A stretch of DNA of 64,000 bases from Schaalia odontolytica (lineage in GTDB: Bacteria; Actinomycetota; Actinomycetes; Actinomycetales; Actinomycetaceae). Numbering within the stretch: the stretch's first letter is position 1; each line of letters opens with the position of its first letter. This document shows positions 1-64,000 of the stretch, piece by piece. The translations under genes and the position numbers were made by a program. Where the stretch lies: NCBI RefSeq assembly GCF_002847525.1, contig NZ_PKKM01000002.1, positions 180,992 through 244,991 on the forward strand. The letters run 5' to 3'. The notes beneath the pieces are model-generated. The model saw nothing but the letters and a program-made list of their open reading frames with translations, did no database searches and was not told the DNA's origin.

Positions 1-29
1 CTCAATCCGGATTCGATGGACGTACTACC

Positions 30-1304
30 TCACCCCTGCTCCACCCGCACCAGGCCAACAACCTTCGCCGAGGCAGGGGCACTCGTTTCGCGGGTCCAGC
101 GGGCCGCGACGTCCGAAATATCGATGGACGGATCGACGAGGAGCGCCGTCGACAGTGCCTCCGCCAACACGCCCGATGAAGCCACGACACTAACTTGTCG
201 AACACCCGCATTCGCGGGGTATCCCGTGCGCGGGTCAATGATGTGGTGATCGAAAACTCGACCGCCACCCGGGGATGTTTCACGCCGTGTTTCACGCGCG
301 CGAGGATCCGACACGGGCCCCGCCGCACGCCCCACTACAGGCCCGGCCGCACGCCCCACTACAGGCCCGGCCGCACGCCCCACCACAGGCCCGGCCGCAC
401 GCCCCACCACAGGCCCGGCCGCACGCCCCACCACAGGATCCGCGCGAACCCCACCCAGCGGCCCCAGGTTATCCCCGGACGTCGACAGGGACGCCATGCC
501 GCCCGCAGGCAGCTCCACGACGCCAGCGACCGACGTGGGACCGCCATGGGGGTCTCGCAGGCCCGCGCGCCACGGGGAACCGTCGGCGCGAGTCCCGAAC
601 ACCGAGACCGACGAGGTCCCCACCGACACCAACACACCACGCGCCCCCATAGCCACGGCCAGGTCGCGGCACGCATCGGCGGTGTACCCCTTTGCAATAC
701 CACCCAGGTCGAGGCGCGGGCTGGGAACATCCACGCCACCCGCGCACTCAGCAGGGGTACCCATCACCCACCGCCGCTCACCAACGCGCGACAGCAAGCC
801 CCACGACGACGCCCGCAACGCCGCCTCCACGACACGCTCAGACGGCGCGGGCGGCAGGGGCGCACCCGCGATGTACGCGGCCCGCATCGCCTTAACATCC
901 CACGCGGCGACGAGCGGCCCGATCAGCGGGTTGAACGCTCCCCCCGTCGCCTCCGCGAGCGCCAGCGCGTCGCGCAGCAGGCAGTCAGTTTCTTCGCTCA
1001 CGACAAGGCCGGGGCCGCCTTGCGCACAATCGGCCCCGCAGCGGGACGCGCCGCCACCGCCCACAGTCGAGGCGACAGCATCATTGAGCCGCGACACCTC
1101 GGACGAGGGCCGGAACACGCTCCACATGTCCTCGTGGCGCGCAACGACGCCCACGACAGCATTGACGATCGCCATGCCGTCCCCGCCCCAGCCGATGATG
1201 TCGATGCGGGTGCCCATCGCGGGGAAGGAGGAGCGCCACGTGGGAGCAGACCCCGGGGACTCTGCCACGGCCTCGTCCCCCGGCGCGCCGGCGGTACGCG
1301 CCAA
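30..1304 (-). CDS. apbE: FAD:protein FMN transferase (ApbE family) with internal repeat tract
   Basis: ApbE enzymes attach FMN to a Thr/Ser of partner proteins. Visible signatures are a GGIAKG loop (residues 201-206), an SLSTSGD segment (272-278) and HHIIDPRTGYPA (353-364). Between the last two, where the family normally has a short loop, there is a tract of five GRAAGPVV units (about 293-331) encoded by 24-bp tandem repeats. No signal peptide or lipobox is seen, unlike many ApbE proteins, so its location is uncertain. It is the last gene of the iron operon; its start lies 1 nt after the stop of the FMN-binding lipoprotein gene, its likely substrate. The family call is secure; retained activity with the expanded loop is inference. 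Confidence 0.9.
   Translation of the reverse strand: MARTAGAPGDEAVAESPGSAPTWRSSFPAMGTRIDIIGWGGDGMAIVNAVVGVVARHEDMWSVFRPSSEVSRLNDAVASTVGGGGASRCGADCAQGGPGLVVSEETDCLLRDALALAEATGGAFNPLIGPLVAAWDVKAMRAAYIAGAPLPPAPSERVVEAALRASSWGLLSRVGERRWVMGTPAECAGGVDVPSPRLDLGGIAKGYTADACRDLAVAMGARGVLVSVGTSSVSVFGTRADGSPWRAGLRDPHGGPTSVAGVVELPAGGMASLSTSGDNLGPLGGVRADPVVGRAAGPVVGRAAGPVVGRAAGPVVGRAAGPVVGRAAGPVSDPRARETRRETSPGGGRVFDHHIIDPRTGYPANAGVRQVSVVASSGVLAEALSTALLVDPSIDISDVAARWTRETSAPASAKVVGLVRVEQG
322..441. repeat. 24-bp tandem repeat inside apbE (five units)
   Basis: Units begin at 322, 346, 370, 394 and 418. They are identical except for a C/T difference and a diverged last unit. 24 bp keeps the reading frame, so gain or loss of units would lengthen or shorten the protein in steps of eight residues. 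Confidence 0.95.
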
Positions 1305-1305
1305 A

Positions 1306-1881
1306 TCAGCCGTCGGAGCCTCCGAGGTCCTTGTCGAGGTCGCCGTCCTTGGTGGCGTCGTTCAGGCCGGGGATGTTGATGTCATCGGCGCCGTCCGGGG
1401 AGACGCCCTGGGCCGCGGCGATGGCACGGATGGCGGCCTGCACGAACTGCTGGTGAGCGACGGTGGCGCCGGTGATGACATCGACCTTGGCGGGGTCGCC
1501 GACCTTGGTGAGGTTGTCGGAGTACTCCTGGTAGGAGGCGACAGCGGCCTGAGCCTTCTTGTAGTAGTCCTCGTTGAAGACCTCGCCCGAGGAGCTCTTG
1601 CCGTAATCGGCGCCCTTGTCGGTGCCGTCGGCCAGCGTCGTCTCGTAAGAGGTCGCGGTGATGCGCCCGCCCTCGACGGTGATGGTGATGGTGCCGATGG
1701 AACCCTGGTCGTCGGCGTTGGACTGGGCGGTCCAGGTGCCGTCGCTCATGGGCTTGGTCATGTCCAGGCCGGTGGAGGGCGCGCACGCGGCCAGGATGGT
1801 CGCGCCGAGGGCGCCGAGGACCGCGTACGAGGCCGGGGTGACCCAGCGGGATCGAGTGTCGGGGGTGGTGGGCGTGGTCAT
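1306..1881 (-). CDS. FMN-binding domain lipoprotein
   Basis: A 191-residue exported lipoprotein. Residues 15-32 form a hydrophobic signal ending in a lipobox (ILAAC, Cys33). The remainder is a small FMN-binding domain with DVITGAT at 134-140, matching the covalent FMN acceptor motif recognised by ApbE, with Thr140 as likely acceptor. The ATG overlaps the upstream ATPase stop by 4 nt (ATGA), so an in-frame upstream extension is rejected. It would act as an extracytoplasmic electron carrier, probably reducing Fe(III) or passing electrons between the DUF2318 protein and the iron carriers. That role is inferred from the operon; family and lipidation are visible. Confidence 0.88.
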   Translation of the reverse strand: MTTPTTPDTRSRWVTPASYAVLGALGATILAACAPSTGLDMTKPMSDGTWTAQSNADDQGSIGTITITVEGGRITATSYETTLADGTDKGADYGKSSSGEVFNEDYYKKAQAAVASYQEYSDNLTKVGDPAKVDVITGATVAHQQFVQAAIRAIAAAQGVSPDGADDINIPGLNDATKDGDLDKDLGGSDG

Positions 1882-2675
1882 CGCACCTTGTCCTTTCCGC
1901 TGCGTGCGTCGCCGTCGCGGCCGGGCAGAACCAGGCCGGAGGCGCGCTGTTCGAAATCGTGGTCGTGCCAGGTTTCCTTGACGACCTTGCCGTGGTCGAG
2001 TCGGATTTCGCGCTGGCCCTGTTCGGCGACGAGCGCGTCGTGGGTGACGACCATGAGGGTCGTGCCGTCCTGGTGGAGCTGGTTGAACAGGTCGAGGACG
2101 ATCTCCTCGTTGGTTTCGTCCAGGTTGCCGGTGGGCTCGTCGGCCAGCAGCAGCTTGGGGTAGTTGATGAGGGCGCGGGCCACGCACACGCGCTGCTGCT
2201 CGCCGCCGGAGAGCTGTCGCGGCAGGTGGGTGGCGCGGTCGGCGAGGCCGACGCGATCGAGGGCCTCGAGGGCTTCCTTCTCGTCGGGCATCGAGTGGTA
2301 GTACTGGGCGACCATGACATTCTCAAGGGCTGTCAGGTGACCGATGAGGTGGAACTGCTGGAAGACGAGGCCGATGGTGCGGCAGCGCACCTCGGTGAGC
2401 TCGTCGGCGGTCAGGTCGGAGATGTCGTGGCCGTCCAGCATGACGGTGCCCTTGGTGGCGGTGTCCATCGCGCCGACGATGTTCATGAGGGTGGTCTTAC
2501 CGGATCCGGAGGGGCCGACGATGGAGACCCACTGGCCGCGCGGGATCTCGAGGGACACATTGTCGAGGGCGTGCAGGTCCCCGTAGATCTTCGAGACGCC
2601 CTCGAGGCTGAGCAGCGCGTCCGTGGGGGCCGACGAGGCCGGGGTGGCGGTGGAGGTGGTCATGGTGACTCTCAT
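1878..2675 (-). CDS. ABC transporter ATP-binding protein (MacB/LolD type)
   Basis: A 265-residue nucleotide-binding subunit with Walker A GPSGSGKT (54-61), Q-loop Gln106, signature LSGGEQQR (155-162), Walker B LLLADE (175-180) and H-loop His212. This subtype pairs with FtsX-like permeases. The ATG overlaps the stop of the upstream permease by 4 nt and the stop overlaps the next gene by 4 nt, so the three are translationally coupled; a second ATG four codons in is also possible. With the two permeases it probably forms the ABC part of the iron-uptake machinery, as in operons carrying P19 and DUF2318 proteins. The substrate is not shown by the sequence. Confidence 0.93.
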   Translation of the reverse strand: MRVTMTTSTATPASSAPTDALLSLEGVSKIYGDLHALDNVSLEIPRGQWVSIVGPSGSGKTTLMNIVGAMDTATKGTVMLDGHDISDLTADELTEVRCRTIGLVFQQFHLIGHLTALENVMVAQYYHSMPDEKEALEALDRVGLADRATHLPRQLSGGEQQRVCVARALINYPKLLLADEPTGNLDETNEEIVLDLFNQLHQDGTTLMVVTHDALVAEQGQREIRLDHGKVVKETWHDHDFEQRASGLVLPGRDGDARSGKDKVR

Positions 2676-3853
2676 TCTCCGCGCAGGACGAGCGCGGGGT
2701 CGACGGCCAGTGCGCGGCGCACGGGCGGGAGGCAGGCGAGGACGGCGATGAGGATCGAGCAGGCGACCGTGCCGAGGAGGATGACGGGGTGCAGGGAGAT
2801 CGATCGGTGGAACACGGAGGTGGAGATGAGGACGGCGAGGCCGTAGCCGGCCCCGGCGCCCAGGATGCCTCCGATGAGGCCGAGCATGACGCCCTCACCC
2901 ATGAACTCGCGGGTGATGGATCGGGCGGTGGCGCCCAGGGCCTTGCGCAGGCCGATCTCGTTGCGGCGCTCGGTGACGACGGCGATCATCGTCGTGGACA
3001 CGCCGATCATGGTCAGCGCCAGCACGATGACGGTGATGACGACGAGGAGGGAGCGCAGCATCGCGAGGACGCCCGTGTCGGACTGGGCGAGGCGGCGCAC
3101 GGTCTGGGCGTGAATCTGCGGGTTCGCGGCGTTCATCGCGTCTGCGACGGCGCTCAGCTGATCGCCTTCCAGCGCGATCGAATACTCGGCGAGCGACACG
3201 GCGCCGGTCTGCCCGGTCAGCGCGCTCATGTCCTGTCTGGACATATACACGTAGCCGTCTTCGTTACCGCCGGTCTTGAGGATGCCGGACACGGTCAGGG
3301 TAACGGTACGCGGATCGACCTTGAGGGCCGAGGCCTGCGCCCCCGACTGGGCGGCGCCCTTCGAGGACGCGCCGGCGTCCAGCTGGCTGATCGTGATCGT
3401 GTCCCCGGCCTTCACGTCGATAGTCGAGGCGACCTGCTCGCCCACGAGCACCTGGCCCGTCGCAGCGGGCCACTCACCGTCCACGAACCAGTACGGGTTC
3501 ATGGCGTGCACGGCCTCCAGGTCGGCGCCGCCCGCCACGTAGGGCTGGTCGTTGATGGTGACGGTCTCGTAGTCAAAGGCTGCGGATCCGACCAGAGCGC
3601 TCGCGGGCACCTGGGCGGTTGCGGCGGCCACGGCCTCGTCCGTGATGGGCACGTCCCCGGCGGGGGTGACGACGAGGTTGGCACCGTAGGAGCGGATCTC
3701 GCGGGCCAGCTGGGCCGGCACGTCGACGGCGATCGTGACGAGGCCGGACAGTGTGGTCGCGCCGATGGCGACGGCGAGGATCGCGATGAGGACGCGGGAG
3801 CGGCGGCGCAGGATGGAGGAGGTGACCATCCGCCAGAACATTGCTCGTCTGGA
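2672..3853 (-). CDS. FtsX-like ABC permease (second of pair)
   Basis: About 393 residues with the MacB/FtsX layout: one N-terminal membrane segment (about residues 18-40 from the ATG), a large extracytoplasmic domain, then three membrane segments with the FtsX signature ERRNEIGLRKALGA before the second. Its stop overlaps the ATPase start. I chose the ATG at 3853 because GGAAGG lies 8 nt upstream; a GTG at 3865 overlapping the upstream stop (GTGA) and an ATG at 3862 are alternatives. It is a distant paralogue of the adjacent permease, suggesting a heterodimer. Confidence 0.9.
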   Translation of the reverse strand, partial: SRRAMFWRMVTSSILRRRSRVLIAILAVAIGATTLSGLVTIAVDVPAQLAREIRSYGANLVVTPAGDVPITDEAVAAATAQVPASALVGSAAFDYETVTINDQPYVAGGADLEAVHAMNPYWFVDGEWPAATGQVLVGEQVASTIDVKAGDTITISQLDAGASSKGAAQSGAQASALKVDPRTVTLTVSGILKTGGNEDGYVYMSRQDMSALTGQTGAVSLAEYSIALEGDQLSAVADAMNAANPQIHAQTVRRLAQSDTGVLAMLRSLLVVITVIVLALTMIGVSTTMIAVVTERRNEIGLRKALGATARSITREFMGEGVMLGLIGGILGAGAGYGLAVLISTSVFHRSISLHPVILLGTVACSILIAVLACLPPVRRALAVDPALVLRGE

Positions 3854-3861
3854 CATGGGCA

Positions 3862-5139
3862 TCACCTTCCGTGCAGGACTTCCGCCGCGTTGAGGCGCAG
3901 CAGGTAGCGGATCGCTGGGATGGAGGCTCCCAGGACGACGAGGATGACGAGGACGGCGACGAGGCCGACGACGACGGGCACGAAGGAGATCGACGAGTGG
4001 AAGACCATGTAGCCGATCGCCTGGGCGAGCGCGAGGCCTCCGCCGTAGCCGAGGACGCCACCGACCAGGCCGACGATGATCGTCTCCGTCAGGAACAGCG
4101 AGATGATCTGTTTATCTTTCGCACCCACGGCCTTCATGAGGCCGATCTCGTTGGAGCGCTCCATGACGCCTGCGGTCACCAGGTTCGCAATGGCCAGGGC
4201 CGAGGCGATGAGCGCCAGGACGGTCACGAGGACCATGAGCAGCTGGGTCTTTTCCAGGATGACGCCTTCGGACTGGGCGACCTGGCGGACCGGGCGGGCC
4301 ACAGAGTCCGTCATGACTTCCTCGATCTGGAAGGCGATGGAGGAGACGTAGGCGGTGCAGTACCAGGTTTCCTTCTCGGATACGCTCAGCGAGTTCGGGT
4401 TCTTCGCGGCCTTGCGGGCCAGGTCGTTGTCCGGCGTGGTCAGGGCGGAGACCTCGACGCTGCCGACGACGCCCTCGCGGTTCAGGAGCGCCTGGGCCTG
4501 CGGAAGCTGGATGAACACGCCGCGGTCGGCGTCGTCGCCGCTGGTGAGGATGCCGCGTACAGTGAAGTCGCGGGTAATGCCTTCGCGGGTGAGGGTGAAG
4601 GTGTCTCCGACCGTCAGACCGTGAGCGGTCGCGTAGGTGGTGCCGACGAGGGCGCCGTCCTCGTCGTCGTCCGCGGGCCAGGAGCCCTCGATGCCCCACC
4701 AGCCGCGCAGCTTGTCAAGGCCGGTCTCGACGCTCTCGCCGGTGGCCAGCTCGAGATGGTGGCCAAACCACGTGCCGGTCGTGGGCACGTGCTCGCCGGA
4801 TGCGTCGGTGGCGGACACGTTCAGCAGGGGCGCGAAGTCGAGGATGTTGTACGTCCAGAAGATCGTCTTGATGTTGCCGAGCTCGTCCTCGCGCAGGTAG
4901 GAGCGCGCCTCGGTGGCTTCGCCCGTGCTGTAGAGGTCGTCGAGGACGGCCGCGCCCTGCGGGCGCACCACGATGTTTGCGCCGTAGGACTTGAGTTCCT
5001 GGTTGACCTTGTCGCCCACGTTGAACATGACGGAGAGCATGGACGTGGCGACGCAGGCGCCCAGCGCGACGGTGAGGGCGATCATGAGGTGGCGGTTACC
5101 GCGTCTCGTGAGGGCACCGCGGAGCATTCGGAAAAACAC
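3862..5139 (-). CDS. FtsX-like ABC permease (first of pair)
   Basis: 425 residues starting at GTG 5139, 9 nt after the DUF2318 stop. An N-terminal membrane segment (about 19-40) is followed by an extracytoplasmic domain of about 240 residues and three C-terminal membrane segments. The FtsX motif ERSNEIGLMKAVGAKD marks the transmission interface to the ATPase. Sequence shared with the next permease (N-terminal SYGANxVV, FtsX motif, VFHxSIS near the C terminus) shows an old duplication. It probably couples ATP hydrolysis to movement of, or conformational change in, the P19/FTR1 iron machinery; that coupling is inferred from operon structure. Confidence 0.9.
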   Translation of the reverse strand: MFFRMLRGALTRRGNRHLMIALTVALGACVATSMLSVMFNVGDKVNQELKSYGANIVVRPQGAAVLDDLYSTGEATEARSYLREDELGNIKTIFWTYNILDFAPLLNVSATDASGEHVPTTGTWFGHHLELATGESVETGLDKLRGWWGIEGSWPADDDEDGALVGTTYATAHGLTVGDTFTLTREGITRDFTVRGILTSGDDADRGVFIQLPQAQALLNREGVVGSVEVSALTTPDNDLARKAAKNPNSLSVSEKETWYCTAYVSSIAFQIEEVMTDSVARPVRQVAQSEGVILEKTQLLMVLVTVLALIASALAIANLVTAGVMERSNEIGLMKAVGAKDKQIISLFLTETIIVGLVGGVLGYGGGLALAQAIGYMVFHSSISFVPVVVGLVAVLVILVVLGASIPAIRYLLRLNAAEVLHGR

Positions 5140-5148
5140 GCGTGAGCC

Positions 5149-6468
5149 TTACTTCGCGAAGATGGAGGCCGAGGCCTCGAGGGCCGAGATCGGCACGGTC
5201 AGCGTGCCGTTGGAGACCTTGTAGTCGATGGGGATCGGGTTGCAGCCGCCCTTAAAGCCGATGGTCGCGATGTTCATCGCCACTTCACACAGCTTGCAGA
5301 TGACCTTGCCGTCCTTCTCGTAGTAGCCCGACGGGCCGCAGATCTCGCACGCGTCCAGGCCCACGCCGAAGGCGGAGCCGGACTTCTGGATGACGATGAA
5401 GCGTACCTTCACGCCGCCCGAGGTCGTGTACTCGAAGCGGTGCAGGTGACCGTCGGAGATGTCGGCGAGGTTGACGCTCACCTGGTCGTCGACGACGCTG
5501 AAGGACTCGGGCGGGGACAGCTCGATCTCCTGGCTGCCGTAGGCGACGCCGACGGTGATGAGCAGCGCGCCGCACAGGTAGCCGAGGGCGGCGGTGCCGG
5601 CCATGGACTTGTAGAGGCGCGAGCGCGCGCGGCCCAGGCGTCCCTCCGCCGGGTTAGCCCCGACGGTCGGAATCGAGCGCGATGCCAGCCAGGTGAGGAC
5701 CACGACGGCGCACAGCGCCAGGCCCGCGGCGATCGTGAAGATGGCCTCGTGGTTGATGAACCACGACATGACGTTCCACGCGTCTTTCGGAATCGCGATC
5801 CAGCGCTTGGCCTTGAGGATGCGCACGATCATCAGGGCGTGGTTGGCCAGCAGCGAGATCAGGATGAAGGCCGCCGGCCACACGCGGTTGTTCCACGAGC
5901 ACAGGCGGTAGGACACCCAGGCGACGAAGCAGACGAGCACCCACGCCAGCACGTAGCCGACGAGCGCGAGGACGACCGGGGTCGAGTAGATCTCGACGCC
6001 GCCCGAGAGCATCATGACGGCCTGGTTCATGGCCGTGGGGACTGCGCGGAACAGGGCGGCCGCAATGTAGAGGGCACCGACGATGCGCACGAGGGTATCC
6101 CCGCTCACCGCGGTCTCCATCGACGAGGCCGCCCGGGCCTCGTCGTCGGCGTCACCGGGCAGGAGGGAACGCACGCGGCGCGAGCGCACCGCGATGAGCG
6201 CGAGGAACAGGACCGCGAGGACGATCACGACGGGGAGGGTGAACAGGCCAACGGTCTGGCGGTTCACGGACTTAGGGGCCTCGACGTTAATGATCGTCAG
6301 GGCCAGGGAAGAGACCATGCCCAGGCCGATACCGGCCCACACGGCGACCGAGCGCGCCTTCTTACCGCGGCGACCACGCCCGGCGGCGGGCATGAAGCGG
6401 ATGACGGCGCCGAGCGCGAGCATCGTCAACAGCAACGTCAGGGTTGCTTCACTCATCTGCTGAAGCAT
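5149..6468 (-). CDS. DUF2318-type (Fe-S membrane domain) protein
   Basis: 439-residue polytopic membrane protein of the DUF2318 family found in bacterial iron-uptake operons with P19 and FTR1. About eight hydrophobic segments precede a C-terminal extracytoplasmic domain with two CxxC motifs, CEIC (374-377) and CKLC (391-394), plus Cys409; these are the expected metal or redox ligands. The start is ATG 6468, with GGGAGGA 6 nt upstream; an in-frame TTG 15 nt earlier lies on that ribosome binding site and is rejected. Probable role: transmembrane electron transfer to the FMN-binding lipoprotein or direct metal handling. Family membership is clear; the electron route is inference. Confidence 0.85.
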   Translation of the reverse strand: MLQQMSEATLTLLLTMLALGAVIRFMPAAGRGRRGKKARSVAVWAGIGLGMVSSLALTIINVEAPKSVNRQTVGLFTLPVVIVLAVLFLALIAVRSRRVRSLLPGDADDEARAASSMETAVSGDTLVRIVGALYIAAALFRAVPTAMNQAVMMLSGGVEIYSTPVVLALVGYVLAWVLVCFVAWVSYRLCSWNNRVWPAAFILISLLANHALMIVRILKAKRWIAIPKDAWNVMSWFINHEAIFTIAAGLALCAVVVLTWLASRSIPTVGANPAEGRLGRARSRLYKSMAGTAALGYLCGALLITVGVAYGSQEIELSPPESFSVVDDQVSVNLADISDGHLHRFEYTTSGGVKVRFIVIQKSGSAFGVGLDACEICGPSGYYEKDGKVICKLCEVAMNIATIGFKGGCNPIPIDYKVSNGTLTVPISALEASASIFAK

Positions 6469-6525
6469 TGGCTTTCCTCCCAAAGTAAAGGTTCACCGAA
6501 GTCGTAGCTACGGTATCGATTCTAG

Positions 6526-6584
6526 TCCCCTCACGGGGCGAGGGCCGAGGCCAGCGGTCCTACAAAGTACCACTGCCTCGGCCC
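6526..6584 (-). terminator. Intra-operon hairpins between p19 and DUF2318 genes
   Basis: A 10-bp perfect stem (6542-6551 with 6575-6584) and a short CCCC-GTGA-GGGG hairpin (6526-6537) lie in the 135-bp gap. Neither is followed by a T-run on the minus strand, so attenuation or transcript processing is more likely than full termination. Confidence 0.5.
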
Positions 6585-6603
6585 CGCGAAGAGTGTGCGT
6601 CGA

Positions 6604-7230
6604 TCACCAGGAGACGGCCGTGGGATCCCACTGCCAATCCGGGAACTCGGCGACGAGCGGCTCGGTCCAGAAGCGGCCCTCAACACCCGTGGTCTTGTCG
6701 GTGTGCAGCAGCCAGCCGCTCGGGGGCTTGATCATGAAGGACACGTCGTAGGTGCCGGCGTCCAGCTTGGGCAGGTTCAGGCCGTAGTGCGGGCCATCGG
6801 ACGCGTTCATCGGCATGAGCGTGCCCTCCTGGACGACGTTGCCGGACTTGTCCTTGATCGAGTAGTCCACGGTCAGGCCGGGGACGAAGTCGCCCGCGCC
6901 GTAGCCGAGCTTGTTGTCTGCGGCAGCGGCGATGTCGGCCTCAATGTGCATCGAGGACTCGGCGGCCGGGGTGCCCATCGTGGGCTCCATCTCGACGGGC
7001 TGGAAGTAGACGCCGCCCACGACGAGGGGGCCGACGTGGACCTCGTCGCCGAGGGGCTGCTCTTCGAAGCCAGCGTCCTCACCGGGGGCGGGAGCGGCAG
7101 AGTCAGCCGAGGACGAGGCCTCGGGCTTCTCGCTGGAGGACGAGGAGGAGTTGTTGGAGCAGGCCGCCAGAGTGCCTGCGAGGGCCAGCGTGGCCAGGGC
7201 CGCGCCGACGCGGAACAGAGAGCGCTTCAT
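6604..7230 (-). CDS. P19/Tp34-type periplasmic iron-transport lipoprotein
   Basis: 208-residue lipoprotein; signal peptide 1-23 and lipobox LAAC with Cys24. A Ser/Glu-rich linker (25-62) leads to the P19 fold with the family hallmark VGPLVVGGVYFQPVEMEP (66-83) and His/Met residues (MHIE, HYGLN) that in P19 homologues bind iron and copper. The ATG at 7230 has AGGAG 8 nt upstream; upstream in-frame codons lack a site. It sits 56 nt after the FTR1 stop, matching the widespread FTR1-P19 pair in which P19 delivers extracytoplasmic iron to the permease. Function is known for the family; direct ligands here are inferred. Confidence 0.92.
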   Translation of the reverse strand: MKRSLFRVGAALATLALAGTLAACSNNSSSSSSEKPEASSSADSAAPAPGEDAGFEEQPLGDEVHVGPLVVGGVYFQPVEMEPTMGTPAAESSMHIEADIAAAADNKLGYGAGDFVPGLTVDYSIKDKSGNVVQEGTLMPMNASDGPHYGLNLPKLDAGTYDVSFMIKPPSGWLLHTDKTTGVEGRFWTEPLVAEFPDWQWDPTAVSW

Positions 7231-7286
7231 GTGATGATCTCCTGTGCGTGTTGGTTGGGTGAAACGTCGGTGTCGCTCGGGGGGTG

Positions 7287-8945
7287 TCATTCCCCGGCCC
7301 GCGACTGGGCGGCGGCCTCGCGGGCGAGGCGAGCTTTTCCGAAGAAATAGAGACCGACGATGATGGCGAGAACGATGGCTTGCGCGGCCAGGTTCTCCAC
7401 TCGGGGGTAGATCCCCAAGAGGTCAATGGTGGGGAAGCCGGAGATGGGCGTCAGGGACACGACGTCCGCCTCCTGAAGTTCCCCGATACCAGAACCCGTG
7501 AACGTGAAGGCCATGAAGGCCATCAGCAGCGAGGTAATGGTGAAGAAGGGGCGCAGCGGGATGCGAACCGCCGCGAACTGGATGAGCAGGTAGATGATGA
7601 CCAGGGCCACGAGGCCGACCGCCAGGCCGATCCACACGTAGTGGACCTTGTCGCCCGCGGCGGTGACGATCGGGACGTAGAAGAGGATCGTCTCCGCACC
7701 CTCGCGCAGGACCGCGAGGAAGGAAATGAAGGCCAGGCCCAGCAGGGAGCCGCTGCTCAGCGAGGCGTCCGTCTGCTTCTTGATGTACTCGTCCCATGCC
7801 TTGTTGGAGGACTTGTTGATCATCCAGTTGGAGACCCAGATCAGCATGGCGACCGCGAAGAGCGCCGCGAAGCCCTCCAGGAGCTCCTGGTTTGCGCCCG
7901 CCAGGGAAGTGACGTAGCTGAAGAGGAAGGCCAGACCGATGGACAGGCCGAAGGCGAGGACCACGCCGCCCCACACGATGGGGGCCTTGTTCTTGTGGCC
8001 GGCCTTGGCCAGGTAAGCCAGGACGGCGGCGACGACGAGGATTGCCTCCATGCCCTCGCGCAGAATCACGAGGAGGGAGGGCAGGAACTGGGCAATCCAC
8101 GGGGAGGTGCCCGAGCTGTCAGTGGTCTTGTCGGCAGCCTTGCCGGTGTAGCCGTCGAGGCTATTGGCGTCCTCGCGGATGTAGTTCGTCAGCGTCGAGA
8201 GGTGCTGGTCGACCGCCGCCGAGTCATCGTCGGTCATGGCCTTCTTCAGGAGGGAGAACTCCATCTCCACCTGCGAGACGCGCGAGCCGGAGATGCGGCT
8301 CATGACCTGCTTCTCCATGCCGGTGATCTCGTAGTGCTTGTAGTAGGCCTCGTTGACCTTGTCCTTACCGGCCTTGGCGTCGCCGCCCTTGTAGGCGTTG
8401 GCGCCGTCTTCGAGGATGCCGTTGATCGTCTTGGCGACCTCACCCCACGCGCCGGGGCTGTAATCATCCGACGAGGCCTGGGCTGCCGACCCGGGGGCCA
8501 CACCATCCAGGGACGCGCCGTCTTCGACCATGTACTGCTTGAGGGTCGTAGCGTGGCTATCGACGCCCGCACTGTCGGCGTCACTCATGGCCTTCTTCAG
8601 GAGGGAGAACTCCATCTCCACCTGCGAGACGCGCGAGCCGGAGATGCGGGCCATGACCTGCTTCTCCATGCCGGTGATCTCGTAGTGCTTGTAGTAGGCG
8701 TCGTTGACTTTGTCCTTGCCGCCCTTGGCGTCGCCCGCCTTGTAGGTGGACACACCTTCGTCGATCAGGCCATTGATCGTGGCCGAAACATCACTCCACG
8801 TCTGATCCGCGGCGCGCGAGGGCGAGGCGAACATCGCCACGGCCAGAGCCGCCATCACGGCGACGATGAGGACGCGACTGAGTCGCTGACCGACGTTGTG
8901 TACGTGAGCGCGAATATTATGCGCGTGAGCGCGAAGCACTGTCAC
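7287..8945 (-). CDS. FTR1/EfeU-family high-affinity iron permease with duplicated N-terminal domain
   Basis: 552 residues. A His-containing N terminus (HAHNIRAHVHN) and signal peptide precede two nearly identical extracytoplasmic repeats (about 48-118 and 165-236), then a seven-helix FTR1 domain from about residue 287 with two REGxE motifs (REGME, REGAE), the conserved iron-translocation glutamates. The start is GTG 8945 because AGGAGG lies 6 nt upstream; longer in-frame starts at 9020 and 9005 lack a convincing site. It is the first gene of the operon. FTR1 proteins import Fe(III), usually with a ferroxidase or a P19-type partner; here P19 follows. The repeat domain probably captures metal. 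Confidence 0.93.
   Translation of the reverse strand: MTVLRAHAHNIRAHVHNVGQRLSRVLIVAVMAALAVAMFASPSRAADQTWSDVSATINGLIDEGVSTYKAGDAKGGKDKVNDAYYKHYEITGMEKQVMARISGSRVSQVEMEFSLLKKAMSDADSAGVDSHATTLKQYMVEDGASLDGVAPGSAAQASSDDYSPGAWGEVAKTINGILEDGANAYKGGDAKAGKDKVNEAYYKHYEITGMEKQVMSRISGSRVSQVEMEFSLLKKAMTDDDSAAVDQHLSTLTNYIREDANSLDGYTGKAADKTTDSSGTSPWIAQFLPSLLVILREGMEAILVVAAVLAYLAKAGHKNKAPIVWGGVVLAFGLSIGLAFLFSYVTSLAGANQELLEGFAALFAVAMLIWVSNWMINKSSNKAWDEYIKKQTDASLSSGSLLGLAFISFLAVLREGAETILFYVPIVTAAGDKVHYVWIGLAVGLVALVIIYLLIQFAAVRIPLRPFFTITSLLMAFMAFTFTGSGIGELQEADVVSLTPISGFPTIDLLGIYPRVENLAAQAIVLAIIVGLYFFGKARLAREAAAQSRAGE
8235..8699. repeat. Intragenic duplication in the FTR1 gene (351-bp offset)
   Basis: The 114-bp segment 8235-8348 recurs at 8586-8699 with only two visible mismatches (at 8299 and 8301); similarity extends less perfectly to either side. 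This DNA-level identity far exceeds what protein constraint needs and suggests recent duplication or gene conversion. Confidence 0.9.
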
Positions 8946-9044
8946 CGCTTGCCTCCTGACGATCCGGCGATTAGGTAACGCCGGGATGATGGAATTCCTA
9001 AGCATTGAGCGTAGCCACATCTCGCCCAGGTGAAAAGTAGTCCG

Positions 9045-9060
9045 TTTAGGTCGTCCTAAA
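9045..9060. promoter_or_regulatory. Candidate metal-regulator operator upstream of the iron operon
   Basis: Inverted hexamers TTTAGG and CCTAAA separated by 4 bp lie 100 bp upstream of the FTR1 start. The half-sites resemble those of DtxR/IdeR-type boxes, although the spacing is shorter than the classic 19-bp iron box. Iron control is an inference. Confidence 0.45.
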
Positions 9061-9145
9061 TTGTGACCATGCCGTGACCGTGTTTAGCGCGGAGACATGA
9101 CCCCCTTGGGGGACGAAAGACCCAGGTCGATCGCTTGCTGACACG

Positions 9146-9163
9146 GTGCCATAAAAATGGCAC
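9146..9163. promoter_or_regulatory. Perfect 7-bp inverted repeat in divergent promoter region
   Basis: GTGCCAT and ATGGCAC flank a 4-bp AAAA spacer, 35 bp upstream of the CPBP promoter. Its size and symmetry suit a dimeric repressor site. No gene ends here, so it is unlikely to be a terminator. Confidence 0.4.
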
Positions 9164-9197
9164 ATTAACTACACAAACATCCCACAAGGGCGCCAAC

Positions 9198-9227
9198 TTG
9201 CAAAAGAATTTAAAATCCTGTCATAAT
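9198..9227 (+). promoter_or_regulatory. Sigma70-type promoter for the CPBP gene
   Basis: TTGCAA (9198-9203) and CATAAT (9222-9227) with an 18-bp spacer, in an AT-rich stretch unusual for this genome, ending 41 nt before the ATG. Confidence 0.6.
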
Positions 9228-9268
9228 CCTCAGGCATCGATAGTTACATAGAAAGCGGTTCGGTATCC

Positions 9269-10099
9269 ATGCCTCCCGATCCCAGCGCGTCCCCCACAGA
9301 GGAAGCTGGCACCACTCCAGCAACGATGACGAGCCCGCAGGGGCCCACAGTCACCGAGCCCTTGCCCACACCCCTACCCGGCGCGGCTGTTCCGACCGAG
9401 GCCGCCCCAGCCTCGTCCCCCAAGCACCTCACGCGCGACGACTGGGTGCGCATCGCAATCTTCGGGATCCCCTACGCTTCATTTTTCCTGCTCGACATCA
9501 TCCCAACATCAATCTTCCCCGCGTCATGGAACGCCACCCTCGTCAACGTCATACTCGACTCAATCTTCCTGGTGATGGCGCTGGCATTTTTCGGGCGCGA
9601 GTTCCTATCCGCATTCTCGTTCCTGTGCAGGCGTCCCGTGCGCAAGATTGCACTCCTGTTGGGCCTATGGCTGCTCATCACCATGACCCAAGGTGCTATA
9701 CGCCTCGCAATCTATGGTCCGAACCCGCCGGTCGCACAGAACCAGCAGGGGGTCGTCAGCGCACTATCCGACAGCGCTCTCGGTCTCACATTCGCTTTTT
9801 TCGTTGCAATTGGCATGCCCTTGGTTGAGGAGATCTTCTACCGTCACATCCTGATCGGCAAGCTGAGCCCGTACGCACCGACCTGGCTTCTCGGGTCAAT
9901 CTCTGCATTCCTCTTCGCCTACATGCACTGCCACGAGTGGCAGGACATGACCATGTACCTGCCCGTCGGCATCATCTTGACGCTCGTGTACGTCAAATCC
10001 GGCAAGAACATTGCCTACTCGTGGATATACCACGCACTCAACAACTCGATCATGGTCGCTGTCATATTCCTCGTGCCAACACTGCCGCAGAGCGCCTGA
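9269..10099 (+). CDS. CPBP-family intramembrane metalloprotease-like protein
   Basis: 276 residues. A Pro/Thr-rich cytoplasmic N terminus of about 55 residues precedes roughly seven membrane segments. The CPBP (CAAX protease and bacteriocin-processing/Abi) motifs are present: EEIFYRH with Glu187, Glu188 and Arg192; FAYMHCHE with His220; and a third motif, HALNNS, with His255. Members are glutamic-type intramembrane endopeptidases or bacteriocin self-immunity proteins. It is transcribed divergently from the iron operon and alone, ending in a strong hairpin. No bacteriocin genes are visible nearby, so the substrate is unknown. The metal or catalytic residues are intact. Confidence 0.9.
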   Translation: MPPDPSASPTEEAGTTPATMTSPQGPTVTEPLPTPLPGAAVPTEAAPASSPKHLTRDDWVRIAIFGIPYASFFLLDIIPTSIFPASWNATLVNVILDSIFLVMALAFFGREFLSAFSFLCRRPVRKIALLLGLWLLITMTQGAIRLAIYGPNPPVAQNQQGVVSALSDSALGLTFAFFVAIGMPLVEEIFYRHILIGKLSPYAPTWLLGSISAFLFAYMHCHEWQDMTMYLPVGIILTLVYVKSGKNIAYSWIYHALNNSIMVAVIFLVPTLPQSA

Positions 10100-10116
10100 T
10101 TGCTGTTTACGGTAGC

Positions 10117-10140
10117 GCCCCGCCCAGTTTCGGGCGGGGC
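10117..10140 (+). terminator. Intrinsic terminator-like hairpin after the CPBP gene
   Basis: A perfect 9-bp GC stem (10117-10125 with 10132-10140) and 6-nt loop, 18 nt after the stop codon; no long T-run follows. Confidence 0.7.
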
Positions 10141-10260
10141 GTCACTGTACTCGCGCACCCGTCCGGCCGCACGTTAACGCGCTAGGTGGTCGTCTGGGCG
10201 GGCTGCCAGCACTATCTTTACCACGGCAAAATGGGCAGTACTCACGAAGCAGCGCCGCCC

Positions 10261-10329
10261 ACGCGCATGTTGAGGTGTTGACGTGCGCGTCAAAGGGTTA
10301 ACGCGCATGTTCAGGGGCTGACGTGCGAA
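10261..10329. repeat. Two 40-bp-spaced direct repeats
   Basis: A 27-bp word starting ACGCGCATGTT and ending TGACGTGCG occurs at 10261 and 10301 with three differences. It lies in noncoding DNA, followed at once by the 21-bp inverted repeat. Confidence 0.8.
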
Positions 10330-10355
10330 CAACACACCACGACAGGCACCGTTGT

Positions 10356-10430
10356 GCCCAAAACGCAGACCACCTCACCCGCAACCGCCCGTTTTCAGCG
10401 TTTTTCGCCGAGGTGGTCTGCGTTTTGGGC
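10356..10430. repeat. Perfect 21-bp inverted repeat with 33-nt centre
   Basis: Left arm 10356-10376 (starts GCCCAAAACGCAGACC), right arm 10410-10430, no mismatches. The centre is AT-richer (TTTTCAGCGTTTTT). No second copy was seen in the window. It could be a strong bidirectional terminator, a stable RNA or a small repeat element. Confidence 0.85.
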
Positions 10431-10669
10431 GCTGCACCACCCCAAGCCACGACCCCATCGCCACCAAACGGGGGAAATGGCGTCATTAGAGATCCGACAC
10501 GCCGGCGACACGCCGCCAGCGAGTTCCTAATGCTGCAAAACCCCCACCGACGGCGGGAAGGGACCCGAGCCACGGGCGTACCTCCAGACGCAGGACCTGA
10601 CTGCGGCACCTGTGGGCGACGGGCCCGGCTGCGGCACCCATGGACGGCGGCGACACCACCTCCACCCAC

Positions 10670-10782
10670 ATTTCGCATGCAATTCCCCCCACGACACGAA
10701 TCGATGCACGCTCAAAAACCGCAGAATATCAACGATTAGATTTCAACACTTGAAATACACTCAGGGGAATTGCATGCGAAAT
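10670..10782. repeat. 113-bp inverted-repeat element, copy 1
   Basis: Perfect 19-bp terminal arms (10670-10688 and 10764-10782) built on the word GCATGCAATTCCC. The interior holds CAACGAT and ATTTCA-N5-TGAAAT. Two related copies occur at 31965 and 45904. No reading frame is present. Confidence 0.85.
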
Positions 10783-10838
10783 TACTATGGCATGGGCGGG
10801 GCGGGGCCTAGCAGGGCTATTCACAGCGCCCCGACCCC

Positions 10839-11126
10839 ACTGGTGTGGAGGGCGTCGGAGGGACCTGCCGCGGTGCCGGTGGGCGGCGGCGGGGCCTGGC
10901 CGGGCTTCGAGACGACGCGCCGATCAGCGAACAGGCATAACTGGTGTGGAGGGCGTCGGAGGGACCTGCCGCGGTGCCGGTGGGCGGCGGCGGGGCCTGG
11001 CCGGGCTTCGAGACGACGCGCCGAGCGAAGCTCGCGGCGCGGACGACTCGCGGGCGGGACGCCGCCCACCGGCGCACACAGCGGCCGGGGCCTCCGGCGC
11101 CCGGAACACCCGTGGAGCCACAAGCA
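10839..11126. repeat. Composite repeat module downstream of ppdK
   Basis: An 85-bp unit (10839-10923) is repeated almost exactly at 10940-11024, followed by a GC-rich segment ending in CCGGAACACCCGTGG (11101-11115). The same units and the same tail recur in the same order at 46473-46741. It lies beyond the 3' end of ppdK, and no protein is supported here. Confidence 0.8.
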
Positions 11127-11138
11127 CCCACACGAAAC

Positions 11139-11170
11139 GAGGCCGCGACCGGTTTCCCGGCCGCGGCCTC
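11139..11170 (-). terminator. Hairpin downstream of ppdK
   Basis: Stem GAGGCCGCG (11139-11147) with CGCGGCCTC (11162-11170) and partial pairing inside the loop, 44 nt past the ppdK stop on the minus strand. Confidence 0.65.
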
Positions 11171-11213
11171 GCCGCGCTCAATCAGCGCTACTCAGCAGAG
11201 CAAGCGCCAGCGA

Positions 11214-13931
<2,718 letters not shown>

Positions 13932-14113
13932 CGTGGTTCTCAACTTCCTTGTATGCGATGACCGGCCCACCTGTGGGCCGCTACCAGGGGTAAGGATACA
14001 CGCATCAAGGGACCAAGGTCACCTCAAGGCGCGTGAGAGCATGATTGTCCTTACATAGACGAGGCAGGAGAACCTTTCCCGGTATCACCCACTCGCGAGA
14101 AAGCAACAAAAAT

Positions 14114-14149
14114 GCAGGTGGGGCAGGCCCGAAGGCCCGCCCCACCTGC
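14114..14149 (-). terminator. Strong intrinsic terminator of the kinase/surface-protein cluster
   Basis: A 16-bp stem with one mismatch (14114-14129 with 14134-14149), tetraloop CGAA, followed on the minus strand by a T-rich run (ATTTTTGTTG). It sits 14 nt past the FHA gene stop. Confidence 0.9.
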
Positions 14150-14163
14150 GTCAATCAGCCGTG

Positions 14164-15492
14164 TCAGCGCACGCGGAACTCGATCGTGGTTCCCTCGCCC
14201 ACGTCGATGAGGTCGCCGTCGTTCAGGGCAATCGTCACCATGGGGGTGACGTCCTGGAACGAGCCGTCGGCGTGACGCAGGACGGTGCCGTTCGCACTGC
14301 CCAGGTCCATGAGGGCCCAAGAGCCGGGGGTCGTCATCATGACGGCGCAGTGCGAGCGAGAAATCTCGGTCTGCGGGCTGGGCACGCGCAGGACCGTAGC
14401 CACGGGACGGCCGGTCAGCGCACGCGCGTCGGGGTCACGGCCGATGACGACGTCACGGGAGACCTCGACGGGCACGGTACCACCGTGGATCAGGAAGGCG
14501 ACGGGGGCAGCGGGGCCCGAGTTCGCGGGGGCGAGACGCAGGATGGTCGCCTCCGTGTCGGTCTCGGCGCCCAGGTCAGCCAGGCCCTCGGCGCTCATGG
14601 CCTCGGGAATGGCGGGAGGCTCAGCGACGGGAGCCTCAGCGACAACCTCGGACGAGGCCGGGGTGCCGGACTCGCCGAAACCGCCCGCACGCTCGGCGGA
14701 CTCAGCGGTGTCGACCGGCGGCTCCTCGGCGTCGGCGACGACGTAGAGCTCACCGGAGGGCTGCTCGGCATCCTTCACAGGCGCCTCTTCGTGCGGCTCT
14801 TCCTCGACCTGCTCGTCCGAGGCCTCGGGAGCCTCATGCGCCTCGTCGGTGTCGGGGTTGCGCGACGCGGGGGCCAGCGACACGGGGCCGTTGCTGGTCG
14901 CGGCGAGGAACTGGGCCTCGACGGCGGCCAGATCCACGGAGGCAGTGTGCACGGACGGTTCCGGCAGCTCCTCGCGGGCCTCGCGACGGGCGCGACGCTC
15001 ATGGTCCGGGATGTCGGGGTTGATGAGGAAGCCCATGGTGTCGACGGGCATCGAGGCGAGGGCCTCGACCTCGTCGAGCGCGCGGCCGATGCGAATCTCG
15101 CCAGCCTCAACACGGTCGGCGGCGGGCACCATCCAGGTCACCTCGTCGCCGTCGATGATGGTGGCCTCGAAGGTCTGCCACTCGCCGGGGTTGAAGGGCC
15201 ACGCCCAGATCGGGTCGGTCCACACCTGTTCGGTGATCTGACCGGCGGCGCGCATGCGCAGCTGAATGTTGCCCAGCACGGTCAGGTAGGGCTGCTCGCC
15301 CGCACAGTCCAGCAGCAGGACGTCACCCTTTTCGGCCTGGACGTGGGCCAGCCACGCCTGGGTGTCAGCGCGTCCCCACACCACGTCGGCGGCGGAGTCC
15401 GCGAAGTCGAGCGGAACCAGTGCCGCACCGAGGGGGCCCGTGACGAGCATCGCGCCCTGCCCGCGACACAGGAAGCGTCCAATCTGAAGCAT
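14164..15492 (-). CDS. FHA-domain protein
   Basis: 442 residues. The C-terminal 100 residues form a forkhead-associated domain with the hallmark order IGRDPD, SRSHC and DLGSANGT, which binds phosphothreonine. The N-terminal 160 residues are a globular region I do not recognise; an acidic Glu/Ala-rich linker (about 190-330) joins them. Its ATG shares one base with the PP2C stop (TGATG), so kinase, phosphatase and phosphopeptide reader are adjacent. It probably recognises proteins phosphorylated by the neighbouring Ser/Thr kinase. This is the last gene of the cluster, closed by a strong terminator. Confidence 0.9.
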   Translation of the reverse strand: MLQIGRFLCRGQGAMLVTGPLGAALVPLDFADSAADVVWGRADTQAWLAHVQAEKGDVLLLDCAGEQPYLTVLGNIQLRMRAAGQITEQVWTDPIWAWPFNPGEWQTFEATIIDGDEVTWMVPAADRVEAGEIRIGRALDEVEALASMPVDTMGFLINPDIPDHERRARREAREELPEPSVHTASVDLAAVEAQFLAATSNGPVSLAPASRNPDTDEAHEAPEASDEQVEEEPHEEAPVKDAEQPSGELYVVADAEEPPVDTAESAERAGGFGESGTPASSEVVAEAPVAEPPAIPEAMSAEGLADLGAETDTEATILRLAPANSGPAAPVAFLIHGGTVPVEVSRDVVIGRDPDARALTGRPVATVLRVPSPQTEISRSHCAVMMTTPGSWALMDLGSANGTVLRHADGSFQDVTPMVTIALNDGDLIDVGEGTTIEFRVR

Positions 15493-16364
15493 CAGTTACT
15501 GCCTTCTCTACGAGGAACCCGGCGAGCGGTCTCAATCGACGCCGGACGTACTGGTTGAATCATCCGATTCATGACATTCGTTGTCAATGTTACTCGTGAT
15601 TTGGTTCCTGCGTAAACTACAACAGCGGTCGTATTGTCTCGAGTACCCGCCTCCAGCGACGCTCGCACGAGTCTGTCAGCAGTGCCCTGCGGACCGTCAC
15701 CGGCCGCAACAACCGCATGAATCTGCGAATCGCTGAGGACGCCGTGCACACCATCTGTACAGATGACGGCCCGATCCCCCTCTTCCAGCGGCATGATTGT
15801 GTAGTCGGCTTTCACACTTCCGGTCTGGCCGGCCCCCAGCGCCTTTGTCACAACATTTGCGGGAGGGATCACACGCGGAGCGCCGGAGGTGGCCGCAAGG
15901 TCACGTGCCTCCTGCAGTGCCGAATGGTCGTGAGTGAGTTGTCGGATGCCTCCGCCGCCCACGACATAGGCGCGCGAATCACCCACGTTAAATGACAGCC
16001 AGTAGGGCCCTTCCGTGGTGCGCAGCACCATGAGCCCCGACAGCGTCGTACCGGGCGCGCTCATCGGATTGTCGGCTGGCGCCAAGGAAGCGACCGCCGT
16101 GGCCGCCGCGTCGATCGCCACAGACAGGTCCACGAGGTCGACAGGACGATTGCCGAGGCGCTGAGGGCTCAGATACTCCTGCAGCGTAATGACAGCCTTC
16201 GACGAGGCCTGCGCACCCCCCAGGTGACCGCCCATCCCGTCTGCGACAGCGAAGACAGGAGGAACCGCCAGCCACGAGTCCTCATTCTCGGAGCGGACCG
16301 GACCGATGTCGGTCGACGCGCCCCATCGAACTGCGGGTCGTTCCGCATGTTCTTCTAGAGACAT
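15492..16364 (-). CDS. PP2C-family Ser/Thr protein phosphatase
   Basis: 290 residues. PP2C metal-binding motifs are present: RSENEDSW near residue 25, VADGMGGHLGG (40-50), NVGDSRAYV, TDGVHG and RDNTTAVV. Only about 30 residues follow the catalytic core, with no membrane segment, so it is a cytoplasmic stand-alone phosphatase. GGATGAAGG precedes the ATG. It lies 136 bp downstream of the Ser/Thr kinase and overlaps the FHA gene, as in phosphosignalling cassettes of actinobacteria, and probably reverses the kinase's phosphorylation. Short region 16365-16500 upstream holds no gene. Confidence 0.93.
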   Translation of the reverse strand: MSLEEHAERPAVRWGASTDIGPVRSENEDSWLAVPPVFAVADGMGGHLGGAQASSKAVITLQEYLSPQRLGNRPVDLVDLSVAIDAAATAVASLAPADNPMSAPGTTLSGLMVLRTTEGPYWLSFNVGDSRAYVVGGGGIRQLTHDHSALQEARDLAATSGAPRVIPPANVVTKALGAGQTGSVKADYTIMPLEEGDRAVICTDGVHGVLSDSQIHAVVAAGDGPQGTADRLVRASLEAGTRDNTTAVVVYAGTKSRVTLTTNVMNRMIQPVRPASIETARRVPRREGSN

Positions 16365-16500
16365 GTGCCTTCATCCTTTAGCTGCGTTGAGCGCGAGGGA
16401 CTACGCGCGATACTGACCATTTTACACCCGACGTGACCGGCGTCTCGTCTGACACCGACGGACTGCGGGCAAGAAAAGCGAACCGATTGAATGATGTGTG

Positions 16501-18036
16501 TCACGGGACCTCCACGCAGGCCTGCACCGGGTCCGACATGCGTCCGGACGAACGAGACACCGTCGTGATCTCGATACAGTTCTCACCGCTCGCACCGTCG
16601 ACGGTTACGCTCGCCGTCTCCACGCGACCGCGCGAAGCACCGGCTGCACCAGACCCCTCATAGGCGTACAAGATGTCCGCGGGAGCGGGTCCCACAGGCG
16701 CCGTCCACGTCCAGGTCACCATTCCGTCGGAGTACTCCCCGACCAGACCAGACACCTTCGGGGGAGCAGCGCCCAACGCATCGCCCGGAGCCGCGGAGGG
16801 GCTCGTCGCCTGAGGCGCGGGAGAGATTCGCGTGAACGACCCCTGGCCGCGGAGCATCCCCACCACGAGGCCGGCCGCGATCACCGCAGCCAGCAGCGCC
16901 AGGAGCACACCCGCCACAGGCGACATGCCCTTCTTGGCCGCCGCGGATCCTTCGACGACGCGGCGAGCCGAAACCTCGTCCGCGTCCGCGGAACGCTCGA
17001 TCTTCCACGAGTCCGCCACGGCCTCGACACCGCCGGAGCCGGCCCCACCCTCGAAGGAGTACGAGGCCGAGGAGCGCAGGCGCGTCGCATCTGGGTCGAT
17101 CAGCGGGGCGCCGCGCAGACGCGTCTTCTGATCACCAGAGACGGGAGCGACAGCCTTGGATCGCTTCTCCTTGATCTCCATCTCGGTGCGCGGCAGGCCG
17201 AGCTCCTGCTGAACGCGCTGCAGACCCTGGCCGAACTCCATCGCAGAGGGCGTGCGCTCGTTCGGATCAATCGTCATCGCGGCGCGCAGCACGCGCTCCA
17301 GCTCCGCCGGAGCATCCGCACGGCCCAGGCCACGCATGCGTCCGCGCTGCACGCGGTTCGCGATGGAGGCGGCCGAGTTATCGCCGATCGGATCCTCGAA
17401 GGGGCTGCGCCCCGTCACGAAAGTCCACGTCGTCGCCGCCAGCGCCCACACGTCCTGCAGGGGCGAGGCCGGAGAATTCACGTCCTGCTGCTCCGGAGGC
17501 GCCCACAGCACCGAAAAACCATCGAAGGCACCGACTTCCAGCTGCCCAACTTTCGAGGCCACGCCGAAGTCCGCGAGCACAGGCTTGCCGTAGGAATCCA
17601 GCATGATGTTCGACGGCTTAATGTCGCGGTGCACGTAGCCCTGGCGATGGAACATCTCCACGCCGCCACTGATCTTGATCATGGTATCGAGGGCCTTCTC
17701 GAGTGACATCGGGCGCGCACGCACCTGCGTGAGCAGATCCGCCACCGGACAATACTCCATGATCAGGTAGGCGCGACCGTCCGCCGTCGTCCCCACTCCG
17801 TGCAACTCAACGACCGAGGGGTGGCCTGCCAGCAGGGTCATCGCATCAGCTTCGCGGTGCAGTTCCTTCGTGCCGCGCTCGTCGCCCTGCGTGCGCACGA
17901 CCTTGATGGCCACCTCACGACTGGGCAGCTCCTGACGGTACAGGAAGACGTCAGCGAAGCCACCCTGTCCCAACGGGCGCACCCACTGGAAGCCGGGAAT
18001 ATCAGGGCCCTTCATGCCCGCAATCGGAGGGGTCAC
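16501..18036 (-). CDS. Membrane Ser/Thr protein kinase with extracellular FN3-like domain
   Basis: 511 residues. The Hanks-type kinase domain (about 15-275) has Gly loop LGQGGFADV (22-30), Lys45, Glu62, HRDIKPSN (136-143), DFG (156-158) and APPEQ. A linker leads to one membrane segment (about 374-394) and an extracellular domain of about 110 residues with FN3-like WTWTAP and two cysteines. The start is GTG 18036, overlapping the transglutaminase-like stop (GTGA) with GAGGAGGAG 6 nt upstream; the longer frame is rejected. It resembles Pkb2 of the bifidobacterial PFNA cluster. Its signal is unknown. Confidence 0.93.
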   Translation of the reverse strand: MTPPIAGMKGPDIPGFQWVRPLGQGGFADVFLYRQELPSREVAIKVVRTQGDERGTKELHREADAMTLLAGHPSVVELHGVGTTADGRAYLIMEYCPVADLLTQVRARPMSLEKALDTMIKISGGVEMFHRQGYVHRDIKPSNIMLDSYGKPVLADFGVASKVGQLEVGAFDGFSVLWAPPEQQDVNSPASPLQDVWALAATTWTFVTGRSPFEDPIGDNSAASIANRVQRGRMRGLGRADAPAELERVLRAAMTIDPNERTPSAMEFGQGLQRVQQELGLPRTEMEIKEKRSKAVAPVSGDQKTRLRGAPLIDPDATRLRSSASYSFEGGAGSGGVEAVADSWKIERSADADEVSARRVVEGSAAAKKGMSPVAGVLLALLAAVIAAGLVVGMLRGQGSFTRISPAPQATSPSAAPGDALGAAPPKVSGLVGEYSDGMVTWTWTAPVGPAPADILYAYEGSGAAGASRGRVETASVTVDGASGENCIEITTVSRSSGRMSDPVQACVEVP

Positions 18037-20714
18037 TGATTCTCCTCCTCGTTCATCGTGCGCGCGATTGACGCACTCAGGCGCAGCTTGCGGCGCATGC
18101 GCAGGCTGCGCAGGGACAGCGCGCGACGAACGCGCGCAAAGAATCCGGCACGCTTGCCCACCTGGGAGCGCAGGGCACCCACCTGCTCCCATGCATCACG
18201 CGCACGGTCGCGGGAGGCGCCGTTAGACGCGAAGTTTGCGACGTCCGCGTAGCGGGCGATCACGACCGGGGCGGGCACGTCGTCACCGAAGCGGCTCCAG
18301 CCGTCGATCACGTAGCGCCCCTGACCGGACTCGGGCTCGTCCACCTCGACGGAATCCGTCGATCCGTCATCACCGTGACGAACCTCGCCCGTCACCAGCG
18401 TGAAGGGGTCGCCCGGGTCTTCACCGAGATCCCACTGTGAGGCCAGCGACCAGGCGGTCTCCTGACGCGTGCGTCCCACATCAATACGCAGGCCGGAGTC
18501 CGCGGCGAGATCCACGACCTCGTCCCAGGAGCCGACAAGCGCATCCGCGGCGGCAGCGCGGCGACGACGCCTCCGGCGACCCGCCTTGAAGAGCAGGACC
18601 ATCAGCGGTGGCAGCAGCAGGAGAAGGATGCCACCCGAAATACCGGCAACGACTCCCCACGGGAAAGGCTCCTCCGGGGGCGCCATCGGATCAGCGTTCT
18701 GGTCGCGCGTCGTCGGCGGCAGCTCGGCGGGAGCCTCCGGGGGCTCCGGCGGCTGCAGCACCTGCGGACGCGGCACGCTACGAGGCTTGGGGACCTGCGT
18801 CTGCGGCGTGTGGTCGCGCGGCGGCGTCGGGTCGAAGACCGCCCAGTTGCCACCCGCGAACTCGACCTCGACCCACGCGCGAATATCGGAACCGCGCAGG
18901 CTCGCGGCACCGCCCTGGGAGCCACCCTCCGGGTAGGCGCCCATGACCACGCGGGCGTTGATACCCAGCTGATGCAGCATGAGCGCCATCAGCGCCGAAT
19001 ACTGCTGGTCGTCACCGATGAGGTCGCCGTCCTCGGAGAGCATGCGCTCAAGACGGTCGGCCCGCACGCCCGGGCGGGAGAACTGCGTGTTCTCGTTGAG
19101 GTAGAAGCCGTTCGTCGACAGGTAGTGCTCGATCGCGCGCGCGGCCGCCAACACGGTCGACGCGTTCTGCGTGATCTCAGCGGCCTTCGTGGCTACAGCG
19201 TCGGGCACGTTGGTATCGGACATGTTGAAAGGCATGACCGCGAGGGAAGCCAGGTCCTCGTCGCGCACGGGGGCCGTGAAGGTGGTCGTCACGTTGTAGC
19301 TCATCGTCCCAGCGGGGCCGGTCGTCAGCGCGGCGTTCGCCCACGTGTCGACAAACAGGCCATCCTTCTGGGCGGTGGCGGCGCTGCCCGTGAAGGTAAT
19401 CTGCGAGGGCTCACCCAGCACGGGCACCCACGGCCCGGACATCCCTCTGGTCTCCACCGTCACGACGGACTGCCCCTCGACACGGCCGGGGATCGTCGTT
19501 TCGACCGGGATATACCCCGTGTGCGTATCGTCGCGCTTGTTCGACATGCCGAAGGTCGTGCCGTCGTACACGTCCATCGCGGCGATACGCACGCGCTGAT
19601 TCTCCGGCAAGTCGGAGATGGTCATGAGAGTCTCGTCCTTCAGGTCCGTCGTGTAATGGCGGAACGAGGACATCGGAGAGGGGTAGGCCTGGATGTCGAG
19701 CGGCGGCTGGACCAGGTCGCGTCCCACGACGCGCGTGCCGGACTTGCCCAAGTAGGAGGCGGCGGGCAGAGCGACGCCCACGGAGACCGCGAGCACCGCA
19801 AGCGCGCCCACGAGGCGGGTCCACACGTAGACGGTCGAGCGAGACTCGCGTCCGACGGTGTTGTCCGTGCCGGGGGCGCTCGATCGGCCCACGAGGACAT
19901 CCTGGCCCAGGGTGATGCGCTGATACTGCGCGGCACCCGCCCACCAGGCGGCCAGGAGCGCCCACCAGATCAGGACCACCCACAGGGGCAGCGGGTTTTT
20001 CGCAAGGCCGAAGAAGACCGCGATGACGCCCATGAGGACGAGGGGGATGGAGCCCAGGACCGCACGGCCAAATCGCGCGGTGACGACACCGGCGAGGAAA
20101 GCGAGGAGCAGGCCGCTCATCCACGGCACGAGGGCGGGGCCGGAGTAGACCGACACGGGCGCCGTCAGCGTGAGGAGGTCCTTCCAGGCGCGGAAGGAAC
20201 CCAAGACCATGACCTGCAGCGTCTTGCCGGTGGGCAGGACGCCGAAGAGCGCCTCGGAGCGCAGCGCTGCGGCGCTTCCCAGCAGGAAGTAGGTGGCAAG
20301 AACGCCGAGCGCACTCGTCACCGCGTCCCAGCGCCAGCGCGTCGCGGCGGCGGCCAAGGCCAGGCCGCAGGCGACGCCTGCACCGGCGGCGATGGCGCCC
20401 ACTCCCCCACCGAACACGGGCTCGAAGGCCCAGACGGGTCCTGCGAAAAGCAGCGCGAGAACCAGGAGGGACCAGATCGGCAGCCGGGTACGGTAGGTCG
20501 AAAAGCGCTGCGTAATCGTCAGCAGACGGTTGCGCGTCGTCTTGGACTTAGGGCCCTCGGAGGCGGGTGACGGCCGTGTGCTCGGGCCGGCCTCGCGAAT
20601 CTCGGTCGCGTCCGTGCTCTCACTGACCTCGCGTACCTGCGTCGAGGCCTCCTCGGGCTGAGCCTGGGGATCAATGCGCTGGGCGCGCGGCTTGGTGTTG
20701 ACGGTGTCGCTCAT
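18033..20714 (-). CDS. Transglutaminase-like membrane protein, probably catalytically inactive
   Basis: 893 residues. Cytoplasmic tail (1-75), six or seven membrane segments (about 78-255 and 300-322), a large extracytoplasmic transglutaminase-core domain (about 500-632), a Pro-rich linker, a further membrane segment (about 670-690) and a basic cytoplasmic tail: the TgpA layout. Aligned to the usual GxCxxF motif, the sequence reads GDDQQYS with Asp569 at the Cys position; the HAWVEV motif reads RAWVEV (Arg612 for His); the Asp of FDPTPP (628) is kept. Loss of Cys and His implies a binding rather than crosslinking role. Start overlaps the DUF58 stop by 4 nt. Confidence 0.85.
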   Translation of the reverse strand: MSDTVNTKPRAQRIDPQAQPEEASTQVREVSESTDATEIREAGPSTRPSPASEGPKSKTTRNRLLTITQRFSTYRTRLPIWSLLVLALLFAGPVWAFEPVFGGGVGAIAAGAGVACGLALAAAATRWRWDAVTSALGVLATYFLLGSAAALRSEALFGVLPTGKTLQVMVLGSFRAWKDLLTLTAPVSVYSGPALVPWMSGLLLAFLAGVVTARFGRAVLGSIPLVLMGVIAVFFGLAKNPLPLWVVLIWWALLAAWWAGAAQYQRITLGQDVLVGRSSAPGTDNTVGRESRSTVYVWTRLVGALAVLAVSVGVALPAASYLGKSGTRVVGRDLVQPPLDIQAYPSPMSSFRHYTTDLKDETLMTISDLPENQRVRIAAMDVYDGTTFGMSNKRDDTHTGYIPVETTIPGRVEGQSVVTVETRGMSGPWVPVLGEPSQITFTGSAATAQKDGLFVDTWANAALTTGPAGTMSYNVTTTFTAPVRDEDLASLAVMPFNMSDTNVPDAVATKAAEITQNASTVLAAARAIEHYLSTNGFYLNENTQFSRPGVRADRLERMLSEDGDLIGDDQQYSALMALMLHQLGINARVVMGAYPEGGSQGGAASLRGSDIRAWVEVEFAGGNWAVFDPTPPRDHTPQTQVPKPRSVPRPQVLQPPEPPEAPAELPPTTRDQNADPMAPPEEPFPWGVVAGISGGILLLLLPPLMVLLFKAGRRRRRRRAAAADALVGSWDEVVDLAADSGLRIDVGRTRQETAWSLASQWDLGEDPGDPFTLVTGEVRHGDDGSTDSVEVDEPESGQGRYVIDGWSRFGDDVPAPVVIARYADVANFASNGASRDRARDAWEQVGALRSQVGKRAGFFARVRRALSLRSLRMRRKLRLSASIARTMNEEENQ

Positions 20715-21937
20715 GCCAGCCCCCCGGCAACAATGATGCGCGGCAGGTCGTCCAGCGTGGAACAGTCAAGCAGGATACCTCGGCCCAGGTCGCGGCGAGC
20801 TCGCTTGCCCTCGGCACCGATACGGATGATGGACACGGGCACATCAATGGGTGCCAGGCGGGCCAGGTGCGCCGCCTCGCTGTCACTCACCTGCGGGCCG
20901 ACAATGAGCGTGAGCGCGGAGACGCCGGGGCGCTGCGCCACGGCCTCGCGAACGCGCAGGGGAAGATCCCCAAAGGAGCGCGACGAGACCTCGGACAGCG
21001 CGTCGAGCATCCGCATCGCGTGACCGGAGGGGAGCCAGGACTCCGTCGTCGTCAGCGACACGGGACGCGACTCGCGCAGGTTCGCCAGGCCCAGCGATCC
21101 CGCGACCGATACCGCGGTCTCGAAGGAGTCGTGATCCCAGGCGTCGCGGGACGTGTCCAGGACGATGACGTGGTGGGAGCGGTGCGTCTCCTCGTACTGG
21201 CGCACGATGAGCTTGCCGAGGCGCGCGGTGGACTGCCAGTGCACGGCGCGTCGGTCATCGCCCGGCTCGTAGTCGCGCAGGGCATGGAAGGACACGTCGG
21301 AGCTGGACAGCTTGCCGGTGGACACGCCCTCGACGTCCAGCTGGAAGCCTGTCGCGTCGAAAGGCACGCGCACGGTGCGCGGATGCACGTGCAGGACGAC
21401 AGGCTCGTCCCACATACGCACGCGACGCAGCAGGCCCAGCGCATCCGAGCGCACGGCTCGCGCGGGCCCGATGTTGATGAGTCCGCGGTGACGCGAAGAG
21501 ATCAGGAACATCTCGTCCCAGGTCTCGTGCGCACCCAGCGGCGGCACGACGAATTCACCGGTCCCCGAGCCGATCGGCAGCTCGATGATGCCCGAACGCA
21601 CCGAGCGTGAGCGCTCGTTGCGCACCGAAATCTCGCCGACGGCCGTTTGGCCTGCGACGATGCGCTCGTTCGGCACGCGGATCGACACGAGGTGCGGGGG
21701 ACGCCAGGCGACGCGCAGCGCCGCGATCAACAGCGCGACGGCACCCGCGAGCGCGCAGGCGAGGGCCTCGACCCATTCGAGCGTGACCGCGATTGCCAGG
21801 CCCGCAATGATGAAGATGATGACCGCCCAGCCGATCGGCGTAACCGCCGAGGCGAGGGCTTTCAGGGGATGCGAAGGACCGGCCTTCGCCCTGCGGGGCG
21901 AGACCATCGTGGGGGTGTCCGTACGCGTCCCTGTCAT
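20711..21937 (-). CDS. DUF58 domain protein
   Basis: 408 residues. Two membrane segments (roughly residues 30-75) precede a cytoplasmic DUF58 domain with the hallmark LRDYEPGDDRRAVHWQSTAR; DUF58 proteins have a vWA-like fold and are encoded with MoxR ATPases. The start at 21937 lies 20 nt after the MoxR stop; an in-frame upstream extension would overlap moxR and is rejected. In this cluster it probably serves as the adaptor that MoxR remodels, linked to assembly or regulation of the Ig/FN3 surface protein and the transglutaminase-like protein; that is inference from conserved gene order. Confidence 0.88.
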   Translation of the reverse strand: MTGTRTDTPTMVSPRRAKAGPSHPLKALASAVTPIGWAVIIFIIAGLAIAVTLEWVEALACALAGAVALLIAALRVAWRPPHLVSIRVPNERIVAGQTAVGEISVRNERSRSVRSGIIELPIGSGTGEFVVPPLGAHETWDEMFLISSRHRGLINIGPARAVRSDALGLLRRVRMWDEPVVLHVHPRTVRVPFDATGFQLDVEGVSTGKLSSSDVSFHALRDYEPGDDRRAVHWQSTARLGKLIVRQYEETHRSHHVIVLDTSRDAWDHDSFETAVSVAGSLGLANLRESRPVSLTTTESWLPSGHAMRMLDALSEVSSRSFGDLPLRVREAVAQRPGVSALTLIVGPQVSDSEAAHLARLAPIDVPVSIIRIGAEGKRARRDLGRGILLDCSTLDDLPRIIVAGGLA

Positions 21938-21957
21938 CGTTGTGTCCGGATGGATCC

Positions 21958-22923
21958 TTACGCGCCGACCGCGGGAGCGGGCACGGAGGTCAGGGCACGC
22001 TGGATGACGCCCTCGGCGGTCGCGCCGGAGAACGCGGCGTCGGGGTCGACGATAACGCGGTGGGCCCACACGGGCACGGCCAGGGCCTTGATGTCGTCGG
22101 GCAGGACGAAGTTACGTCCCTGCGCGGCCGCCCACACGCGGGCGCAGCGCACCATACCGATGGCGCCACGGGTGGACACACCCAGCAGCGAGGACTCGTC
22201 CTCACGGGTGGCTTCCGCCAGCGCGGCCACGTAGTCGAGGACAGCGCGGTCCGTGTGGTTCGCCGAGGCCAGGGAGGCCCAGGCCACGATGTCCTGACCG
22301 CTGACGATGGGGCGCAGGTTCTTCGAACGGTCCGGGGAGGCGGAGCCGTCGAGGACGTCGATCATGGCGCTACGCGAGGGGTAGCCGATAGAGGTCTTCA
22401 TGAGGAATCGGTCCAGCTGGGCCTCGGGCAGCGGGTAGGTGCCGGCCTGCTCGACGGGGTTCTGGGTCGCGATTACCATGAAGGGCTGGGGGGCGGGGCG
22501 GCGCACGCCGTCGACCGTCACCTGGGCCTCTTCCATGACCTCCAGAAGCGCGGACTGGGTCTTGGGCGAGGCACGGTTGATCTCGTCGGCCAGGACGATC
22601 TCCGCGAAGACGGGGCCGGCGTGGAAGACCCACTCGCCCGTCTTCTGGTTGAACATGTTCACGCCGGTGATGTCCGAGGGCAGCAGGTCCGGGGTGAACT
22701 GGATGCGCGAGTGCGTGCCGTCGATGACGGCACTGATGGCGCGCGCCAGGGCGGTCTTACCGGTGCCGGGAGCGTCCTCGAGCAGGAGGTGGCCGCCGGC
22801 GAACATCGTCGTCAGAGCGAGTCGCACGGCCTGGCGCTTGTCCAGGACCGCCACGGACACGCCGTCGACGAGGCCCTTGAAGACCTGGGCGAACCTGGTT
22901 GCATCCTCAATGGAAAGGGTCAT
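21958..22923 (-). CDS. MoxR-family AAA+ ATPase
   Basis: 321 residues. Walker A APGTGKTA (51-58), Walker B VLADEIN (110-116), sensor and arginine-finger regions (VIATQNPVEQAGTYPLPEAQLDRF) typical of MoxR proteins, which act as chaperones assembling or activating membrane or surface complexes. The gene follows the Ig/FN3 gene by 33 nt and precedes DUF58 and the transglutaminase-like gene, a conserved set in actinobacteria. The ATG has AAGG about 8 nt upstream. Confidence 0.94.
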   Translation of the reverse strand: MTLSIEDATRFAQVFKGLVDGVSVAVLDKRQAVRLALTTMFAGGHLLLEDAPGTGKTALARAISAVIDGTHSRIQFTPDLLPSDITGVNMFNQKTGEWVFHAGPVFAEIVLADEINRASPKTQSALLEVMEEAQVTVDGVRRPAPQPFMVIATQNPVEQAGTYPLPEAQLDRFLMKTSIGYPSRSAMIDVLDGSASPDRSKNLRPIVSGQDIVAWASLASANHTDRAVLDYVAALAEATREDESSLLGVSTRGAIGMVRCARVWAAAQGRNFVLPDDIKALAVPVWAHRVIVDPDAAFSGATAEGVIQRALTSVPAPAVGA

Positions 22924-22956
22924 GTTTCTACCTTTTGTTGTGTGGCGGGGGGTGGT

Positions 22957-25900
22957 CTATTCGGCGCGACAGGCGGTGACGGGGTGCTTGGCCAGGAGCT
23001 CTGCCGCCGTCGTGGCCTCGGTCAGGATACCCGTAACTTGGGGGTTATCCCGCGAGAAGCGGAACTCGGTGATGGTCGCGGGGCGTCCGGTCTTGACGCT
23101 GCACACGATGGTGACATCGGATTGGAACTTCTGGGCGTTCACGGCGTGCAGCGTCATCGAGCCGCACTCCTGCCCGTTTCCGCAGGCCATCTTCCCTTCG
23201 AAGGTCGCGTCAATGCTGGTGGGTTGTTCGGCGGTCCTGAACGTGGTCCTCACCTCGCGATGCTGCCCCTTAGTACCGGTGACCTGGACGACTAGCGTGA
23301 GGTCACGGCCGGGCGGGAGGTCACCGGCCCACCAATCGGTGAGCGGACCAACCACGGTCTGCTTGGTCGTTCCTTCCAATTCCGCGATCCAGATCTCGGT
23401 CTTGGCGATCGTCACGCCGCTAGGAGTATTCAATTTTGCACTCACCGACGTGCCACTGACGCTGGTCTGAACCACGAAGGTCGGGATCTGATCCCCGGCG
23501 TCACCGCCGCCGCCGTCGCGCTGGCCGTTGCCGACGACGCCGGAGGCGGCCGTGGTGGGACCCCACACGAAGGAGCCATCATCCTTCTTACCGCGCTGGC
23601 AGAAGTAGTAGGTCATCGTGGCTCCGGCCGTAAGAGTACCGATATTGAAGTCCTCCATACCCACTTCGTTCGCACTCGCGTTACACCCATTGGGGTCATG
23701 CGTGTAGAACAGGGTCAGGTCGGCGGCCTTGAAGCCGTTGCCTTCCTTCACCCTCGCGCCATAGACGCTCAGCTTGCCCCACTCATTGTTGATGGGCGTG
23801 CGCACGTTGGGCGCATCGGGAGCAACCGGGATCGTCTTGGGAGGAGCGAGGTCCTCGTGGACGAGCGCCGGAATGACGTAGCCCGGGGAGGTCGCCGTGT
23901 CGCCGTTCTTGTTGCTGACGGTCACGTAGGCGGTGAGGGCCGTGCCGTAGGGGACCGTCATCTGGGTACTGGTCTGGCCCCCCGGGACCTTCTTCGTCAT
24001 GCCGTTGACCGACACGACCGTCTCGCCCCATTCGGCGCTGCCGGAACTACCCAGGGACCAGGTGATGGTGAGCAGAGCTCCGTTGCCATCGCGCTGCTGG
24101 ATCGTGTTGCCGTTCGTGATAGTCGGCTGATCGGGGCCGACGCGCGGAGCCGTCGGGATCGCCTGAGCGCCGGACGATGCCGGGGAGTCACCCCTGGCGT
24201 TGCGCGCGACGACCGTCACCGTGTAGTTCTCGCCGTTGCGCAGGCCCGAGATGGTGCACGACGTGTCACCACCGGTCGTGCTGCAGCTGGCGGCCGGGCC
24301 GTTAGCGGTCGACGCGGTGACCGTGTAGCCGGTGATCGGCGAACCGTTCTCGGCGGGCGCGGTCCACGACACGTCGATCGTGGTGTTTCCGGCCGTCACC
24401 GTGGGCTTAGCAGGCTGACTCGGCGCCCCGGAGATGCTCACCGAGCTGGATGCGGAATGCGCGGACTCACCGATGGCGTTCACAGCGGTCACGGTGTAGG
24501 TGTAGGAGCGTCCCACGGTCAGTCCACTCACGACACACACGGTGGACGAACAGTCGGCGACCTTCGTGCCGGTGGCGTCGTAGAGGCGGTAACCGGTGAT
24601 CTGAGAGCCGTTCGAGGCCGGCGCGCTGAACGTCACCCGCGCCGCGTTGGTCCCCACGGCCTCGGCCTGGACGTTCGTCGGCGCATCCGGCTTGCCCGTC
24701 ACGGTCACCGTGATCGTGCCCTGCACGACGCGCGAAGGATCGCCGAGCTTGTCGTTGACCTGGTAGCCCACGGAGATCGTGCCCGCAGAGCGCGGGGTCA
24801 CCATGACCGACGTCCCAGAGGATGCGATGTCCGCGTCACCGAGGGAGACTGCGGCTCCGACAAGAGAGATCGGCGTGTCCGGGAAGGGGTTGGTGGCGCG
24901 CGAGGCAACGTCGACGATGACGGTCTCCCCGACCTTCGCATTCACGGAGTAGGGGGGCACCTGGATGCGTGGCTTCGTCGTCGTCACGATCTCGACGGGG
25001 ATCGAGGCGTTAACGGTGTTGCCCTGCTCGTCGGTGACACTCACGGCGATGGAACCGGCGGATCCAGCGGTCGCCTCCTCGGGGGCGGAAACCGTCAGGA
25101 CGGTGCCGTCGAGGCTTGCGCTCACGGAGCTGGGAGCGGATCCCATCGCGTAGGTGAAGGTCGAGGCATCAGTACCCTCGGGGTCACGCACGGCGAGCGC
25201 GAGGTTCTGGGTGACGGCACTGCCGCCGGCCTCGACGCGGATCGCGGTCGGGGCGAAGGTGGGCGGCTGGTTCGTCGTGGCCTTGATGCGCACGGGCAGC
25301 GACAGCGAGGCACTCAGCGTGCCCGCGTCGTCGGCGTCGCCGTCCGCGACCTGAATGAGGAACGCGGAGTTGCCGCCGAACGTGGCGGTCGCAGTCAGGG
25401 TCAGCTGCGTCGACGAGTCGGCCACGACGGAGTCCAGGCCGGTCTGGATGACCGGGGACGTTCCATCGACGAGGCGGGGGCTGCGGCCCGCTCGGGTCAC
25501 GACGTAGTCCGACAGGTTAATCGTGCGCGAGGTGCCCGCGTCCATCTCGATGGGCAGGCCTGCGGCGCTGAGGAAGGGCGCGGTGGTGTCGCGTCCGGGC
25601 ACGTTCACGACGGCAGAGTTGGTCTGACCGTCGCGGTCGGTGATCGTGTACACGACGAGGCGCAGGGTGTCGGTGACCGGGATCAGCAGGTCGGATCCAT
25701 CCACGGAGACGCCCGATTCTGCGGTCGTCACGGACAGCTCGTCGATACTGCCGTCGGGGTCCTCGTCGTTCTCCAGGACCTTGACGCGCACGGCGGAGCC
25801 GTCGGTGGGCAGGTCTTCGTAGGCGACGTAGTCGTCGCGTGCGATCGGAGCCTTCAGGGGCGCGTCATCCTGCACGAACACCGTCACGGTGCCACGTGCG

Positions 25901-28900
25901 GAGCCGCCGCGGCCGTCGCTCACCGTGTAGGAAACCAGGTAGGTTCCAGCCTGCGAGGGCGTGCGGATCTGCAGCGTCGAGGAGGAACGGACCTGCGGGT
26001 CGAGCTCGGGAGTGGCCGTCTCGAGGCCGTTTTCCTCCAGGGTGAGGGAGTCACCGTCGGGATCAACGTCGTTGGACAGGACGTTCACGGTCACCATGCG
26101 GTCCGGTCGCGTAAGAACGGTGTCAGGCACGGCCACCGGGTTCTGGTTGAGAGAGGGGGCCGCGGAGATCGCGACTCGCACGCGAGCGGAGGCCCGTCCA
26201 CCCTGGCGGTCGACGACCGTGTAGGTGAAGGAGTCTGTGCCGGAGGCATTCTGGTTCGGCGTGTATTCGATCCAGGTCGCCTTCGCGGTGGCGCTGCCCT
26301 TCTGCGGCGAGGAGTCGAGGCCCGTGAGGTTCACGGAGTCGCCGTCGGGATCAATGCCGTCGAGGGTGACCGGGATGCGCGTCGTCTGGCCTGCGGCAGC
26401 CCATGCGCTGATGTCGCGGGGGCGCGGAGGCTGGTTCTGATCGGAAGCGGCGAGCACCTCGAAGGTGACCGTACTCGACGCGCGGTTGCCCGCGGAGTCG
26501 ATGACCGAGTAGGTGACGTCCATGATGCCGGGGGTCGCCCCGGCCTCGAGGCGCACCTGGTTTCCGGTCACGAAGGGGGTGCCGAGGGCGCCCGTCGGGT
26601 CGTACCCGAGCGTCGGCTCGACCTGCAGGTTCAGGCCGGCGGGGGAACGGTCGTTCGACAGGACCGACACGGTGCCCACGTCGCCGACGCGCACCTTGGC
26701 GCGGTCGGGCTTGAGCACGGGCGGCAGGTCGGAGCGATCGGCAGCGCCGGGAATCACCATGACGTCCGCGGTGGCCTCGCCTTGGCCGTTGGAGACCGTG
26801 TAGGAGAAGGTCGCGGTGCGGTCGAGGCCGGAAGGGGCGGTCACGCGCAGCAGGTGACGATCAATGAGAGCGACCTCGAGGCCGGGAGCGTTCTCAGCGT
26901 TGACCGATGTGATGGACAGCAGGCCGCCCGCGGGGTCGTAGTCGTTACCGAGCGGAGCCACCAGGACGGAGCCGCCCTGAGGCAGCACGGCCGTGTCGTT
27001 CTCGGCGACCGGGGGCAGCGTGGACGCGGCCACGACCTCGACGCGGATGATGCCCAGCGTCGTCGCGATGCCGTCGGAGACGGTGTAGGCGAAGGAGTAG
27101 GAACCCGCCGCGGTCGCGCGGAAGTCAATCGTGCCACGGTCCAGGTCCGGCGAGATCGTCGCGCCCGCCGGGGCACCCGAGACGGCGGCGAGGCTCAGCG
27201 GATCGCCGTTGGGGTCGGTGTCATTCTTGAGGGGATCAAGGGTGACGGTCTCGCCGGGGTGTGCCTGGAAGAGGTCGCCATTCGCCGAAGGAGGCAGGTT
27301 TCCGGCCTCCTGGACGGTCACGATGAGCTCGCCACGCGTCTCCGCGCCCTGGTCGTCCGCAACCGTCAGGACAACGGTCTTCGGGCCGGGCGCACTTCCT
27401 TCATCGGTGAGCGTCAGGGAACCGTCCTCACTGAAGGACGCACCCAGCCCCTCCGGGGCCTCCGCGTTCTTCAGGTAGATCGGGTCGCCGTCGGGGTCGC
27501 GCCAGTCGCTCAGCGCCTGGTACTGGATCTGCGCACCCGCGCCGATCTTGACGGTCGATGCGCGCACCTGAGTCGGTGCCGCATTCTGGCTATAGGGGTG
27601 AATCGTCACCTGCACGCGGGCAGCCGCTGATGCCTGGCCGTCAGAGGCCTCGTAGGAGAAGGACGTCGAGCCGGTCTGGGTGTCCTCGACCCCGGTGATC
27701 TGCAGGGCACGACCGCTGCGCGCCACGGTGATCGACCCCCAGTCGGGAGCGCTGGTCGGGGACGCCGTCAGGACGTCTCCGTCCAGGTCGGAGTCGTTAT
27801 CAAGGACGGGAAGGATCGTCGAACGCCCGGGGCGGATACCGAATTCATCATCCACGGCCTCGGGCGGAGTGTTTTCCTCGCGCTGCTGCGGGTCGGCAAC
27901 CTCGTTCGTGAGTTCGGGGCTGTCCTCTTCTTCCTCGGTTTCCTCGAGCTCGTTCTCGACCTCGTCCCAGTTGTCCATAAGGACCATGTTCGAGTCGGGC
28001 AGCCACACGCTGCCCTGCGCAACATCGTTGAGAACGATGGCCTTGCGATTGGTGCGGAAGACGATCTCGCGCGCGCTCGTGAGGGTGTCGACGACCATCT
28101 GCCTGTTGGCGGAGGGGTCGTCGCACGCGCGCATGTAGGCGCCCGACACGCTCCACGCGCCGTACGCGCAGCCTTCGTGGCGAACCGGGGCGGCGGGGGT
28201 ACCGCTGACGCCACCCTCGGTGGAGGGAGTGATCGTCGGAGCGCCGCCCGCCAGCGGAATCGACACGAGGGCCGAGGGCGTGGCTAGCAGGACGGAGTCC
28301 GCCTTGGGGCCAGCCTGCTGGAGGATGCCGCCTTCCTCGACACCGGCCGCGCTCAGGTTGAGCTGCTTGTTGCCCGGGAGGAAGAGGGTGTTGGATTGCG
28401 AGTCCAGGGCGACAACCTGGTCGCCGACGACGGTCACACTCAGGCGGGCGTCGGCGGGGATCCCCTCGATCTGGCCGGTCGATGTCTGGTCGACCGTTCC
28501 CTGGTGCGTCACGGTGGTCAGCGTGCCCGATGCGGACAGGGAGTAAACGGAACCGTCGAGGCCGGTCACAAAGGCGCTCGCCCCCATGTTCGAGGCGAGG
28601 GCTGCTCCCTCAGAGAGGCTCGCGGGGCTGGGGGCGGTGGCCGAGGTGGTCCACAGCGTGCCGTCGGCAGCATTAAGGACACCGAGGACGTCACCGCCCT
28701 GCATCGCGCTCGAACCAGCGGGCAGGGCCGTTGGAGAGCCGAGGGACACCTGGGTCACGTTGACGGGGGCAACGGTCAGAGAGGTGAGGTCGGAGACGGT
28801 GACGGTCTCTCCCGCCTGGCCGACGTCGAAGTTCGTGGCCTCGGTGCGCAGGGCGCCGTCGAGGATGCGGGCCTCGTAGTCGAGGTGGCCGACCATCTGC

Positions 28901-29070
28901 TTGGACTTGTTGGTCACCCAGATGCCGCCGTCGTTGACGTTGACCTGGGTCACCTCGGCGCCCTTGTAGATGACACCCGCGATGCAGAGCGCAACAACGA
29001 GCAGCACGAGGATGAACGCCGGCAGACGGCGCCTCGCACTGATCCGATTGTGTCGCGTTTTCGCGGACAT
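22957..29070 (-). CDS. Giant membrane-anchored Ig/cadherin-like and FN3 repeat surface protein
   Basis: 2037 residues from ATG 29070 (GAGAGG upstream). A basic 15-residue tail, then one membrane segment (about 16-36), so most of the chain is outside. Residues about 40-400 look like a propeller-type domain, followed by an acidic stretch (EEEEDSPE). Then come about ten or eleven Ig/cadherin-like repeats, many with NDxDxDGD calcium-binding-type loops, two clear fibronectin type III domains (SNGSQITGYRLY and ENGSPITGYTVT cores), a diverged third, and a C-terminal domain with paired cysteines. No LPXTG sorting signal is present. It corresponds to the FN3 partner of the PFNA-like cluster: probably an adhesin or envelope sensor linked to the kinase. 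Confidence 0.88.
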   Translation of the reverse strand: MSAKTRHNRISARRRLPAFILVLLVVALCIAGVIYKGAEVTQVNVNDGGIWVTNKSKQMVGHLDYEARILDGALRTEATNFDVGQAGETVTVSDLTSLTVAPVNVTQVSLGSPTALPAGSSAMQGGDVLGVLNAADGTLWTTSATAPSPASLSEGAALASNMGASAFVTGLDGSVYSLSASGTLTTVTHQGTVDQTSTGQIEGIPADARLSVTVVGDQVVALDSQSNTLFLPGNKQLNLSAAGVEEGGILQQAGPKADSVLLATPSALVSIPLAGGAPTITPSTEGGVSGTPAAPVRHEGCAYGAWSVSGAYMRACDDPSANRQMVVDTLTSAREIVFRTNRKAIVLNDVAQGSVWLPDSNMVLMDNWDEVENELEETEEEEDSPELTNEVADPQQREENTPPEAVDDEFGIRPGRSTILPVLDNDSDLDGDVLTASPTSAPDWGSITVARSGRALQITGVEDTQTGSTSFSYEASDGQASAAARVQVTIHPYSQNAAPTQVRASTVKIGAGAQIQYQALSDWRDPDGDPIYLKNAEAPEGLGASFSEDGSLTLTDEGSAPGPKTVVLTVADDQGAETRGELIVTVQEAGNLPPSANGDLFQAHPGETVTLDPLKNDTDPNGDPLSLAAVSGAPAGATISPDLDRGTIDFRATAAGSYSFAYTVSDGIATTLGIIRVEVVAASTLPPVAENDTAVLPQGGSVLVAPLGNDYDPAGGLLSITSVNAENAPGLEVALIDRHLLRVTAPSGLDRTATFSYTVSNGQGEATADVMVIPGAADRSDLPPVLKPDRAKVRVGDVGTVSVLSNDRSPAGLNLQVEPTLGYDPTGALGTPFVTGNQVRLEAGATPGIMDVTYSVIDSAGNRASSTVTFEVLAASDQNQPPRPRDISAWAAAGQTTRIPVTLDGIDPDGDSVNLTGLDSSPQKGSATAKATWIEYTPNQNASGTDSFTYTVVDRQGGRASARVRVAISAAPSLNQNPVAVPDTVLTRPDRMVTVNVLSNDVDPDGDSLTLEENGLETATPELDPQVRSSSTLQIRTPSQAGTYLVSYTVSDGRGGSARGTVTVFVQDDAPLKAPIARDDYVAYEDLPTDGSAVRVKVLENDEDPDGSIDELSVTTAESGVSVDGSDLLIPVTDTLRLVVYTITDRDGQTNSAVVNVPGRDTTAPFLSAAGLPIEMDAGTSRTINLSDYVVTRAGRSPRLVDGTSPVIQTGLDSVVADSSTQLTLTATATFGGNSAFLIQVADGDADDAGTLSASLSLPVRIKATTNQPPTFAPTAIRVEAGGSAVTQNLALAVRDPEGTDASTFTYAMGSAPSSVSASLDGTVLTVSAPEEATAGSAGSIAVSVTDEQGNTVNASIPVEIVTTTKPRIQVPPYSVNAKVGETVIVDVASRATNPFPDTPISLVGAAVSLGDADIASSGTSVMVTPRSAGTISVGYQVNDKLGDPSRVVQGTITVTVTGKPDAPTNVQAEAVGTNAARVTFSAPASNGSQITGYRLYDATGTKVADCSSTVCVVSGLTVGRSYTYTVTAVNAIGESAHSASSSVSISGAPSQPAKPTVTAGNTTIDVSWTAPAENGSPITGYTVTASTANGPAASCSTTGGDTSCTISGLRNGENYTVTVVARNARGDSPASSGAQAIPTAPRVGPDQPTITNGNTIQQRDGNGALLTITWSLGSSGSAEWGETVVSVNGMTKKVPGGQTSTQMTVPYGTALTAYVTVSNKNGDTATSPGYVIPALVHEDLAPPKTIPVAPDAPNVRTPINNEWGKLSVYGARVKEGNGFKAADLTLFYTHDPNGCNASANEVGMEDFNIGTLTAGATMTYYFCQRGKKDDGSFVWGPTTAASGVVGNGQRDGGGGDAGDQIPTFVVQTSVSGTSVSAKLNTPSGVTIAKTEIWIAELEGTTKQTVVGPLTDWWAGDLPPGRDLTLVVQVTGTKGQHREVRTTFRTAEQPTSIDATFEGKMACGNGQECGSMTLHAVNAQKFQSDVTIVCSVKTGRPATITEFRFSRDNPQVTGILTEATTAAELLAKHPVTACRAE

Positions 29071-29146
29071 ATGGCCTCTCTCGATCGGTGAGCAGTACCC
29101 CAGAAATAGTGTGACACGACTACACCGCATACTAATAGTTAACGAG

Positions 29147-29175
29147 AATCTATCAGATGTGCGATTACTTGACAA
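29147..29175 (-). promoter_or_regulatory. Promoter of the Ig/FN3-MoxR-kinase cluster
   Basis: On the minus strand TTGTCA (29175-29170) and TAGATT (29152-29147) with a 17-bp spacer, giving a leader of about 70 nt before the ATG at 29070. Confidence 0.6.
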
Positions 29176-29177
29176 CT

Positions 29178-29214
29178 AGAGGGTGGCCCATCGCTGTGCG
29201 ACGGGCCACCCTCT
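29178..29214 (-). terminator. clpC terminator hairpin
   Basis: AGAGGGTGGCCC (29178-29189) pairs with GGGCCACCCTCT (29203-29214), 43 nt past the clpC stop and next to the promoter of the following cluster. Confidence 0.85.
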
Positions 29215-29256
29215 CAAAGTGACTGGTTTGTCAGTCGAAGATAATTGGCGAGTAAA

Positions 29257-31725
29257 TCACTCTCCATTGAAGGTGAACTTGCGGTCCTTCCCCTCTCCGG
29301 TGACGCCAACGGTGACAACCTGACCGGGTTGCAGCTCTCCGAACAGGATGCGCTCAGACAGCGCATCCTCGATCTCACGCTGGATCGCACGACGCAGCGG
29401 ACGCGCGCCCAAGACCGGGTCGAAGCCCACGTCCGCGAGCAGCTCGCGCGCCTCGTCCGTCAGCTGCAGGCGCATGTCCTGAGCCTCCATACGCTTCGCC
29501 AGCTTGGCGATCATCAGGTCGACGATGCGCGCAATCTCGGGCTTGGTCAGCGGCGGGAACACGATCGTGTCATCGACGCGGTTGAGGAACTCGGGACGGA
29601 AGTGCTGCTTGAGCTCCTCGGCAACCTTCGACTTCATGCGGCCGTAGTCGTGCGTCGAGTTGTCCGCGGTCTGGAAGCCCGTCAGGACACCCTTGTTGAT
29701 GTCGCGGGTACCCAGGTTCGTCGTCATGATGATGACGGTGTTCTTGAAGTCCACCTTGCGGCCCTGCGAGTCCGTCAGGCGGCCCTCTTCCAGGATCTGG
29801 AGCAGCGAGTTGAAGATATCCGGGTGAGCCTTCTCGACCTCGTCGAAGAGGACGACCGAGAACGGCTTGCGGCGGACCTTCTCCGTGAGCTGGCCACCCT
29901 CGTCGTAGCCGACGTAGCCGGGAGGAGCACCGAAGAGGCGCGAGGCCGTGTGCTTCTCCGAGAACTCAGACATGTCCAGCTGGATGAGGGCATCCTCGTC
30001 GCCGAAGAGGAACTCGGCGAGAGCCTTGGCCAGCTCGGTCTTACCGACGCCGGTCGGGCCGGCGAAGATGAACGATCCACCGGGACGGTTCGGGTCCTTC
30101 AGACCCGAGCGCGTACGACGGATCGACTGGGCGAGAGCCTTGACGGCCTCGTCCTGACCGATGACGCGCTTATGCAGCTCGTCTTCCATCTTGAGCAGCT
30201 TCGCGGTCTCGGTCTGGGTGAGGCGCACGACCGGGATACCGGTCGACATGGCGAGAACCTCGGCGATCTCCTGATCTCCGACCTCGGCAATCTCGTCGGA
30301 TTCGCCGCCCTTCCAGGCCTCTTCCTTCGCCTTGCGCTCCTCATTCAGCTTCGACTCTTCGTCGCGCAGCGAGGCGGCCTTCTCGAAGTCCTGATCGTCG
30401 ATGGCCGCTTCCTTGTTGCGGCGCACCTCGGCGATCTTCTCGTCCAGCTCGCGCAGCTCCGGCGGCGCGGTCATGCGGCGGATGCGCAGGCGCGCGCCGG
30501 CCTCGTCGACCAAGTCGATGGCCTTGTCAGGGAGGAAACGATCCGAGATGTAGCGGTCCGCCAGCTCGGCGGCAGCCTGAATCGCGGCGTCCGTGATGAT
30601 AACGCGGTGGTGCGCCTCGTAGCGGTCGCGCAGGCCCTTGAGGATCTCCACCGTCTCGTCGACGCTGGGTTCCTCGACCTTCACCGGCTGGAAGCGGCGC
30701 TCGAGGGCCGCGTCCTTCTCGATGTACTTGCGGTACTCGTCGTTCGTGGTCGCGCCGATCGTCTGGAGCTCGCCGCGCGCCAGCATGGGCTTGAGCATCT
30801 GGGCAGCGTCAATCGAGCCCTCTGCAGCGCCCGCACCCACGAGGGTGTGGATCTCGTCAATAAACAGGATGATGTCACCGCGCGTGCGGATCTCCTTGAG
30901 GACCTTCTTCAGGCGCTCCTCGAAGTCGCCGCGGTAGCGCGAGCCCGCGACCAGCGAGCCCATGTCGAGGCTGTAGATCTGCTTGTCCTTGATGGTCTCG
31001 GGCACGTCGCCGTGCACGATCGCCTGGGCGAGGCCCTCGACGACCGCGGTCTTACCGACGCCGGGCTCACCGATCAGGACCGGGTTGTTCTTCGTGCGGC
31101 GCGAGAGGACCTGCATGACGCGCTCCATCTCGACGCGGCGGCCGATGACGGGGTCCAGCTTGTTCTCGCGCGCAGCCTGCGTCAGGTTGCGGCCGAACTG
31201 CTCGAGGATCGCGGAGTTGGAACGCTCGGGACCGCCCGAACCACCGACGCCTGCACCGACTGACTCGCGGCCCTCGTCATCGCCGCGCTGGTAGCCGCTG
31301 AGCATCTGGATGACGGTCTGACGCACCTGCGCCAGGTCCGCGCCCTGCTTGGTCAGCACCTGGGCGGCCACGCCCTCGCCCTCCTTGAGGAGGCCGAGCA
31401 GCAGGTGCTCCGTACCAATGTAGTTGTGGCCCAGCTGCAGGGCCTCCCGCAGGCTCAGCTCGAAGACGCGCTTGGCGCGCGGGGTGAAGGGGATGTGACC
31501 CTCGACCGGCTTCTCTCCCTCGCCGATGATCTCGATGACGGAGGCGCGGACGGCCTCGCCCTTGATCTCCATCGTCTCCAGGGCCTTGGCGGCGACGCCC
31601 TCACCCTCGGAGATCAGGCCGAGCAGCAGGTGCTCCGTGCCGATGTAGTTGTGCTTGAGACCGCGAGCCTCGTCCTGCGCGAGCACGACGACCCGGCGAG
31701 CGCGGTCGGTAAAGCGTTCGAACAT
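29257..31725 (-). CDS. clpC: ATP-dependent Clp protease ATP-binding subunit ClpC
   Basis: 822 residues. Order: N-terminal double Clp repeat ([13 protein letters not shown] and [14 protein letters not shown] repeats, 1-145), AAA-1 with GEPGVGKT, a UVR-containing middle region, AAA-2 with GPTGVGKT and the [11 protein letters not shown]-terminal motif. ClpC unfolds substrates for ClpP and is usually essential in actinobacteria. The start is the conserved MFERF; a preceding ATG four codons earlier overlaps the AGGAG site. It is alone, with a terminator downstream and a large repeat-rich gap upstream. Confidence 0.97.
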
Positions 31726-31964
31726 GCCTCTCCTCATTTCACAGGACAGGCACTTCGCCGAGCTCGGCGTACACCCGTCCCAGTTGACTGGTTACAGCCT
31801 ACGGAAAGCTCCCGCGCCGTGCGCGCGCTTTCGCCCTGGGCGCAGGGCCGGGGTCGGGGCCGGAGCGTGGCACGAGGCCGGGGTGAGGCGGCGACGCCGG
31901 GCCAGGGACGAGGCCATGGCCGGAGCGCGGCACGAACTATCGGCATGTATCTCTGGGAGCCTCA
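31726..31964. other. Noncoding region upstream of clpC with GC-rich degenerate repeats
   Basis: No gene is supported. 31855-31945 contains repeated GGGGCCGGAGCGTGGCACGAGG-like words in imperfect tandem, including the ACGAGGCCGGGG motif seen in other intergenic regions. The clpC promoter should lie in 31740-31830, where TAGGCT at 31798-31803 on the minus strand is a possible -10. Confidence 0.5.
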
Positions 31965-32085
31965 CCCCAAAGTCGCATGCAATTCCCCCACACCAGATTT
32001 CGCCAACCCCCAGAAACGTTGCAATTGCAACGACCATGTTTCAATGTATGAAAGGTTGCCATGGGAATTGCATGCGACATTGGGG
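31965..32085. repeat. 121-bp inverted-repeat element, copy 2
   Basis: Arms of 23 bp with one mismatch (31965-31987 and 32063-32085), again built on GCATGCAATTCCC. The interior contains GCAATTGCAACGA and GTTTCAATGTATGAAA, aligning with copies 1 and 3. Confidence 0.85.
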
Positions 32086-32163
32086 CGAAACCACGCTCTG
32101 TGACCACACGCAGATTCCATGCAGCTAGCCCCACAAGAAACACTGCACACCGCTGAGCGCAGG

Positions 32164-32400
32164 AATGCACTAGTTAGGGGCATTACACCCGTTAAGGGGC
32201 ATTGCACCAGTTAGGGAGCATTACACCAGTTAGCGAGCATTACACCAGTTCCCAGCTGGTGTAATACCCACCTAAGTGGTGTAACACCACTTAGGAACAA
32301 GTCCAAACGCGGCACCTAGGAGCACTCAACCCGATCGGGAAGATTCAACCCGATCAGTAGGGGTTGAACCTTACCGATCAGGTGTAACACCTCATCGGTA
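32164..32400. repeat. Direct-then-inverted short-repeat array (sets A and B)
   Basis: Set A: words like GCATTACACCAGTTAG recur at about 32164, 32180, 32199, 32218 and 32237 (period 16-19), then inverted CTGGTGTAATAC at 32256 and a perfect 12-bp inverted repeat CCTAAGTGGTGT-A-ACACCACTTAGG at 32271-32295. Set B: TCAACCCGATC at 32326 and 32345, then inverted GGGTTGAACC at 32361. No coding potential. Confidence 0.85.
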
Positions 32401-32494
32401 GCAAGTGCGAGTGCAGTTTTGCTCGGCCGTACTGGTCCGCAGCGTCACAGCACGACTCTCACGCAAGCACAGTCGCGGCGGGCAGCCCCCGCAA

Positions 32495-32947
32495 CTACGC
32501 CTCGACGAGGACCGTGAACGGCCCGTCGTTGACCAGCGAGACCTCCATCATCGCCCCGAACTGGCCGGTTTCGACGTGCAGGCCCCGGCCTCGCAGGTCG
32601 GCGACGACCGCGTCGACGAGGGGCTCAGCCTCCTCGCCGGGGGCGGCGTGCGCCCACGAGGGGCGCCGGCCCTTCCGGGTGTCCCCGTACAGGGTGAACT
32701 GGGAGATGACGAGGATCGGTGCGCCCGCGTCGAGGGCGGAGCGTTCATCGTCGAGGATGCGCAGCTCGGCGATCTTGCGGGCGACCGTGGCCACCTGCTC
32801 GGCACCGTCGCCACGCTGGACGCCGAGGAGGACGACGAGGCCCTGGCGCTTCTCCCCCGCCTCGTGCGGATCGATGGCGAGGCGGCCGACGACGGTGCCG
32901 TCGACGCGGACCTCGCCCGAGGTGGCACGCTGGATGACGGCGCGCAT
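32495..32947 (-). CDS. dtd: D-aminoacyl-tRNA deacylase
   Basis: 150 residues, the usual size. DTD hydrolyses D-amino acids mischarged on tRNA in the cytosol. Signatures: MRAVIQRATSGEVRVDG at the N terminus, the catalytic-site motif SQFTLYGDTRKGRRPS and, near the C terminus, NDGPFT, where most family members read NDGPVT or NSGPVT. Its ATG shares one base with the upstream ygfZ-like stop (TGATG), so translation is coupled. Confidence 0.95.
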   Translation of the reverse strand: MRAVIQRATSGEVRVDGTVVGRLAIDPHEAGEKRQGLVVLLGVQRGDGAEQVATVARKIAELRILDDERSALDAGAPILVISQFTLYGDTRKGRRPSWAHAAPGEEAEPLVDAVVADLRGRGLHVETGQFGAMMEVSLVNDGPFTVLVEA

Positions 32948-34125
32948 CAGCGCGACCCCAGGGCGGAGCCCAGGCCGCCGAAGCCCGTGGAACCGCCGCG
33001 CTGGCCGGCCTCGCGCGAGAGGTCGGCGCCCGGGCGGGTCTCCGGGGACACGGAGGACTTGCCGTGGACGGGCACGATCTCCTCCTGCGCGGCGGCGACA
33101 CCGTCAATGTCGAAGACGGTCGTCACGGGCACGGCGCGGGCGATCAGCGCGAGGGCGATCGGCCCCTCGTCCGCGTGGCGGGCCGAGGAGGTGACGACGC
33201 CGACCTGGCGTCCGCCCACCTCGATGGGCGTGCCGGGCGCGGGCAGGTCGCCGCGAGAGCCGTCCAGCTGCAGGTAGGTAAGGCGGCGCGGGGGCCGTCC
33301 GAGGTTCAGGACGCGGGCGATGGTCTCCTGCCCGCGGTAGCAACCCTTCGTCGTGTGGACGGCGCTGCGCAGCCAGTCCACCTCGGGCGGGATCGCGCGG
33401 GCGTCGGTCTCGCGGCCCAGGCGCGGCTTCCACGCGGCGATGCGCATGGCCTCCCACGCCAGGTATCCGGCGCGGCGGCGCGAGCCGGCCTCGGGGCAAG
33501 CGGACAGCCACGCGGCCTCGAACTCATCCGCAGCCTCGCGTGAAACAGCGTGAAACATCATCGGGGTGCGCGCGCCGGGATGACGCTCACCCTGGAAGTA
33601 GGCAGCACCGCCGTCCACGACACCGGGCCATGGGTCCTCCCAGGTCCACAGGTGTCCGGGCAGGTCATCCACGGACTCGGGCGTATTCGCGCCCGCGCGG
33701 ACCGAGGAGAACACGACGACATCGCGCTCGGAAACAGCGACGCGCAGCGCAAAACGCATTGACTCGAGGAACGCCACAAACTCCGACACGTCCGAGCGTT
33801 CCACGATCAGGTGCAGCGTCTCCCCGTCGTCGCTGGCACCGGCCCAGTGCTCGACGCGCCCCTCGGGCGAGAGGATCAGCAGCTCGCGGCTCGCGCCGGG
33901 GACGAGGTCGGTGACGATCTGGGAGGCCAGCGACGTCAGCCACGTCAGCCGATCGGCCCCCGACACAGAGATGACGGCCAGGTCCGGGCGGCGCACCAGC
34001 GCACGACCACCCTCGAGGGCCCACTGCTCCCCCGACGGATCGCCGAAGTGCGGGGTCGCGCCGAAGGAGGCCACGGCCTCGTCGACGAACTCGGAATCGG
34101 GCGCGGACTCAGACAAGGAAGCCAC
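32947..34125 (-). CDS. ygfZ: YgfZ/GcvT-like folate-binding protein
   Basis: 392 residues. The family hallmark KGCYRGQE is present (in VHTTKGCYRGQETIARV), with a GcvT-like fold around it; YgfZ proteins bind tetrahydrofolate and support Fe-S cluster enzyme maturation. The start is uncertain: GTG 34125 or TTG 34116, both overlapping the 3' end of the nitrobindin-like gene; a longer in-frame start is unlikely. The C-terminal 35 residues are Gly/Ser-rich. Operon with the nitrobindin-like gene upstream and dtd downstream. Confidence 0.9.
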   Translation of the reverse strand: MASLSESAPDSEFVDEAVASFGATPHFGDPSGEQWALEGGRALVRRPDLAVISVSGADRLTWLTSLASQIVTDLVPGASRELLILSPEGRVEHWAGASDDGETLHLIVERSDVSEFVAFLESMRFALRVAVSERDVVVFSSVRAGANTPESVDDLPGHLWTWEDPWPGVVDGGAAYFQGERHPGARTPMMFHAVSREAADEFEAAWLSACPEAGSRRRAGYLAWEAMRIAAWKPRLGRETDARAIPPEVDWLRSAVHTTKGCYRGQETIARVLNLGRPPRRLTYLQLDGSRGDLPAPGTPIEVGGRQVGVVTSSARHADEGPIALALIARAVPVTTVFDIDGVAAAQEEIVPVHGKSSVSPETRPGADLSREAGQRGGSTGFGGLGSALGSR

Positions 34126-34771
34126 CCTGGGTGTCGTCGATGCCCTCGATGACCTCGCCGGACTCAGTGGAGGCCTGCGCGGTGCGCATGAGGCGGCCGG
34201 AGATCTCAACGTCGGCCTCATCCTCGCCGTCGAGCGTGCGCTCCTGCGTCCACATGAGCTCGCCCGCGACCAGGCCGAACATGCGGCCCAGGTGCGTCAC
34301 GCGGGTGGCACCCACGCCGAGAGCGATCGCGTCGGAGACCATCTGCACGCGCGGGCCGACGCTGACGCCGTCCCACACGGCGCTGTGGCCCTCGGTGGAC
34401 GCGGAGGTCGCCGTGAATTCGCGGGAGTTGTACTGGCCGGGCGGGGGCAGCGGAGCATCGGAGGGGGCAACGGAGACATACACGGTCTCTTCGCTGATCA
34501 GGTCGCCCTTCTGGATAGCAGACAGGCCCTTCGCTGCGTCCCACGTGGGATCGATCGGCTCGGAGGCGACGCCCGCGTACACGCGGGTCACCAGGCGCAT
34601 CTGCTCGCCGACGACGTCGCCGCGGATCTCCTCGATGACGGGCGAATCCTCGGCGGTTTCATCCTGGCCGGGGGCGGCTGGGGCGGCGTACATGCCCCAC
34701 CCCTCCCAGGTTCCAAGCATCCACGCGACGGGAGCAACGAGTGCGGGCAGGTCAGCAGGTATCACCATCAT
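34109..34771 (-). CDS. Nitrobindin-like (DUF1794/THAP4 family) heme-binding beta-barrel protein
   Basis: 220 residues. The N-terminal LGTWEGWG (19-26) matches the nitrobindin GxWxGxG motif, followed by alternating beta-rich sequence and VTHLGRMFG, whose His could be the heme ligand. Actinobacterial members bind ferric heme and react with peroxynitrite or NO. GGAGG lies only 1 nt before the first ATG (4 before the second), too close for normal use, whereas TAGGCT ends 6 nt upstream; leaderless initiation is likely. It precedes ygfZ and dtd. Confidence 0.82.
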   Translation of the reverse strand: MMVIPADLPALVAPVAWMLGTWEGWGMYAAPAAPGQDETAEDSPVIEEIRGDVVGEQMRLVTRVYAGVASEPIDPTWDAAKGLSAIQKGDLISEETVYVSVAPSDAPLPPPGQYNSREFTATSASTEGHSAVWDGVSVGPRVQMVSDAIALGVGATRVTHLGRMFGLVAGELMWTQERTLDGEDEADVEISGRLMRTAQASTESGEVIEGIDDTQGGFLV

Positions 34772-34777
34772 GCCTCC

Positions 34778-34783
34778 AGCCTA
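34778..34783 (-). promoter_or_regulatory. -10 box of a leaderless start (nitrobindin-like gene)
   Basis: TAGGCT on the minus strand, then 6 nt, then ATG at 34771. Confidence 0.55.
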
Positions 34784-34888
34784 ACGCCTCGGGTGGACGC
34801 TCACCGCGCGAGCAGGGGCGTGCACAGCTGGCAGCGAACGGGACGAGGCCGGGGCCGGGCCATGCGGAGACCCGAGCGCCCCAGGGCC

Positions 34889-35809
34889 TCAGATTCCGCC
34901 GATGCGGATCATCGCGTACACGGGCAGGGCGGCGACGAGGAACTTCGCGGCGCCTCGGCCCAGGACGTTGGCGAACTGCGCGGAGGAGGCGCGCTCACCC
35001 AGGAGCGCATCGACGACCGACACGGCGAAGCCGACGCCGAAGCCGGTGACGCCGCCCAGGGTCAGGAAGGCGGCGAATTCACCGAAACGCTTGGCGATAA
35101 AGGGGAAGACGACGGGCAGCAGGTCCGAGGTCTGACCGAGGAACCAGGCGATCGACGCTGCGACGAGGCCCGCGACAATACCGGCGACCATCGCGACGAC
35201 GACACCAGCCTTCGCACTGCGCCCGGCGCGCGCGGCCGCTGCGCCGACGATGGCGATCAGGGCCGCCATGGGCACGATGACGGACCAGCGCTCGTGGACG
35301 GTCAGGGAGACCCACATGGACCCGGAGGTCACAATGAGGAGACCCGTGACCGACGAGGCAAGCGCCGCACTCAGGGCCGTGGATCCCCAGTGCTCGCTCG
35401 TGTGCCCCACGGAGTGATCGCGGGGTGCGGGCGCGTCCAGGATCGTCGCCGCGACCAGCGCGACCAGCGTGATACCCGTCAGGGGCACTGCGATGTCGAG
35501 GTTCTTCCAGTAGGCAACAGCCATGGGAGTGAGCGCCCCACCCAGGGCGAGGACTGCCTGCGCGAGCCACGGCATGTGCAAGCGCGCCAGCGTCGGCCAG
35601 CCGAGGGCCAGCAGGAAGGAGGCGAGCGCAACGATGGGACCGACGCTCCAGCGAGACCCGGGTAGCCACCACGCGACGATGGTTGCCGCCGCCAGCAGGG
35701 TAACGGTGAGTGTACCGATACTGTTGGGCACGTGCCGGGTGGCCAGGGTGTCGCGGCGACGCCCGCGGCCTTGGCCGCTGCGGCGCCGAGTGGGCGGGGT
35801 CGAGGTCAT
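34889..35809 (-). CDS. Polytopic membrane protein of unknown function
   Basis: 306 residues. A basic, Arg-rich cytoplasmic N terminus (about 1-28) is followed by roughly nine hydrophobic segments with few charged residues; no motif I recognise. The start ATG 35809 has GGAAG 4 nt upstream. It is flanked by intergenic copies of the ACGAGGCCGGGG word (34842 downstream) and stands apart from its neighbours. No function is proposed. Confidence 0.75.
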   Translation of the reverse strand: MTSTPPTRRRSGQGRGRRRDTLATRHVPNSIGTLTVTLLAAATIVAWWLPGSRWSVGPIVALASFLLALGWPTLARLHMPWLAQAVLALGGALTPMAVAYWKNLDIAVPLTGITLVALVAATILDAPAPRDHSVGHTSEHWGSTALSAALASSVTGLLIVTSGSMWVSLTVHERWSVIVPMAALIAIVGAAAARAGRSAKAGVVVAMVAGIVAGLVAASIAWFLGQTSDLLPVVFPFIAKRFGEFAAFLTLGGVTGFGVGFAVSVVDALLGERASSAQFANVLGRGAAKFLVAALPVYAMIRIGGI

Positions 35810-36142
35810 CACGCTTCCATGGTCCCACATCTGCGCCCTTGACGAGGCAGGGGCCACTCGCGCGGGTCGGGTTGCCCGTGCGTGGGGCTGGGTGTCGGTC
35901 CCACTTCACGCCGCCATGGCCTCAGCGATGAGGTGCGCGCTGTGGCGCACGCCCCGTGTGGGTTGATGCACGCCGCCACGGGATGCGCGCCAGCGTTGAC
36001 TGGTCGTACAGTTGTGGGGCACGCCGGACCGGTATGCCCCGGGCTCCAAACTCTGCCGCTACGAGCGGCCTTCGCGCCGACAGGCGCATTCGGTTCGGCG
36101 TGCTTTGTCGTACATGCGCGCCGACGGTGGCGCGTGAAACGA
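35810..36142. other. Noncoding gap between membrane-protein gene and purA terminator
   Basis: About 330 bp with no supported gene. I see a diverged ACGAGGCAGGGG word at 35844 and otherwise no repeats or strong promoter. Confidence 0.5.
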
Positions 36143-36179
36143 GTGGGGGCCGGTGCTGCAGTGCAGCACCGGCCCCCAC
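36143..36179 (-). terminator. purA terminator
   Basis: A perfect 17-bp stem (36143-36159 with 36163-36179) and 3-nt loop, 18 nt past the purA stop; the most stable hairpin in the window. Confidence 0.85.
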
Positions 36180-36197
36180 TATCGTCTCAGTGAACCG

Positions 36198-37490
<1,293 letters not shown>

Positions 37491-37572
37491 TTAGTTGGGT
37501 CTGTTACGCGGGTGCGCGCAACGCATCCATCCTACCGGAGGAACGACGAGGCCGGGGCACCGGCTGGTCACG

Positions 37573-38067
37573 TCAGTTTCCGGCGGCAACCAGGGCGACG
37601 CCGACGCCCCACAGGGTGGCGCACGTGAGGGCGGCGATCAGCTCGATGGCAATCGTCCAGCCGAAGGCCTTGAGGGCGTGGAGGGTGGCCGTCCAGGCAC
37701 TGGCGGTGTCGCGGCTGCGCAGGTACTCGACGAGGAAGATGGCCGCGACCATGCCCAGGACGAGGCCGAGGGGCAGGCCGATGAACCATCCGACGACACC
37801 GCCGACAGCTCCCCACACGAGCGTGGATTGAGGGATTCCCGCCTTGTTCATGCCGCGGGCTGGAATCACGTATTTGAGGACCGTTCCGAGGATCAGGACG
37901 AGCGCCACGATGGCGAAAATGATCCACGCGGCGCGCGTGCCGGTCATCCACGCCCACACGAGGATCGCGCCTCCGACGACGGGTGCGGAGGGCCAGATCT
38001 GCACGACCGCGCCGATCACTCCGATGAGGATGACGATGCCAACGATGACGGTTCCAAGGACGCTCAT
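37573..38067 (-). CDS. DUF456 family membrane protein
   Basis: 164 residues, four or five hydrophobic segments with glycine-rich helices (VWGAVGGVVGWFIGLPLG) typical of DUF456 proteins, whose function is unknown. A longer in-frame extension exists but the ATG at 38067 is 6 nt after TATGAT, a good -10 box, so leaderless initiation here is favoured. It is divergent from the WXG100 island. Confidence 0.82.
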   Translation of the reverse strand: MSVLGTVIVGIVILIGVIGAVVQIWPSAPVVGGAILVWAWMTGTRAAWIIFAIVALVLILGTVLKYVIPARGMNKAGIPQSTLVWGAVGGVVGWFIGLPLGLVLGMVAAIFLVEYLRSRDTASAWTATLHALKAFGWTIAIELIAALTCATLWGVGVALVAAGN

Positions 38068-38073
38068 GGGGTG

Positions 38074-38079
38074 ATCATA
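38074..38079 (-). promoter_or_regulatory. -10 box of a leaderless start (DUF456 gene)
   Basis: TATGAT on the minus strand, 6 nt, then ATG 38067. The region 38080-38231 is AT-rich and shared with the divergent island promoter. Confidence 0.6.
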
Positions 38080-38231
38080 CGGGCACGAAGTACACTCCTC
38101 AAGAAGCTGACCACGAACTTTGACTACCTGTGTTATTTTTGGTGGACTTATGATCGGCTCACCGCTGAGCACCACAGCGCACCTCATCGGCGAGGACCCA
38201 CCGTCGAAGATTCGAGACATAGCGAGGGAAT

Positions 38232-39473
38232 ATGCCTTTATCTGTCGAATACGCGGACCTGTCGCTGGCACAGCAGGTGCTGGAGCGTCAGGGAACACAC
38301 GTCCAGAATATGCATTCATTCCTTGACGAATGGGGCCATATTGTCACCGGAGGCGTTGCGCCGGTAGCTGTCTACAAAACTGGTTACGGGCTTCTCCTCA
38401 TGGCTTTCAATGGCCTCAACGAGATTGCAGTACAAGCCGGGTTGGGCGTCCTAAAACTCCTAGAAAACGCTCATACCGGTACGGCAAACCACATGGGCCG
38501 AACAATCGATGCCTATGTCAGCGCCGATGAACAGATTCACGCTGCTCTATCCGCTGCGACACAGGCCCTCGGCGGTTCTGCGCTTCCTTTTAATGACCCA
38601 CGCTCGTCTCTACCTACCCTCGGCGCTGCGGAGCAACGCGCTTCACAATGGTATGGAGGCGCAGATCCGAACGTATTCGCGCAAATGGGGCAGGATATTG
38701 ACGCGTTCCGCAATTACGTTACTGGTCTCTCGGACCGTGTCGTGCAACGCGGCGAGAAGGCACTCTCGGCAAACCGTTCGATCTCCGAGGCTCACGATGC
38801 AAGTTCGTACCTCGTCACACCAGAGGCCCCGGAATCAGAGATGGAGAACCTTCGCTGGAAAGCGGGGCCTGTCTTGGGTGGTGTCGATTGGCTGATTGAG
38901 AAGCTCACCGGTGTCTCCGTCCTGAACGACATCATTTTCAAGTACACCGTCGGCGACTGGCGCGTCATTCATCGAGCGAGGACTGCCTGGTCCGAGATCG
39001 GCGACGCCCTCGTCGCAGTCGGCCAGAACGACTCCGAAATTCTCCCTGCTCTGTCAGAGTGGACAGGGAGAGGCTCCGAGGCAGCGAATGTTTTCATCGC
39101 CGCTCTTTCGTGGGGAACGACATCACTGGAAGGCGCAGCGGGCGTGATGTCGACAGTTCTCTTAGGAATCCAGCTACTCGTCAAAAAAGCGGCAAATGAA
39201 ATTGGTGAGCTGCTTGTCGATCTTCAAATCGCTTGCCTGGAGCTACTTGGAGACGCTGGAGTCCCGGTAGCCGGGTGGGTAAAAGCCGCCTTCGATATTG
39301 CCAAGGATGCCTGGAAGTTCATACAGATGGTTATGAGCATCTACGACATCATTAACATGGTCTTCGACATCATGGAATCTCTTGTTGAAGCAAAGGACAA
39401 ACTCATTGAAGTCCGATTTACTATTGCGAACCTAGCCGAGGCCGCTGTTCGAGGAGCTGCAGCACGAGTATGA
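38232..39473 (+). CDS. ESX/WXG100-like large helical protein, putative type VII substrate
   Basis: 413 residues, no signal peptide. The first 100 residues are helical and end in YVSAD (95-99), fitting the YxxxD/E type VII export motif. A second WXG-like turn, EWTGRGSEAANVF (Trp277, Gly279), is followed by amphipathic and hydrophobic helices to the end. The chain therefore looks like two ESX-type modules joined. GAGGGA precedes the ATG. It overlaps the next gene by 4 nt (ATGA) and is followed by a WXG100 gene. Base composition is visibly more AT-rich than neighbours. Function unknown; no toxin domain was recognised. Confidence 0.7.
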   Translation: MPLSVEYADLSLAQQVLERQGTHVQNMHSFLDEWGHIVTGGVAPVAVYKTGYGLLLMAFNGLNEIAVQAGLGVLKLLENAHTGTANHMGRTIDAYVSADEQIHAALSAATQALGGSALPFNDPRSSLPTLGAAEQRASQWYGGADPNVFAQMGQDIDAFRNYVTGLSDRVVQRGEKALSANRSISEAHDASSYLVTPEAPESEMENLRWKAGPVLGGVDWLIEKLTGVSVLNDIIFKYTVGDWRVIHRARTAWSEIGDALVAVGQNDSEILPALSEWTGRGSEAANVFIAALSWGTTSLEGAAGVMSTVLLGIQLLVKKAANEIGELLVDLQIACLELLGDAGVPVAGWVKAAFDIAKDAWKFIQMVMSIYDIINMVFDIMESLVEAKDKLIEVRFTIANLAEAAVRGAAARV

Positions 39474-39883
39474 GCAACGAAGGATACATCGCACGTTTCG
39501 AAGAGTTGTTCCGCTCGTTCGACAACTTGTCTCAAGCGATCAACAAACAACGCGAGCAAAATCAGCGAGACAATGCAGAACACCGGCAGCGGCGCGCTGA
39601 GGCCGCACGCCGCGGAGAACTCGGTGAAGACTGGAAGACAATCCAGGAACGTATTGACAACGGAGAGACGACATTGGAAGACGTCTTCTCCGGTAAGGAT
39701 ACGTCCGAAGCAGCTGAGACCATTCGGAAAACAGCACAACAGAACGTTACGAAGGTTATGCAGCAGGCGCGCCAAGAAGCCGAGGAGAACGATGAGGAGG
39801 ATCCCTTCGCTGCGTTTCAGGAGAAGCTCAGCGCTCTGAGCAAGGCGACTGAAGAACGAGTCCGTCATTTTCAGGGCTTTTAA
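39470..39883 (+). CDS. Small charged coiled-coil protein of the WXG100 island
   Basis: 137 residues, rich in Glu, Gln, Arg and Lys, predicted almost wholly helical; Cys- and Trp-poor (a single Trp), no signal peptide. The start overlaps the upstream stop (ATGA), so it is translationally coupled. Its size, charge and position between two ESX-like genes suggest a chaperone or partner for the 413-residue protein; I recognise no family. Confidence 0.65.
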   Translation: MSNEGYIARFEELFRSFDNLSQAINKQREQNQRDNAEHRQRRAEAARRGELGEDWKTIQERIDNGETTLEDVFSGKDTSEAAETIRKTAQQNVTKVMQQARQEAEENDEEDPFAAFQEKLSALSKATEERVRHFQGF

Positions 39884-39907
39884 AGGGCCATTCCAGAAGG
39901 AGACATA

Positions 39908-40198
39908 ATGCCCGATCTCTACGTCGACGAGGGCGAACTTCAATCCCTCTCCAGCACGCTCAGCCAGCGTGTGGACCACATGGAAGCAATCATCGACACC
40001 ATCCCACAGGCGCAGAATTACCTTGCGAGCACCTGGGAGGGCGAGGCTGCGCGGGCAGCTTTGAACCGCATGAGGATGGATGAAGAGGCTCTCCGCGACA
40101 CTGCGGAAGCGCTCTCTCGCGCCCGGCAGCTCCTCGACGAGGCGATCCAGACCTACGAGGAAACGGAGCAAAACGTTTCCTCGCTGTGGTCCCTCTAA
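39908..40198 (+). CDS. WXG100-family (EsxA/ESAT-6-like) protein
   Basis: 96 residues, the exact family size. Helix, STWEGEA turn with Trp43 and Gly45, helix, then YEETE (Tyr83 to Glu87) matching the YxxxD/E secretion signal. WXG100 proteins are exported by type VII systems as helical hairpin dimers. AGAAGGAG precedes the ATG by 6 nt. No EccC/EssC ATPase or other secretion component is in the window, so the exporter must lie elsewhere if it exists. Confidence 0.85.
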   Translation: MPDLYVDEGELQSLSSTLSQRVDHMEAIIDTIPQAQNYLASTWEGEAARAALNRMRMDEEALRDTAEALSRARQLLDEAIQTYEETEQNVSSLWSL

Positions 40199-40315
40199 GG
40201 CGTCGAGTAAACCTGATCAAAGCGAGCGCCCGGGGGCCGTCACAGCGGAAACCGATCACGGGCACCGTTTGGGGAGGGAGGTGTCGGCTGGCGACGCGCG
40301 CGTCAGCTCATCATC

Positions 40316-40921
40316 ATGGTCAACAAAGCCTCACGAGGAGAGTCCCGCAACCGCTGGGACAAGCGCCAGTACGCGACGTACCTCGTCGCGCTGAACCCGC
40401 AGCAGACAACCGACCGCTGCCTGGATTTCTGGCGCTCAATCGGAGGGTTCGCCGAGCAGGCTGGGGTACGCGAGCAGCTCGCGCGCCTCGGTTTCGTCGG
40501 CACCCAATTCACGATCGGTGGAACCGGTCGGTACTACGCCTTCCGCTCCCTCGACAATATGTTTCCGCTGATGAGCGTCTTCCCGAAGCTCATGCCCAAG
40601 AAATTCAGGGACTCCATCCAGGAGCCGACCAGCATCATGGTCGCCGCTCGCCCACATTCGGTAGGTGGGCAACCGGCATCGGAGCTGTGGTGTTTCCTCG
40701 CGAAAGATGCCCTCAGGGAACCCGTCATCACGGACGCTTTCATGAAGTCTGCTCTAGAAGGCATAAGTGAGTCCTTCACCCAACAGGGCATCTTGTTGGG
40801 CACCCCGCAATTCTTCCGAGGTGGAGATCTCCCCCGTGATCACGTCTTCTCCGACATGGGTCTCCTCGCATTGCGACGGGCCGCCACAGCTTTCGTTCGC
40901 GACGAGTCACACCGCCAGTGA
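40316..40921 (+). CDS. Island paralogue 1, unknown family
   Basis: 201 residues, no signal peptide. First of five tandem relatives. Shared layout: an N-terminal segment with a conserved Trp (DFWRSIGG), GxREQLARLGFVGTQ, a short hydrophobic stretch with prolines (about 82-97), then AARxxxVGGQPASELWCF, and a C-terminal half with QGILLGTPQFFRGGDLPRDHVF and LRRAA. The ATG at 40316 has only a distant AGGGAGG, so the start is less certain. Function unknown; position after the WXG100 gene suggests a role with the ESX-like proteins. Confidence 0.7.
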   Translation: MVNKASRGESRNRWDKRQYATYLVALNPQQTTDRCLDFWRSIGGFAEQAGVREQLARLGFVGTQFTIGGTGRYYAFRSLDNMFPLMSVFPKLMPKKFRDSIQEPTSIMVAARPHSVGGQPASELWCFLAKDALREPVITDAFMKSALEGISESFTQQGILLGTPQFFRGGDLPRDHVFSDMGLLALRRAATAFVRDESHRQ

Positions 40922-41024
40922 ACCACCCGCAAGCCTCCCTCAGCACCACGCAGCCCCGCGACCGTGCACCGCGCGGGGGCACCTTCGCTTCTCTCTCCTC
41001 CGTCTTTTCCCGGAAAGGACAGCG

Positions 41025-41618
41025 ATGAACACGGCACCACCAACCTCCTCGTCGAAGGGGCGCCTCCTCAATCGAAACCGCTACTTCTACGCGCAGCTGG
41101 CCACCGACCCGCACCAGGCGGCGACGAGCTGCGCCGACTACTGGGTGTCCACAGGGGCGCGCAACGGAACGCCAGGGATGAGCGGGCAGCTCGCCAGCCA
41201 CGGCTGGATCGGCACCGAACTCATCACCGGCAGCTACGCACGCCACTGCGCCATGTCCTCGTTCTTCGAGAGCATCCCCCTCATCGGCTTCTTTCCTTCC
41301 CTCGCTCCCAGGTCACTCAAGCACGCACAGCAGGCACCCAAGCGCATCATCATCGCCGCTCGCGCCTGTCAGGTAGCTGGCCGCCCGGCGAGCGAGCTGT
41401 GGTGCTTCGACGGCGACATCACTTCGACGGACCCGATGGTGTCCAATGCCTTCATGGACACCGCCCTGCGCGATCTCGCGATCGCGCTCCACAAGCAGGG
41501 GACGCTGCTGGGCACGCCCAAGCGCTTCTTCGGAGGCGCGCTGCCCAAAGACCACCTGTTCTACTTCCAGAACATCGCCATCATGCGCAGGGACGCGAAG
41601 ATGAACAGGCGCTACTGA
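41025..41618 (+). CDS. Island paralogue 2, unknown family
   Basis: 197 residues from ATG 41025, with AAAGGA 5 nt upstream; the longer in-frame ORF begins inside paralogue 1 and is rejected. Motifs: DYWVSTGA, GMSGQLASHGWIGTELITG, a hydrophobic SFFESIPLIGFFPSLAP stretch, VAGRPASELWCF, and KQGTLLGTPKRFFGGALPKDHLF with a final MRRDAK. It is closest to paralogues 1 and 4. No catalytic motif or export signal is recognised. Confidence 0.7.
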   Translation: MNTAPPTSSSKGRLLNRNRYFYAQLATDPHQAATSCADYWVSTGARNGTPGMSGQLASHGWIGTELITGSYARHCAMSSFFESIPLIGFFPSLAPRSLKHAQQAPKRIIIAARACQVAGRPASELWCFDGDITSTDPMVSNAFMDTALRDLAIALHKQGTLLGTPKRFFGGALPKDHLFYFQNIAIMRRDAKMNRRY

Positions 41619-41638
41619 CGCCACACGGGAGATAAACG

Positions 41639-42238
41639 ATGAACTCTCTTGTCTCAGCGATGCAGCGAGACTACGACGCATCTTTCAGCCCAATCACCGT
41701 TTTTCGCCTGGCAATACCCCCCGACGACGCCGTGTCTCGCTGCGTCGGCCTCTGGAAGATGAAGGGCATCCGCTCCGAGACAGTCGGCATGCGCGAACAA
41801 TTCAAGCAGCGGGGATGGGCGGGAACAGAGCTGATCATCGGACACAGCGGGCGCGCACTCCTCACTGATTTTTTGTTCAACACGCGAGGGCTCACCCTCC
41901 TGTTCTCACAGGCAATCTCTCTCCTGCCCAACCGTGTCAAGAGAGCCGCCATCACCAAGATTTACGTGGACATCATCGCACGCACGATCGAAACCGAATC
42001 GGGGCCGATAACCGAACTGTGGTGCCTCGCTGATTGGGCGACGCGGATCAACCTCAGCGGCTTCGAGAACAGTTACATCGAATCGTCGATGCGCTCGCTC
42101 GAAGAGTCATTCAACACGCAGGGCATCCTGTCCGCCCCCGTCCGTCACCTCGATCGCAGGGACATCGAGCCGGACAGTCCCCTCTCGCTCCCCACACTCG
42201 TGTCGATGCGTCAGGCAGCAAAGAAGCGCAACCGGTAG
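41639..42238 (+). CDS. Island paralogue 3, unknown family (diverged)
   Basis: 199 residues, 20 nt after paralogue 2; GGGAG lies 8 nt before the ATG. Family core is retained as GMREQFKQRGWAGTELIIGHSG and ITELWCLADWA, and the end as MRQAAKK. The GGDLPKDHLF motif is reduced to RRDIEPDSPL, making this the most diverged short member. Hydrophobic stretch at about 75-100. Function unknown. Confidence 0.7.
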   Translation: MNSLVSAMQRDYDASFSPITVFRLAIPPDDAVSRCVGLWKMKGIRSETVGMREQFKQRGWAGTELIIGHSGRALLTDFLFNTRGLTLLFSQAISLLPNRVKRAAITKIYVDIIARTIETESGPITELWCLADWATRINLSGFENSYIESSMRSLEESFNTQGILSAPVRHLDRRDIEPDSPLSLPTLVSMRQAAKKRNR

Positions 42239-42401
42239 CATCCTCTCTTCGGCCGGTCACCGCGCGGGTACCCATGCCTCGTCAATCCCGATAATTCCCT
42301 GCGGATAGTATCCTGGTGAGCAGCGGCGCTCAGCAGCAACGCACTGCGGCAGAGTGCTGAGGCTTGTTGTTGACACTTGTCTTTCCTCGAGGAGGATGTT
42401 C

Positions 42402-43016
42402 ATGGGGGCGGGTCATTCAGGTTTCTCTCTCCGTCGGGCCGTCAACCGACGCAGGTACTTCTACGCGCTCGTCGCGGCCGACCCACATCAGACGGTCACG
42501 CATGCTGTCGACTACTGGGTGTCCAAAGGAGCCTGGGGCGAGACGAACGGCATGCGCGAGCAGCTCGCCCAGCACGGTTGGGTCGGCGCGGAAGTCATTA
42601 TCGGCAGCGACCTGCGCAGCCTCGCATTCAGGCCTCTCCTCGATGCCATTCCCGGCGTTAATCTCGTTCCGTCTACAGCGCCCACGTCGATCAAACGCAC
42701 TAGTCAGGAGAGGACCGAGATCCTCGTCGCAGCACGATCCTGCTCGGTCGGAGGACGCCCCGCCTCCGAACTCTGGGTCTGCGAAGCCCGCGTGGTACAT
42801 GACTCCAGATGGGCGACAGACGCATTCATGGACATGTCGCTCGGCGAGCTGGCGGGCTCACTAGATCGCCAAGGACTGCTCCTGGAAGCTCCTCGATTCT
42901 TCCACGGCGGAGACCTGCCGAAAGATCACCTCTTCACCATGGACGGCGTCCTGTCGATGCGCAGGGCCGCCAAAAAGGAGTACGGCCGCAAACCCCGGCG
43001 TTTCTCAGTAAACTGA
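42402..43016 (+). CDS. Island paralogue 4, unknown family
   Basis: 204 residues. The ATG at 42402 is placed 6 nt after AGGAGG; earlier in-frame ATGs overlap that site. Motifs: DYWVSKGAWGETNGMREQLAQ followed by GWVGAEVIIGS, LLDAIPGVNLVPSTAP, AARSCSVGGRPASELW, GGDLPKDHLF and MRRAAKKE. The 163-bp gap upstream, with TTGACA at 42371, may carry its own promoter. Function unknown. Confidence 0.7.
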   Translation: MGAGHSGFSLRRAVNRRRYFYALVAADPHQTVTHAVDYWVSKGAWGETNGMREQLAQHGWVGAEVIIGSDLRSLAFRPLLDAIPGVNLVPSTAPTSIKRTSQERTEILVAARSCSVGGRPASELWVCEARVVHDSRWATDAFMDMSLGELAGSLDRQGLLLEAPRFFHGGDLPKDHLFTMDGVLSMRRAAKKEYGRKPRRFSVN

Positions 43017-43115
43017 GACTCGCCAACTCCCACCGAAAAACTACCTCTTCTCGATCCACAACACCCGCACAATACGGCGGACCGCAGACGTGAATGAACG
43101 AGAGTAGAACCGCAC

Positions 43116-43982
43116 ATGAAGATGACAACGACTCCCCCGGCCTCGTGGACCGGGAACCTCTTTCGACGCCCGCCTCTTGGCGTCTACACGGTCACCGGCT
43201 CCCCCGAGGACGCGGTCAGGCGGTGTCTCGACCTGTGGGTGACGCTTGGCGTACGCGAGCAAACACACGGCATGCCCGAGCAGTTTGCACGCCGCGGCTG
43301 GGTCGGCACAGAGATCACGGTCGACGCCTCGAGCACAGCAACGAAGAAGCCGTCACTTGACCTCACTGACGTGATGGACGCCGTGAGCGACGCTGGGAAG
43401 CATCTCCACATGGCATACAAGAAAACCGCACCCGAGGGTCTTCGTGCGGTCACCGACACGGTTGGCGAGGTCGTAGGCGCAGTCGGCGAGGTTGCCGGCT
43501 TCGCCGGTAGCGCCGCGCGAGAAGCCGCCGGCGGGGTCGTGGACACAGTCGTCGAGGCAACCGGAACAGTCGGCGAGGTTGCCTACTTCGCCGGTAGCGC
43601 CGCATACGAGGGTGCCACCAGCGCCGCGAACAAGGTCGGTGGATTCGTGTCGGGCCTCGCATCCAAAACCTGGCGCAAGGAACACCTGCCAAAACCCGGC
43701 AAATTCCGCATCGTGGTCGCAGCCCGCGCACTCCCCGATCAGGAGAAGGAGGCTGCGCAGCTGTGGTGTTTCCTCAGCGATGATTCACCAAAGCGATCCT
43801 TGGGTTCTGACGACCAGATCGACGAGGCCTTCCAATGGCTCGAACGCAAGCTCACCGAACAGGACGTCCTGCTTGATGTTCCGCATTACGTCAACCAGAA
43901 GGACCTTCCCGCTGACAGCGCCCTCACGGCGAACTGTCTCGCCGCCATGCGACAGGCGGCGAGCACAGAGCCGCTTTCGTGA
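43116..43982 (+). CDS. Island paralogue 5 with inserted Gly/Ala-rich amphipathic domain
   Basis: 288 residues. The family N-terminal core (GMPEQFARRGWVGTEITV) and C-terminal core (AARALPDQEKEAAQLWCF, LDVPHYVNQKDLPADS, MRQAA) flank an insertion of about 90 residues. The insert has two similar units, each with VGEVAxFAGSAAxE, rich in Gly, Ala and Val, resembling membrane-associating helices. The start at 43116 has GTAGAACCGCAC upstream but no strong site; a nearby MTTTP start two codons later is equivalent. Last gene of the island, closed by a bidirectional terminator. Function unknown. Confidence 0.7.
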   Translation: MKMTTTPPASWTGNLFRRPPLGVYTVTGSPEDAVRRCLDLWVTLGVREQTHGMPEQFARRGWVGTEITVDASSTATKKPSLDLTDVMDAVSDAGKHLHMAYKKTAPEGLRAVTDTVGEVVGAVGEVAGFAGSAAREAAGGVVDTVVEATGTVGEVAYFAGSAAYEGATSAANKVGGFVSGLASKTWRKEHLPKPGKFRIVVAARALPDQEKEAAQLWCFLSDDSPKRSLGSDDQIDEAFQWLERKLTEQDVLLDVPHYVNQKDLPADSALTANCLAAMRQAASTEPLS

Positions 43983-44001
43983 CGCATTGAGCGACAAAAG
44001 A

Positions 44002-44043
44002 TCGTCTCGCCGCGGGCGCTAGCGCGCACCCACGGCGAGACGA
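44002..44043. terminator. Bidirectional terminator between the island and rlmB
   Basis: TCGTCTCGCCG (44002-44012) pairs with CGGCGAGACGA (44033-44043) between convergent genes. Confidence 0.8.
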
Positions 44044-44060
44044 CAGACAGTCCGGAAGGA

Positions 44061-45038
44061 TCAGCCCTGCGCCCGCAGGGACGCCACCTCGTACAGGGCG
44101 ATGCCCGTCGCAACGGCCGCGTTAAGAGACTCGACGGTCGACGTGATCGGGATCGACACGATCTGATCGCAGGTCTCGCGCACGAGGCGGGACAGGCCCG
44201 CACCCTCGGCACCAGTCACGACCACGAGGGGGCCGTCCGCCAGCGACAGGCCGCGCAGGGGCGCGTCACCGCCGCCGTCCAGGCCGACCACGAAGTAACC
44301 GGCCTGCTTAGCCTCCTCGAGGGCGCGCACAAGGTTCGTCGCACGAGCCACCGGCACGCGGGCGGCCGCACCGGCCGACACCTTCCACGCGGTCGTGTTG
44401 ACGCCCGCGCTACGACGCTCGGGGATAATGACGCCGTCCGCGCCGAACGCACCCGCACTACGCAGGACCGCGCCCAGGTTATGGGGATCCGTCACCTGAT
44501 CGAGGGCAACGAGAAGCGGGTGGCCCAGCTGCTGCAGAGACCCCGCGATCAGGTCCGAAGCGTCGGCGTACTCGTAGCCGCGCACCTCGATGGCGACGCC
44601 CTGGTGGACGGCGCCGTCGGTCGCGACATCCAGGTCGCGGCGGGTGACCTCGTAAACGGGGGCACCCATGGCCGAGGCGAGGCGCACGACCTCCTCCACG
44701 CGGTCGTCCTTCACGTTGTCGAGGACGAAGACGCGCTCAATCGGGACCGAGGCGCGGGCGGCCTCGGCGACCGGGTTGCGGCCGGCAATCAGCTCGTGAC
44801 CGGGCTTGACGCGGATCGACGACTTGGCGCGGGCGCGAGCGATCGCGGCCTCCTGGGCCTCGCGGGCCTCGCGCTTGACCTTGCGCTTGTGGGCGGGGTG
44901 GTAGGTGCGGTCCTCGGCCTTGGGGGTCGGGCCCTTGCCTTCGAGGCGGCGGCGCGAGTGGCCGCCGGTGCCGACCTGCGCGCCCTTCTTGGTGCCCTTC
45001 TTACGGATGGCGCCGGGGCGCCCGCTGTGTGAGGCCAT
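44061..45038 (-). CDS. rlmB: 23S rRNA 2'-O-methyltransferase, SpoU/TrmH family
   Basis: 325 residues. A basic, low-complexity N terminus (1-75) likely binds rRNA, followed by a substrate-binding domain and the SPOUT domain with motifs DPHNLGAVLRSA, GAEGAGLS and STVESLNAAVATGIAL. It transfers methyl from SAM to a 23S ribose (G2251 in E. coli RlmB). Start 45038 (MASHSGRPG) has GAGGAG 6 nt upstream. In actinobacteria it usually follows cysS; here DUF1697 and a repeat gap intervene. Confidence 0.92.
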   Translation of the reverse strand: MASHSGRPGAIRKKGTKKGAQVGTGGHSRRRLEGKGPTPKAEDRTYHPAHKRKVKREAREAQEAAIARARAKSSIRVKPGHELIAGRNPVAEAARASVPIERVFVLDNVKDDRVEEVVRLASAMGAPVYEVTRRDLDVATDGAVHQGVAIEVRGYEYADASDLIAGSLQQLGHPLLVALDQVTDPHNLGAVLRSAGAFGADGVIIPERRSAGVNTTAWKVSAGAAARVPVARATNLVRALEEAKQAGYFVVGLDGGGDAPLRGLSLADGPLVVVTGAEGAGLSRLVRETCDQIVSIPITSTVESLNAAVATGIALYEVASLRAQG

Positions 45039-45147
45039 GGTGTCTCCTCGTTTTCTCGTGAACTGACACAAGCGTACGGGTTTTAGGTCGCATCGGGGCC
45101 ACAGGGGCGCGCGCGGGGGCCAAAATCACGATTGGGTAGGGTGAGCC

Positions 45148-45696
45148 TCAGTCCTGCGACAGCATGGCTGCGATCTTCTCGACCGTCGAACCGGAGCGGA
45201 TCGTCACCTGGCGGTAGAAGTCCTCGCGCAGGAGGCGCTTGTGATAGGCGGTCTTCAGGAAGCTCTTCTCGTCGAACTTGCCCCAGAACACGGCGCGCTC
45301 GCCGAAGTGCACGGCCTCATCCCCCAGTTCCATCGCCTCGATGCGCTCGCGCACGTGGTCGCGGTCCAGGCCTCGCGTGTAGAAGAGCGCATCACGGCGG
45401 GCGACCTCGCCGTGCCACCAGTCGGGCAGCTCTTTGAGCTGGGCAAGGTAGTCCTGCGCCGTCAGGAGGGCCAGTCGGATCGGGAAGTCGTAGCGAAGCT
45501 CCAGGAGTTGTTCGACGGCCTGGGCAACGTCCTCGCTCGGGGCGTCATCCTCGGCTTCGAAGATGAGGTTGCCACTGTTGATGTAGGTGCGCACATGTCC
45601 GAAACCTTCGGCTGCGATCTGTTCGCGCAGCTCGCTCATGACGACCTTGTTGTTACCGCCGACGTTGATGCCGCGCAGCAGCGCCACGTACTCCAT
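45148..45696 (-). CDS. DUF1697 family protein
   Basis: 182 residues, starting at MEYVALLRGINVGG, which is the conserved N-terminal motif of the DUF1697 family; HVRTYINSGNLIF and WGKFDEKSF are further family segments. GGGAGG lies 6 nt before the ATG; the longer frame is rejected. The family function is unknown; it is a cytosolic protein without cysteines. It stands alone between rlmB and the 1.1-kb repeat-rich gap. Confidence 0.9.
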   Translation of the reverse strand: MEYVALLRGINVGGNNKVVMSELREQIAAEGFGHVRTYINSGNLIFEAEDDAPSEDVAQAVEQLLELRYDFPIRLALLTAQDYLAQLKELPDWWHGEVARRDALFYTRGLDRDHVRERIEAMELGDEAVHFGERAVFWGKFDEKSFLKTAYHKRLLREDFYRQVTIRSGSTVEKIAAMLSQD

Positions 45697-45903
45697 GCTG
45701 TTCCTCCCCACTTGCCGCGACGCCTCACGGCGTCGACCTGACCCCAGGGTACGGCCTCGACTCGCATCGGGCTGATCGCGCACCCACCGATTGAAGGGTT
45801 ACCCCAGCCCGTAGAGAGGCCTAGCTGACGACACTGCCCACGGACTCTCTCGGGGCAATTGCATCGGTTCTCCTGAAGCACCCTCTCCACGCCCCCCAAC
45901 CTC

Positions 45904-46016
45904 AATTCCGCACGTAATTTAAAGCGGTAACTTTTTAAGACAGCCTTAAAACACTGCAATTCCAACGATGCGATTTCAGGTTTTGAACGAGTCGCGGGAG
46001 AATTACGTGCGAAATT
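45904..46016. repeat. 113-bp inverted-repeat element, copy 3 (variant arms)
   Basis: Arms 45904-45919 and 46001-46016 pair with one mismatch and carry GCACGTAATT where copies 1 and 2 have GCATGCAATT. The interior has GCAATTCCAACGAT and ATTTCAGGTTTTGAA. Length equals copy 1. Confidence 0.82.
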
Positions 46017-46082
46017 TCTGAACACCGGGCTAGACACAGCACTGAGGCCACGACTACTCAGGAGGCGATACACCTCTCCGAA

Positions 46083-46440
46083 GGATTCAACCTGATCGGC
46101 AGGATTCAACCCCATCGGGAGGATTCAACCTGATCGGAAGGGGTTGAATCTTCCTTATCGGGTGTACACCTCACTGCAACAAGCATTTTGGCGATGACTG
46201 AGAAGAGGAAAGCCCCTGCGCGGATAGGTTGTGACGATGCGGATAGGTTATCGCCATACGGATAGGTTAATAAGCTATCCGTATGCTCATAACCTATCCA
46301 TGAAGCAACAACCTATCCGCATGCACAGCGAGCACGAGCAGGACTGTCCTAGTGAAGGAAGCAATGCACTAGATAGCGCGGCATTGCACTAGCAACTAGC
46401 CAGTGCAATACCTCCCTAAGTAGTGCAATACCCCTAATCA
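46083..46440. repeat. Direct-then-inverted short-repeat arrays (sets B, C, A)
   Basis: Set B: GGATTCAACC at 46083, 46102 and 46121, inverted GGTTGAATCT at 46142. Set C: GCGGATAGGTT at 46220 and 46239, ACGGATAGGTT at 46258, then inverted CTATCCGTAT at 46275, ATAACCTATCC at 46289 and ACAACCTATCCGC at 46308. Set A: GCAATGCACTAG at 46361 and GCATTGCACTAG at 46381, inverted CAGTGCAATACC at 46401 and TAGTGCAATACC at 46421. Period about 19-20. Confidence 0.85.
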
Positions 46441-46472
46441 ACAAGCAAAAACGCGGTTCCTTAGTGGCCACG

Positions 46473-46741
46473 TCACTGTGGAGGGCGTCGGAGGGACCGG
46501 AGGGCACGGGCGGGCTTCGAGGCGGGGGCCGAGCTGCGGCGCCTGTGGGCGGCGGCGGGGCCTGGCCGGGCTTCGAGCCAACGCGCCACACATCAGCGAC
46601 CTGGCACCACTGGTGTGGAGGGCGCCGGAGGGACCGGAGGGCACGGGCGGGCTTCGAGGCGCGGCGCCGAACGAAGTGAGGCCCTAGCCTCGCGGGCGGC
46701 CGGGCCCTCCGGCGTCCGGAACACCCGTGGGGCCACAAGCA
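46473..46741. repeat. Composite repeat module downstream of cysS
   Basis: GTGGAGGGCGTCGGAGGGACC-like units at about 46478 and 46615, a GGGGCCTGGCCGGGCTTCGAG unit at 46557-46577, and the tail CCGGAACACCCGTGG at 46716-46730 match the module at 10839-11126 in order and orientation. Noncoding. Confidence 0.8.
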
Positions 46742-46810
46742 ACAACACGCCGCTCGGACGGCGGGCTGCCGCCCACGGGCGCATCAAGCAGCCCGGCCCC
46801 CAGCCACAGC

Positions 46811-48268
46811 TCAGCCAACACTCCACGTCGCGCCGTCGCGGCCGTCCGCGACGGTGACGCCGGCGGCGGCGAGGCGGTCGCGCAGCTCGTCGGCGCGCGC
46901 CCAGTCCTTGGCGGCGCGGGCAGCAGCTCGTTCCTCCAACACGGCCTGAACCAGCGCATCCAGCGCCGAGTGCTCGGCCGCAGCCGCGCCAGAGGCACCC
47001 GCGCCGATGCCGGCCTGTCCACGCCACTGCTCGGAGGCCGGATCAAGGCCCAGCACATCCAGCATGGAGCGAACCAGGACCTGCTCGCGATACACACCGG
47101 AAACGTCACCAGCAGCGAGCGCGGCGTTGCCGGCCTTCAGGTGCTCGTGCAGGACCGCGAGCGCGCCGGCGACATTGAGGTCGTCGTCCATGGCGGCGAC
47201 GAACGCCTCGGGCAGGTCGGCGGGTGCCAGGGCAATCTCGGAGGCTGGAGCCTCGCCGGCGGCCTCGATGGCACGAGCCACGAAGGTGGAGAACTTCTCC
47301 CAGGCGGCGTGCGCGGCGGGCAGGGTCTCGGGGCCCCATTCGATGGCGGAGCGGTGGTGGACGGTCGACAGCGCCCAGCGTACGGCGACGGCCGGGTACT
47401 CCTCGGTGAGCGCCCCGATCGACAGGACGTTGCCCAGCGATTTGGACATCTTTTCGCCCTTGGTGGTCACCCACGCGTTGTGGACCCACAGGCGCGCGAA
47501 CTCCCAGCCGGCGCCGTGGGACTGGGCCTGCTCGTTCTCGTGGTGCGGGAAGCGCAGGTCGATGCCGCCGCCGTGGATGTCGAATTCGTCGCCGAGGTAG
47601 CGCCGCGACATGGCGGAGCATTCGAGGTGCCAGCCGGGTCGGCCGCGTCCCCAGGGGCTGTCCCACGAGGCAGTGGCCGGCTCAGACGGCTTACTGGCCT
47701 TCCAGAGGGCGAAGTCGCGGGGGTCGCGCTTGCCGGCCTCGACGGCCTCGTCGATTTGGGCGTCGTCCTCGGTGGTGCGCATGTCGGCCAGGCGCTGGCG
47801 GGTGAGCGAGCCGTAGTCGGGCTGGGAGTGGACGTCGAAGTAGACGTTGCCGCGCCCATCCGAATAGGCGTGTCCCGCGTCGATGAGGCGCTGGACGAGG
47901 TCGAGCTGCTCGGGGATGTGGCCGGTGGCGCGCGGCTCGTACGTGGGGGCCTGCACACCGAGGGTCTCGTATGCCTCGGTGAATTCGCGCTCGAAGCGGT
48001 AGGCCCAGGCCCACCAGTCCCAGCCGGCCTCGGCCGACTTGTTCAGGATCTTGTCGTCGATGTCGGTGACGTTGCGGACGTAGGTGACCTCGTAGCCGCT
48101 GCGGCGCAGCCAGCGGATGAGGGTGTCGAAGGAGACGGCGGCGCGCAGGTGGCCGACGTGCGGGGATCCCTGCACGGTGGCGCCACACAGGTAGATGCCG
48201 ACCTTGCCGGGGGTAACCGGGTTGAGGGGCTGGATGCGGGCGCTCTTGGAGTCGTACAGGTGCAGCAT
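46811..48268 (-). CDS. cysS: Cysteinyl-tRNA synthetase
   Basis: 485 residues. Class I signatures: [15 protein letters not shown] with the HIGH-type motif (Cys28 a zinc ligand), WHLECSAM and HHENEQAQ zinc-site region, and KMSKSLGN. It charges tRNA-Cys. The start is ATG 48268, 7 nt after TAGGAT, so leaderless; an open frame of 245 further codons upstream overlaps thrC in another frame and is a shadow. Between thrC upstream and a repeat-rich gap downstream. Confidence 0.96.
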
Positions 48269-48275
48269 GGCACCA

Positions 48276-48281
48276 ATCCTA
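48276..48281 (-). promoter_or_regulatory. -10 box of a leaderless start (cysS)
   Basis: TAGGAT on the minus strand, 7 nt, then ATG 48268. Confidence 0.6.
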
Positions 48282-48331
48282 CCTGGCGGGGCGAGGGGGT
48301 GAGGGAAACGGGCGCTCCCCGGGAGTATGTA

Positions 48332-48392
48332 ACGAGGCCCGGGCCACGCCCACGCAACCGCGCGGGTTCGCAGGTGGGGGCTCGGGCCTCGT
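48332..48392 (-). terminator. thrC terminator hairpin
   Basis: ACGAGGCCCG (48332-48341) pairs with CGGGCCTCGT (48383-48392), 16 nt past the thrC stop; loop about 41 nt. One arm is a relative of the ACGAGGCCGGGG word. Confidence 0.65.
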
Positions 48393-48407
48393 CGAGCGAA
48401 AGAAAAC

Positions 48408-49865
48408 TCAGGCGCCGGGGCGGACGCGCTCGCGGATGAGGGCCTTGAGGTCCTCGGCGGAGTTGGCGAGGGGCGTGACGCGTTCTTCGCGGCCTTCGAT
48501 GCCTTCGAAGCGCTCGGGCACGGGCGGGAGGTGGCCGGTGGCCTCGAGGATCGTGTCGGCGAACTTGACGGGCAGCGCGGTCTCCATGACGACGAGCGGC
48601 CCCTCGATCTGCGGGCGCACAGCGCGGGCGACGTGTACGCCGTCGGCCGTGTGCGGGTCGAGGAGGTAGCCGCTTTCCTTCTCGGTGCGCGCGATCTCGG
48701 CGAGGCGGTCGGCGTGCGTGGAGGTGCCGGAGATGAAGCCGTAGGTCTCGCGCAGGGAGGCGAACTCGGGCGTGCCGGACAGGTCGAAGTAGCCGTCGCG
48801 GGCCAGGGCCGTCTCGAAGAGGGCGCGGGTGGCGTCGCCGTCGCGGCCCATGAGGTCGAAGATGAAGCGCTCGAAGTTCGAGGCCTTGGAGATGTCCATG
48901 GACGGGCTGGAGGTGGCCAGCGTGTCCGCGGAGGAGCGGGGCCGGTAGACGCCGGTGCGGAAGAACTCGTCGAGGACGTCGTTCTCGTTCGTGGCGACGA
49001 CAAGGGTTCCCAGCGGCACGCCCATCTGGCGGGCGATGTGGGCGGCGCACACGTTGCCGAAGTTGCCCGAGGGCACGACGACGCTGACCGTGGACGAGGC
49101 GTCGGCCCCTTCCTCGGTGACGCGCAGCCAGGTGGCCACGTAGTAGCAGACCTGGGCGAGCAGGCGCGCCCAGTTGATGGAGTTGACGGCGCCCACGTGC
49201 CAGGTGGCCTTGAAGTCGGCGTCCATGTTGACGGCCTTGACGAGGTCCTGGCAGTCGTCGAAGACGCCGTCGACGGCGACGTTGACGATGTTCTCGTCGA
49301 GGAGAGAGAACATTTGGGCGCGCTGGAACGCGGTCATGCGCCCGGCGGGGGTGAGCATGACGACGGAAAGCCCGGGGCGGCCGCGCAGCGCGTACTCGGC
49401 GGAGGAGCCGGTGTCGCCGGAGGTGGCGCCGACGATGGTGAGCCAGTCGCCGCGGCGGGTGAGCTCGTATTCGAAGAGCTCGCCGAGGAGCTGCATCGCC
49501 ATGTCCTTGAAGGCGGCCGTGGGGCCGTTCGAGAGGTGGGCGATGTGCAGGTCGGTGCCCTCCAGGGCGTCGACGGGGACGATCTGGGGGTCGGAGAAGG
49601 AGGGGGTGCGGTAGGCGCGGGCCGTGATCGCGCTCAGGTCGCCGGCGGGGATGTCGTCGACGAAGAGGGAGATGATGCCGGCGGCCATGGCGGCGTAGCC
49701 GTCCTCGCGCAGGACGATGCGCAGCTCGTCCAGGTCGGAGCGAGACAGCGTCGGGTATTCCTCGGGCAGGTAGAGTCCGCCGTCGGGGGCGAGTCCTTCC
49801 AGGAGGATGTCACTGAAGGAACGGGTGGGCGTGTTGGGGCCGCGTCGGGTCGAAATGTAGCGCAC
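48408..49865 (-). CDS. thrC: Threonine synthase
   Basis: 485 residues, the long class found in yeast and many bacteria. It converts O-phosphohomoserine to threonine with [17 protein letters not shown] carries the PLP lysine (Lys120); [14 protein letters not shown] is the phosphate-binding loop; [13 protein letters not shown] [10 protein letters not shown] is present. Start GTG 49865 lies 6 nt after TAGGAT and has no ribosome binding site, indicating a leaderless message. It is not beside hom or thrB in this window. Confidence 0.95.
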
Positions 49866-49871
49866 GGGTCG

Positions 49872-49877
49872 ATCCTA
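49872..49877 (-). promoter_or_regulatory. -10 box of a leaderless start (thrC)
   Basis: TAGGAT on the minus strand, 6 nt, then GTG 49865. Confidence 0.6.
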
Positions 49878-49978
49878 TCGGAGAGAGCACGTGGCCTGCG
49901 AGGGCGCCCGTTCCTCGTCACATGTGTGGGACGAGGCCGGGGCCATGTGAGCCCGGGAAACCTCACGACCGTCTGTGG

Positions 49979-49984
49979 TACAAA
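49979..49984 (+). promoter_or_regulatory. -10 box of a leaderless start (surface paralogue 1)
   Basis: TACAAA, 6 nt, then GTG 49991; same spacing and flank (TGGTA-AAAC) as paralogue 2. Confidence 0.5.
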
Positions 49985-49990
49985 CGACGG

Positions 49991-51514
49991 GTGAGTACGA
50001 ACGATTCCCAGTGGACGCAGCCCACCGCTGCCGATTCCTCGAGCGCCCCGGTTCCCCCGCCGCCGACGGGCACCCCGTACGCGAGTGGGCCCGCCTCGTC
50101 GACGAACGTGTTTGCCGCGCCGTCGTCGGTCCCCAACCCCATTGCACGCCCGAATGATCCGGGAGCCGCCTCGACGGTCTCGTCGAAGCGCGGGTGGTTT
50201 ATCGTCTTGTCGATCCTCGCGTTCCTCATCGTCATCCTCCTGCTCCTCGGATACTTCTTCCGGCCGTGGGGCTCCACGCCGCGCGAAGAGAAGAACAGCT
50301 CCCAGGGCTACAGCGGGTCCGCGACGAACACCGGTAACCTCTCGAGCGCTTGGGCGGCGGGCGTCGGCACCGCGTGGACCCTCGACAGCGTCTCAGCCGT
50401 CCGGGGAGAGCACCAGGACGTGGTGACCCTGGTGGACGGCACGACCCTGTACGTGGCTGGTACCCCTAGCAGCCATGAGGGGATCGACGTTGCTGCCGTC
50501 GATATTTCGGGCTCGCAGCCGCAGGTTATCTGGGATTCGAGTGACCCGCAGGCGAGGCGTGATTCCTCTCGTTTGCCGCTGCGCATGACGTCCGTCGGCG
50601 ACAAGCTCATCGTCGGCACCTACACGGTGGACAAGGCGACGGGTGAGGTTCAGGAAGCCCCCTGGATCGATGACTCGCCCCTGACGGCGGTCGGTGACGT
50701 CCTCGTGACGTGCTCGGGTGCCGAGACCTGCGCCGGGTGGACGTGGGAGTCCTCCGAGTGGAAGCAGCAGTGGAAGTCGATCACGGCACTGCAGGACACG
50801 AGCAACGAGATCTGGGATATGCGCGACAGCCTGGTCGTCGGCTCCGGAGACGACACGTCGGTCCTGGCCCCCGTGCAGGGCAGGCGATCCCTGCAGCTGA
50901 TCAACGTGCACACGGGAACGGTCGCGACGCTCAGTGACAGCGTTCGAATGGAGCAATCCGGCTACCGACGCGATGTCCTCGTCGCCAGCGACGGAGTCGC
51001 CATCAGGGATAACAACGACCTGGTGTCGTTCTACGACGCATCCGGGACTCTCGTCAACTCCTTCGAGATGACGCGCTACCTGAGTGCGATCGCGGACGGC
51101 GGCCAGGCCCCGACCCTCGAGGAGCTGCAGGCATACCTGAAGTCCGGGAAGGCCCCGTGGGCGACGGGCATGATCGAGGTGTCGGGCCCCAAGTGCGAGG
51201 ACGTGACCGTCTCTCCGACTTCGGCCGGAAGCTCGCGCATCGTACACAAAGCCAAGGGCCTGGCAGTCAGTTCCAGCGATCCCTGCTACACGGATATTGA
51301 CGAGGTGCGTATGAGCCCCGACGGCGCCGCGGTGTACGTGTCGAATGGCAACAGAACGGAGATCGAGCACGCTTACTTCCTCGACACGGACGGGGATGTC
51401 GTCCACGCGGCGACGGACATGGTGAAGGCGGATCAGCTGACGTGGGCGTTCGACGACCTCATCATTGCGGTATCGAAGGGCCAGGTCACGGCCTTTACTC
51501 CGGCTTCCGCGTGA
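49991..51514 (+). CDS. Membrane-anchored surface protein paralogue 1 (propeller-like)
   Basis: 507 residues from GTG 49991. A Pro/Ser-rich cytoplasmic tail (1-66), one membrane segment (about 68-90) and an extracellular domain. Family marks: YSGSATNTGNLSSAWAAGV after the membrane, DKATGEVQEAPW, VTCSGAETCAGW with a paired cysteine likely in a disulfide, LINVHTGTVATL, and the C-terminal LTWAFDDLIIAVSKGQVTAFTP. Repeated short beta-rich segments suggest a PQQ-like propeller, but this is a guess. First of four paralogues; ispF follows. Confidence 0.8.
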   Translation: MSTNDSQWTQPTAADSSSAPVPPPPTGTPYASGPASSTNVFAAPSSVPNPIARPNDPGAASTVSSKRGWFIVLSILAFLIVILLLLGYFFRPWGSTPREEKNSSQGYSGSATNTGNLSSAWAAGVGTAWTLDSVSAVRGEHQDVVTLVDGTTLYVAGTPSSHEGIDVAAVDISGSQPQVIWDSSDPQARRDSSRLPLRMTSVGDKLIVGTYTVDKATGEVQEAPWIDDSPLTAVGDVLVTCSGAETCAGWTWESSEWKQQWKSITALQDTSNEIWDMRDSLVVGSGDDTSVLAPVQGRRSLQLINVHTGTVATLSDSVRMEQSGYRRDVLVASDGVAIRDNNDLVSFYDASGTLVNSFEMTRYLSAIADGGQAPTLEELQAYLKSGKAPWATGMIEVSGPKCEDVTVSPTSAGSSRIVHKAKGLAVSSSDPCYTDIDEVRMSPDGAAVYVSNGNRTEIEHAYFLDTDGDVVHAATDMVKADQLTWAFDDLIIAVSKGQVTAFTPASA

Positions 51515-51517
51515 CGC

Positions 51518-51523
51518 TACCCT
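51518..51523 (+). promoter_or_regulatory. -10 box of a leaderless start (ispF)
   Basis: TACCCT, 6 nt, then ATG 51530. Confidence 0.55.
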
Positions 51524-51529
51524 GGTGCC

Positions 51530-52021
51530 ATGACTGATCTGCCTTTCCGCATCGGCCAAGCGGTCGACGTCCACGCGTTCGCCGCTCCCGACTCGCCGCG
51601 CCCTCTGATGGTCGCGTGCCTGGAGTGGCCGGGAGAGCGCCCTCTCGAGGGTCATTCGGACGCGGACGTTGCCGCGCACGCTCTGTGCGACGCGATGCTG
51701 CTGGCGACGGGTCTGGGTGAGTTGGGCACGGTCTTTGGCGTGGACCGCCCGGAGTGGGCGGGCGCCTCGGGGCGTGCCCTCCTCGAGGAGGTTCGCCGCA
51801 TGGCGGCCGAGGCCGGCTGGGTACTCGGCAACGCGACCGTGCAGGTCGTCGGGAATCGGCCTCGTATGGCCGCGCGCCTGCCCGAGGCCTGCGCAGTCAT
51901 GAGCGAGATCGCGGGGGGCACGGTCACCGTGTCGGCGACGACCTCGGATCGTCTGGGTTTCACGGGACGAGGCGAGGGCGTGGCCGCACTGGCAAGTGCC
52001 CTCATGGTGCGCGCCGAGTAG
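51530..52021 (+). CDS. ispF: 2-C-methyl-D-erythritol 2,4-cyclodiphosphate synthase
   Basis: 163 residues, usual size. Fifth step of the MEP isoprenoid pathway. Zinc ligands Asp13 and His15 (AVDVHAF) and His50 ([10 protein letters not shown]) are present; C-terminal [16 protein letters not shown] binds CDP and metal. No ribosome binding site precedes the ATG, but TACCCT sits 6 nt upstream, so leaderless. It is on the opposite strand from ispD, 8 kb away, inside the surface-paralogue array, an unusual place for this gene. Confidence 0.94.
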
Positions 52022-52124
52022 GTCTCCCATTCGCGGCTGCTCGGCACCGTCGAGGCTTACGCGCGTGAGGCCTGCCCGCAGTCCCATTCACTGCCGCGAG
52101 CGCACTCCGGGCGCGGTTGCATGG

Positions 52125-52130
52125 TAGAAA
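52125..52130 (+). promoter_or_regulatory. -10 box of a leaderless start (surface paralogue 2)
   Basis: TAGAAA preceded by TGG, 6 nt, then ATG 52137. Confidence 0.5.
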
Positions 52131-52136
52131 CGTCTC

Positions 52137-54188
52137 ATGAGCAACGACGACTTCCCCCGCAGCCCCGACGACGAGGCGCCTTCTCGCCCCTCCGATGGAC
52201 GGGACGGGGAGCCGTTAGCTGATACCCCGGATTTCCCCGAGTTTGGCGAGCTTCCGGGGTTTACTCCGCTGCCCGAGCTCGCCCCTCTGCCGGAGTTGGC
52301 CCCGCTGCCGGATTTCGATGATTTCTTCACTCTGACCCCGCCCGCCGACGAGGCGATCACCGAACAGGCACAACCAGAAGGTCCGCAGGAGATGGACCTG
52401 CTCGCGGGCCTCGCACCCCTGCCCGAGCTCGCGCCGCAGCCAGCCATCGCGCAGCCCCTCACGGAAGAGCCGACAGCGCCTGACGATGAGAAAGAGCCTA
52501 TGGAGAGCGGCGTCGCCTGGCCCGAGGCGGAGGAAGCCCCAGCGCGGGACGTTCGCGGTGCCGCTGTGCTGGCCAGCACTTCCGTAAGCGCATTCGAGCT
52601 GCTGCCAGACGAGGCCACCTCGGAGGAGCCACAGCCTGCCTCGCGTGACGTCGCGTCCATAGCGGCCGCCACGGCCTCGTCGCGGAGGACGTCCGAAGGC
52701 GACCGGACGCCGACTGCGCTACGCGCCCCAGCCCCCGAGCCCTCGCGGACGTGGGTGGACAAGACGGCCGTCAAGCGGAAGCCGTCTTTCGTCATGATCG
52801 TGCTCGGCTGTATTATCGCGCTCAACGTCGCAGTTTCCCTCTTCTCTCCCGGTCGGAGCGGGTCGTCGTCAACGCCTTCGTCCCATCAGACCTCGTCGAG
52901 CGCCAGCGCTGCAACGAACACGGAGGTACGCGAACATGCGACGAACCTGCCGACCCGCGCGCCCGGGTACCGCGGGAGCGCCACGAACACGCATTCCATC
53001 TCTGCGCAGTGGGCCTCGGGCGTGGCCACCGCGTGGACGCTCGAGCTGCCCCCAGAGATGACTCGGTCCACCCCGAATATGTTCGTCGACGGCCAGGTCC
53101 TTTACATCGCCGCCACAGAGAGGATCACGGGCCAGAGCGGCTCCATCAGAGTCGTGGCCTACGACTTGTCCGGGGAGGAACCCAGCCTCCTGTGGGACAC
53201 GGTCGGACCCACGGAAAATTCAGCGATCGTCACGTACGAGCCGGCGTTCCTGTCGAACGAAACCCAGCTCTTTTTCCACGACGTGGTCATCGACAAGGCC
53301 ACCGGCGAACACACGCAAGCCCCGTGGGGCATAGAGATTCCCCTTGCGCAGGCCGAGGGCATCGTGGTGACTTGCACGCCACCGTCCACCTGCAACGGGT
53401 GGACGCAGGCGTCCGGCGAGTGGACGAACCTGTGGACGACGACCACGATCGCCCAGGCGTCCTACGCGTTGCGTGACCATGGTTTGGGCTACGCTCCCAC
53501 GGGCACTACCCTCTCCGGCAGTGGCGCGCTCACATCCTTCCTGGTCCCCTCCCCCCACCAGGTATCCCCACAGATCATCAACATCCATACCGGCGAAACA
53601 ACGACGCTGCCCATTCCCGATCAGTCAGGCTTAGGCCAACACGTCGAGGTGGCGACCGACGGCTTCGTCATCGTCGACGTCAGCCAGCAAAATGGGCTCC
53701 TTCTCGACAGCTCGGGAGCCCTCCAATCCACGTTCTCCACAGCAGGGTACCGACGTCTGCCCGCAGTCAGCCGTGACGGAAACCAGCCGAGCACCGCTGA
53801 CATCAAGACCTTCATGACAACAAAGACCGCGAATTGGGCAACGGGAACGGTGAGCCTCGTGGGCGAGAACGACTGTTCCATCGAGGTCACCCTCACCTCC
53901 GATGGGTCGACGCACACGACCCCGGTCCCCGGCGTGCTGAGCCAGCACATGACCAGGACGTGCAGCTTCAGCCCCGACGAGGTCCGTGTGAGCGCGGACG
54001 CTTCGGTTCTGTACACCGACACCTTCACCTACCAGGACAAGAGCCGATACTTTATCGATACCGTCAACGGACACACCTACACATCGAACCTTCTCAACCT
54101 GCCAAAAAAGACCATGTGGGTCTTCGACGACATGATGATCGGCTTGACCGAGAGCGAGATCAAGGCGTTCGTGCCAGCGTCTTCGTAA
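52137..54188 (+). CDS. Membrane-anchored surface protein paralogue 2, long acidic N terminus
   Basis: 683 residues. The cytoplasmic region is about 215 residues long, acidic and Pro-rich, with PLPELAPLPELAPLP (45-59) and a further PLPELAP at 94-100. A membrane segment (about 218-237) leads to the shared extracellular domain: YRGSATNTHSISAQWASGVATAW, DKATGEHTQAPW, VTCTPPSTCNGW, INIHTGETTTL and MWVFDDMMIGL near the end. Only this member has the long repetitive tail, which could bind cytoplasmic partners. Leaderless start after TAGAAA. Confidence 0.8.
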   Translation: MSNDDFPRSPDDEAPSRPSDGRDGEPLADTPDFPEFGELPGFTPLPELAPLPELAPLPDFDDFFTLTPPADEAITEQAQPEGPQEMDLLAGLAPLPELAPQPAIAQPLTEEPTAPDDEKEPMESGVAWPEAEEAPARDVRGAAVLASTSVSAFELLPDEATSEEPQPASRDVASIAAATASSRRTSEGDRTPTALRAPAPEPSRTWVDKTAVKRKPSFVMIVLGCIIALNVAVSLFSPGRSGSSSTPSSHQTSSSASAATNTEVREHATNLPTRAPGYRGSATNTHSISAQWASGVATAWTLELPPEMTRSTPNMFVDGQVLYIAATERITGQSGSIRVVAYDLSGEEPSLLWDTVGPTENSAIVTYEPAFLSNETQLFFHDVVIDKATGEHTQAPWGIEIPLAQAEGIVVTCTPPSTCNGWTQASGEWTNLWTTTTIAQASYALRDHGLGYAPTGTTLSGSGALTSFLVPSPHQVSPQIINIHTGETTTLPIPDQSGLGQHVEVATDGFVIVDVSQQNGLLLDSSGALQSTFSTAGYRRLPAVSRDGNQPSTADIKTFMTTKTANWATGTVSLVGENDCSIEVTLTSDGSTHTTPVPGVLSQHMTRTCSFSPDEVRVSADASVLYTDTFTYQDKSRYFIDTVNGHTYTSNLLNLPKKTMWVFDDMMIGLTESEIKAFVPASS

Positions 54189-54209
54189 CAACACCACCCC
54201 CGGGTGTGA

Positions 54210-54215
54210 TAGAAA
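54210..54215 (+). promoter_or_regulatory. -10 box of a leaderless start (surface paralogue 3)
   Basis: TAGAAA preceded by TGA, 6 nt, then ATG 54222, only 21 bp past the previous stop. Confidence 0.5.
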
Positions 54216-54221
54216 CTACTC

Positions 54222-55679
54222 ATGAGCAATGGCGATCATTCGGGCACGAACACACCCTCGCGCGAGCAGGGCACCGGGATGGAGCGTCACGCGCCCACCA
54301 AGCAGCCTCCTCGTGAGAGCACACTGTTCTCGCTGCCGCGCATCGTGACCACCCTCGCCGTCATTGTCCTGATCGTTCTCGTCGGCAGATGGATCTGGCC
54401 CTCCGGCTCCACTGCCCCATCGTTGCAGCGAACGGCGCGAACATACGACGCAAGTGCCCCGACCTCGGGCTACAGCGGGCACGCGACCAACACGCATCTC
54501 CTGTCTCCCAACTGGGCTTCGGGCATTGAGACGGCGTGGCGACTCCCCCTCAACGCTGAGGATAAGAACGCTACCGTCTTCCTCTACGCCGAAGGAAGCA
54601 CGCTCTACGTCACCTTCCAGTCCATTCTGGGATCCTCGAAGGCCTTGACCGCGCAGGCGTACGATCTGTCCGGCGCCGAGCCTCGCCTGCTGTGGGATGA
54701 GAAGAAACAGAAGCCCCCGTACATCGACACGTCCGCATTCGTCGTCACCGACACGGACATCGTGTTCAACTCCATCATCATTCACAAAGCAACCGGGCGG
54801 CTGTCCCACACCCCCTGGGAGAACGCGAAGCCGGTTGCCTTCGCTGACGGCATTGTCGTGACCTGCGACGGGATATGGACATGCAAGGGCTGGGCACGGG
54901 ACTCCTCCGGATGGATGCAACAGTGGAGCTCCTGGACAGCAACGCAGGCCTTCGACAATCTGAGCTCGGACAGGATCACCCATCCCACCAGCAGGGTCAT
55001 CACAGACAATGAGACGACGAGCGTACTCCTGCCGATCAAGACGAGCGAGCATCCGGCCCAGCTCATCGATCCGCGCACAGGAGTGGTGACAGACCTCGAG
55101 GATCCCACCTCCTATGACACGAACAACCCTCGTGGTGTGCTCCTCGCGCGCGACGGAGTCGTCGCCTACGACGACTACACAGCCCTCACCTTCGACGCGG
55201 GCGGATTCCTCGTGGGAGTACAGCCTGCCTCAACTGGCGGGCGCATGACGACGGACGACGGGACCCTCCCCTCCATCGCCGATATTCAGGAGTTTTTCTC
55301 TGGCTCAGCTCCAACGTGGGCAACAGCGACCGTGAAAACGGTGAACGGCGCAAAGGGAGAGCAATGCCCCTTCCTCACGGTCACCCCGACGGACGGTAGC
55401 CCCAGCCGCGCGGTATGCCCGGGCGACAACAACCTGAACCATACGTACGTGGCGTACTCATCCTCAGACATCCGCGTCAGCCCCGGAGCCGACGTGGTGT
55501 TCGCCCAGTTCAACACGCTACAGCGGAACAACGAGGACGTCTTCGTCGATACGAGGAACGGAAGCTCATACGTCTCCGAGGAACTCAACGCGGCCAAGGA
55601 CCTCACCTGGGTGTTCGATGACCTCCTCGTCGGCGTCGTCGACGACACCATCGTGGCGTTCACGCCTCACTCGTCATGA
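54222..55679 (+). CDS. Membrane-anchored surface protein paralogue 3
   Basis: 485 residues. Short basic tail (1-38), membrane segment (about 40-58), then YSGHATNTHLLSPNWASGIETAW, HKATGRLSHTPW, VTCDGIWTCKGW, LIDPRTGVVTDL and the C-terminal LTWVFDDLLVGVVDDTIVAFTP. Two further cysteines occur in the C-terminal third (QCPF and AVCPGD). It shares the domain order of its neighbours without the long N terminus. Function unknown. Confidence 0.8.
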   Translation: MSNGDHSGTNTPSREQGTGMERHAPTKQPPRESTLFSLPRIVTTLAVIVLIVLVGRWIWPSGSTAPSLQRTARTYDASAPTSGYSGHATNTHLLSPNWASGIETAWRLPLNAEDKNATVFLYAEGSTLYVTFQSILGSSKALTAQAYDLSGAEPRLLWDEKKQKPPYIDTSAFVVTDTDIVFNSIIIHKATGRLSHTPWENAKPVAFADGIVVTCDGIWTCKGWARDSSGWMQQWSSWTATQAFDNLSSDRITHPTSRVITDNETTSVLLPIKTSEHPAQLIDPRTGVVTDLEDPTSYDTNNPRGVLLARDGVVAYDDYTALTFDAGGFLVGVQPASTGGRMTTDDGTLPSIADIQEFFSGSAPTWATATVKTVNGAKGEQCPFLTVTPTDGSPSRAVCPGDNNLNHTYVAYSSSDIRVSPGADVVFAQFNTLQRNNEDVFVDTRNGSSYVSEELNAAKDLTWVFDDLLVGVVDDTIVAFTPHSS

Positions 55680-55709
55680 CGGCAGCGCTTGAAGGGGAAG
55701 GAAGGAATC

Positions 55710-57131
55710 GTGAGCGATAACTATCTGATGAGTCCAGATCCGAACGCGTCTCGCGCGCCTCGCAAGCGGAAGGGCCTCCTGTGGCTGCGCATATTTCTCC
55801 TCACCTGGGTGGCCTTCATACTGGCTTTTATCCTGAACATGTGCGACCAGCACGTCACACAGCACACCTGGCCGAGCGCAGACGTGAACTGGGGGAGTTC
55901 CTCTCTGACGGGCTACCACGGTACAGCGAAGGACACGCGCACCATCTCCCCGGAGTGGGCCTCGGGAGTTGCCGTCGCATGGACGCAGCCCTTCGATGCT
56001 GCAGCCGCGGCCCTTGCGCCACAGCTGTTCGCAGAGGGCCCCACCCTCTACGCGGTGTCCTACGGCCCGAACTCGAATGCCGTCACGACGATCTCAGCCT
56101 ACGACGTGTTGGGCACCGAGCCGAGCGCCCTGTGGACGTCCACCGGGCCACGCCCACCGCGTCTGCGCGCCTACGCGTTCCCTGAGTTTCTCTCCACCGA
56201 CACGTACCTCATCATCGGCCCACTCCTCGTCGATAAGACGACCGGCGAACAATCCCTGGCCCCCTGGGGCAACGAGCTGCCCATGGGAGTCGCCCAGGGT
56301 GTCCTGGTCACGTGCGACACCGTTGCGACCTGCAGCGGCTGGACGAACGAGGCGGGCACGTGGACCCAACGATGGAGCGCGAGGACCTCGCCTCAAAACC
56401 GCACCGGATTAACGTTCCTCTCCCCCATCACACACCCGACGGACGCGCTCACTGGCAGCGGGGAGAACACCTCGATACTCGTGCCCGTCGACGTGTCGCA
56501 CGCTGCCCCGCAGCTCATCGATCCGCGCACCGGGGAGCTACGGACCCTCGGCACGCCCCCATCGAAGGACGAGGAGATCAAGCCTCAGGTCACGCTTGCG
56601 AGCGACGGCGTGGCCGTGCTGAGAGACGGCAACACAGTGACCGCCTACGATCCGAGCGGCACCGTCGTCGACACGTACAAGATAACAATCCAGTGGGTCC
56701 GTCCCACGAGCGACAGCTCATTGCCGACACTCGAGCAGCTCAGATCTTTCTACATGAAGGAGACCACGCCCTGGACGACGAGCTTCGTCAGCGCCGAGGG
56801 AGCCACCGATCACTCGCCACCGTCACTTGAGGTCTCCACGTCCACCGGCGAGTCCCTCAGCATGCACCCTGACGGGGCGTTCCTGAAGGAGAGCAGCCAG
56901 CCCAACTTCTTCTCGTCTGTCGCGATGCGCTCCAGCGCTGACGGCAGCGTCCTCTACCTTCGGGGCGCGGGTCCCGCCGGCACTCCCGCGTTCGTGTTTG
57001 CGATGGCGGACAACGTGACGAACAGGTCGGAGCAACTCGACGAGGCCACCAACCTCACGTGGGTCTTCGACGATCTCCTCGTGGGCGTCACGAAAGACGG
57101 CCTGGTTGCCTTCACGCCCGACCGCGACTAA
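55710..57131 (+). CDS. Membrane-anchored surface protein paralogue 4
   Basis: 473 residues from GTG 55710, with GGGGAAGGAAGGA just upstream; unlike its siblings it has a ribosome binding site, so it is probably translated from the paralogue 3 transcript. Short tail, membrane segment (about 24-43), then YHGTAKDTRTISPEWASGVAVAW, DKTTGEQSLAPW, VTCDTVATCSGW, LIDPRTGELRTL and LTWVFDDLLVGVTKDGLVAFTP. Closed by a bidirectional terminator. Confidence 0.8.
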   Translation: MSDNYLMSPDPNASRAPRKRKGLLWLRIFLLTWVAFILAFILNMCDQHVTQHTWPSADVNWGSSSLTGYHGTAKDTRTISPEWASGVAVAWTQPFDAAAAALAPQLFAEGPTLYAVSYGPNSNAVTTISAYDVLGTEPSALWTSTGPRPPRLRAYAFPEFLSTDTYLIIGPLLVDKTTGEQSLAPWGNELPMGVAQGVLVTCDTVATCSGWTNEAGTWTQRWSARTSPQNRTGLTFLSPITHPTDALTGSGENTSILVPVDVSHAAPQLIDPRTGELRTLGTPPSKDEEIKPQVTLASDGVAVLRDGNTVTAYDPSGTVVDTYKITIQWVRPTSDSSLPTLEQLRSFYMKETTPWTTSFVSAEGATDHSPPSLEVSTSTGESLSMHPDGAFLKESSQPNFFSSVAMRSSADGSVLYLRGAGPAGTPAFVFAMADNVTNRSEQLDEATNLTWVFDDLLVGVTKDGLVAFTPDRD

Positions 57132-57147
57132 GAGGACAGGAAAAAGA

Positions 57148-57190
57148 ACGTCCCCGACGCCCGAGGATCACTCGGTTGCGTCGGGGACGT
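57148..57190. terminator. Bidirectional terminator between surface array and MFS gene
   Basis: ACGTCCCCGACGC (57148-57160) pairs perfectly with GCGTCGGGGACGT (57178-57190) between convergent genes; A-run (AAAAA) on the left side gives a T-run for the minus strand. Confidence 0.88.
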
Positions 57191-57209
57191 GCCGTAAAAG
57201 GCGAGCCGC

Positions 57210-58559
57210 TCACTCCTCCATGTGTGCCAGGGTCGCGCGGTCCGCCTTCACCGGGATCGTGAGGGCCAGGCCGACGCCGAGGATCAGCATGATGCCAAGG
57301 ATGCCCCAGTAGGTGTAGTCCTCGCCGGCGGGGGTCATGCGCTTGCCGAGCATGAGGAAGAGACTGTACATCGCGGGAGCCATGAAGGACACAGCGCGGC
57401 CGGTCGTCGCGTAGAGGCCGAAGACCTCACCCTCGCGGCCGGCGGGGATGATGCGCGACAGGAAGGAACGCGACGCGGACTGGGTGGGGCCGACGAAGAC
57501 GCACAGGACCAGGCCAAGAGTCCAGAACACGACGGGGCCGCGGGCGTGCAGGAAGAAGACGCCGAAGCCGGCGACGACCATCGCGCACAGGGACAGGATG
57601 ATGACCTTCTTCGGGCCGATCTTGTCGTCGACCCACCCGAAGGCGACGGTCGCGAGGCCGGCGACGATGTTCGCGGCGATCGCGAAGATCATGACCTGGC
57701 TGGCGGTGAAGCCGAAGGCAGTCTTGGCCAGGACGGCGCCGAAGGTGAAGACGCCGGCGAGGCCGTCGCGGAATACGGCGGAGGCAATGAGGAAGAAGAG
57801 GGTGTGCGGGGCCTCGTTCTTGAGGGTGCGCACGGTGCGCCACAGGAGCTTGTAGGAGTCGATGATCGACTCGCCGTCGCCGCCGGTCTGGACCTTCTTG
57901 GGCAGCGGCGGGTTCACGATCACGGGAATCGCGAAGCCGCCGAACCACAGGGCGGCGATCACCATGGAGATGCGGATGTTCAGGTGCGCGTCGGTAGGCA
58001 CGCCCAGCAGGTTCACGCCAATGAGGCCGACGTAGAGGATGAGCAGCAGGACGATGCCGCCGATGTAGCCGGCCGCCCAGCCGAAGCCGGAGATCTTGCC
58101 GCGGTCTTCCTTCTCGCCGAGGTGGTTGAGCATCGCGTTGTAGTTCACCGAGGCGAACTCGAAGAACACGTTACCCAGGCCGAGCAGGGCAATACCCAGC
58201 ATGAGGGCACCCTGGGGCCCGAGGACCGACTCGGGGTGCACGAAGTACATGGCGAGCATGCAGACGACGACCGCGCCCGTGAACCATCCGAGCCAGACTC
58301 CGCCCCGGCCTCGTCGGTCGGCGCGCTGGCCGGTAATGGGGGCGAGCAGGGCGATGAACAGGCCCGCAATCGTCATGCCGTTGCTGAGCCACGTCGAGGC
58401 CGTGCCCGAGTCAGTAAAGACACCGTCGCTGGTCAGGTAGGTCGTGAACACGAAGGTCGTGGCGACCGCGTTGAAGGCGGCACTGCCCCAGTCCCAGGCC
58501 GCCCAGTCGACGACTTTGCGTGTGATGACGCGATGTGGGGTGGTGGGCGTTGTGCTCAT
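57210..58559 (-). CDS. MFS transporter, UMF1/Atg22-like
   Basis: 449 residues with about twelve membrane segments. DWGSAAFNAVATTFVFTTYL at the N terminus, ISGFGWAAGYIGG in the first half, and SRSFLSRIIPAGREGEVFGLY in the second half are typical of the UMF1 family of major facilitators, related to vacuolar amino-acid effluxers. GGAG lies about 9 nt before the ATG. Substrate unknown, perhaps amino acids or peptides. Convergent with the surface array. Confidence 0.87.
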   Translation of the reverse strand: MSTTPTTPHRVITRKVVDWAAWDWGSAAFNAVATTFVFTTYLTSDGVFTDSGTASTWLSNGMTIAGLFIALLAPITGQRADRRGRGGVWLGWFTGAVVVCMLAMYFVHPESVLGPQGALMLGIALLGLGNVFFEFASVNYNAMLNHLGEKEDRGKISGFGWAAGYIGGIVLLLILYVGLIGVNLLGVPTDAHLNIRISMVIAALWFGGFAIPVIVNPPLPKKVQTGGDGESIIDSYKLLWRTVRTLKNEAPHTLFFLIASAVFRDGLAGVFTFGAVLAKTAFGFTASQVMIFAIAANIVAGLATVAFGWVDDKIGPKKVIILSLCAMVVAGFGVFFLHARGPVVFWTLGLVLCVFVGPTQSASRSFLSRIIPAGREGEVFGLYATTGRAVSFMAPAMYSLFLMLGKRMTPAGEDYTYWGILGIMLILGVGLALTIPVKADRATLAHMEE

Positions 58560-58734
58560 GGGATCGGGCTCCTTCGATGGGGAGTGCTCGGAGGCGCGTG
58601 TGCGCCCAGGGTGAAACTACCACGTTTCGTAGCTCACTTACTCCTCGGGCCACCCCAAGGACGAGGCCGGGGAACCACCAGCGCGACCTGACCGCATGTC
58701 ATATGCTGGTATGTCACCCTGGAAGGAGAAGACG

Positions 58735-59523
58735 ATGGAGCAAAGCCCGATGTTGAGCGTTCCCGTTGCCGGCGGGCGCCAAATGGAGCCCCTCACCTGG
58801 TATTTCATCGCAGCCGCTTGTCCCGTCGCGGTGATCTTCTTGTATTTCTTAGGCGGGATTCTGCCGCCCAGCTTGCTCGTCTTGTTGTTTATCTATTGCC
58901 TCCTGATAGGCCCAGCATCCCTCGTGATCGGCATTGCGGAGTCCATTCGCCGACGCAGGGGGCCGGTCGTGCACGCGGAGCCACGAGGAATGGCACTCTA
59001 TCCATCCCTTATTCAGGTTCGTGTGCGTCGCTACTCCTACGCTTTCGGAATCACCGCCGGACCGATCTCCCTCATCGTCGAGCTAGCATTTCAGGTCCCG
59101 ATCGTGCACGCGATCATTCATATTTTCTGCGGATTCCTCCTATCAGCAATTTCTTTCATGCTGTGCGTCATCAATCCGTGGCGCCCCTCTTGTATTCACC
59201 GCGGCCCATTCATCGTGTTCTCACCCGATCATATGGAGATTCACCCGCTCACAGACAGCTCCCCGACGCCTATCCCGTGGGACATGCACCCCCGCATTGA
59301 AGGTTTCACCGTGGAGGATTATGCCTTCTTCCCGTGCATGCATATGCATGTCTCCGTGGACGGCCTAGAGGACAACCTGGTCTTTGATATGACGGGATCC
59401 CCCATGCGCTTCGTTCTGCTGCGGCGCCTCATCGACTACTTCGTCGACAAGCCGGAGGAACGCGCGAAGCTCGGTCGGCTGGAGGGCGCGCAGCTCGTGC
59501 GTTCGCTCCTGACGGCTCGCTGA
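58735..59523 (+). CDS. Hypothetical membrane protein
   Basis: 262 residues. GGAAGGAG lies 6 nt before the ATG. Two hydrophobic regions (about 18-58 and 103-148) each with two segments, then a soluble C-terminal domain rich in His and Met (FFPCMHMHVSVDG). Codon and base use is slightly more AT-rich than neighbours. I recognise no family; it is isolated between MFS and ispD on the opposite strand. Confidence 0.7.
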   Translation: MEQSPMLSVPVAGGRQMEPLTWYFIAAACPVAVIFLYFLGGILPPSLLVLLFIYCLLIGPASLVIGIAESIRRRRGPVVHAEPRGMALYPSLIQVRVRRYSYAFGITAGPISLIVELAFQVPIVHAIIHIFCGFLLSAISFMLCVINPWRPSCIHRGPFIVFSPDHMEIHPLTDSSPTPIPWDMHPRIEGFTVEDYAFFPCMHMHVSVDGLEDNLVFDMTGSPMRFVLLRRLIDYFVDKPEERAKLGRLEGAQLVRSLLTAR

Positions 59524-59608
59524 TGCATGTCGCCGCCCTGGCCGCACTAAGGCGCGAGCAACGGACCTTCTGCCGGAACGTAACCAGCTCAGGATTCTAG
59601 GCGCTCGT

Positions 59609-60313
59609 TTACTCGGCTGCGAGGATCTGCACAAGGGCCAGGTCGAGGGGGCGCGTGACCTTCATGGAGCGCTCGTCACCCGCGACGGTCTGGACGGAAC
59701 CCCCAATGGCCTCGACGAGACCGGCGTCGTCGGTGGCCGCAGCCGCCTCGTCCGCACCCAGGGAGGCACCCGCCTCGTGCGCGCGCATAAGGACATCCCA
59801 CCGGAAGCCCTGCGGGGTCTGCACGGCCACCATGTCGGAGCGACGGGGCGTGCCCGTCACGATGCCGGCGGCATCCACGGTCTTGAGGGTGTCGGTGACG
59901 GGCAGGACGGGAATGACCGCGCCCGCGCCGCCGGCGACCGCGTCGATGACGCGCTCGGTGACCTGCGAGGGCGTCAGGGGCCGCGCCGCGTCGTGCACGA
60001 GGACGACCGCGTCTGCGTCGCGCTCGCCGAGGGCGGCCAGGCCAAGGGCCACCGACTCCTGGCGCGAACGATCAGAGCCGGCGACGACGGTCAGGCGGTC
60101 GATATCGGTCAGGGCGCGCTGAAAATCCTCGATGGACGAGGCCGGGGCCGTCACGACGATCGCCCCCACTCCCCCGGCGCGTAGGCCGCGGGCCGCCCAC
60201 CACACGAGGGGGCGACCCGAGAGTTCAACGAGGGCCTTCGGACACTCGCAGCCAAGGCGAGAACCGGAGCCTGCGGCCGTCAGGACCGCGCAGGACTCAC
60301 TCTTCGACGGCAT
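59609..60313 (-). CDS. ispD: 2-C-methyl-D-erythritol 4-phosphate cytidylyltransferase
   Basis: 234 residues. Third step of the MEP pathway. AAGSGSRLG (CTP loop), [31 protein letters not shown] and the C-terminal [11 protein letters not shown] are all present. The start overlaps carD by 17 bp, the usual actinobacterial carD-ispD coupling. Its normal neighbour ispF is 8 kb away. Confidence 0.95.
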
Positions 60314-60815
60314 CTTCTTCGATCTCGATGCGACCCTCAGCCAGGACGGCGTCGAGGCGCTCGGCGGCGGCGGACTTTTCGATGTTGCGCGCCAGGGCCA
60401 GCTCGGAGGTGAGGATTCCGCGGGCCTTCGTCAGCATGCGCTTCTCACCCGTGGACAGCTTCTTCAGATCGTCGCGGCGGGTCAGGTCACGCACGACCTC
60501 GGCGACCTTGACGATGTCGCCGGTGGCGATCTTCTCCTGGTTCGCCTTGAAGCGACGCGACCAGTTGGTGGGCTCCTCGATATAGGGGGCGCGCAGAACG
60601 GAGAGGACCTCTTCAAGGCCGTCCTCGTCAACGATGTCGCGCACGCCGACCATGTCGACGTTTTCGGCGGGGACCTGAATCTCGAGGTCGCCCTGGTTCA
60701 CGCGCAGCTTCAGGTACGTCCGCTCCTCACCACGAATGGTGCGCGTCATGACCTCTTCGATCGTGGCTGCGCCGTGGTGCGGGTAGACGACCGTCTGACC
60801 GATTTCAAACGACAT
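60297..60815 (-). CDS. carD: CarD-family transcriptional regulator
   Basis: 172 residues. The N-terminal RNA-polymerase interaction domain ([22 protein letters not shown]) and the C-terminal helical DNA-binding domain with the minor-groove Trp in [11 protein letters not shown] match CarD, which stabilises open promoter complexes and is essential in mycobacteria. ATG 60815 has AGGAG about 9 nt upstream; the 50-codon in-frame extension is rejected. Confidence 0.96.
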
Positions 60816-60852
60816 GGATGGACTCCTGAGTGCTTGCGTGGATAGCACAACT

Positions 60853-60858
60853 ATTCTA
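60853..60858 (-). promoter_or_regulatory. -10 box of the carD promoter
   Basis: TAGAAT on the minus strand, giving a leader of about 30 nt with AGGAG. The -35 region is weak, as is common in actinobacteria. Confidence 0.5.
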
Positions 60859-61045
60859 CCAGCTGGCGAGCAAAACCGACCCGTACAGTGTGAAAGCTCA
60901 ACGTTACACGCATACAAGGATCGACACAAACCAACTTCAAGCACGACCGCAATTCGTCCCAGCATGCGACCCTGCTCACGGTCAAACGTGCACCATAAGG
61001 ACGGTCATCACACCCAAAAACGCGCAGGATTCTGGGCATAACGAA

Positions 61046-61079
61046 GCCCCGGCCTCGCCCATGCAGACGAGGCCGGGGC
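61046..61079 (-). terminator. gpmA terminator
   Basis: GCCCCGGCCTCG (61046-61057) pairs perfectly with CGAGGCCGGGGC (61068-61079), 12 nt past the gpmA stop. Confidence 0.85.
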
Positions 61080-61090
61080 AACGCGTCAGA

Positions 61091-61828
61091 TCACTTGCCC
61101 TGGTTGGCAACCGCGGCGATCTTCGCCTCGGCCTCGGGATCCAGGTAGGTGCCGCCCTTCTTAATGGGCTTAAGGGTCTCCTCGTCGAGCTCGTACACCA
61201 GCGGAATACCGGTGGGGATGTTGACGCCGGCGATGTCCTCGTCGGAGATCTCATCCAGGTGCTTGACGATGGCGCGCAGCGAGTTGCCGTGCGCGGCAAT
61301 CATGACGGTCTTGCCGGTCTTGATCGCGGGAACGATGGTCTCATCCCAGTAGGGCAGCAGACGCGCGATGACGTCCTTGAGGCACTCGCTCATGGGGACG
61401 GGCTCACCGGCGTAGCGGGGATCCTGATCCTGCGAATACTCGGAGCCGGCCTCGATGGCGGGCGGGGCCACGTCGAAGGAACGGCGCCACAGCATGAACT
61501 GATCCTCGCCGTACTCGTCGCGGATTTCCTTCTTGTTCTTGCCCTGGAGCGCACCGTAGTGACGCTCGTTGAGGCGCCAGTTGCGCTCAACGGGGATCCA
61601 GTGGCGATCAGCAGCGTCGAGGGCGAGGTTCGCGGTCATGATGGCGCGACGCAGCATCGACGTGAACAGGAGGTCAGGCTTCACGCCCGCTTCCTTGAGG
61701 AGCTCGCCACCGTGGGTAGCCTCCGCGCGGCCCTTGTCCGACAGCGGAACATCCACCCAACCGGTGAAGAGGTTCTTTGCATTCCATTCGCTCTCGCCGT
61801 GGCGGAGCAGCACCAGTTTGTAGCTCAT
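61091..61828 (-). CDS. gpmA: 2,3-bisphosphoglycerate-dependent phosphoglycerate mutase
   Basis: 245 residues, full length. [10 protein letters not shown] with phosphorylated His10, [24 protein letters not shown] [13 protein letters not shown], and [14 protein letters not shown] with the second catalytic His. Interconverts 3- and 2-phosphoglycerate in glycolysis. GGAGAC precedes the ATG. Confidence 0.97.
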
Positions 61829-62062
61829 GTCTCCATTCTCCCACAGGTAGGGGCCACCTCCTACACCCCGTGGCGTTGATCACGCCACAGCTTGGACAGT
61901 CCCCCCACCACCCCCACCCGAGGCATCGAAGCCTTGTTCGAACAAACACCCCGGACATACCCTGATTATCCCCTGACCGGCACGTCATTTTCCCCTGACA
62001 GCCTTGATATTCCGCGGTTTTACATAATTACCGGAACAGTGTGCGCGTGATTCTATTTCCCG

Positions 62063-62068
62063 TACGGT
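62063..62068 (+). promoter_or_regulatory. -10 box of a leaderless start (OmpA-domain lipoprotein)
   Basis: TACGGT, 7 nt, then ATG 62076; no ribosome binding site. Confidence 0.5.
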
Positions 62069-62075
62069 TAAGAAC

Positions 62076-63287
62076 ATGAACATCACACGACGTACCTTGG
62101 CAGCCTCCACTCTCATCGCTGCGACCGCTCTCGCCCTCGGCGCCTGCGGCTCCTCGAAGCCCCAGGCAACCGACACGTCCCCCGCCGCGGACCCGACGAC
62201 ACCGGCGGCCACCCAGTCGGCCACGGCCTCGTCCGTTCCGACCGTCCCCGGATACCGCCCCGGCGAAATCCCCCCGATCCCCCTGTTCGCCGTCCCCTCC
62301 ATCGACGTCTTCGCCTCCAACGCTGACAAGGCCATCGTCGATTCCGCATCCAAGACCCTCAACACGGTCCCCGGCATCACTGTGTCGCCCGCCAAGTGCG
62401 ACGGCACCTCCCTCGTGTCCGGTACGACAGTCTTCGGCGGTGACGGCTCGGCAGTCTCCTCCTCCGACAATGGCACCGTCGTCAACGACGGCCAGGGCGG
62501 TGGCACCATCACCGAGGGGCCAATTTCGATCATCTACGGCGGCGACGGTTCTGGCACCTACTCCAACGCCGAGACGATGGTGTCCCTCGTTGTGAGCGCG
62601 GACGGCTCCGGCACCTACTCCACCCCCACCACGAACATCAGCCTGGACGGCCACGGTGGCGGCAACTACTCCATCAACACGGAGATGGAGACGATCACCA
62701 TCGAGGCCGACGGCTCCGGCGTCTACTCCAAGGGAACCGCCACGATCATCAACAACGGTGACGGCACCGGCAGCTACACGGACGAGAAGCTGACGATTAT
62801 GAACAACGGCGACGGCACCGCGACCGTCAACGGCAAGGACGTCAAGGATGCGCCGAAGGTCGAGAAGATCGGCAAGCTCGGCAAGTTCCCGCCCGTCGCC
62901 AACCTCAAGCCCGTGGAATCCTGCGGCACCGTCATCACCCTGGAGGACGGCGTCCTCTTCGACTTCGGCAAGTCCGACATCCGCCCCGAGGCCGCCCAGA
63001 CCATCAAGTCCCTCGCGACCGTGCTCTCCAGCAACAAGGTTCCCGCTGCCCACATCTACGGACACACCGACTCCATCTCGGACGAGGCCTTCAACCTGCA
63101 GCTCTCCCAGGAGCGCGCGGATGCCGTGATGGCCGAGCTGAAGAAGGACGGCGTGAGCTCCACCCTGGACGCGACCGGCTACGGCGAGTCGAAGCCGGTG
63201 GCCCCCAACGAGAACGCCGACGGTTCGGACAACCCCTCGGGTCGCGCACTCAACCGCCGCGTCGAGATCTTCATCCCCGCGTTCTAG
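62076..63287 (+). CDS. OmpA-domain lipoprotein with DUF3060-like repeats
   Basis: 403 residues. Signal peptide and lipobox LGAC (Cys25). The middle third (about 115-245) has repeated GDGSGTYS-type beta-strand units like DUF3060 proteins. The C-terminal 115 residues are an OmpA/MotB peptidoglycan-binding domain: LFDFGKSDIRPEAAQ, IYGHTDS, LSQERADAV and NRRVEIF with the usual Asp and Arg ligands. It would tether the membrane to the cell wall. The next gene is a DUF3060-like lipoprotein, so the two probably act together. Start is leaderless after TACGGT. Confidence 0.88.
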   Translation: MNITRRTLAASTLIAATALALGACGSSKPQATDTSPAADPTTPAATQSATASSVPTVPGYRPGEIPPIPLFAVPSIDVFASNADKAIVDSASKTLNTVPGITVSPAKCDGTSLVSGTTVFGGDGSAVSSSDNGTVVNDGQGGGTITEGPISIIYGGDGSGTYSNAETMVSLVVSADGSGTYSTPTTNISLDGHGGGNYSINTEMETITIEADGSGVYSKGTATIINNGDGTGSYTDEKLTIMNNGDGTATVNGKDVKDAPKVEKIGKLGKFPPVANLKPVESCGTVITLEDGVLFDFGKSDIRPEAAQTIKSLATVLSSNKVPAAHIYGHTDSISDEAFNLQLSQERADAVMAELKKDGVSSTLDATGYGESKPVAPNENADGSDNPSGRALNRRVEIFIPAF

Positions 63288-63335
63288 TACCCTGACTAGC
63301 GCTTATCTACGACCGATCAACGAAAGGGAGACACC

Positions 63336-63794
63336 ATGTCCCTGAAGTCCCTCCTTCCCACCGCGGCCGCCGTCGCCGTCGCCACCCTGGCTCTCGCGGG
63401 CTGCTCCATGACCACCAACGTGTCCGGCGGCGACTCCTCCGCCCCCACCTCCTCTTCCTCCGAGGGCACGGACCATTCCGGCCACGACCACTCCGACAAG
63501 TCCGGCTCTGCGGAGAAGTCCGACGCTTCCGGTACCTTCACGATCGATGAGTCCAACGCGCACGTCGAGATCCCCGCGGGCACGAAGACCGTCGTCATCA
63601 ACGGCTCGAACAACCACATCGAGGGCGAGGCCGTCTCCGAGATCACGATCAACGGCTCCGCGAATGCCGTCGAGGTGAAGTCCGCCAGCAAGGTCTCCTT
63701 CACCGGCTCCAATAACACCGTCCAGTACGAGGACGGAAACGCTCCTCAGGTTGGCAGCGACTCGGGCGCGAATAACGCCGTCGCCAAGGGCTGA
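63336..63794 (+). CDS. DUF3060-like lipoprotein
   Basis: 152 residues. Signal peptide with lipobox LAGC (Cys23), a Ser/His-rich linker (DHSGHDHSDKSG) and a beta-rich domain with GSNNHIEG and GSNNTVQYE repeats typical of DUF3060. GGGAG lies 5 nt before the ATG. Cotranscription with the OmpA-domain gene 48 bp upstream is likely. Function unknown. Confidence 0.82.
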   Translation: MSLKSLLPTAAAVAVATLALAGCSMTTNVSGGDSSAPTSSSSEGTDHSGHDHSDKSGSAEKSDASGTFTIDESNAHVEIPAGTKTVVINGSNNHIEGEAVSEITINGSANAVEVKSASKVSFTGSNNTVQYEDGNAPQVGSDSGANNAVAKG

Positions 63795-63806
63795 CATTTT
63801 CAACAG

Positions 63807-63843
63807 GTGAGGGGCGGTGCGCTTGATCCGCACCACCCCTCAC
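63807..63843 (+). terminator. Terminator after the DUF3060-like gene
   Basis: 15-bp stem with one G-T pair (63807-63821 with 63829-63843), 12 nt past the stop. Confidence 0.8.
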
Positions 63844-63850
63844 TGCATGA

Positions 63851-63893
63851 ATACAAATTGTGGGTACGCACACTGCGTACCCACAATTTGTAT
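63851..63893. repeat. Perfect 20-bp inverted repeat next to IS end
   Basis: ATACAAATTGTGGGTACGCA (63851-63870) with its exact complement at 63874-63893, loop CAC. It lies 9 bp outside the predicted IS end. It may be a terminator or an insertion target. Confidence 0.85.
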
Positions 63894-63902
63894 GACTAAT
63901 GT

Positions 63903-64000
63903 GGCTCTTCATAATTGAGGGTGTAGTTGGGGTCTGAATCCTCCGGTTTCGAGGAGTGCTCGGGTGATGTAGTGGTTGAGGTTTCGGAATCCGAGTGCGG
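63903..64000 (-). mobile_element. ISL3-family insertion sequence, right end (truncated by window)
   Basis: GGCTCTTCATAATTGAGGG at 63903 resembles the terminal inverted repeats of ISL3 elements, which begin GGCTCTTC. The transposase stop falls inside this end. Only about 98 bp are present, so the other end and target duplication cannot be checked. Confidence 0.65.
63909..64000 (-). CDS. ISL3-like transposase, C-terminal fragment
   Basis: The visible 29 residues read ALGFRNLNHYITRALLETGG and then FRPQLHPQL before a TGA stop. This matches the C-terminal tail of ISL3-type transposases of actinobacteria (FR-N-Y-R-LL pattern). Partial at the window edge; whether the full gene is intact is unknown. 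Confidence 0.65.
   Translation of the reverse strand, partial: ALGFRNLNHYITRALLETGGFRPQLHPQL

Follow-up and report, generated by a model that had tools for sequence, protein, structure and literature searches.

Gene content of the locus

The window analyzed here is a stretch of 64,000 nucleotides from Schaalia odontolytica, in which positions 38232 to 40198 hold the genes for ESX413, CC137, and a WXG100 protein, followed by five paralogues (D1 to D5), all on the plus strand. ESX413 (38232..39473; 413 residues) is a putative type VII substrate, and its open reading frame (ORF) overlaps by 4 bp that of CC137 (39470..39883), a charged protein of 137 residues that appears coiled-coil-like by eye only. 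The WXG100 gene (39908..40198) adjoins the first paralogue, D1 (40316..40921), through a leader (40199..40315), and D2 (41025..41618), D3 (41639..42238), D4 (42402..43016), and D5 (43116..43982) follow; the starts at 41025 and 42402 are alignment-fitting ATGs, the listed ORFs of D2 and D4 beginning further upstream. The locus is bordered on the left by purA (36198..37478) and on the right by an rlmB-like rRNA methyltransferase gene (44061..45071), both on the minus strand. For neighboring genes we use what we take to be the appropriate names (purA, rlmB, malK, DUF4032, fpg, and rnc), and the gene or family labels DUF456 and DUF1697 are likewise presumed.

The WXG100 protein was recognized by PF06013 in Pfam (E value of 5.8e-10; 39.7 bits against a cut-off of 27.3) and fell below the cut-off of TIGR03930 in NCBIfam (43.9 versus 44.85 bits); the W43-E-G45 and Y83-xxx-E87 motifs can be read directly from its sequence, as had been noted earlier. 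Structural modeling of ESX413 gives a helical PE-PPE fold, which suggests an EspB-like (fused PE-PPE) substrate that would be exported by a type VII system. Among 41 sequences, both parts of the bipartite signal are conserved, Y95xxxD99 being near-invariant and W277 and G279 (W277-T-G279) invariant, and there is a conserved turn at P345..G348-W349. Sequence comparison against Pfam and PDB recovered no EspB or PE/PPE assignment: the best PDB match was an unrelated coiled-coil spike chain (4.6e-5), and the Pfam values for WXG100_2 (0.0037), T7SS_signal (0.018), EspC (0.029), and WXG100 (0.083) came from only 1 or 2 of 20 members and were level with those of unrelated families. No toxin domain was found by Pfam in ESX413, these 20 members included.

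The final ∼120 residues of ESX413 vary most. We considered a cassette swap at the C terminus and rejected it, as the extreme discordances (N-terminal identity of 95 to 100%, C-terminal identity of 33 to 36%) involved P0261 and P0294, which are deletion-scar proteins. In a cleaned set of 79 sequences, made up of 8 from the window and the loci plus 71 of 79 search proteins (P0261, P0279, P0280, P0292, P0294, and three more no longer than 395 residues having been dropped), the most discordant pair had 76% identity in the N-terminal part and 39% in the C-terminal part, another pair had 100% at the C terminus and 81% at the N terminus, and replacement of the C-terminal third by an unrelated domain was not seen. 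This part of the protein both evolves faster and undergoes recombination.

The GC contents of ESX413 and CC137 (0.55 and 0.54) are lower than those of the flanks (0.68 and 0.71), and synonymous divergence (dS) is far higher in these two genes than in the flanks. A plasmid or phage origin was rejected, since a megablast search of the island against 72,556 plasmid records and a tblastn search of D4 against 50,697 phage records both returned zero matches; Rfam found nothing at the gathering threshold between positions 37400 and 44200. The earlier remark that the window lacks an exporter held up: no EccC/EssC match was found in NCBIfam for the five longest chosen frames of a heuristic ORF list, and the remaining frames were judged by eye from the first 75 residues of each.

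A variable and mosaic paralogue family

The five D proteins align along their length with 17 invariant columns and 26 to 47% pairwise identity, which bears out the common core that had been noted from the sequence. They also belong to no recognized family, as originally proposed, and the housekeeping assignment that would have argued against a type VII role did not emerge: D1 to D5, 20 relatives, and 7 distant relatives all fell under the cut-off for every family in Pfam and NCBIfam, including the EsaG family, whose label we take to be DUF600. No convincing match came from PADLOC or PDB sequences, EspG and EspK both being absent from the PDB hits, and no description of the family was found in the literature searched. 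D5 carries a Gly/Ala/Val-rich insertion of ∼90 residues in the variable middle segment; this insertion matched a tape-measure family in PHROGs (8.9e-5) and ZorA in PADLOC (0.0044), which we take to be low-complexity similarity. An AlphaFold2 model of D4 predicts an alpha/beta protein whose fold has no clear relative. The D proteins are mostly soluble-looking, with a middle segment of variable hydrophobicity (Kyte-Doolittle values of 2.2 in some relatives, 1.0 to 1.25 in D2 to D4, and ∼0.5 in G011-type orphans), and because a hydrophobic middle segment is not general among relatives, we dropped the idea of membrane anchoring.

The number of D matches per genome ranges from 0 to 5, with five genes in the window and three in HPA0247, and decayed copies are present among the genomes, so the expected variation in paralogue number was observed and D genes occur as variable-number tandem paralogues beside the putative effector gene. 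They are also mosaic, with breakpoints in conserved blocks. Clustering of 233 sequences (206 of 228 search proteins, namely those of 170 to 226 residues, together with window and genome sequences but without D5 and the G008/G009 D proteins) gave 17 N-terminal, 18 middle, and 19 C-terminal clusters in 48 combinations, 24 of them recurring, although the 80% threshold or short N termini (P0195) may account for some of the separate N-terminal clusters. Sets with all four combinations were present for every pair of segments. Metagenomic mosaics may in part be assembly chimeras and only cases from genome assemblies are free of this doubt; restricting the count to the 27 sequences from the window and genomes still gives 18 combinations. 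In one such case the D gene G007c has 90 to 94% identity to G001d up to nucleotide 375 and then 48% (375 to 480) and 68% (480 to 600), while its identity to the gene in G019 is 60 to 74% up to nucleotide 375 and then 98% and 73%.

Four metagenomic protein records (P0261, P0280, P0292, and P0294, of which P0292 represents 106 contigs) end in the translated D1 leader, from nucleotide ∼40257 onward in window coordinates, and thus record a deletion from the inside of ESX413 to the leader. D1 itself would presumably be intact beyond this scar.

Comparison of the window with HPA0247, where the D1 orthologue is 85% identical, gave dN/dS values of 0.12 for ESX413, 0.09 for CC137, 0.19 for WXG100, 0.26 for D1, and 0.17 for D4; the values were 0.29 for D2 against G014 and 0.53 for D3 against G019. 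This range of 0.09 to 0.53 indicates that the ORFs of the locus are not chance features. Five pairs of D genes from other arrays gave values of 0.14 to 0.39.

Distribution with and without the module

The ESX413, CC137, WXG100, and D genes are found together in two genera, at several sites unrelated to one another. In genus g1 this order is found in the window, HPA0247, G008, and G009, and in G014 the WXG100 gene is followed by a shortened D frame and then an intact D2-like gene. It is also present at another site in G033, where ESX413 is broken and the D gene matches at 97.8% (hhalign), and at a further site in G034, where the gene after WXG100 was not significant against A2 alone (3.1%) and was accepted as D only through sequences of G200 (A2-A10, 86%; A9-A10, 97.8%). 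In genus g20 the order varies, from WXG-ESX-CC-D-D in G339 to ESX-CC-WXG-D in G355 and G356 and ESX-CC-D-WXG-D in G200. Of 213 family genomes, 10 contain CC137; all ten carry a D gene in the module and are among the 12 with an ESX413 match. The type VII link of the original prediction is well supported by the EspB-like model of ESX413, the WXG100 gene, and the presence of D in the module at unrelated sites. WXG100-linked D genes do occur in other genomes, so the absence of such a context, which would have counted against the proposal, was not seen, but within the genus 10 of 15 D arrays lack an adjacent WXG100 gene, which is therefore not obligatory for the array.

The genome-wide searches were run on genomes of relatives, and D (A9 profile) matched 30 of 213 family genomes in 4 of 36 genera, the other 183 having no match at this sensitivity. 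CC137 is absent from 21 of these 30 genomes. Three sites that hold the module in some relatives have only D in others: the purA-rlmB site, with a lone D in some relatives and the module in others; a malK/DUF4032-like site, with the module in G339 and a single D in G352, G353, G355, G356, G360, and G367; and an fpg/rnc site, with the module in G355 and G356 and a single D in G339. Orphan D genes that were tested are under purifying selection (dN/dS of 0.07 to 0.11 in three pairs among G011, G017, G020, and G023), and D is thus kept under constraint without the effector gene. Between G011 and G017, dS is 0.27 for D and 0.90 to 1.02 for rlmB and purA; a value so far below that of the flanks suggests that D itself was exchanged between the two species independently of the module. 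Two genomes have an open D and no EccC detectable with a Bacillota EssC model, namely G408 (100% complete; no WXG100 match and one FtsK-type match of 869 residues) and G432 (94% complete; two matches, both FtsK-type).

Proposed role of the D proteins

In S. aureus, the T7SSb nuclease EsaD is accompanied by a tandem array of EsaG immunity genes, which are described as having three homology blocks and as showing mosaicism, orphans, and changes in copy number (PMC9484751). D shares with EsaG the tandem non-identical paralogues, the conserved blocks between variable segments, the mosaics, the copy-number change, and the orphan arrays without a toxin, and by this analogy the features of the D arrays correspond to the published signatures of EsaG-type immunity arrays. 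The differences are that D is another family, lacks a curated assignment, and is found in Actinomycetota, and that its linked substrate is EspB-like without a recognized nuclease domain, unlike EsaD. A second parallel is TspA, a membrane-depolarizing T7SS toxin linked to 10 DUF443 genes (PMC7456083), where a substrate without an obvious enzyme likewise adjoins a string of paralogues. TsaI-type proteins are, however, described there as predicted five-TM membrane proteins, whereas D is modeled as alpha/beta and mostly soluble-looking, and D recombines, unlike the tsaI genes, within which little recombination is reported (PMC9484751).

We give a probability of roughly 55% to the reading that D proteins confer immunity to an EspB-like effector in which no toxin domain is recognized, toxicity and neutralization both being predicted. 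Actinomycetaceae would then possess a type VII effector unit of four genes, ESX413, CC137, WXG100, and D. ESX413, with WXG100 and CC137 as partners, would be exported by an EccC-type system encoded at another chromosomal location and, having no recognized enzymatic domain, would most likely act on the envelope or membrane of neighboring kin through its variable C-terminal third. D in the recipient or producer would bind ESX413 and protect the cell, several variants being carried because that third varies; recombination between tandem copies, at the conserved blocks, would produce mosaics and alter the copy number, and D would be retained after loss of the effector gene because neighbors still make the effector. 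Of the two functions originally offered for the paralogues, neutralizing and cargo-binding, the first is favored and the second less so, on three grounds: D is open and, where tested, constrained in genomes without ESX413 and CC137; its frame is also open in two genomes where no EccC was detected; and the arrays are mosaic in the manner of EsaG.

Several observations weigh against immunity. Between the window and HPA0247, dS is 1.87 for ESX413 and 0.29 for D1, so that the two do not co-diverge, and co-variation might have been anticipated for a closely matched toxin and antidote. No toxin domain was found in ESX413, the soluble-looking character of D is unlike the membrane immunity protein of TspA, and with no clear relative of the D fold there is no immunity fold behind the assignment.

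In mycobacteria, EspB-like PE-PPE-fold proteins are known as virulence-associated substrates. A wider and more tentative proposal, which we put at somewhat short of even odds, is that oral actinomycetes use such proteins as polymorphic antibacterial effectors lacking an enzymatic domain, with D as the first family of immunity proteins directed at that fold, diversifying through EsaG-style block recombination within a type VIIa lineage. If the immunity reading is right, the Bacillota-type logic of tandem, recombining immunity arrays would extend to Actinomycetota with a new family and an EspB-like weapon, EspB-fold proteins would gain a testable role in competition among ordinary mouth bacteria, and oral metagenomes could be surveyed for such competition with D as the marker family.

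The main rival, which we regard as unlikely though well above the others, is that D proteins act in the cytosol as chaperones or targeting factors, in a role like that of EspG/EspK, and would hold ESX413-type PE-PPE-fold substrates at the conserved turn and deliver them to EccC, several paralogues serving several substrates. ESX413 resembles mycobacterial EspB/PE-PPE in its modeled fused PE-PPE fold and its YxxxD and WxG motifs and has a regular partner gene in its operon, and EspB's known partner is the chaperone EspK (PMC9811218), which speaks against immunity. The same is true of exporter co-occurrence: EccC-like frames, none of which reached the cut-off of a Bacillota EssC model, are present in 29 of 35 genomes of the genus, in 15/15 with D versus 14/20 others (19/19 versus 10/16 with a wider D profile). 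D has no PDB sequence match to EspG or EspK, occurs in arrays, and is kept without an ESX413 match, in G408 and G432 also without a detectable exporter; mosaic, decaying arrays would moreover be unusual for chaperones. Should this alternative nevertheless be correct, D would constitute a new family of chaperones dedicated to a substrate of PE-PPE fold.

It is improbable that the D proteins themselves are the effectors or cargo being exported, with WXG100 or ESX413 carrying them and the array as a store of alternative effectors. D does adjoin WXG100, recombination diversifies it, and the second and third D genes of G008 and G009 have dN/dS values of 1.16 and 0.57, but no export motif was recognized by eye at the D termini, no protecting gene was recognized beside D, and G408 and G432 keep D open without a detectable exporter. 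Least probable of all is that D is an older family of unrelated role beside which ESX413, CC137, and WXG100 landed as mobile DNA, as the wider spread of D than of the module (30 versus 10 of 213) and the lower GC content and far higher dS of ESX413 and CC137 might suggest, since 0 to 5 matches per genome, decay, absence from 183 of 213 genomes at this sensitivity, and mosaicism are not housekeeping-like, and if the block had repeatedly landed next to D at unrelated loci, that alone would imply a functional tie.

Gene content and divergence of the locus

Between what we take to be purA and rlmB lie eight forward-strand genes: ESX413 (38232 to 39473), encoding a 413-residue EspB-like putative type VII substrate; CC137 (39470 to 39883), which encodes a 137-residue charged protein and overlaps ESX413 by 4 bp; a WXG100 gene (39908 to 40198); and five paralogues, D1 to D5 (40316 to 43982). 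The WXG100 call of the original prediction holds, with a match over the Pfam cut-off, and none of the other seven proteins matches a curated Pfam or NCBIfam family over cut-off. The core motifs claimed to be shared by the five paralogues were borne out in alignment: D1 to D5 have pairwise identities of 26 to 47%, 17 invariant columns, and three common conserved blocks (around GMREQLAxxGWVGTE, PASELWCF, and DLPxDHxF...MRRAAK) with variable stretches in between. A predicted model of D4 (pLDDT 76.6, pTM 0.72) has the order b-a-a-b-(low-confidence 72-101)-b-b-a-b-a; the part modelled with low confidence corresponds to the variable middle segment, and no clear fold relative of this model was found.

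Against Actinomyces sp. HPA0247 (G021), dS was 0.11 for purA, 0.19 for rlmB, 0.29 for D1, 0.52 for D4, 0.53 for WXG100, 1.87 for ESX413, and 2.05 for CC137, with dN/dS of 0.03 to 0.26 across these genes; dN/dS was 0.29 for D2 against the relative G014 and 0.53 for D3 against G019. These are real genes in a fast-changing locus. The low dS of the flanks and high dS of ESX413 and CC137 indicate distant alleles in the upstream part of the locus between nearly identical flanks. The GC content of ESX413 is 0.55 and that of CC137 0.54, versus 0.66 for the window.

Distribution of the module and of D genes

Among 213 Actinomycetaceae genomes, ESX413 (profile A7) was found in 12, two of them weak, partial matches (G338 and G454), CC137 (A4) in 10, and D (A9, the wider of two profiles) in 30, spanning 4 of 36 genera. 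All 10 CC137 genomes have an ESX413 match, and in each of these the ESX413-CC137-WXG100 module includes a D gene, that of G034 accepted by profile comparison only; in G014, a shortened D frame adjoins WXG100 and is followed by an intact D2-like gene. Modules occur at several unrelated places in two genera, with the order ESX-CC-WXG-D except in G339 (WXG-ESX-CC-D-D) and G200 (ESX-CC-D-WXG-D). G033 and G356 carry a broken ESX413 and the copy in G200 contains a stop; the adjoining D is open in all three. Some ESX413 relatives (L038 7341-8762 in G008; proteins P0233 to P0241) carry an Ala/Lys/Gly-rich insertion of variable length, up to about 65 to 90 residues, between the first two helices.

Within the window's genus, profile A1 placed D in 15 of 35 genomes, always at the purA-rlmB site, with extra copies on the far side of rlmB in G008 and G009; A9 added G028, G032, G033, and G035. 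ESX413 is at this site in 4 of the 15 and elsewhere in the genus only in G033 and G034, and a WXG100 gene adjoins the D array in 5 of the 15 (G008, G009, G014, G021, and, at the opposite end, G019). The G019 gene (L043 8461-8748) stands alone at the rlmB end, 45% identical to that of the window, without ESX413 or CC137. At the order level, D was present in 3 of 297 sampled genomes, all three from the window's genus. Comparison of neighbouring genes in a second genus, g20, located a single D at two sites that carry the module in relatives, one of them with another WXG100 gene 12 to 13 kb away in G353, G356, and G367. At a further site (G353:C1:1178720-1179438), a D gene shortened internally comes after a WXG100 gene; ESX413 and CC137 matches were looked for in G353 and none were found.

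Orphan D genes had dN/dS values of 0.07 to 0.11 (G011, G017, G020, and G023) and other arrays 0.14 to 0.39, with purA or rlmB in such pairs at 0.01 to 0.14; between G008 and G009 the third D stood at 0.57 and the second at 1.16, the latter value coming from a small number of changes (10.5 synonymous and 37.5 non-synonymous). Because the dS of the orphan D between G011 (L040) and G017 (L042), 0.27, is below that of the flanking purA and rlmB (0.90 to 1.02), these sequences suggest that D itself was transferred between the two lineages, alone. Decayed copies include 36-residue remnants in G001, G007, and G027 and frames in G006, G014, and G019 that are split or interrupted by stops.

Mosaic D genes and deletion scars

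We split 233 sequences of D into N, middle, and C segments clustered at 80%; 206 came from protein searches that sampled 120 of 814 and 120 of 277 matches, and 27 from the window and from genome loci. Among the matches listed and these 27 sequences, there were at least 17 N, 18 middle, and 19 C clusters in at least 48 combinations, at least 24 of them recurring, and the same 233 sequences gave at least 5, 2, and 6 sets with all four combinations for the three segment pairs. Metagenome assembly may generate chimeras; the same pattern is seen in genome assemblies, where the D copy G007c matches G001d at 90 to 94% up to nt 375, then at 48% (nt 375 to 480) and 68% (nt 480 to 600), and matches G019 at 60 to 74%, 98%, and 73% over the same three intervals. 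The first breakpoint (nt 375) falls at the PASELWC block. Three proteins (P0121, P0122, and P0155) have two D domains or parts consecutively in one frame; either natural fusion or a frame artefact may account for them.

In four metagenomic proteins, ESX413 runs as far as a conserved turn, after which the protein ends in the translated D1 leader (window nt ~40257); P0292 represents 106 contigs, and P0261, P0280, and P0294 one each. These scars imply circulating alleles that lack the end of ESX413, CC137, WXG100, and everything up to the D1 leader, with D1 presumably intact beyond.

Possible immunity or chaperone function

By analogy, we favor the interpretation that D proteins are immunity factors, because the signatures of D arrays match those of EsaG arrays and TspA/DUF443 offers a precedent. 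The accessible text on EsaG arrays (PMC9484751) describes tandem unlike copies, homology blocks, mosaics, number variation, decay, and orphans, and that on TspA (PMC7456083) its linkage to ten DUF443 genes. D shows each of these EsaG features and also an adjoining effector deletion, whose scar has no counterpart in that accessible EsaG description. Counting against immunity, no toxin domain was found in ESX413, and D1 and ESX413 do not co-diverge.

The rival view, that D proteins are chaperones, draws on the resemblance of ESX413 to EspB and on the association of D with frames resembling the exporter ATPase EccC in the window's genus (15 of 15 D-positive versus 14 of 20 D-negative genomes with A1, p 0.027; 19 of 19 versus 10 of 16 with A9, p 0.005; relatedness ignored in both). 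These frames were assigned by reading sub-cut-off matches, the search model being a Bacillota EssC that gave none over cut-off. The chaperone view is weakened, however, by the presence of D in genomes that lack the substrate or a detectable exporter: with the same model, no EccC-type match was found in G408 or G432, where D is open, and G408 also had no WXG100 match. G426 likewise gave no EccC-type match, and its D has two stops. The G408 homologue (L093 7296-7838) has a lower GC3 (0.53), precedes a frame that by eye is GIY-YIG-like, and may have been acquired.

Elsewhere in the window, a 2057-residue reverse-strand frame (22957 to 29130) carries tandem-95 repeats (NF012211, 161 bits), and by eye its adjoining frames are MoxR-, DUF58-, transglutaminase-, kinase-, and phosphatase-like.
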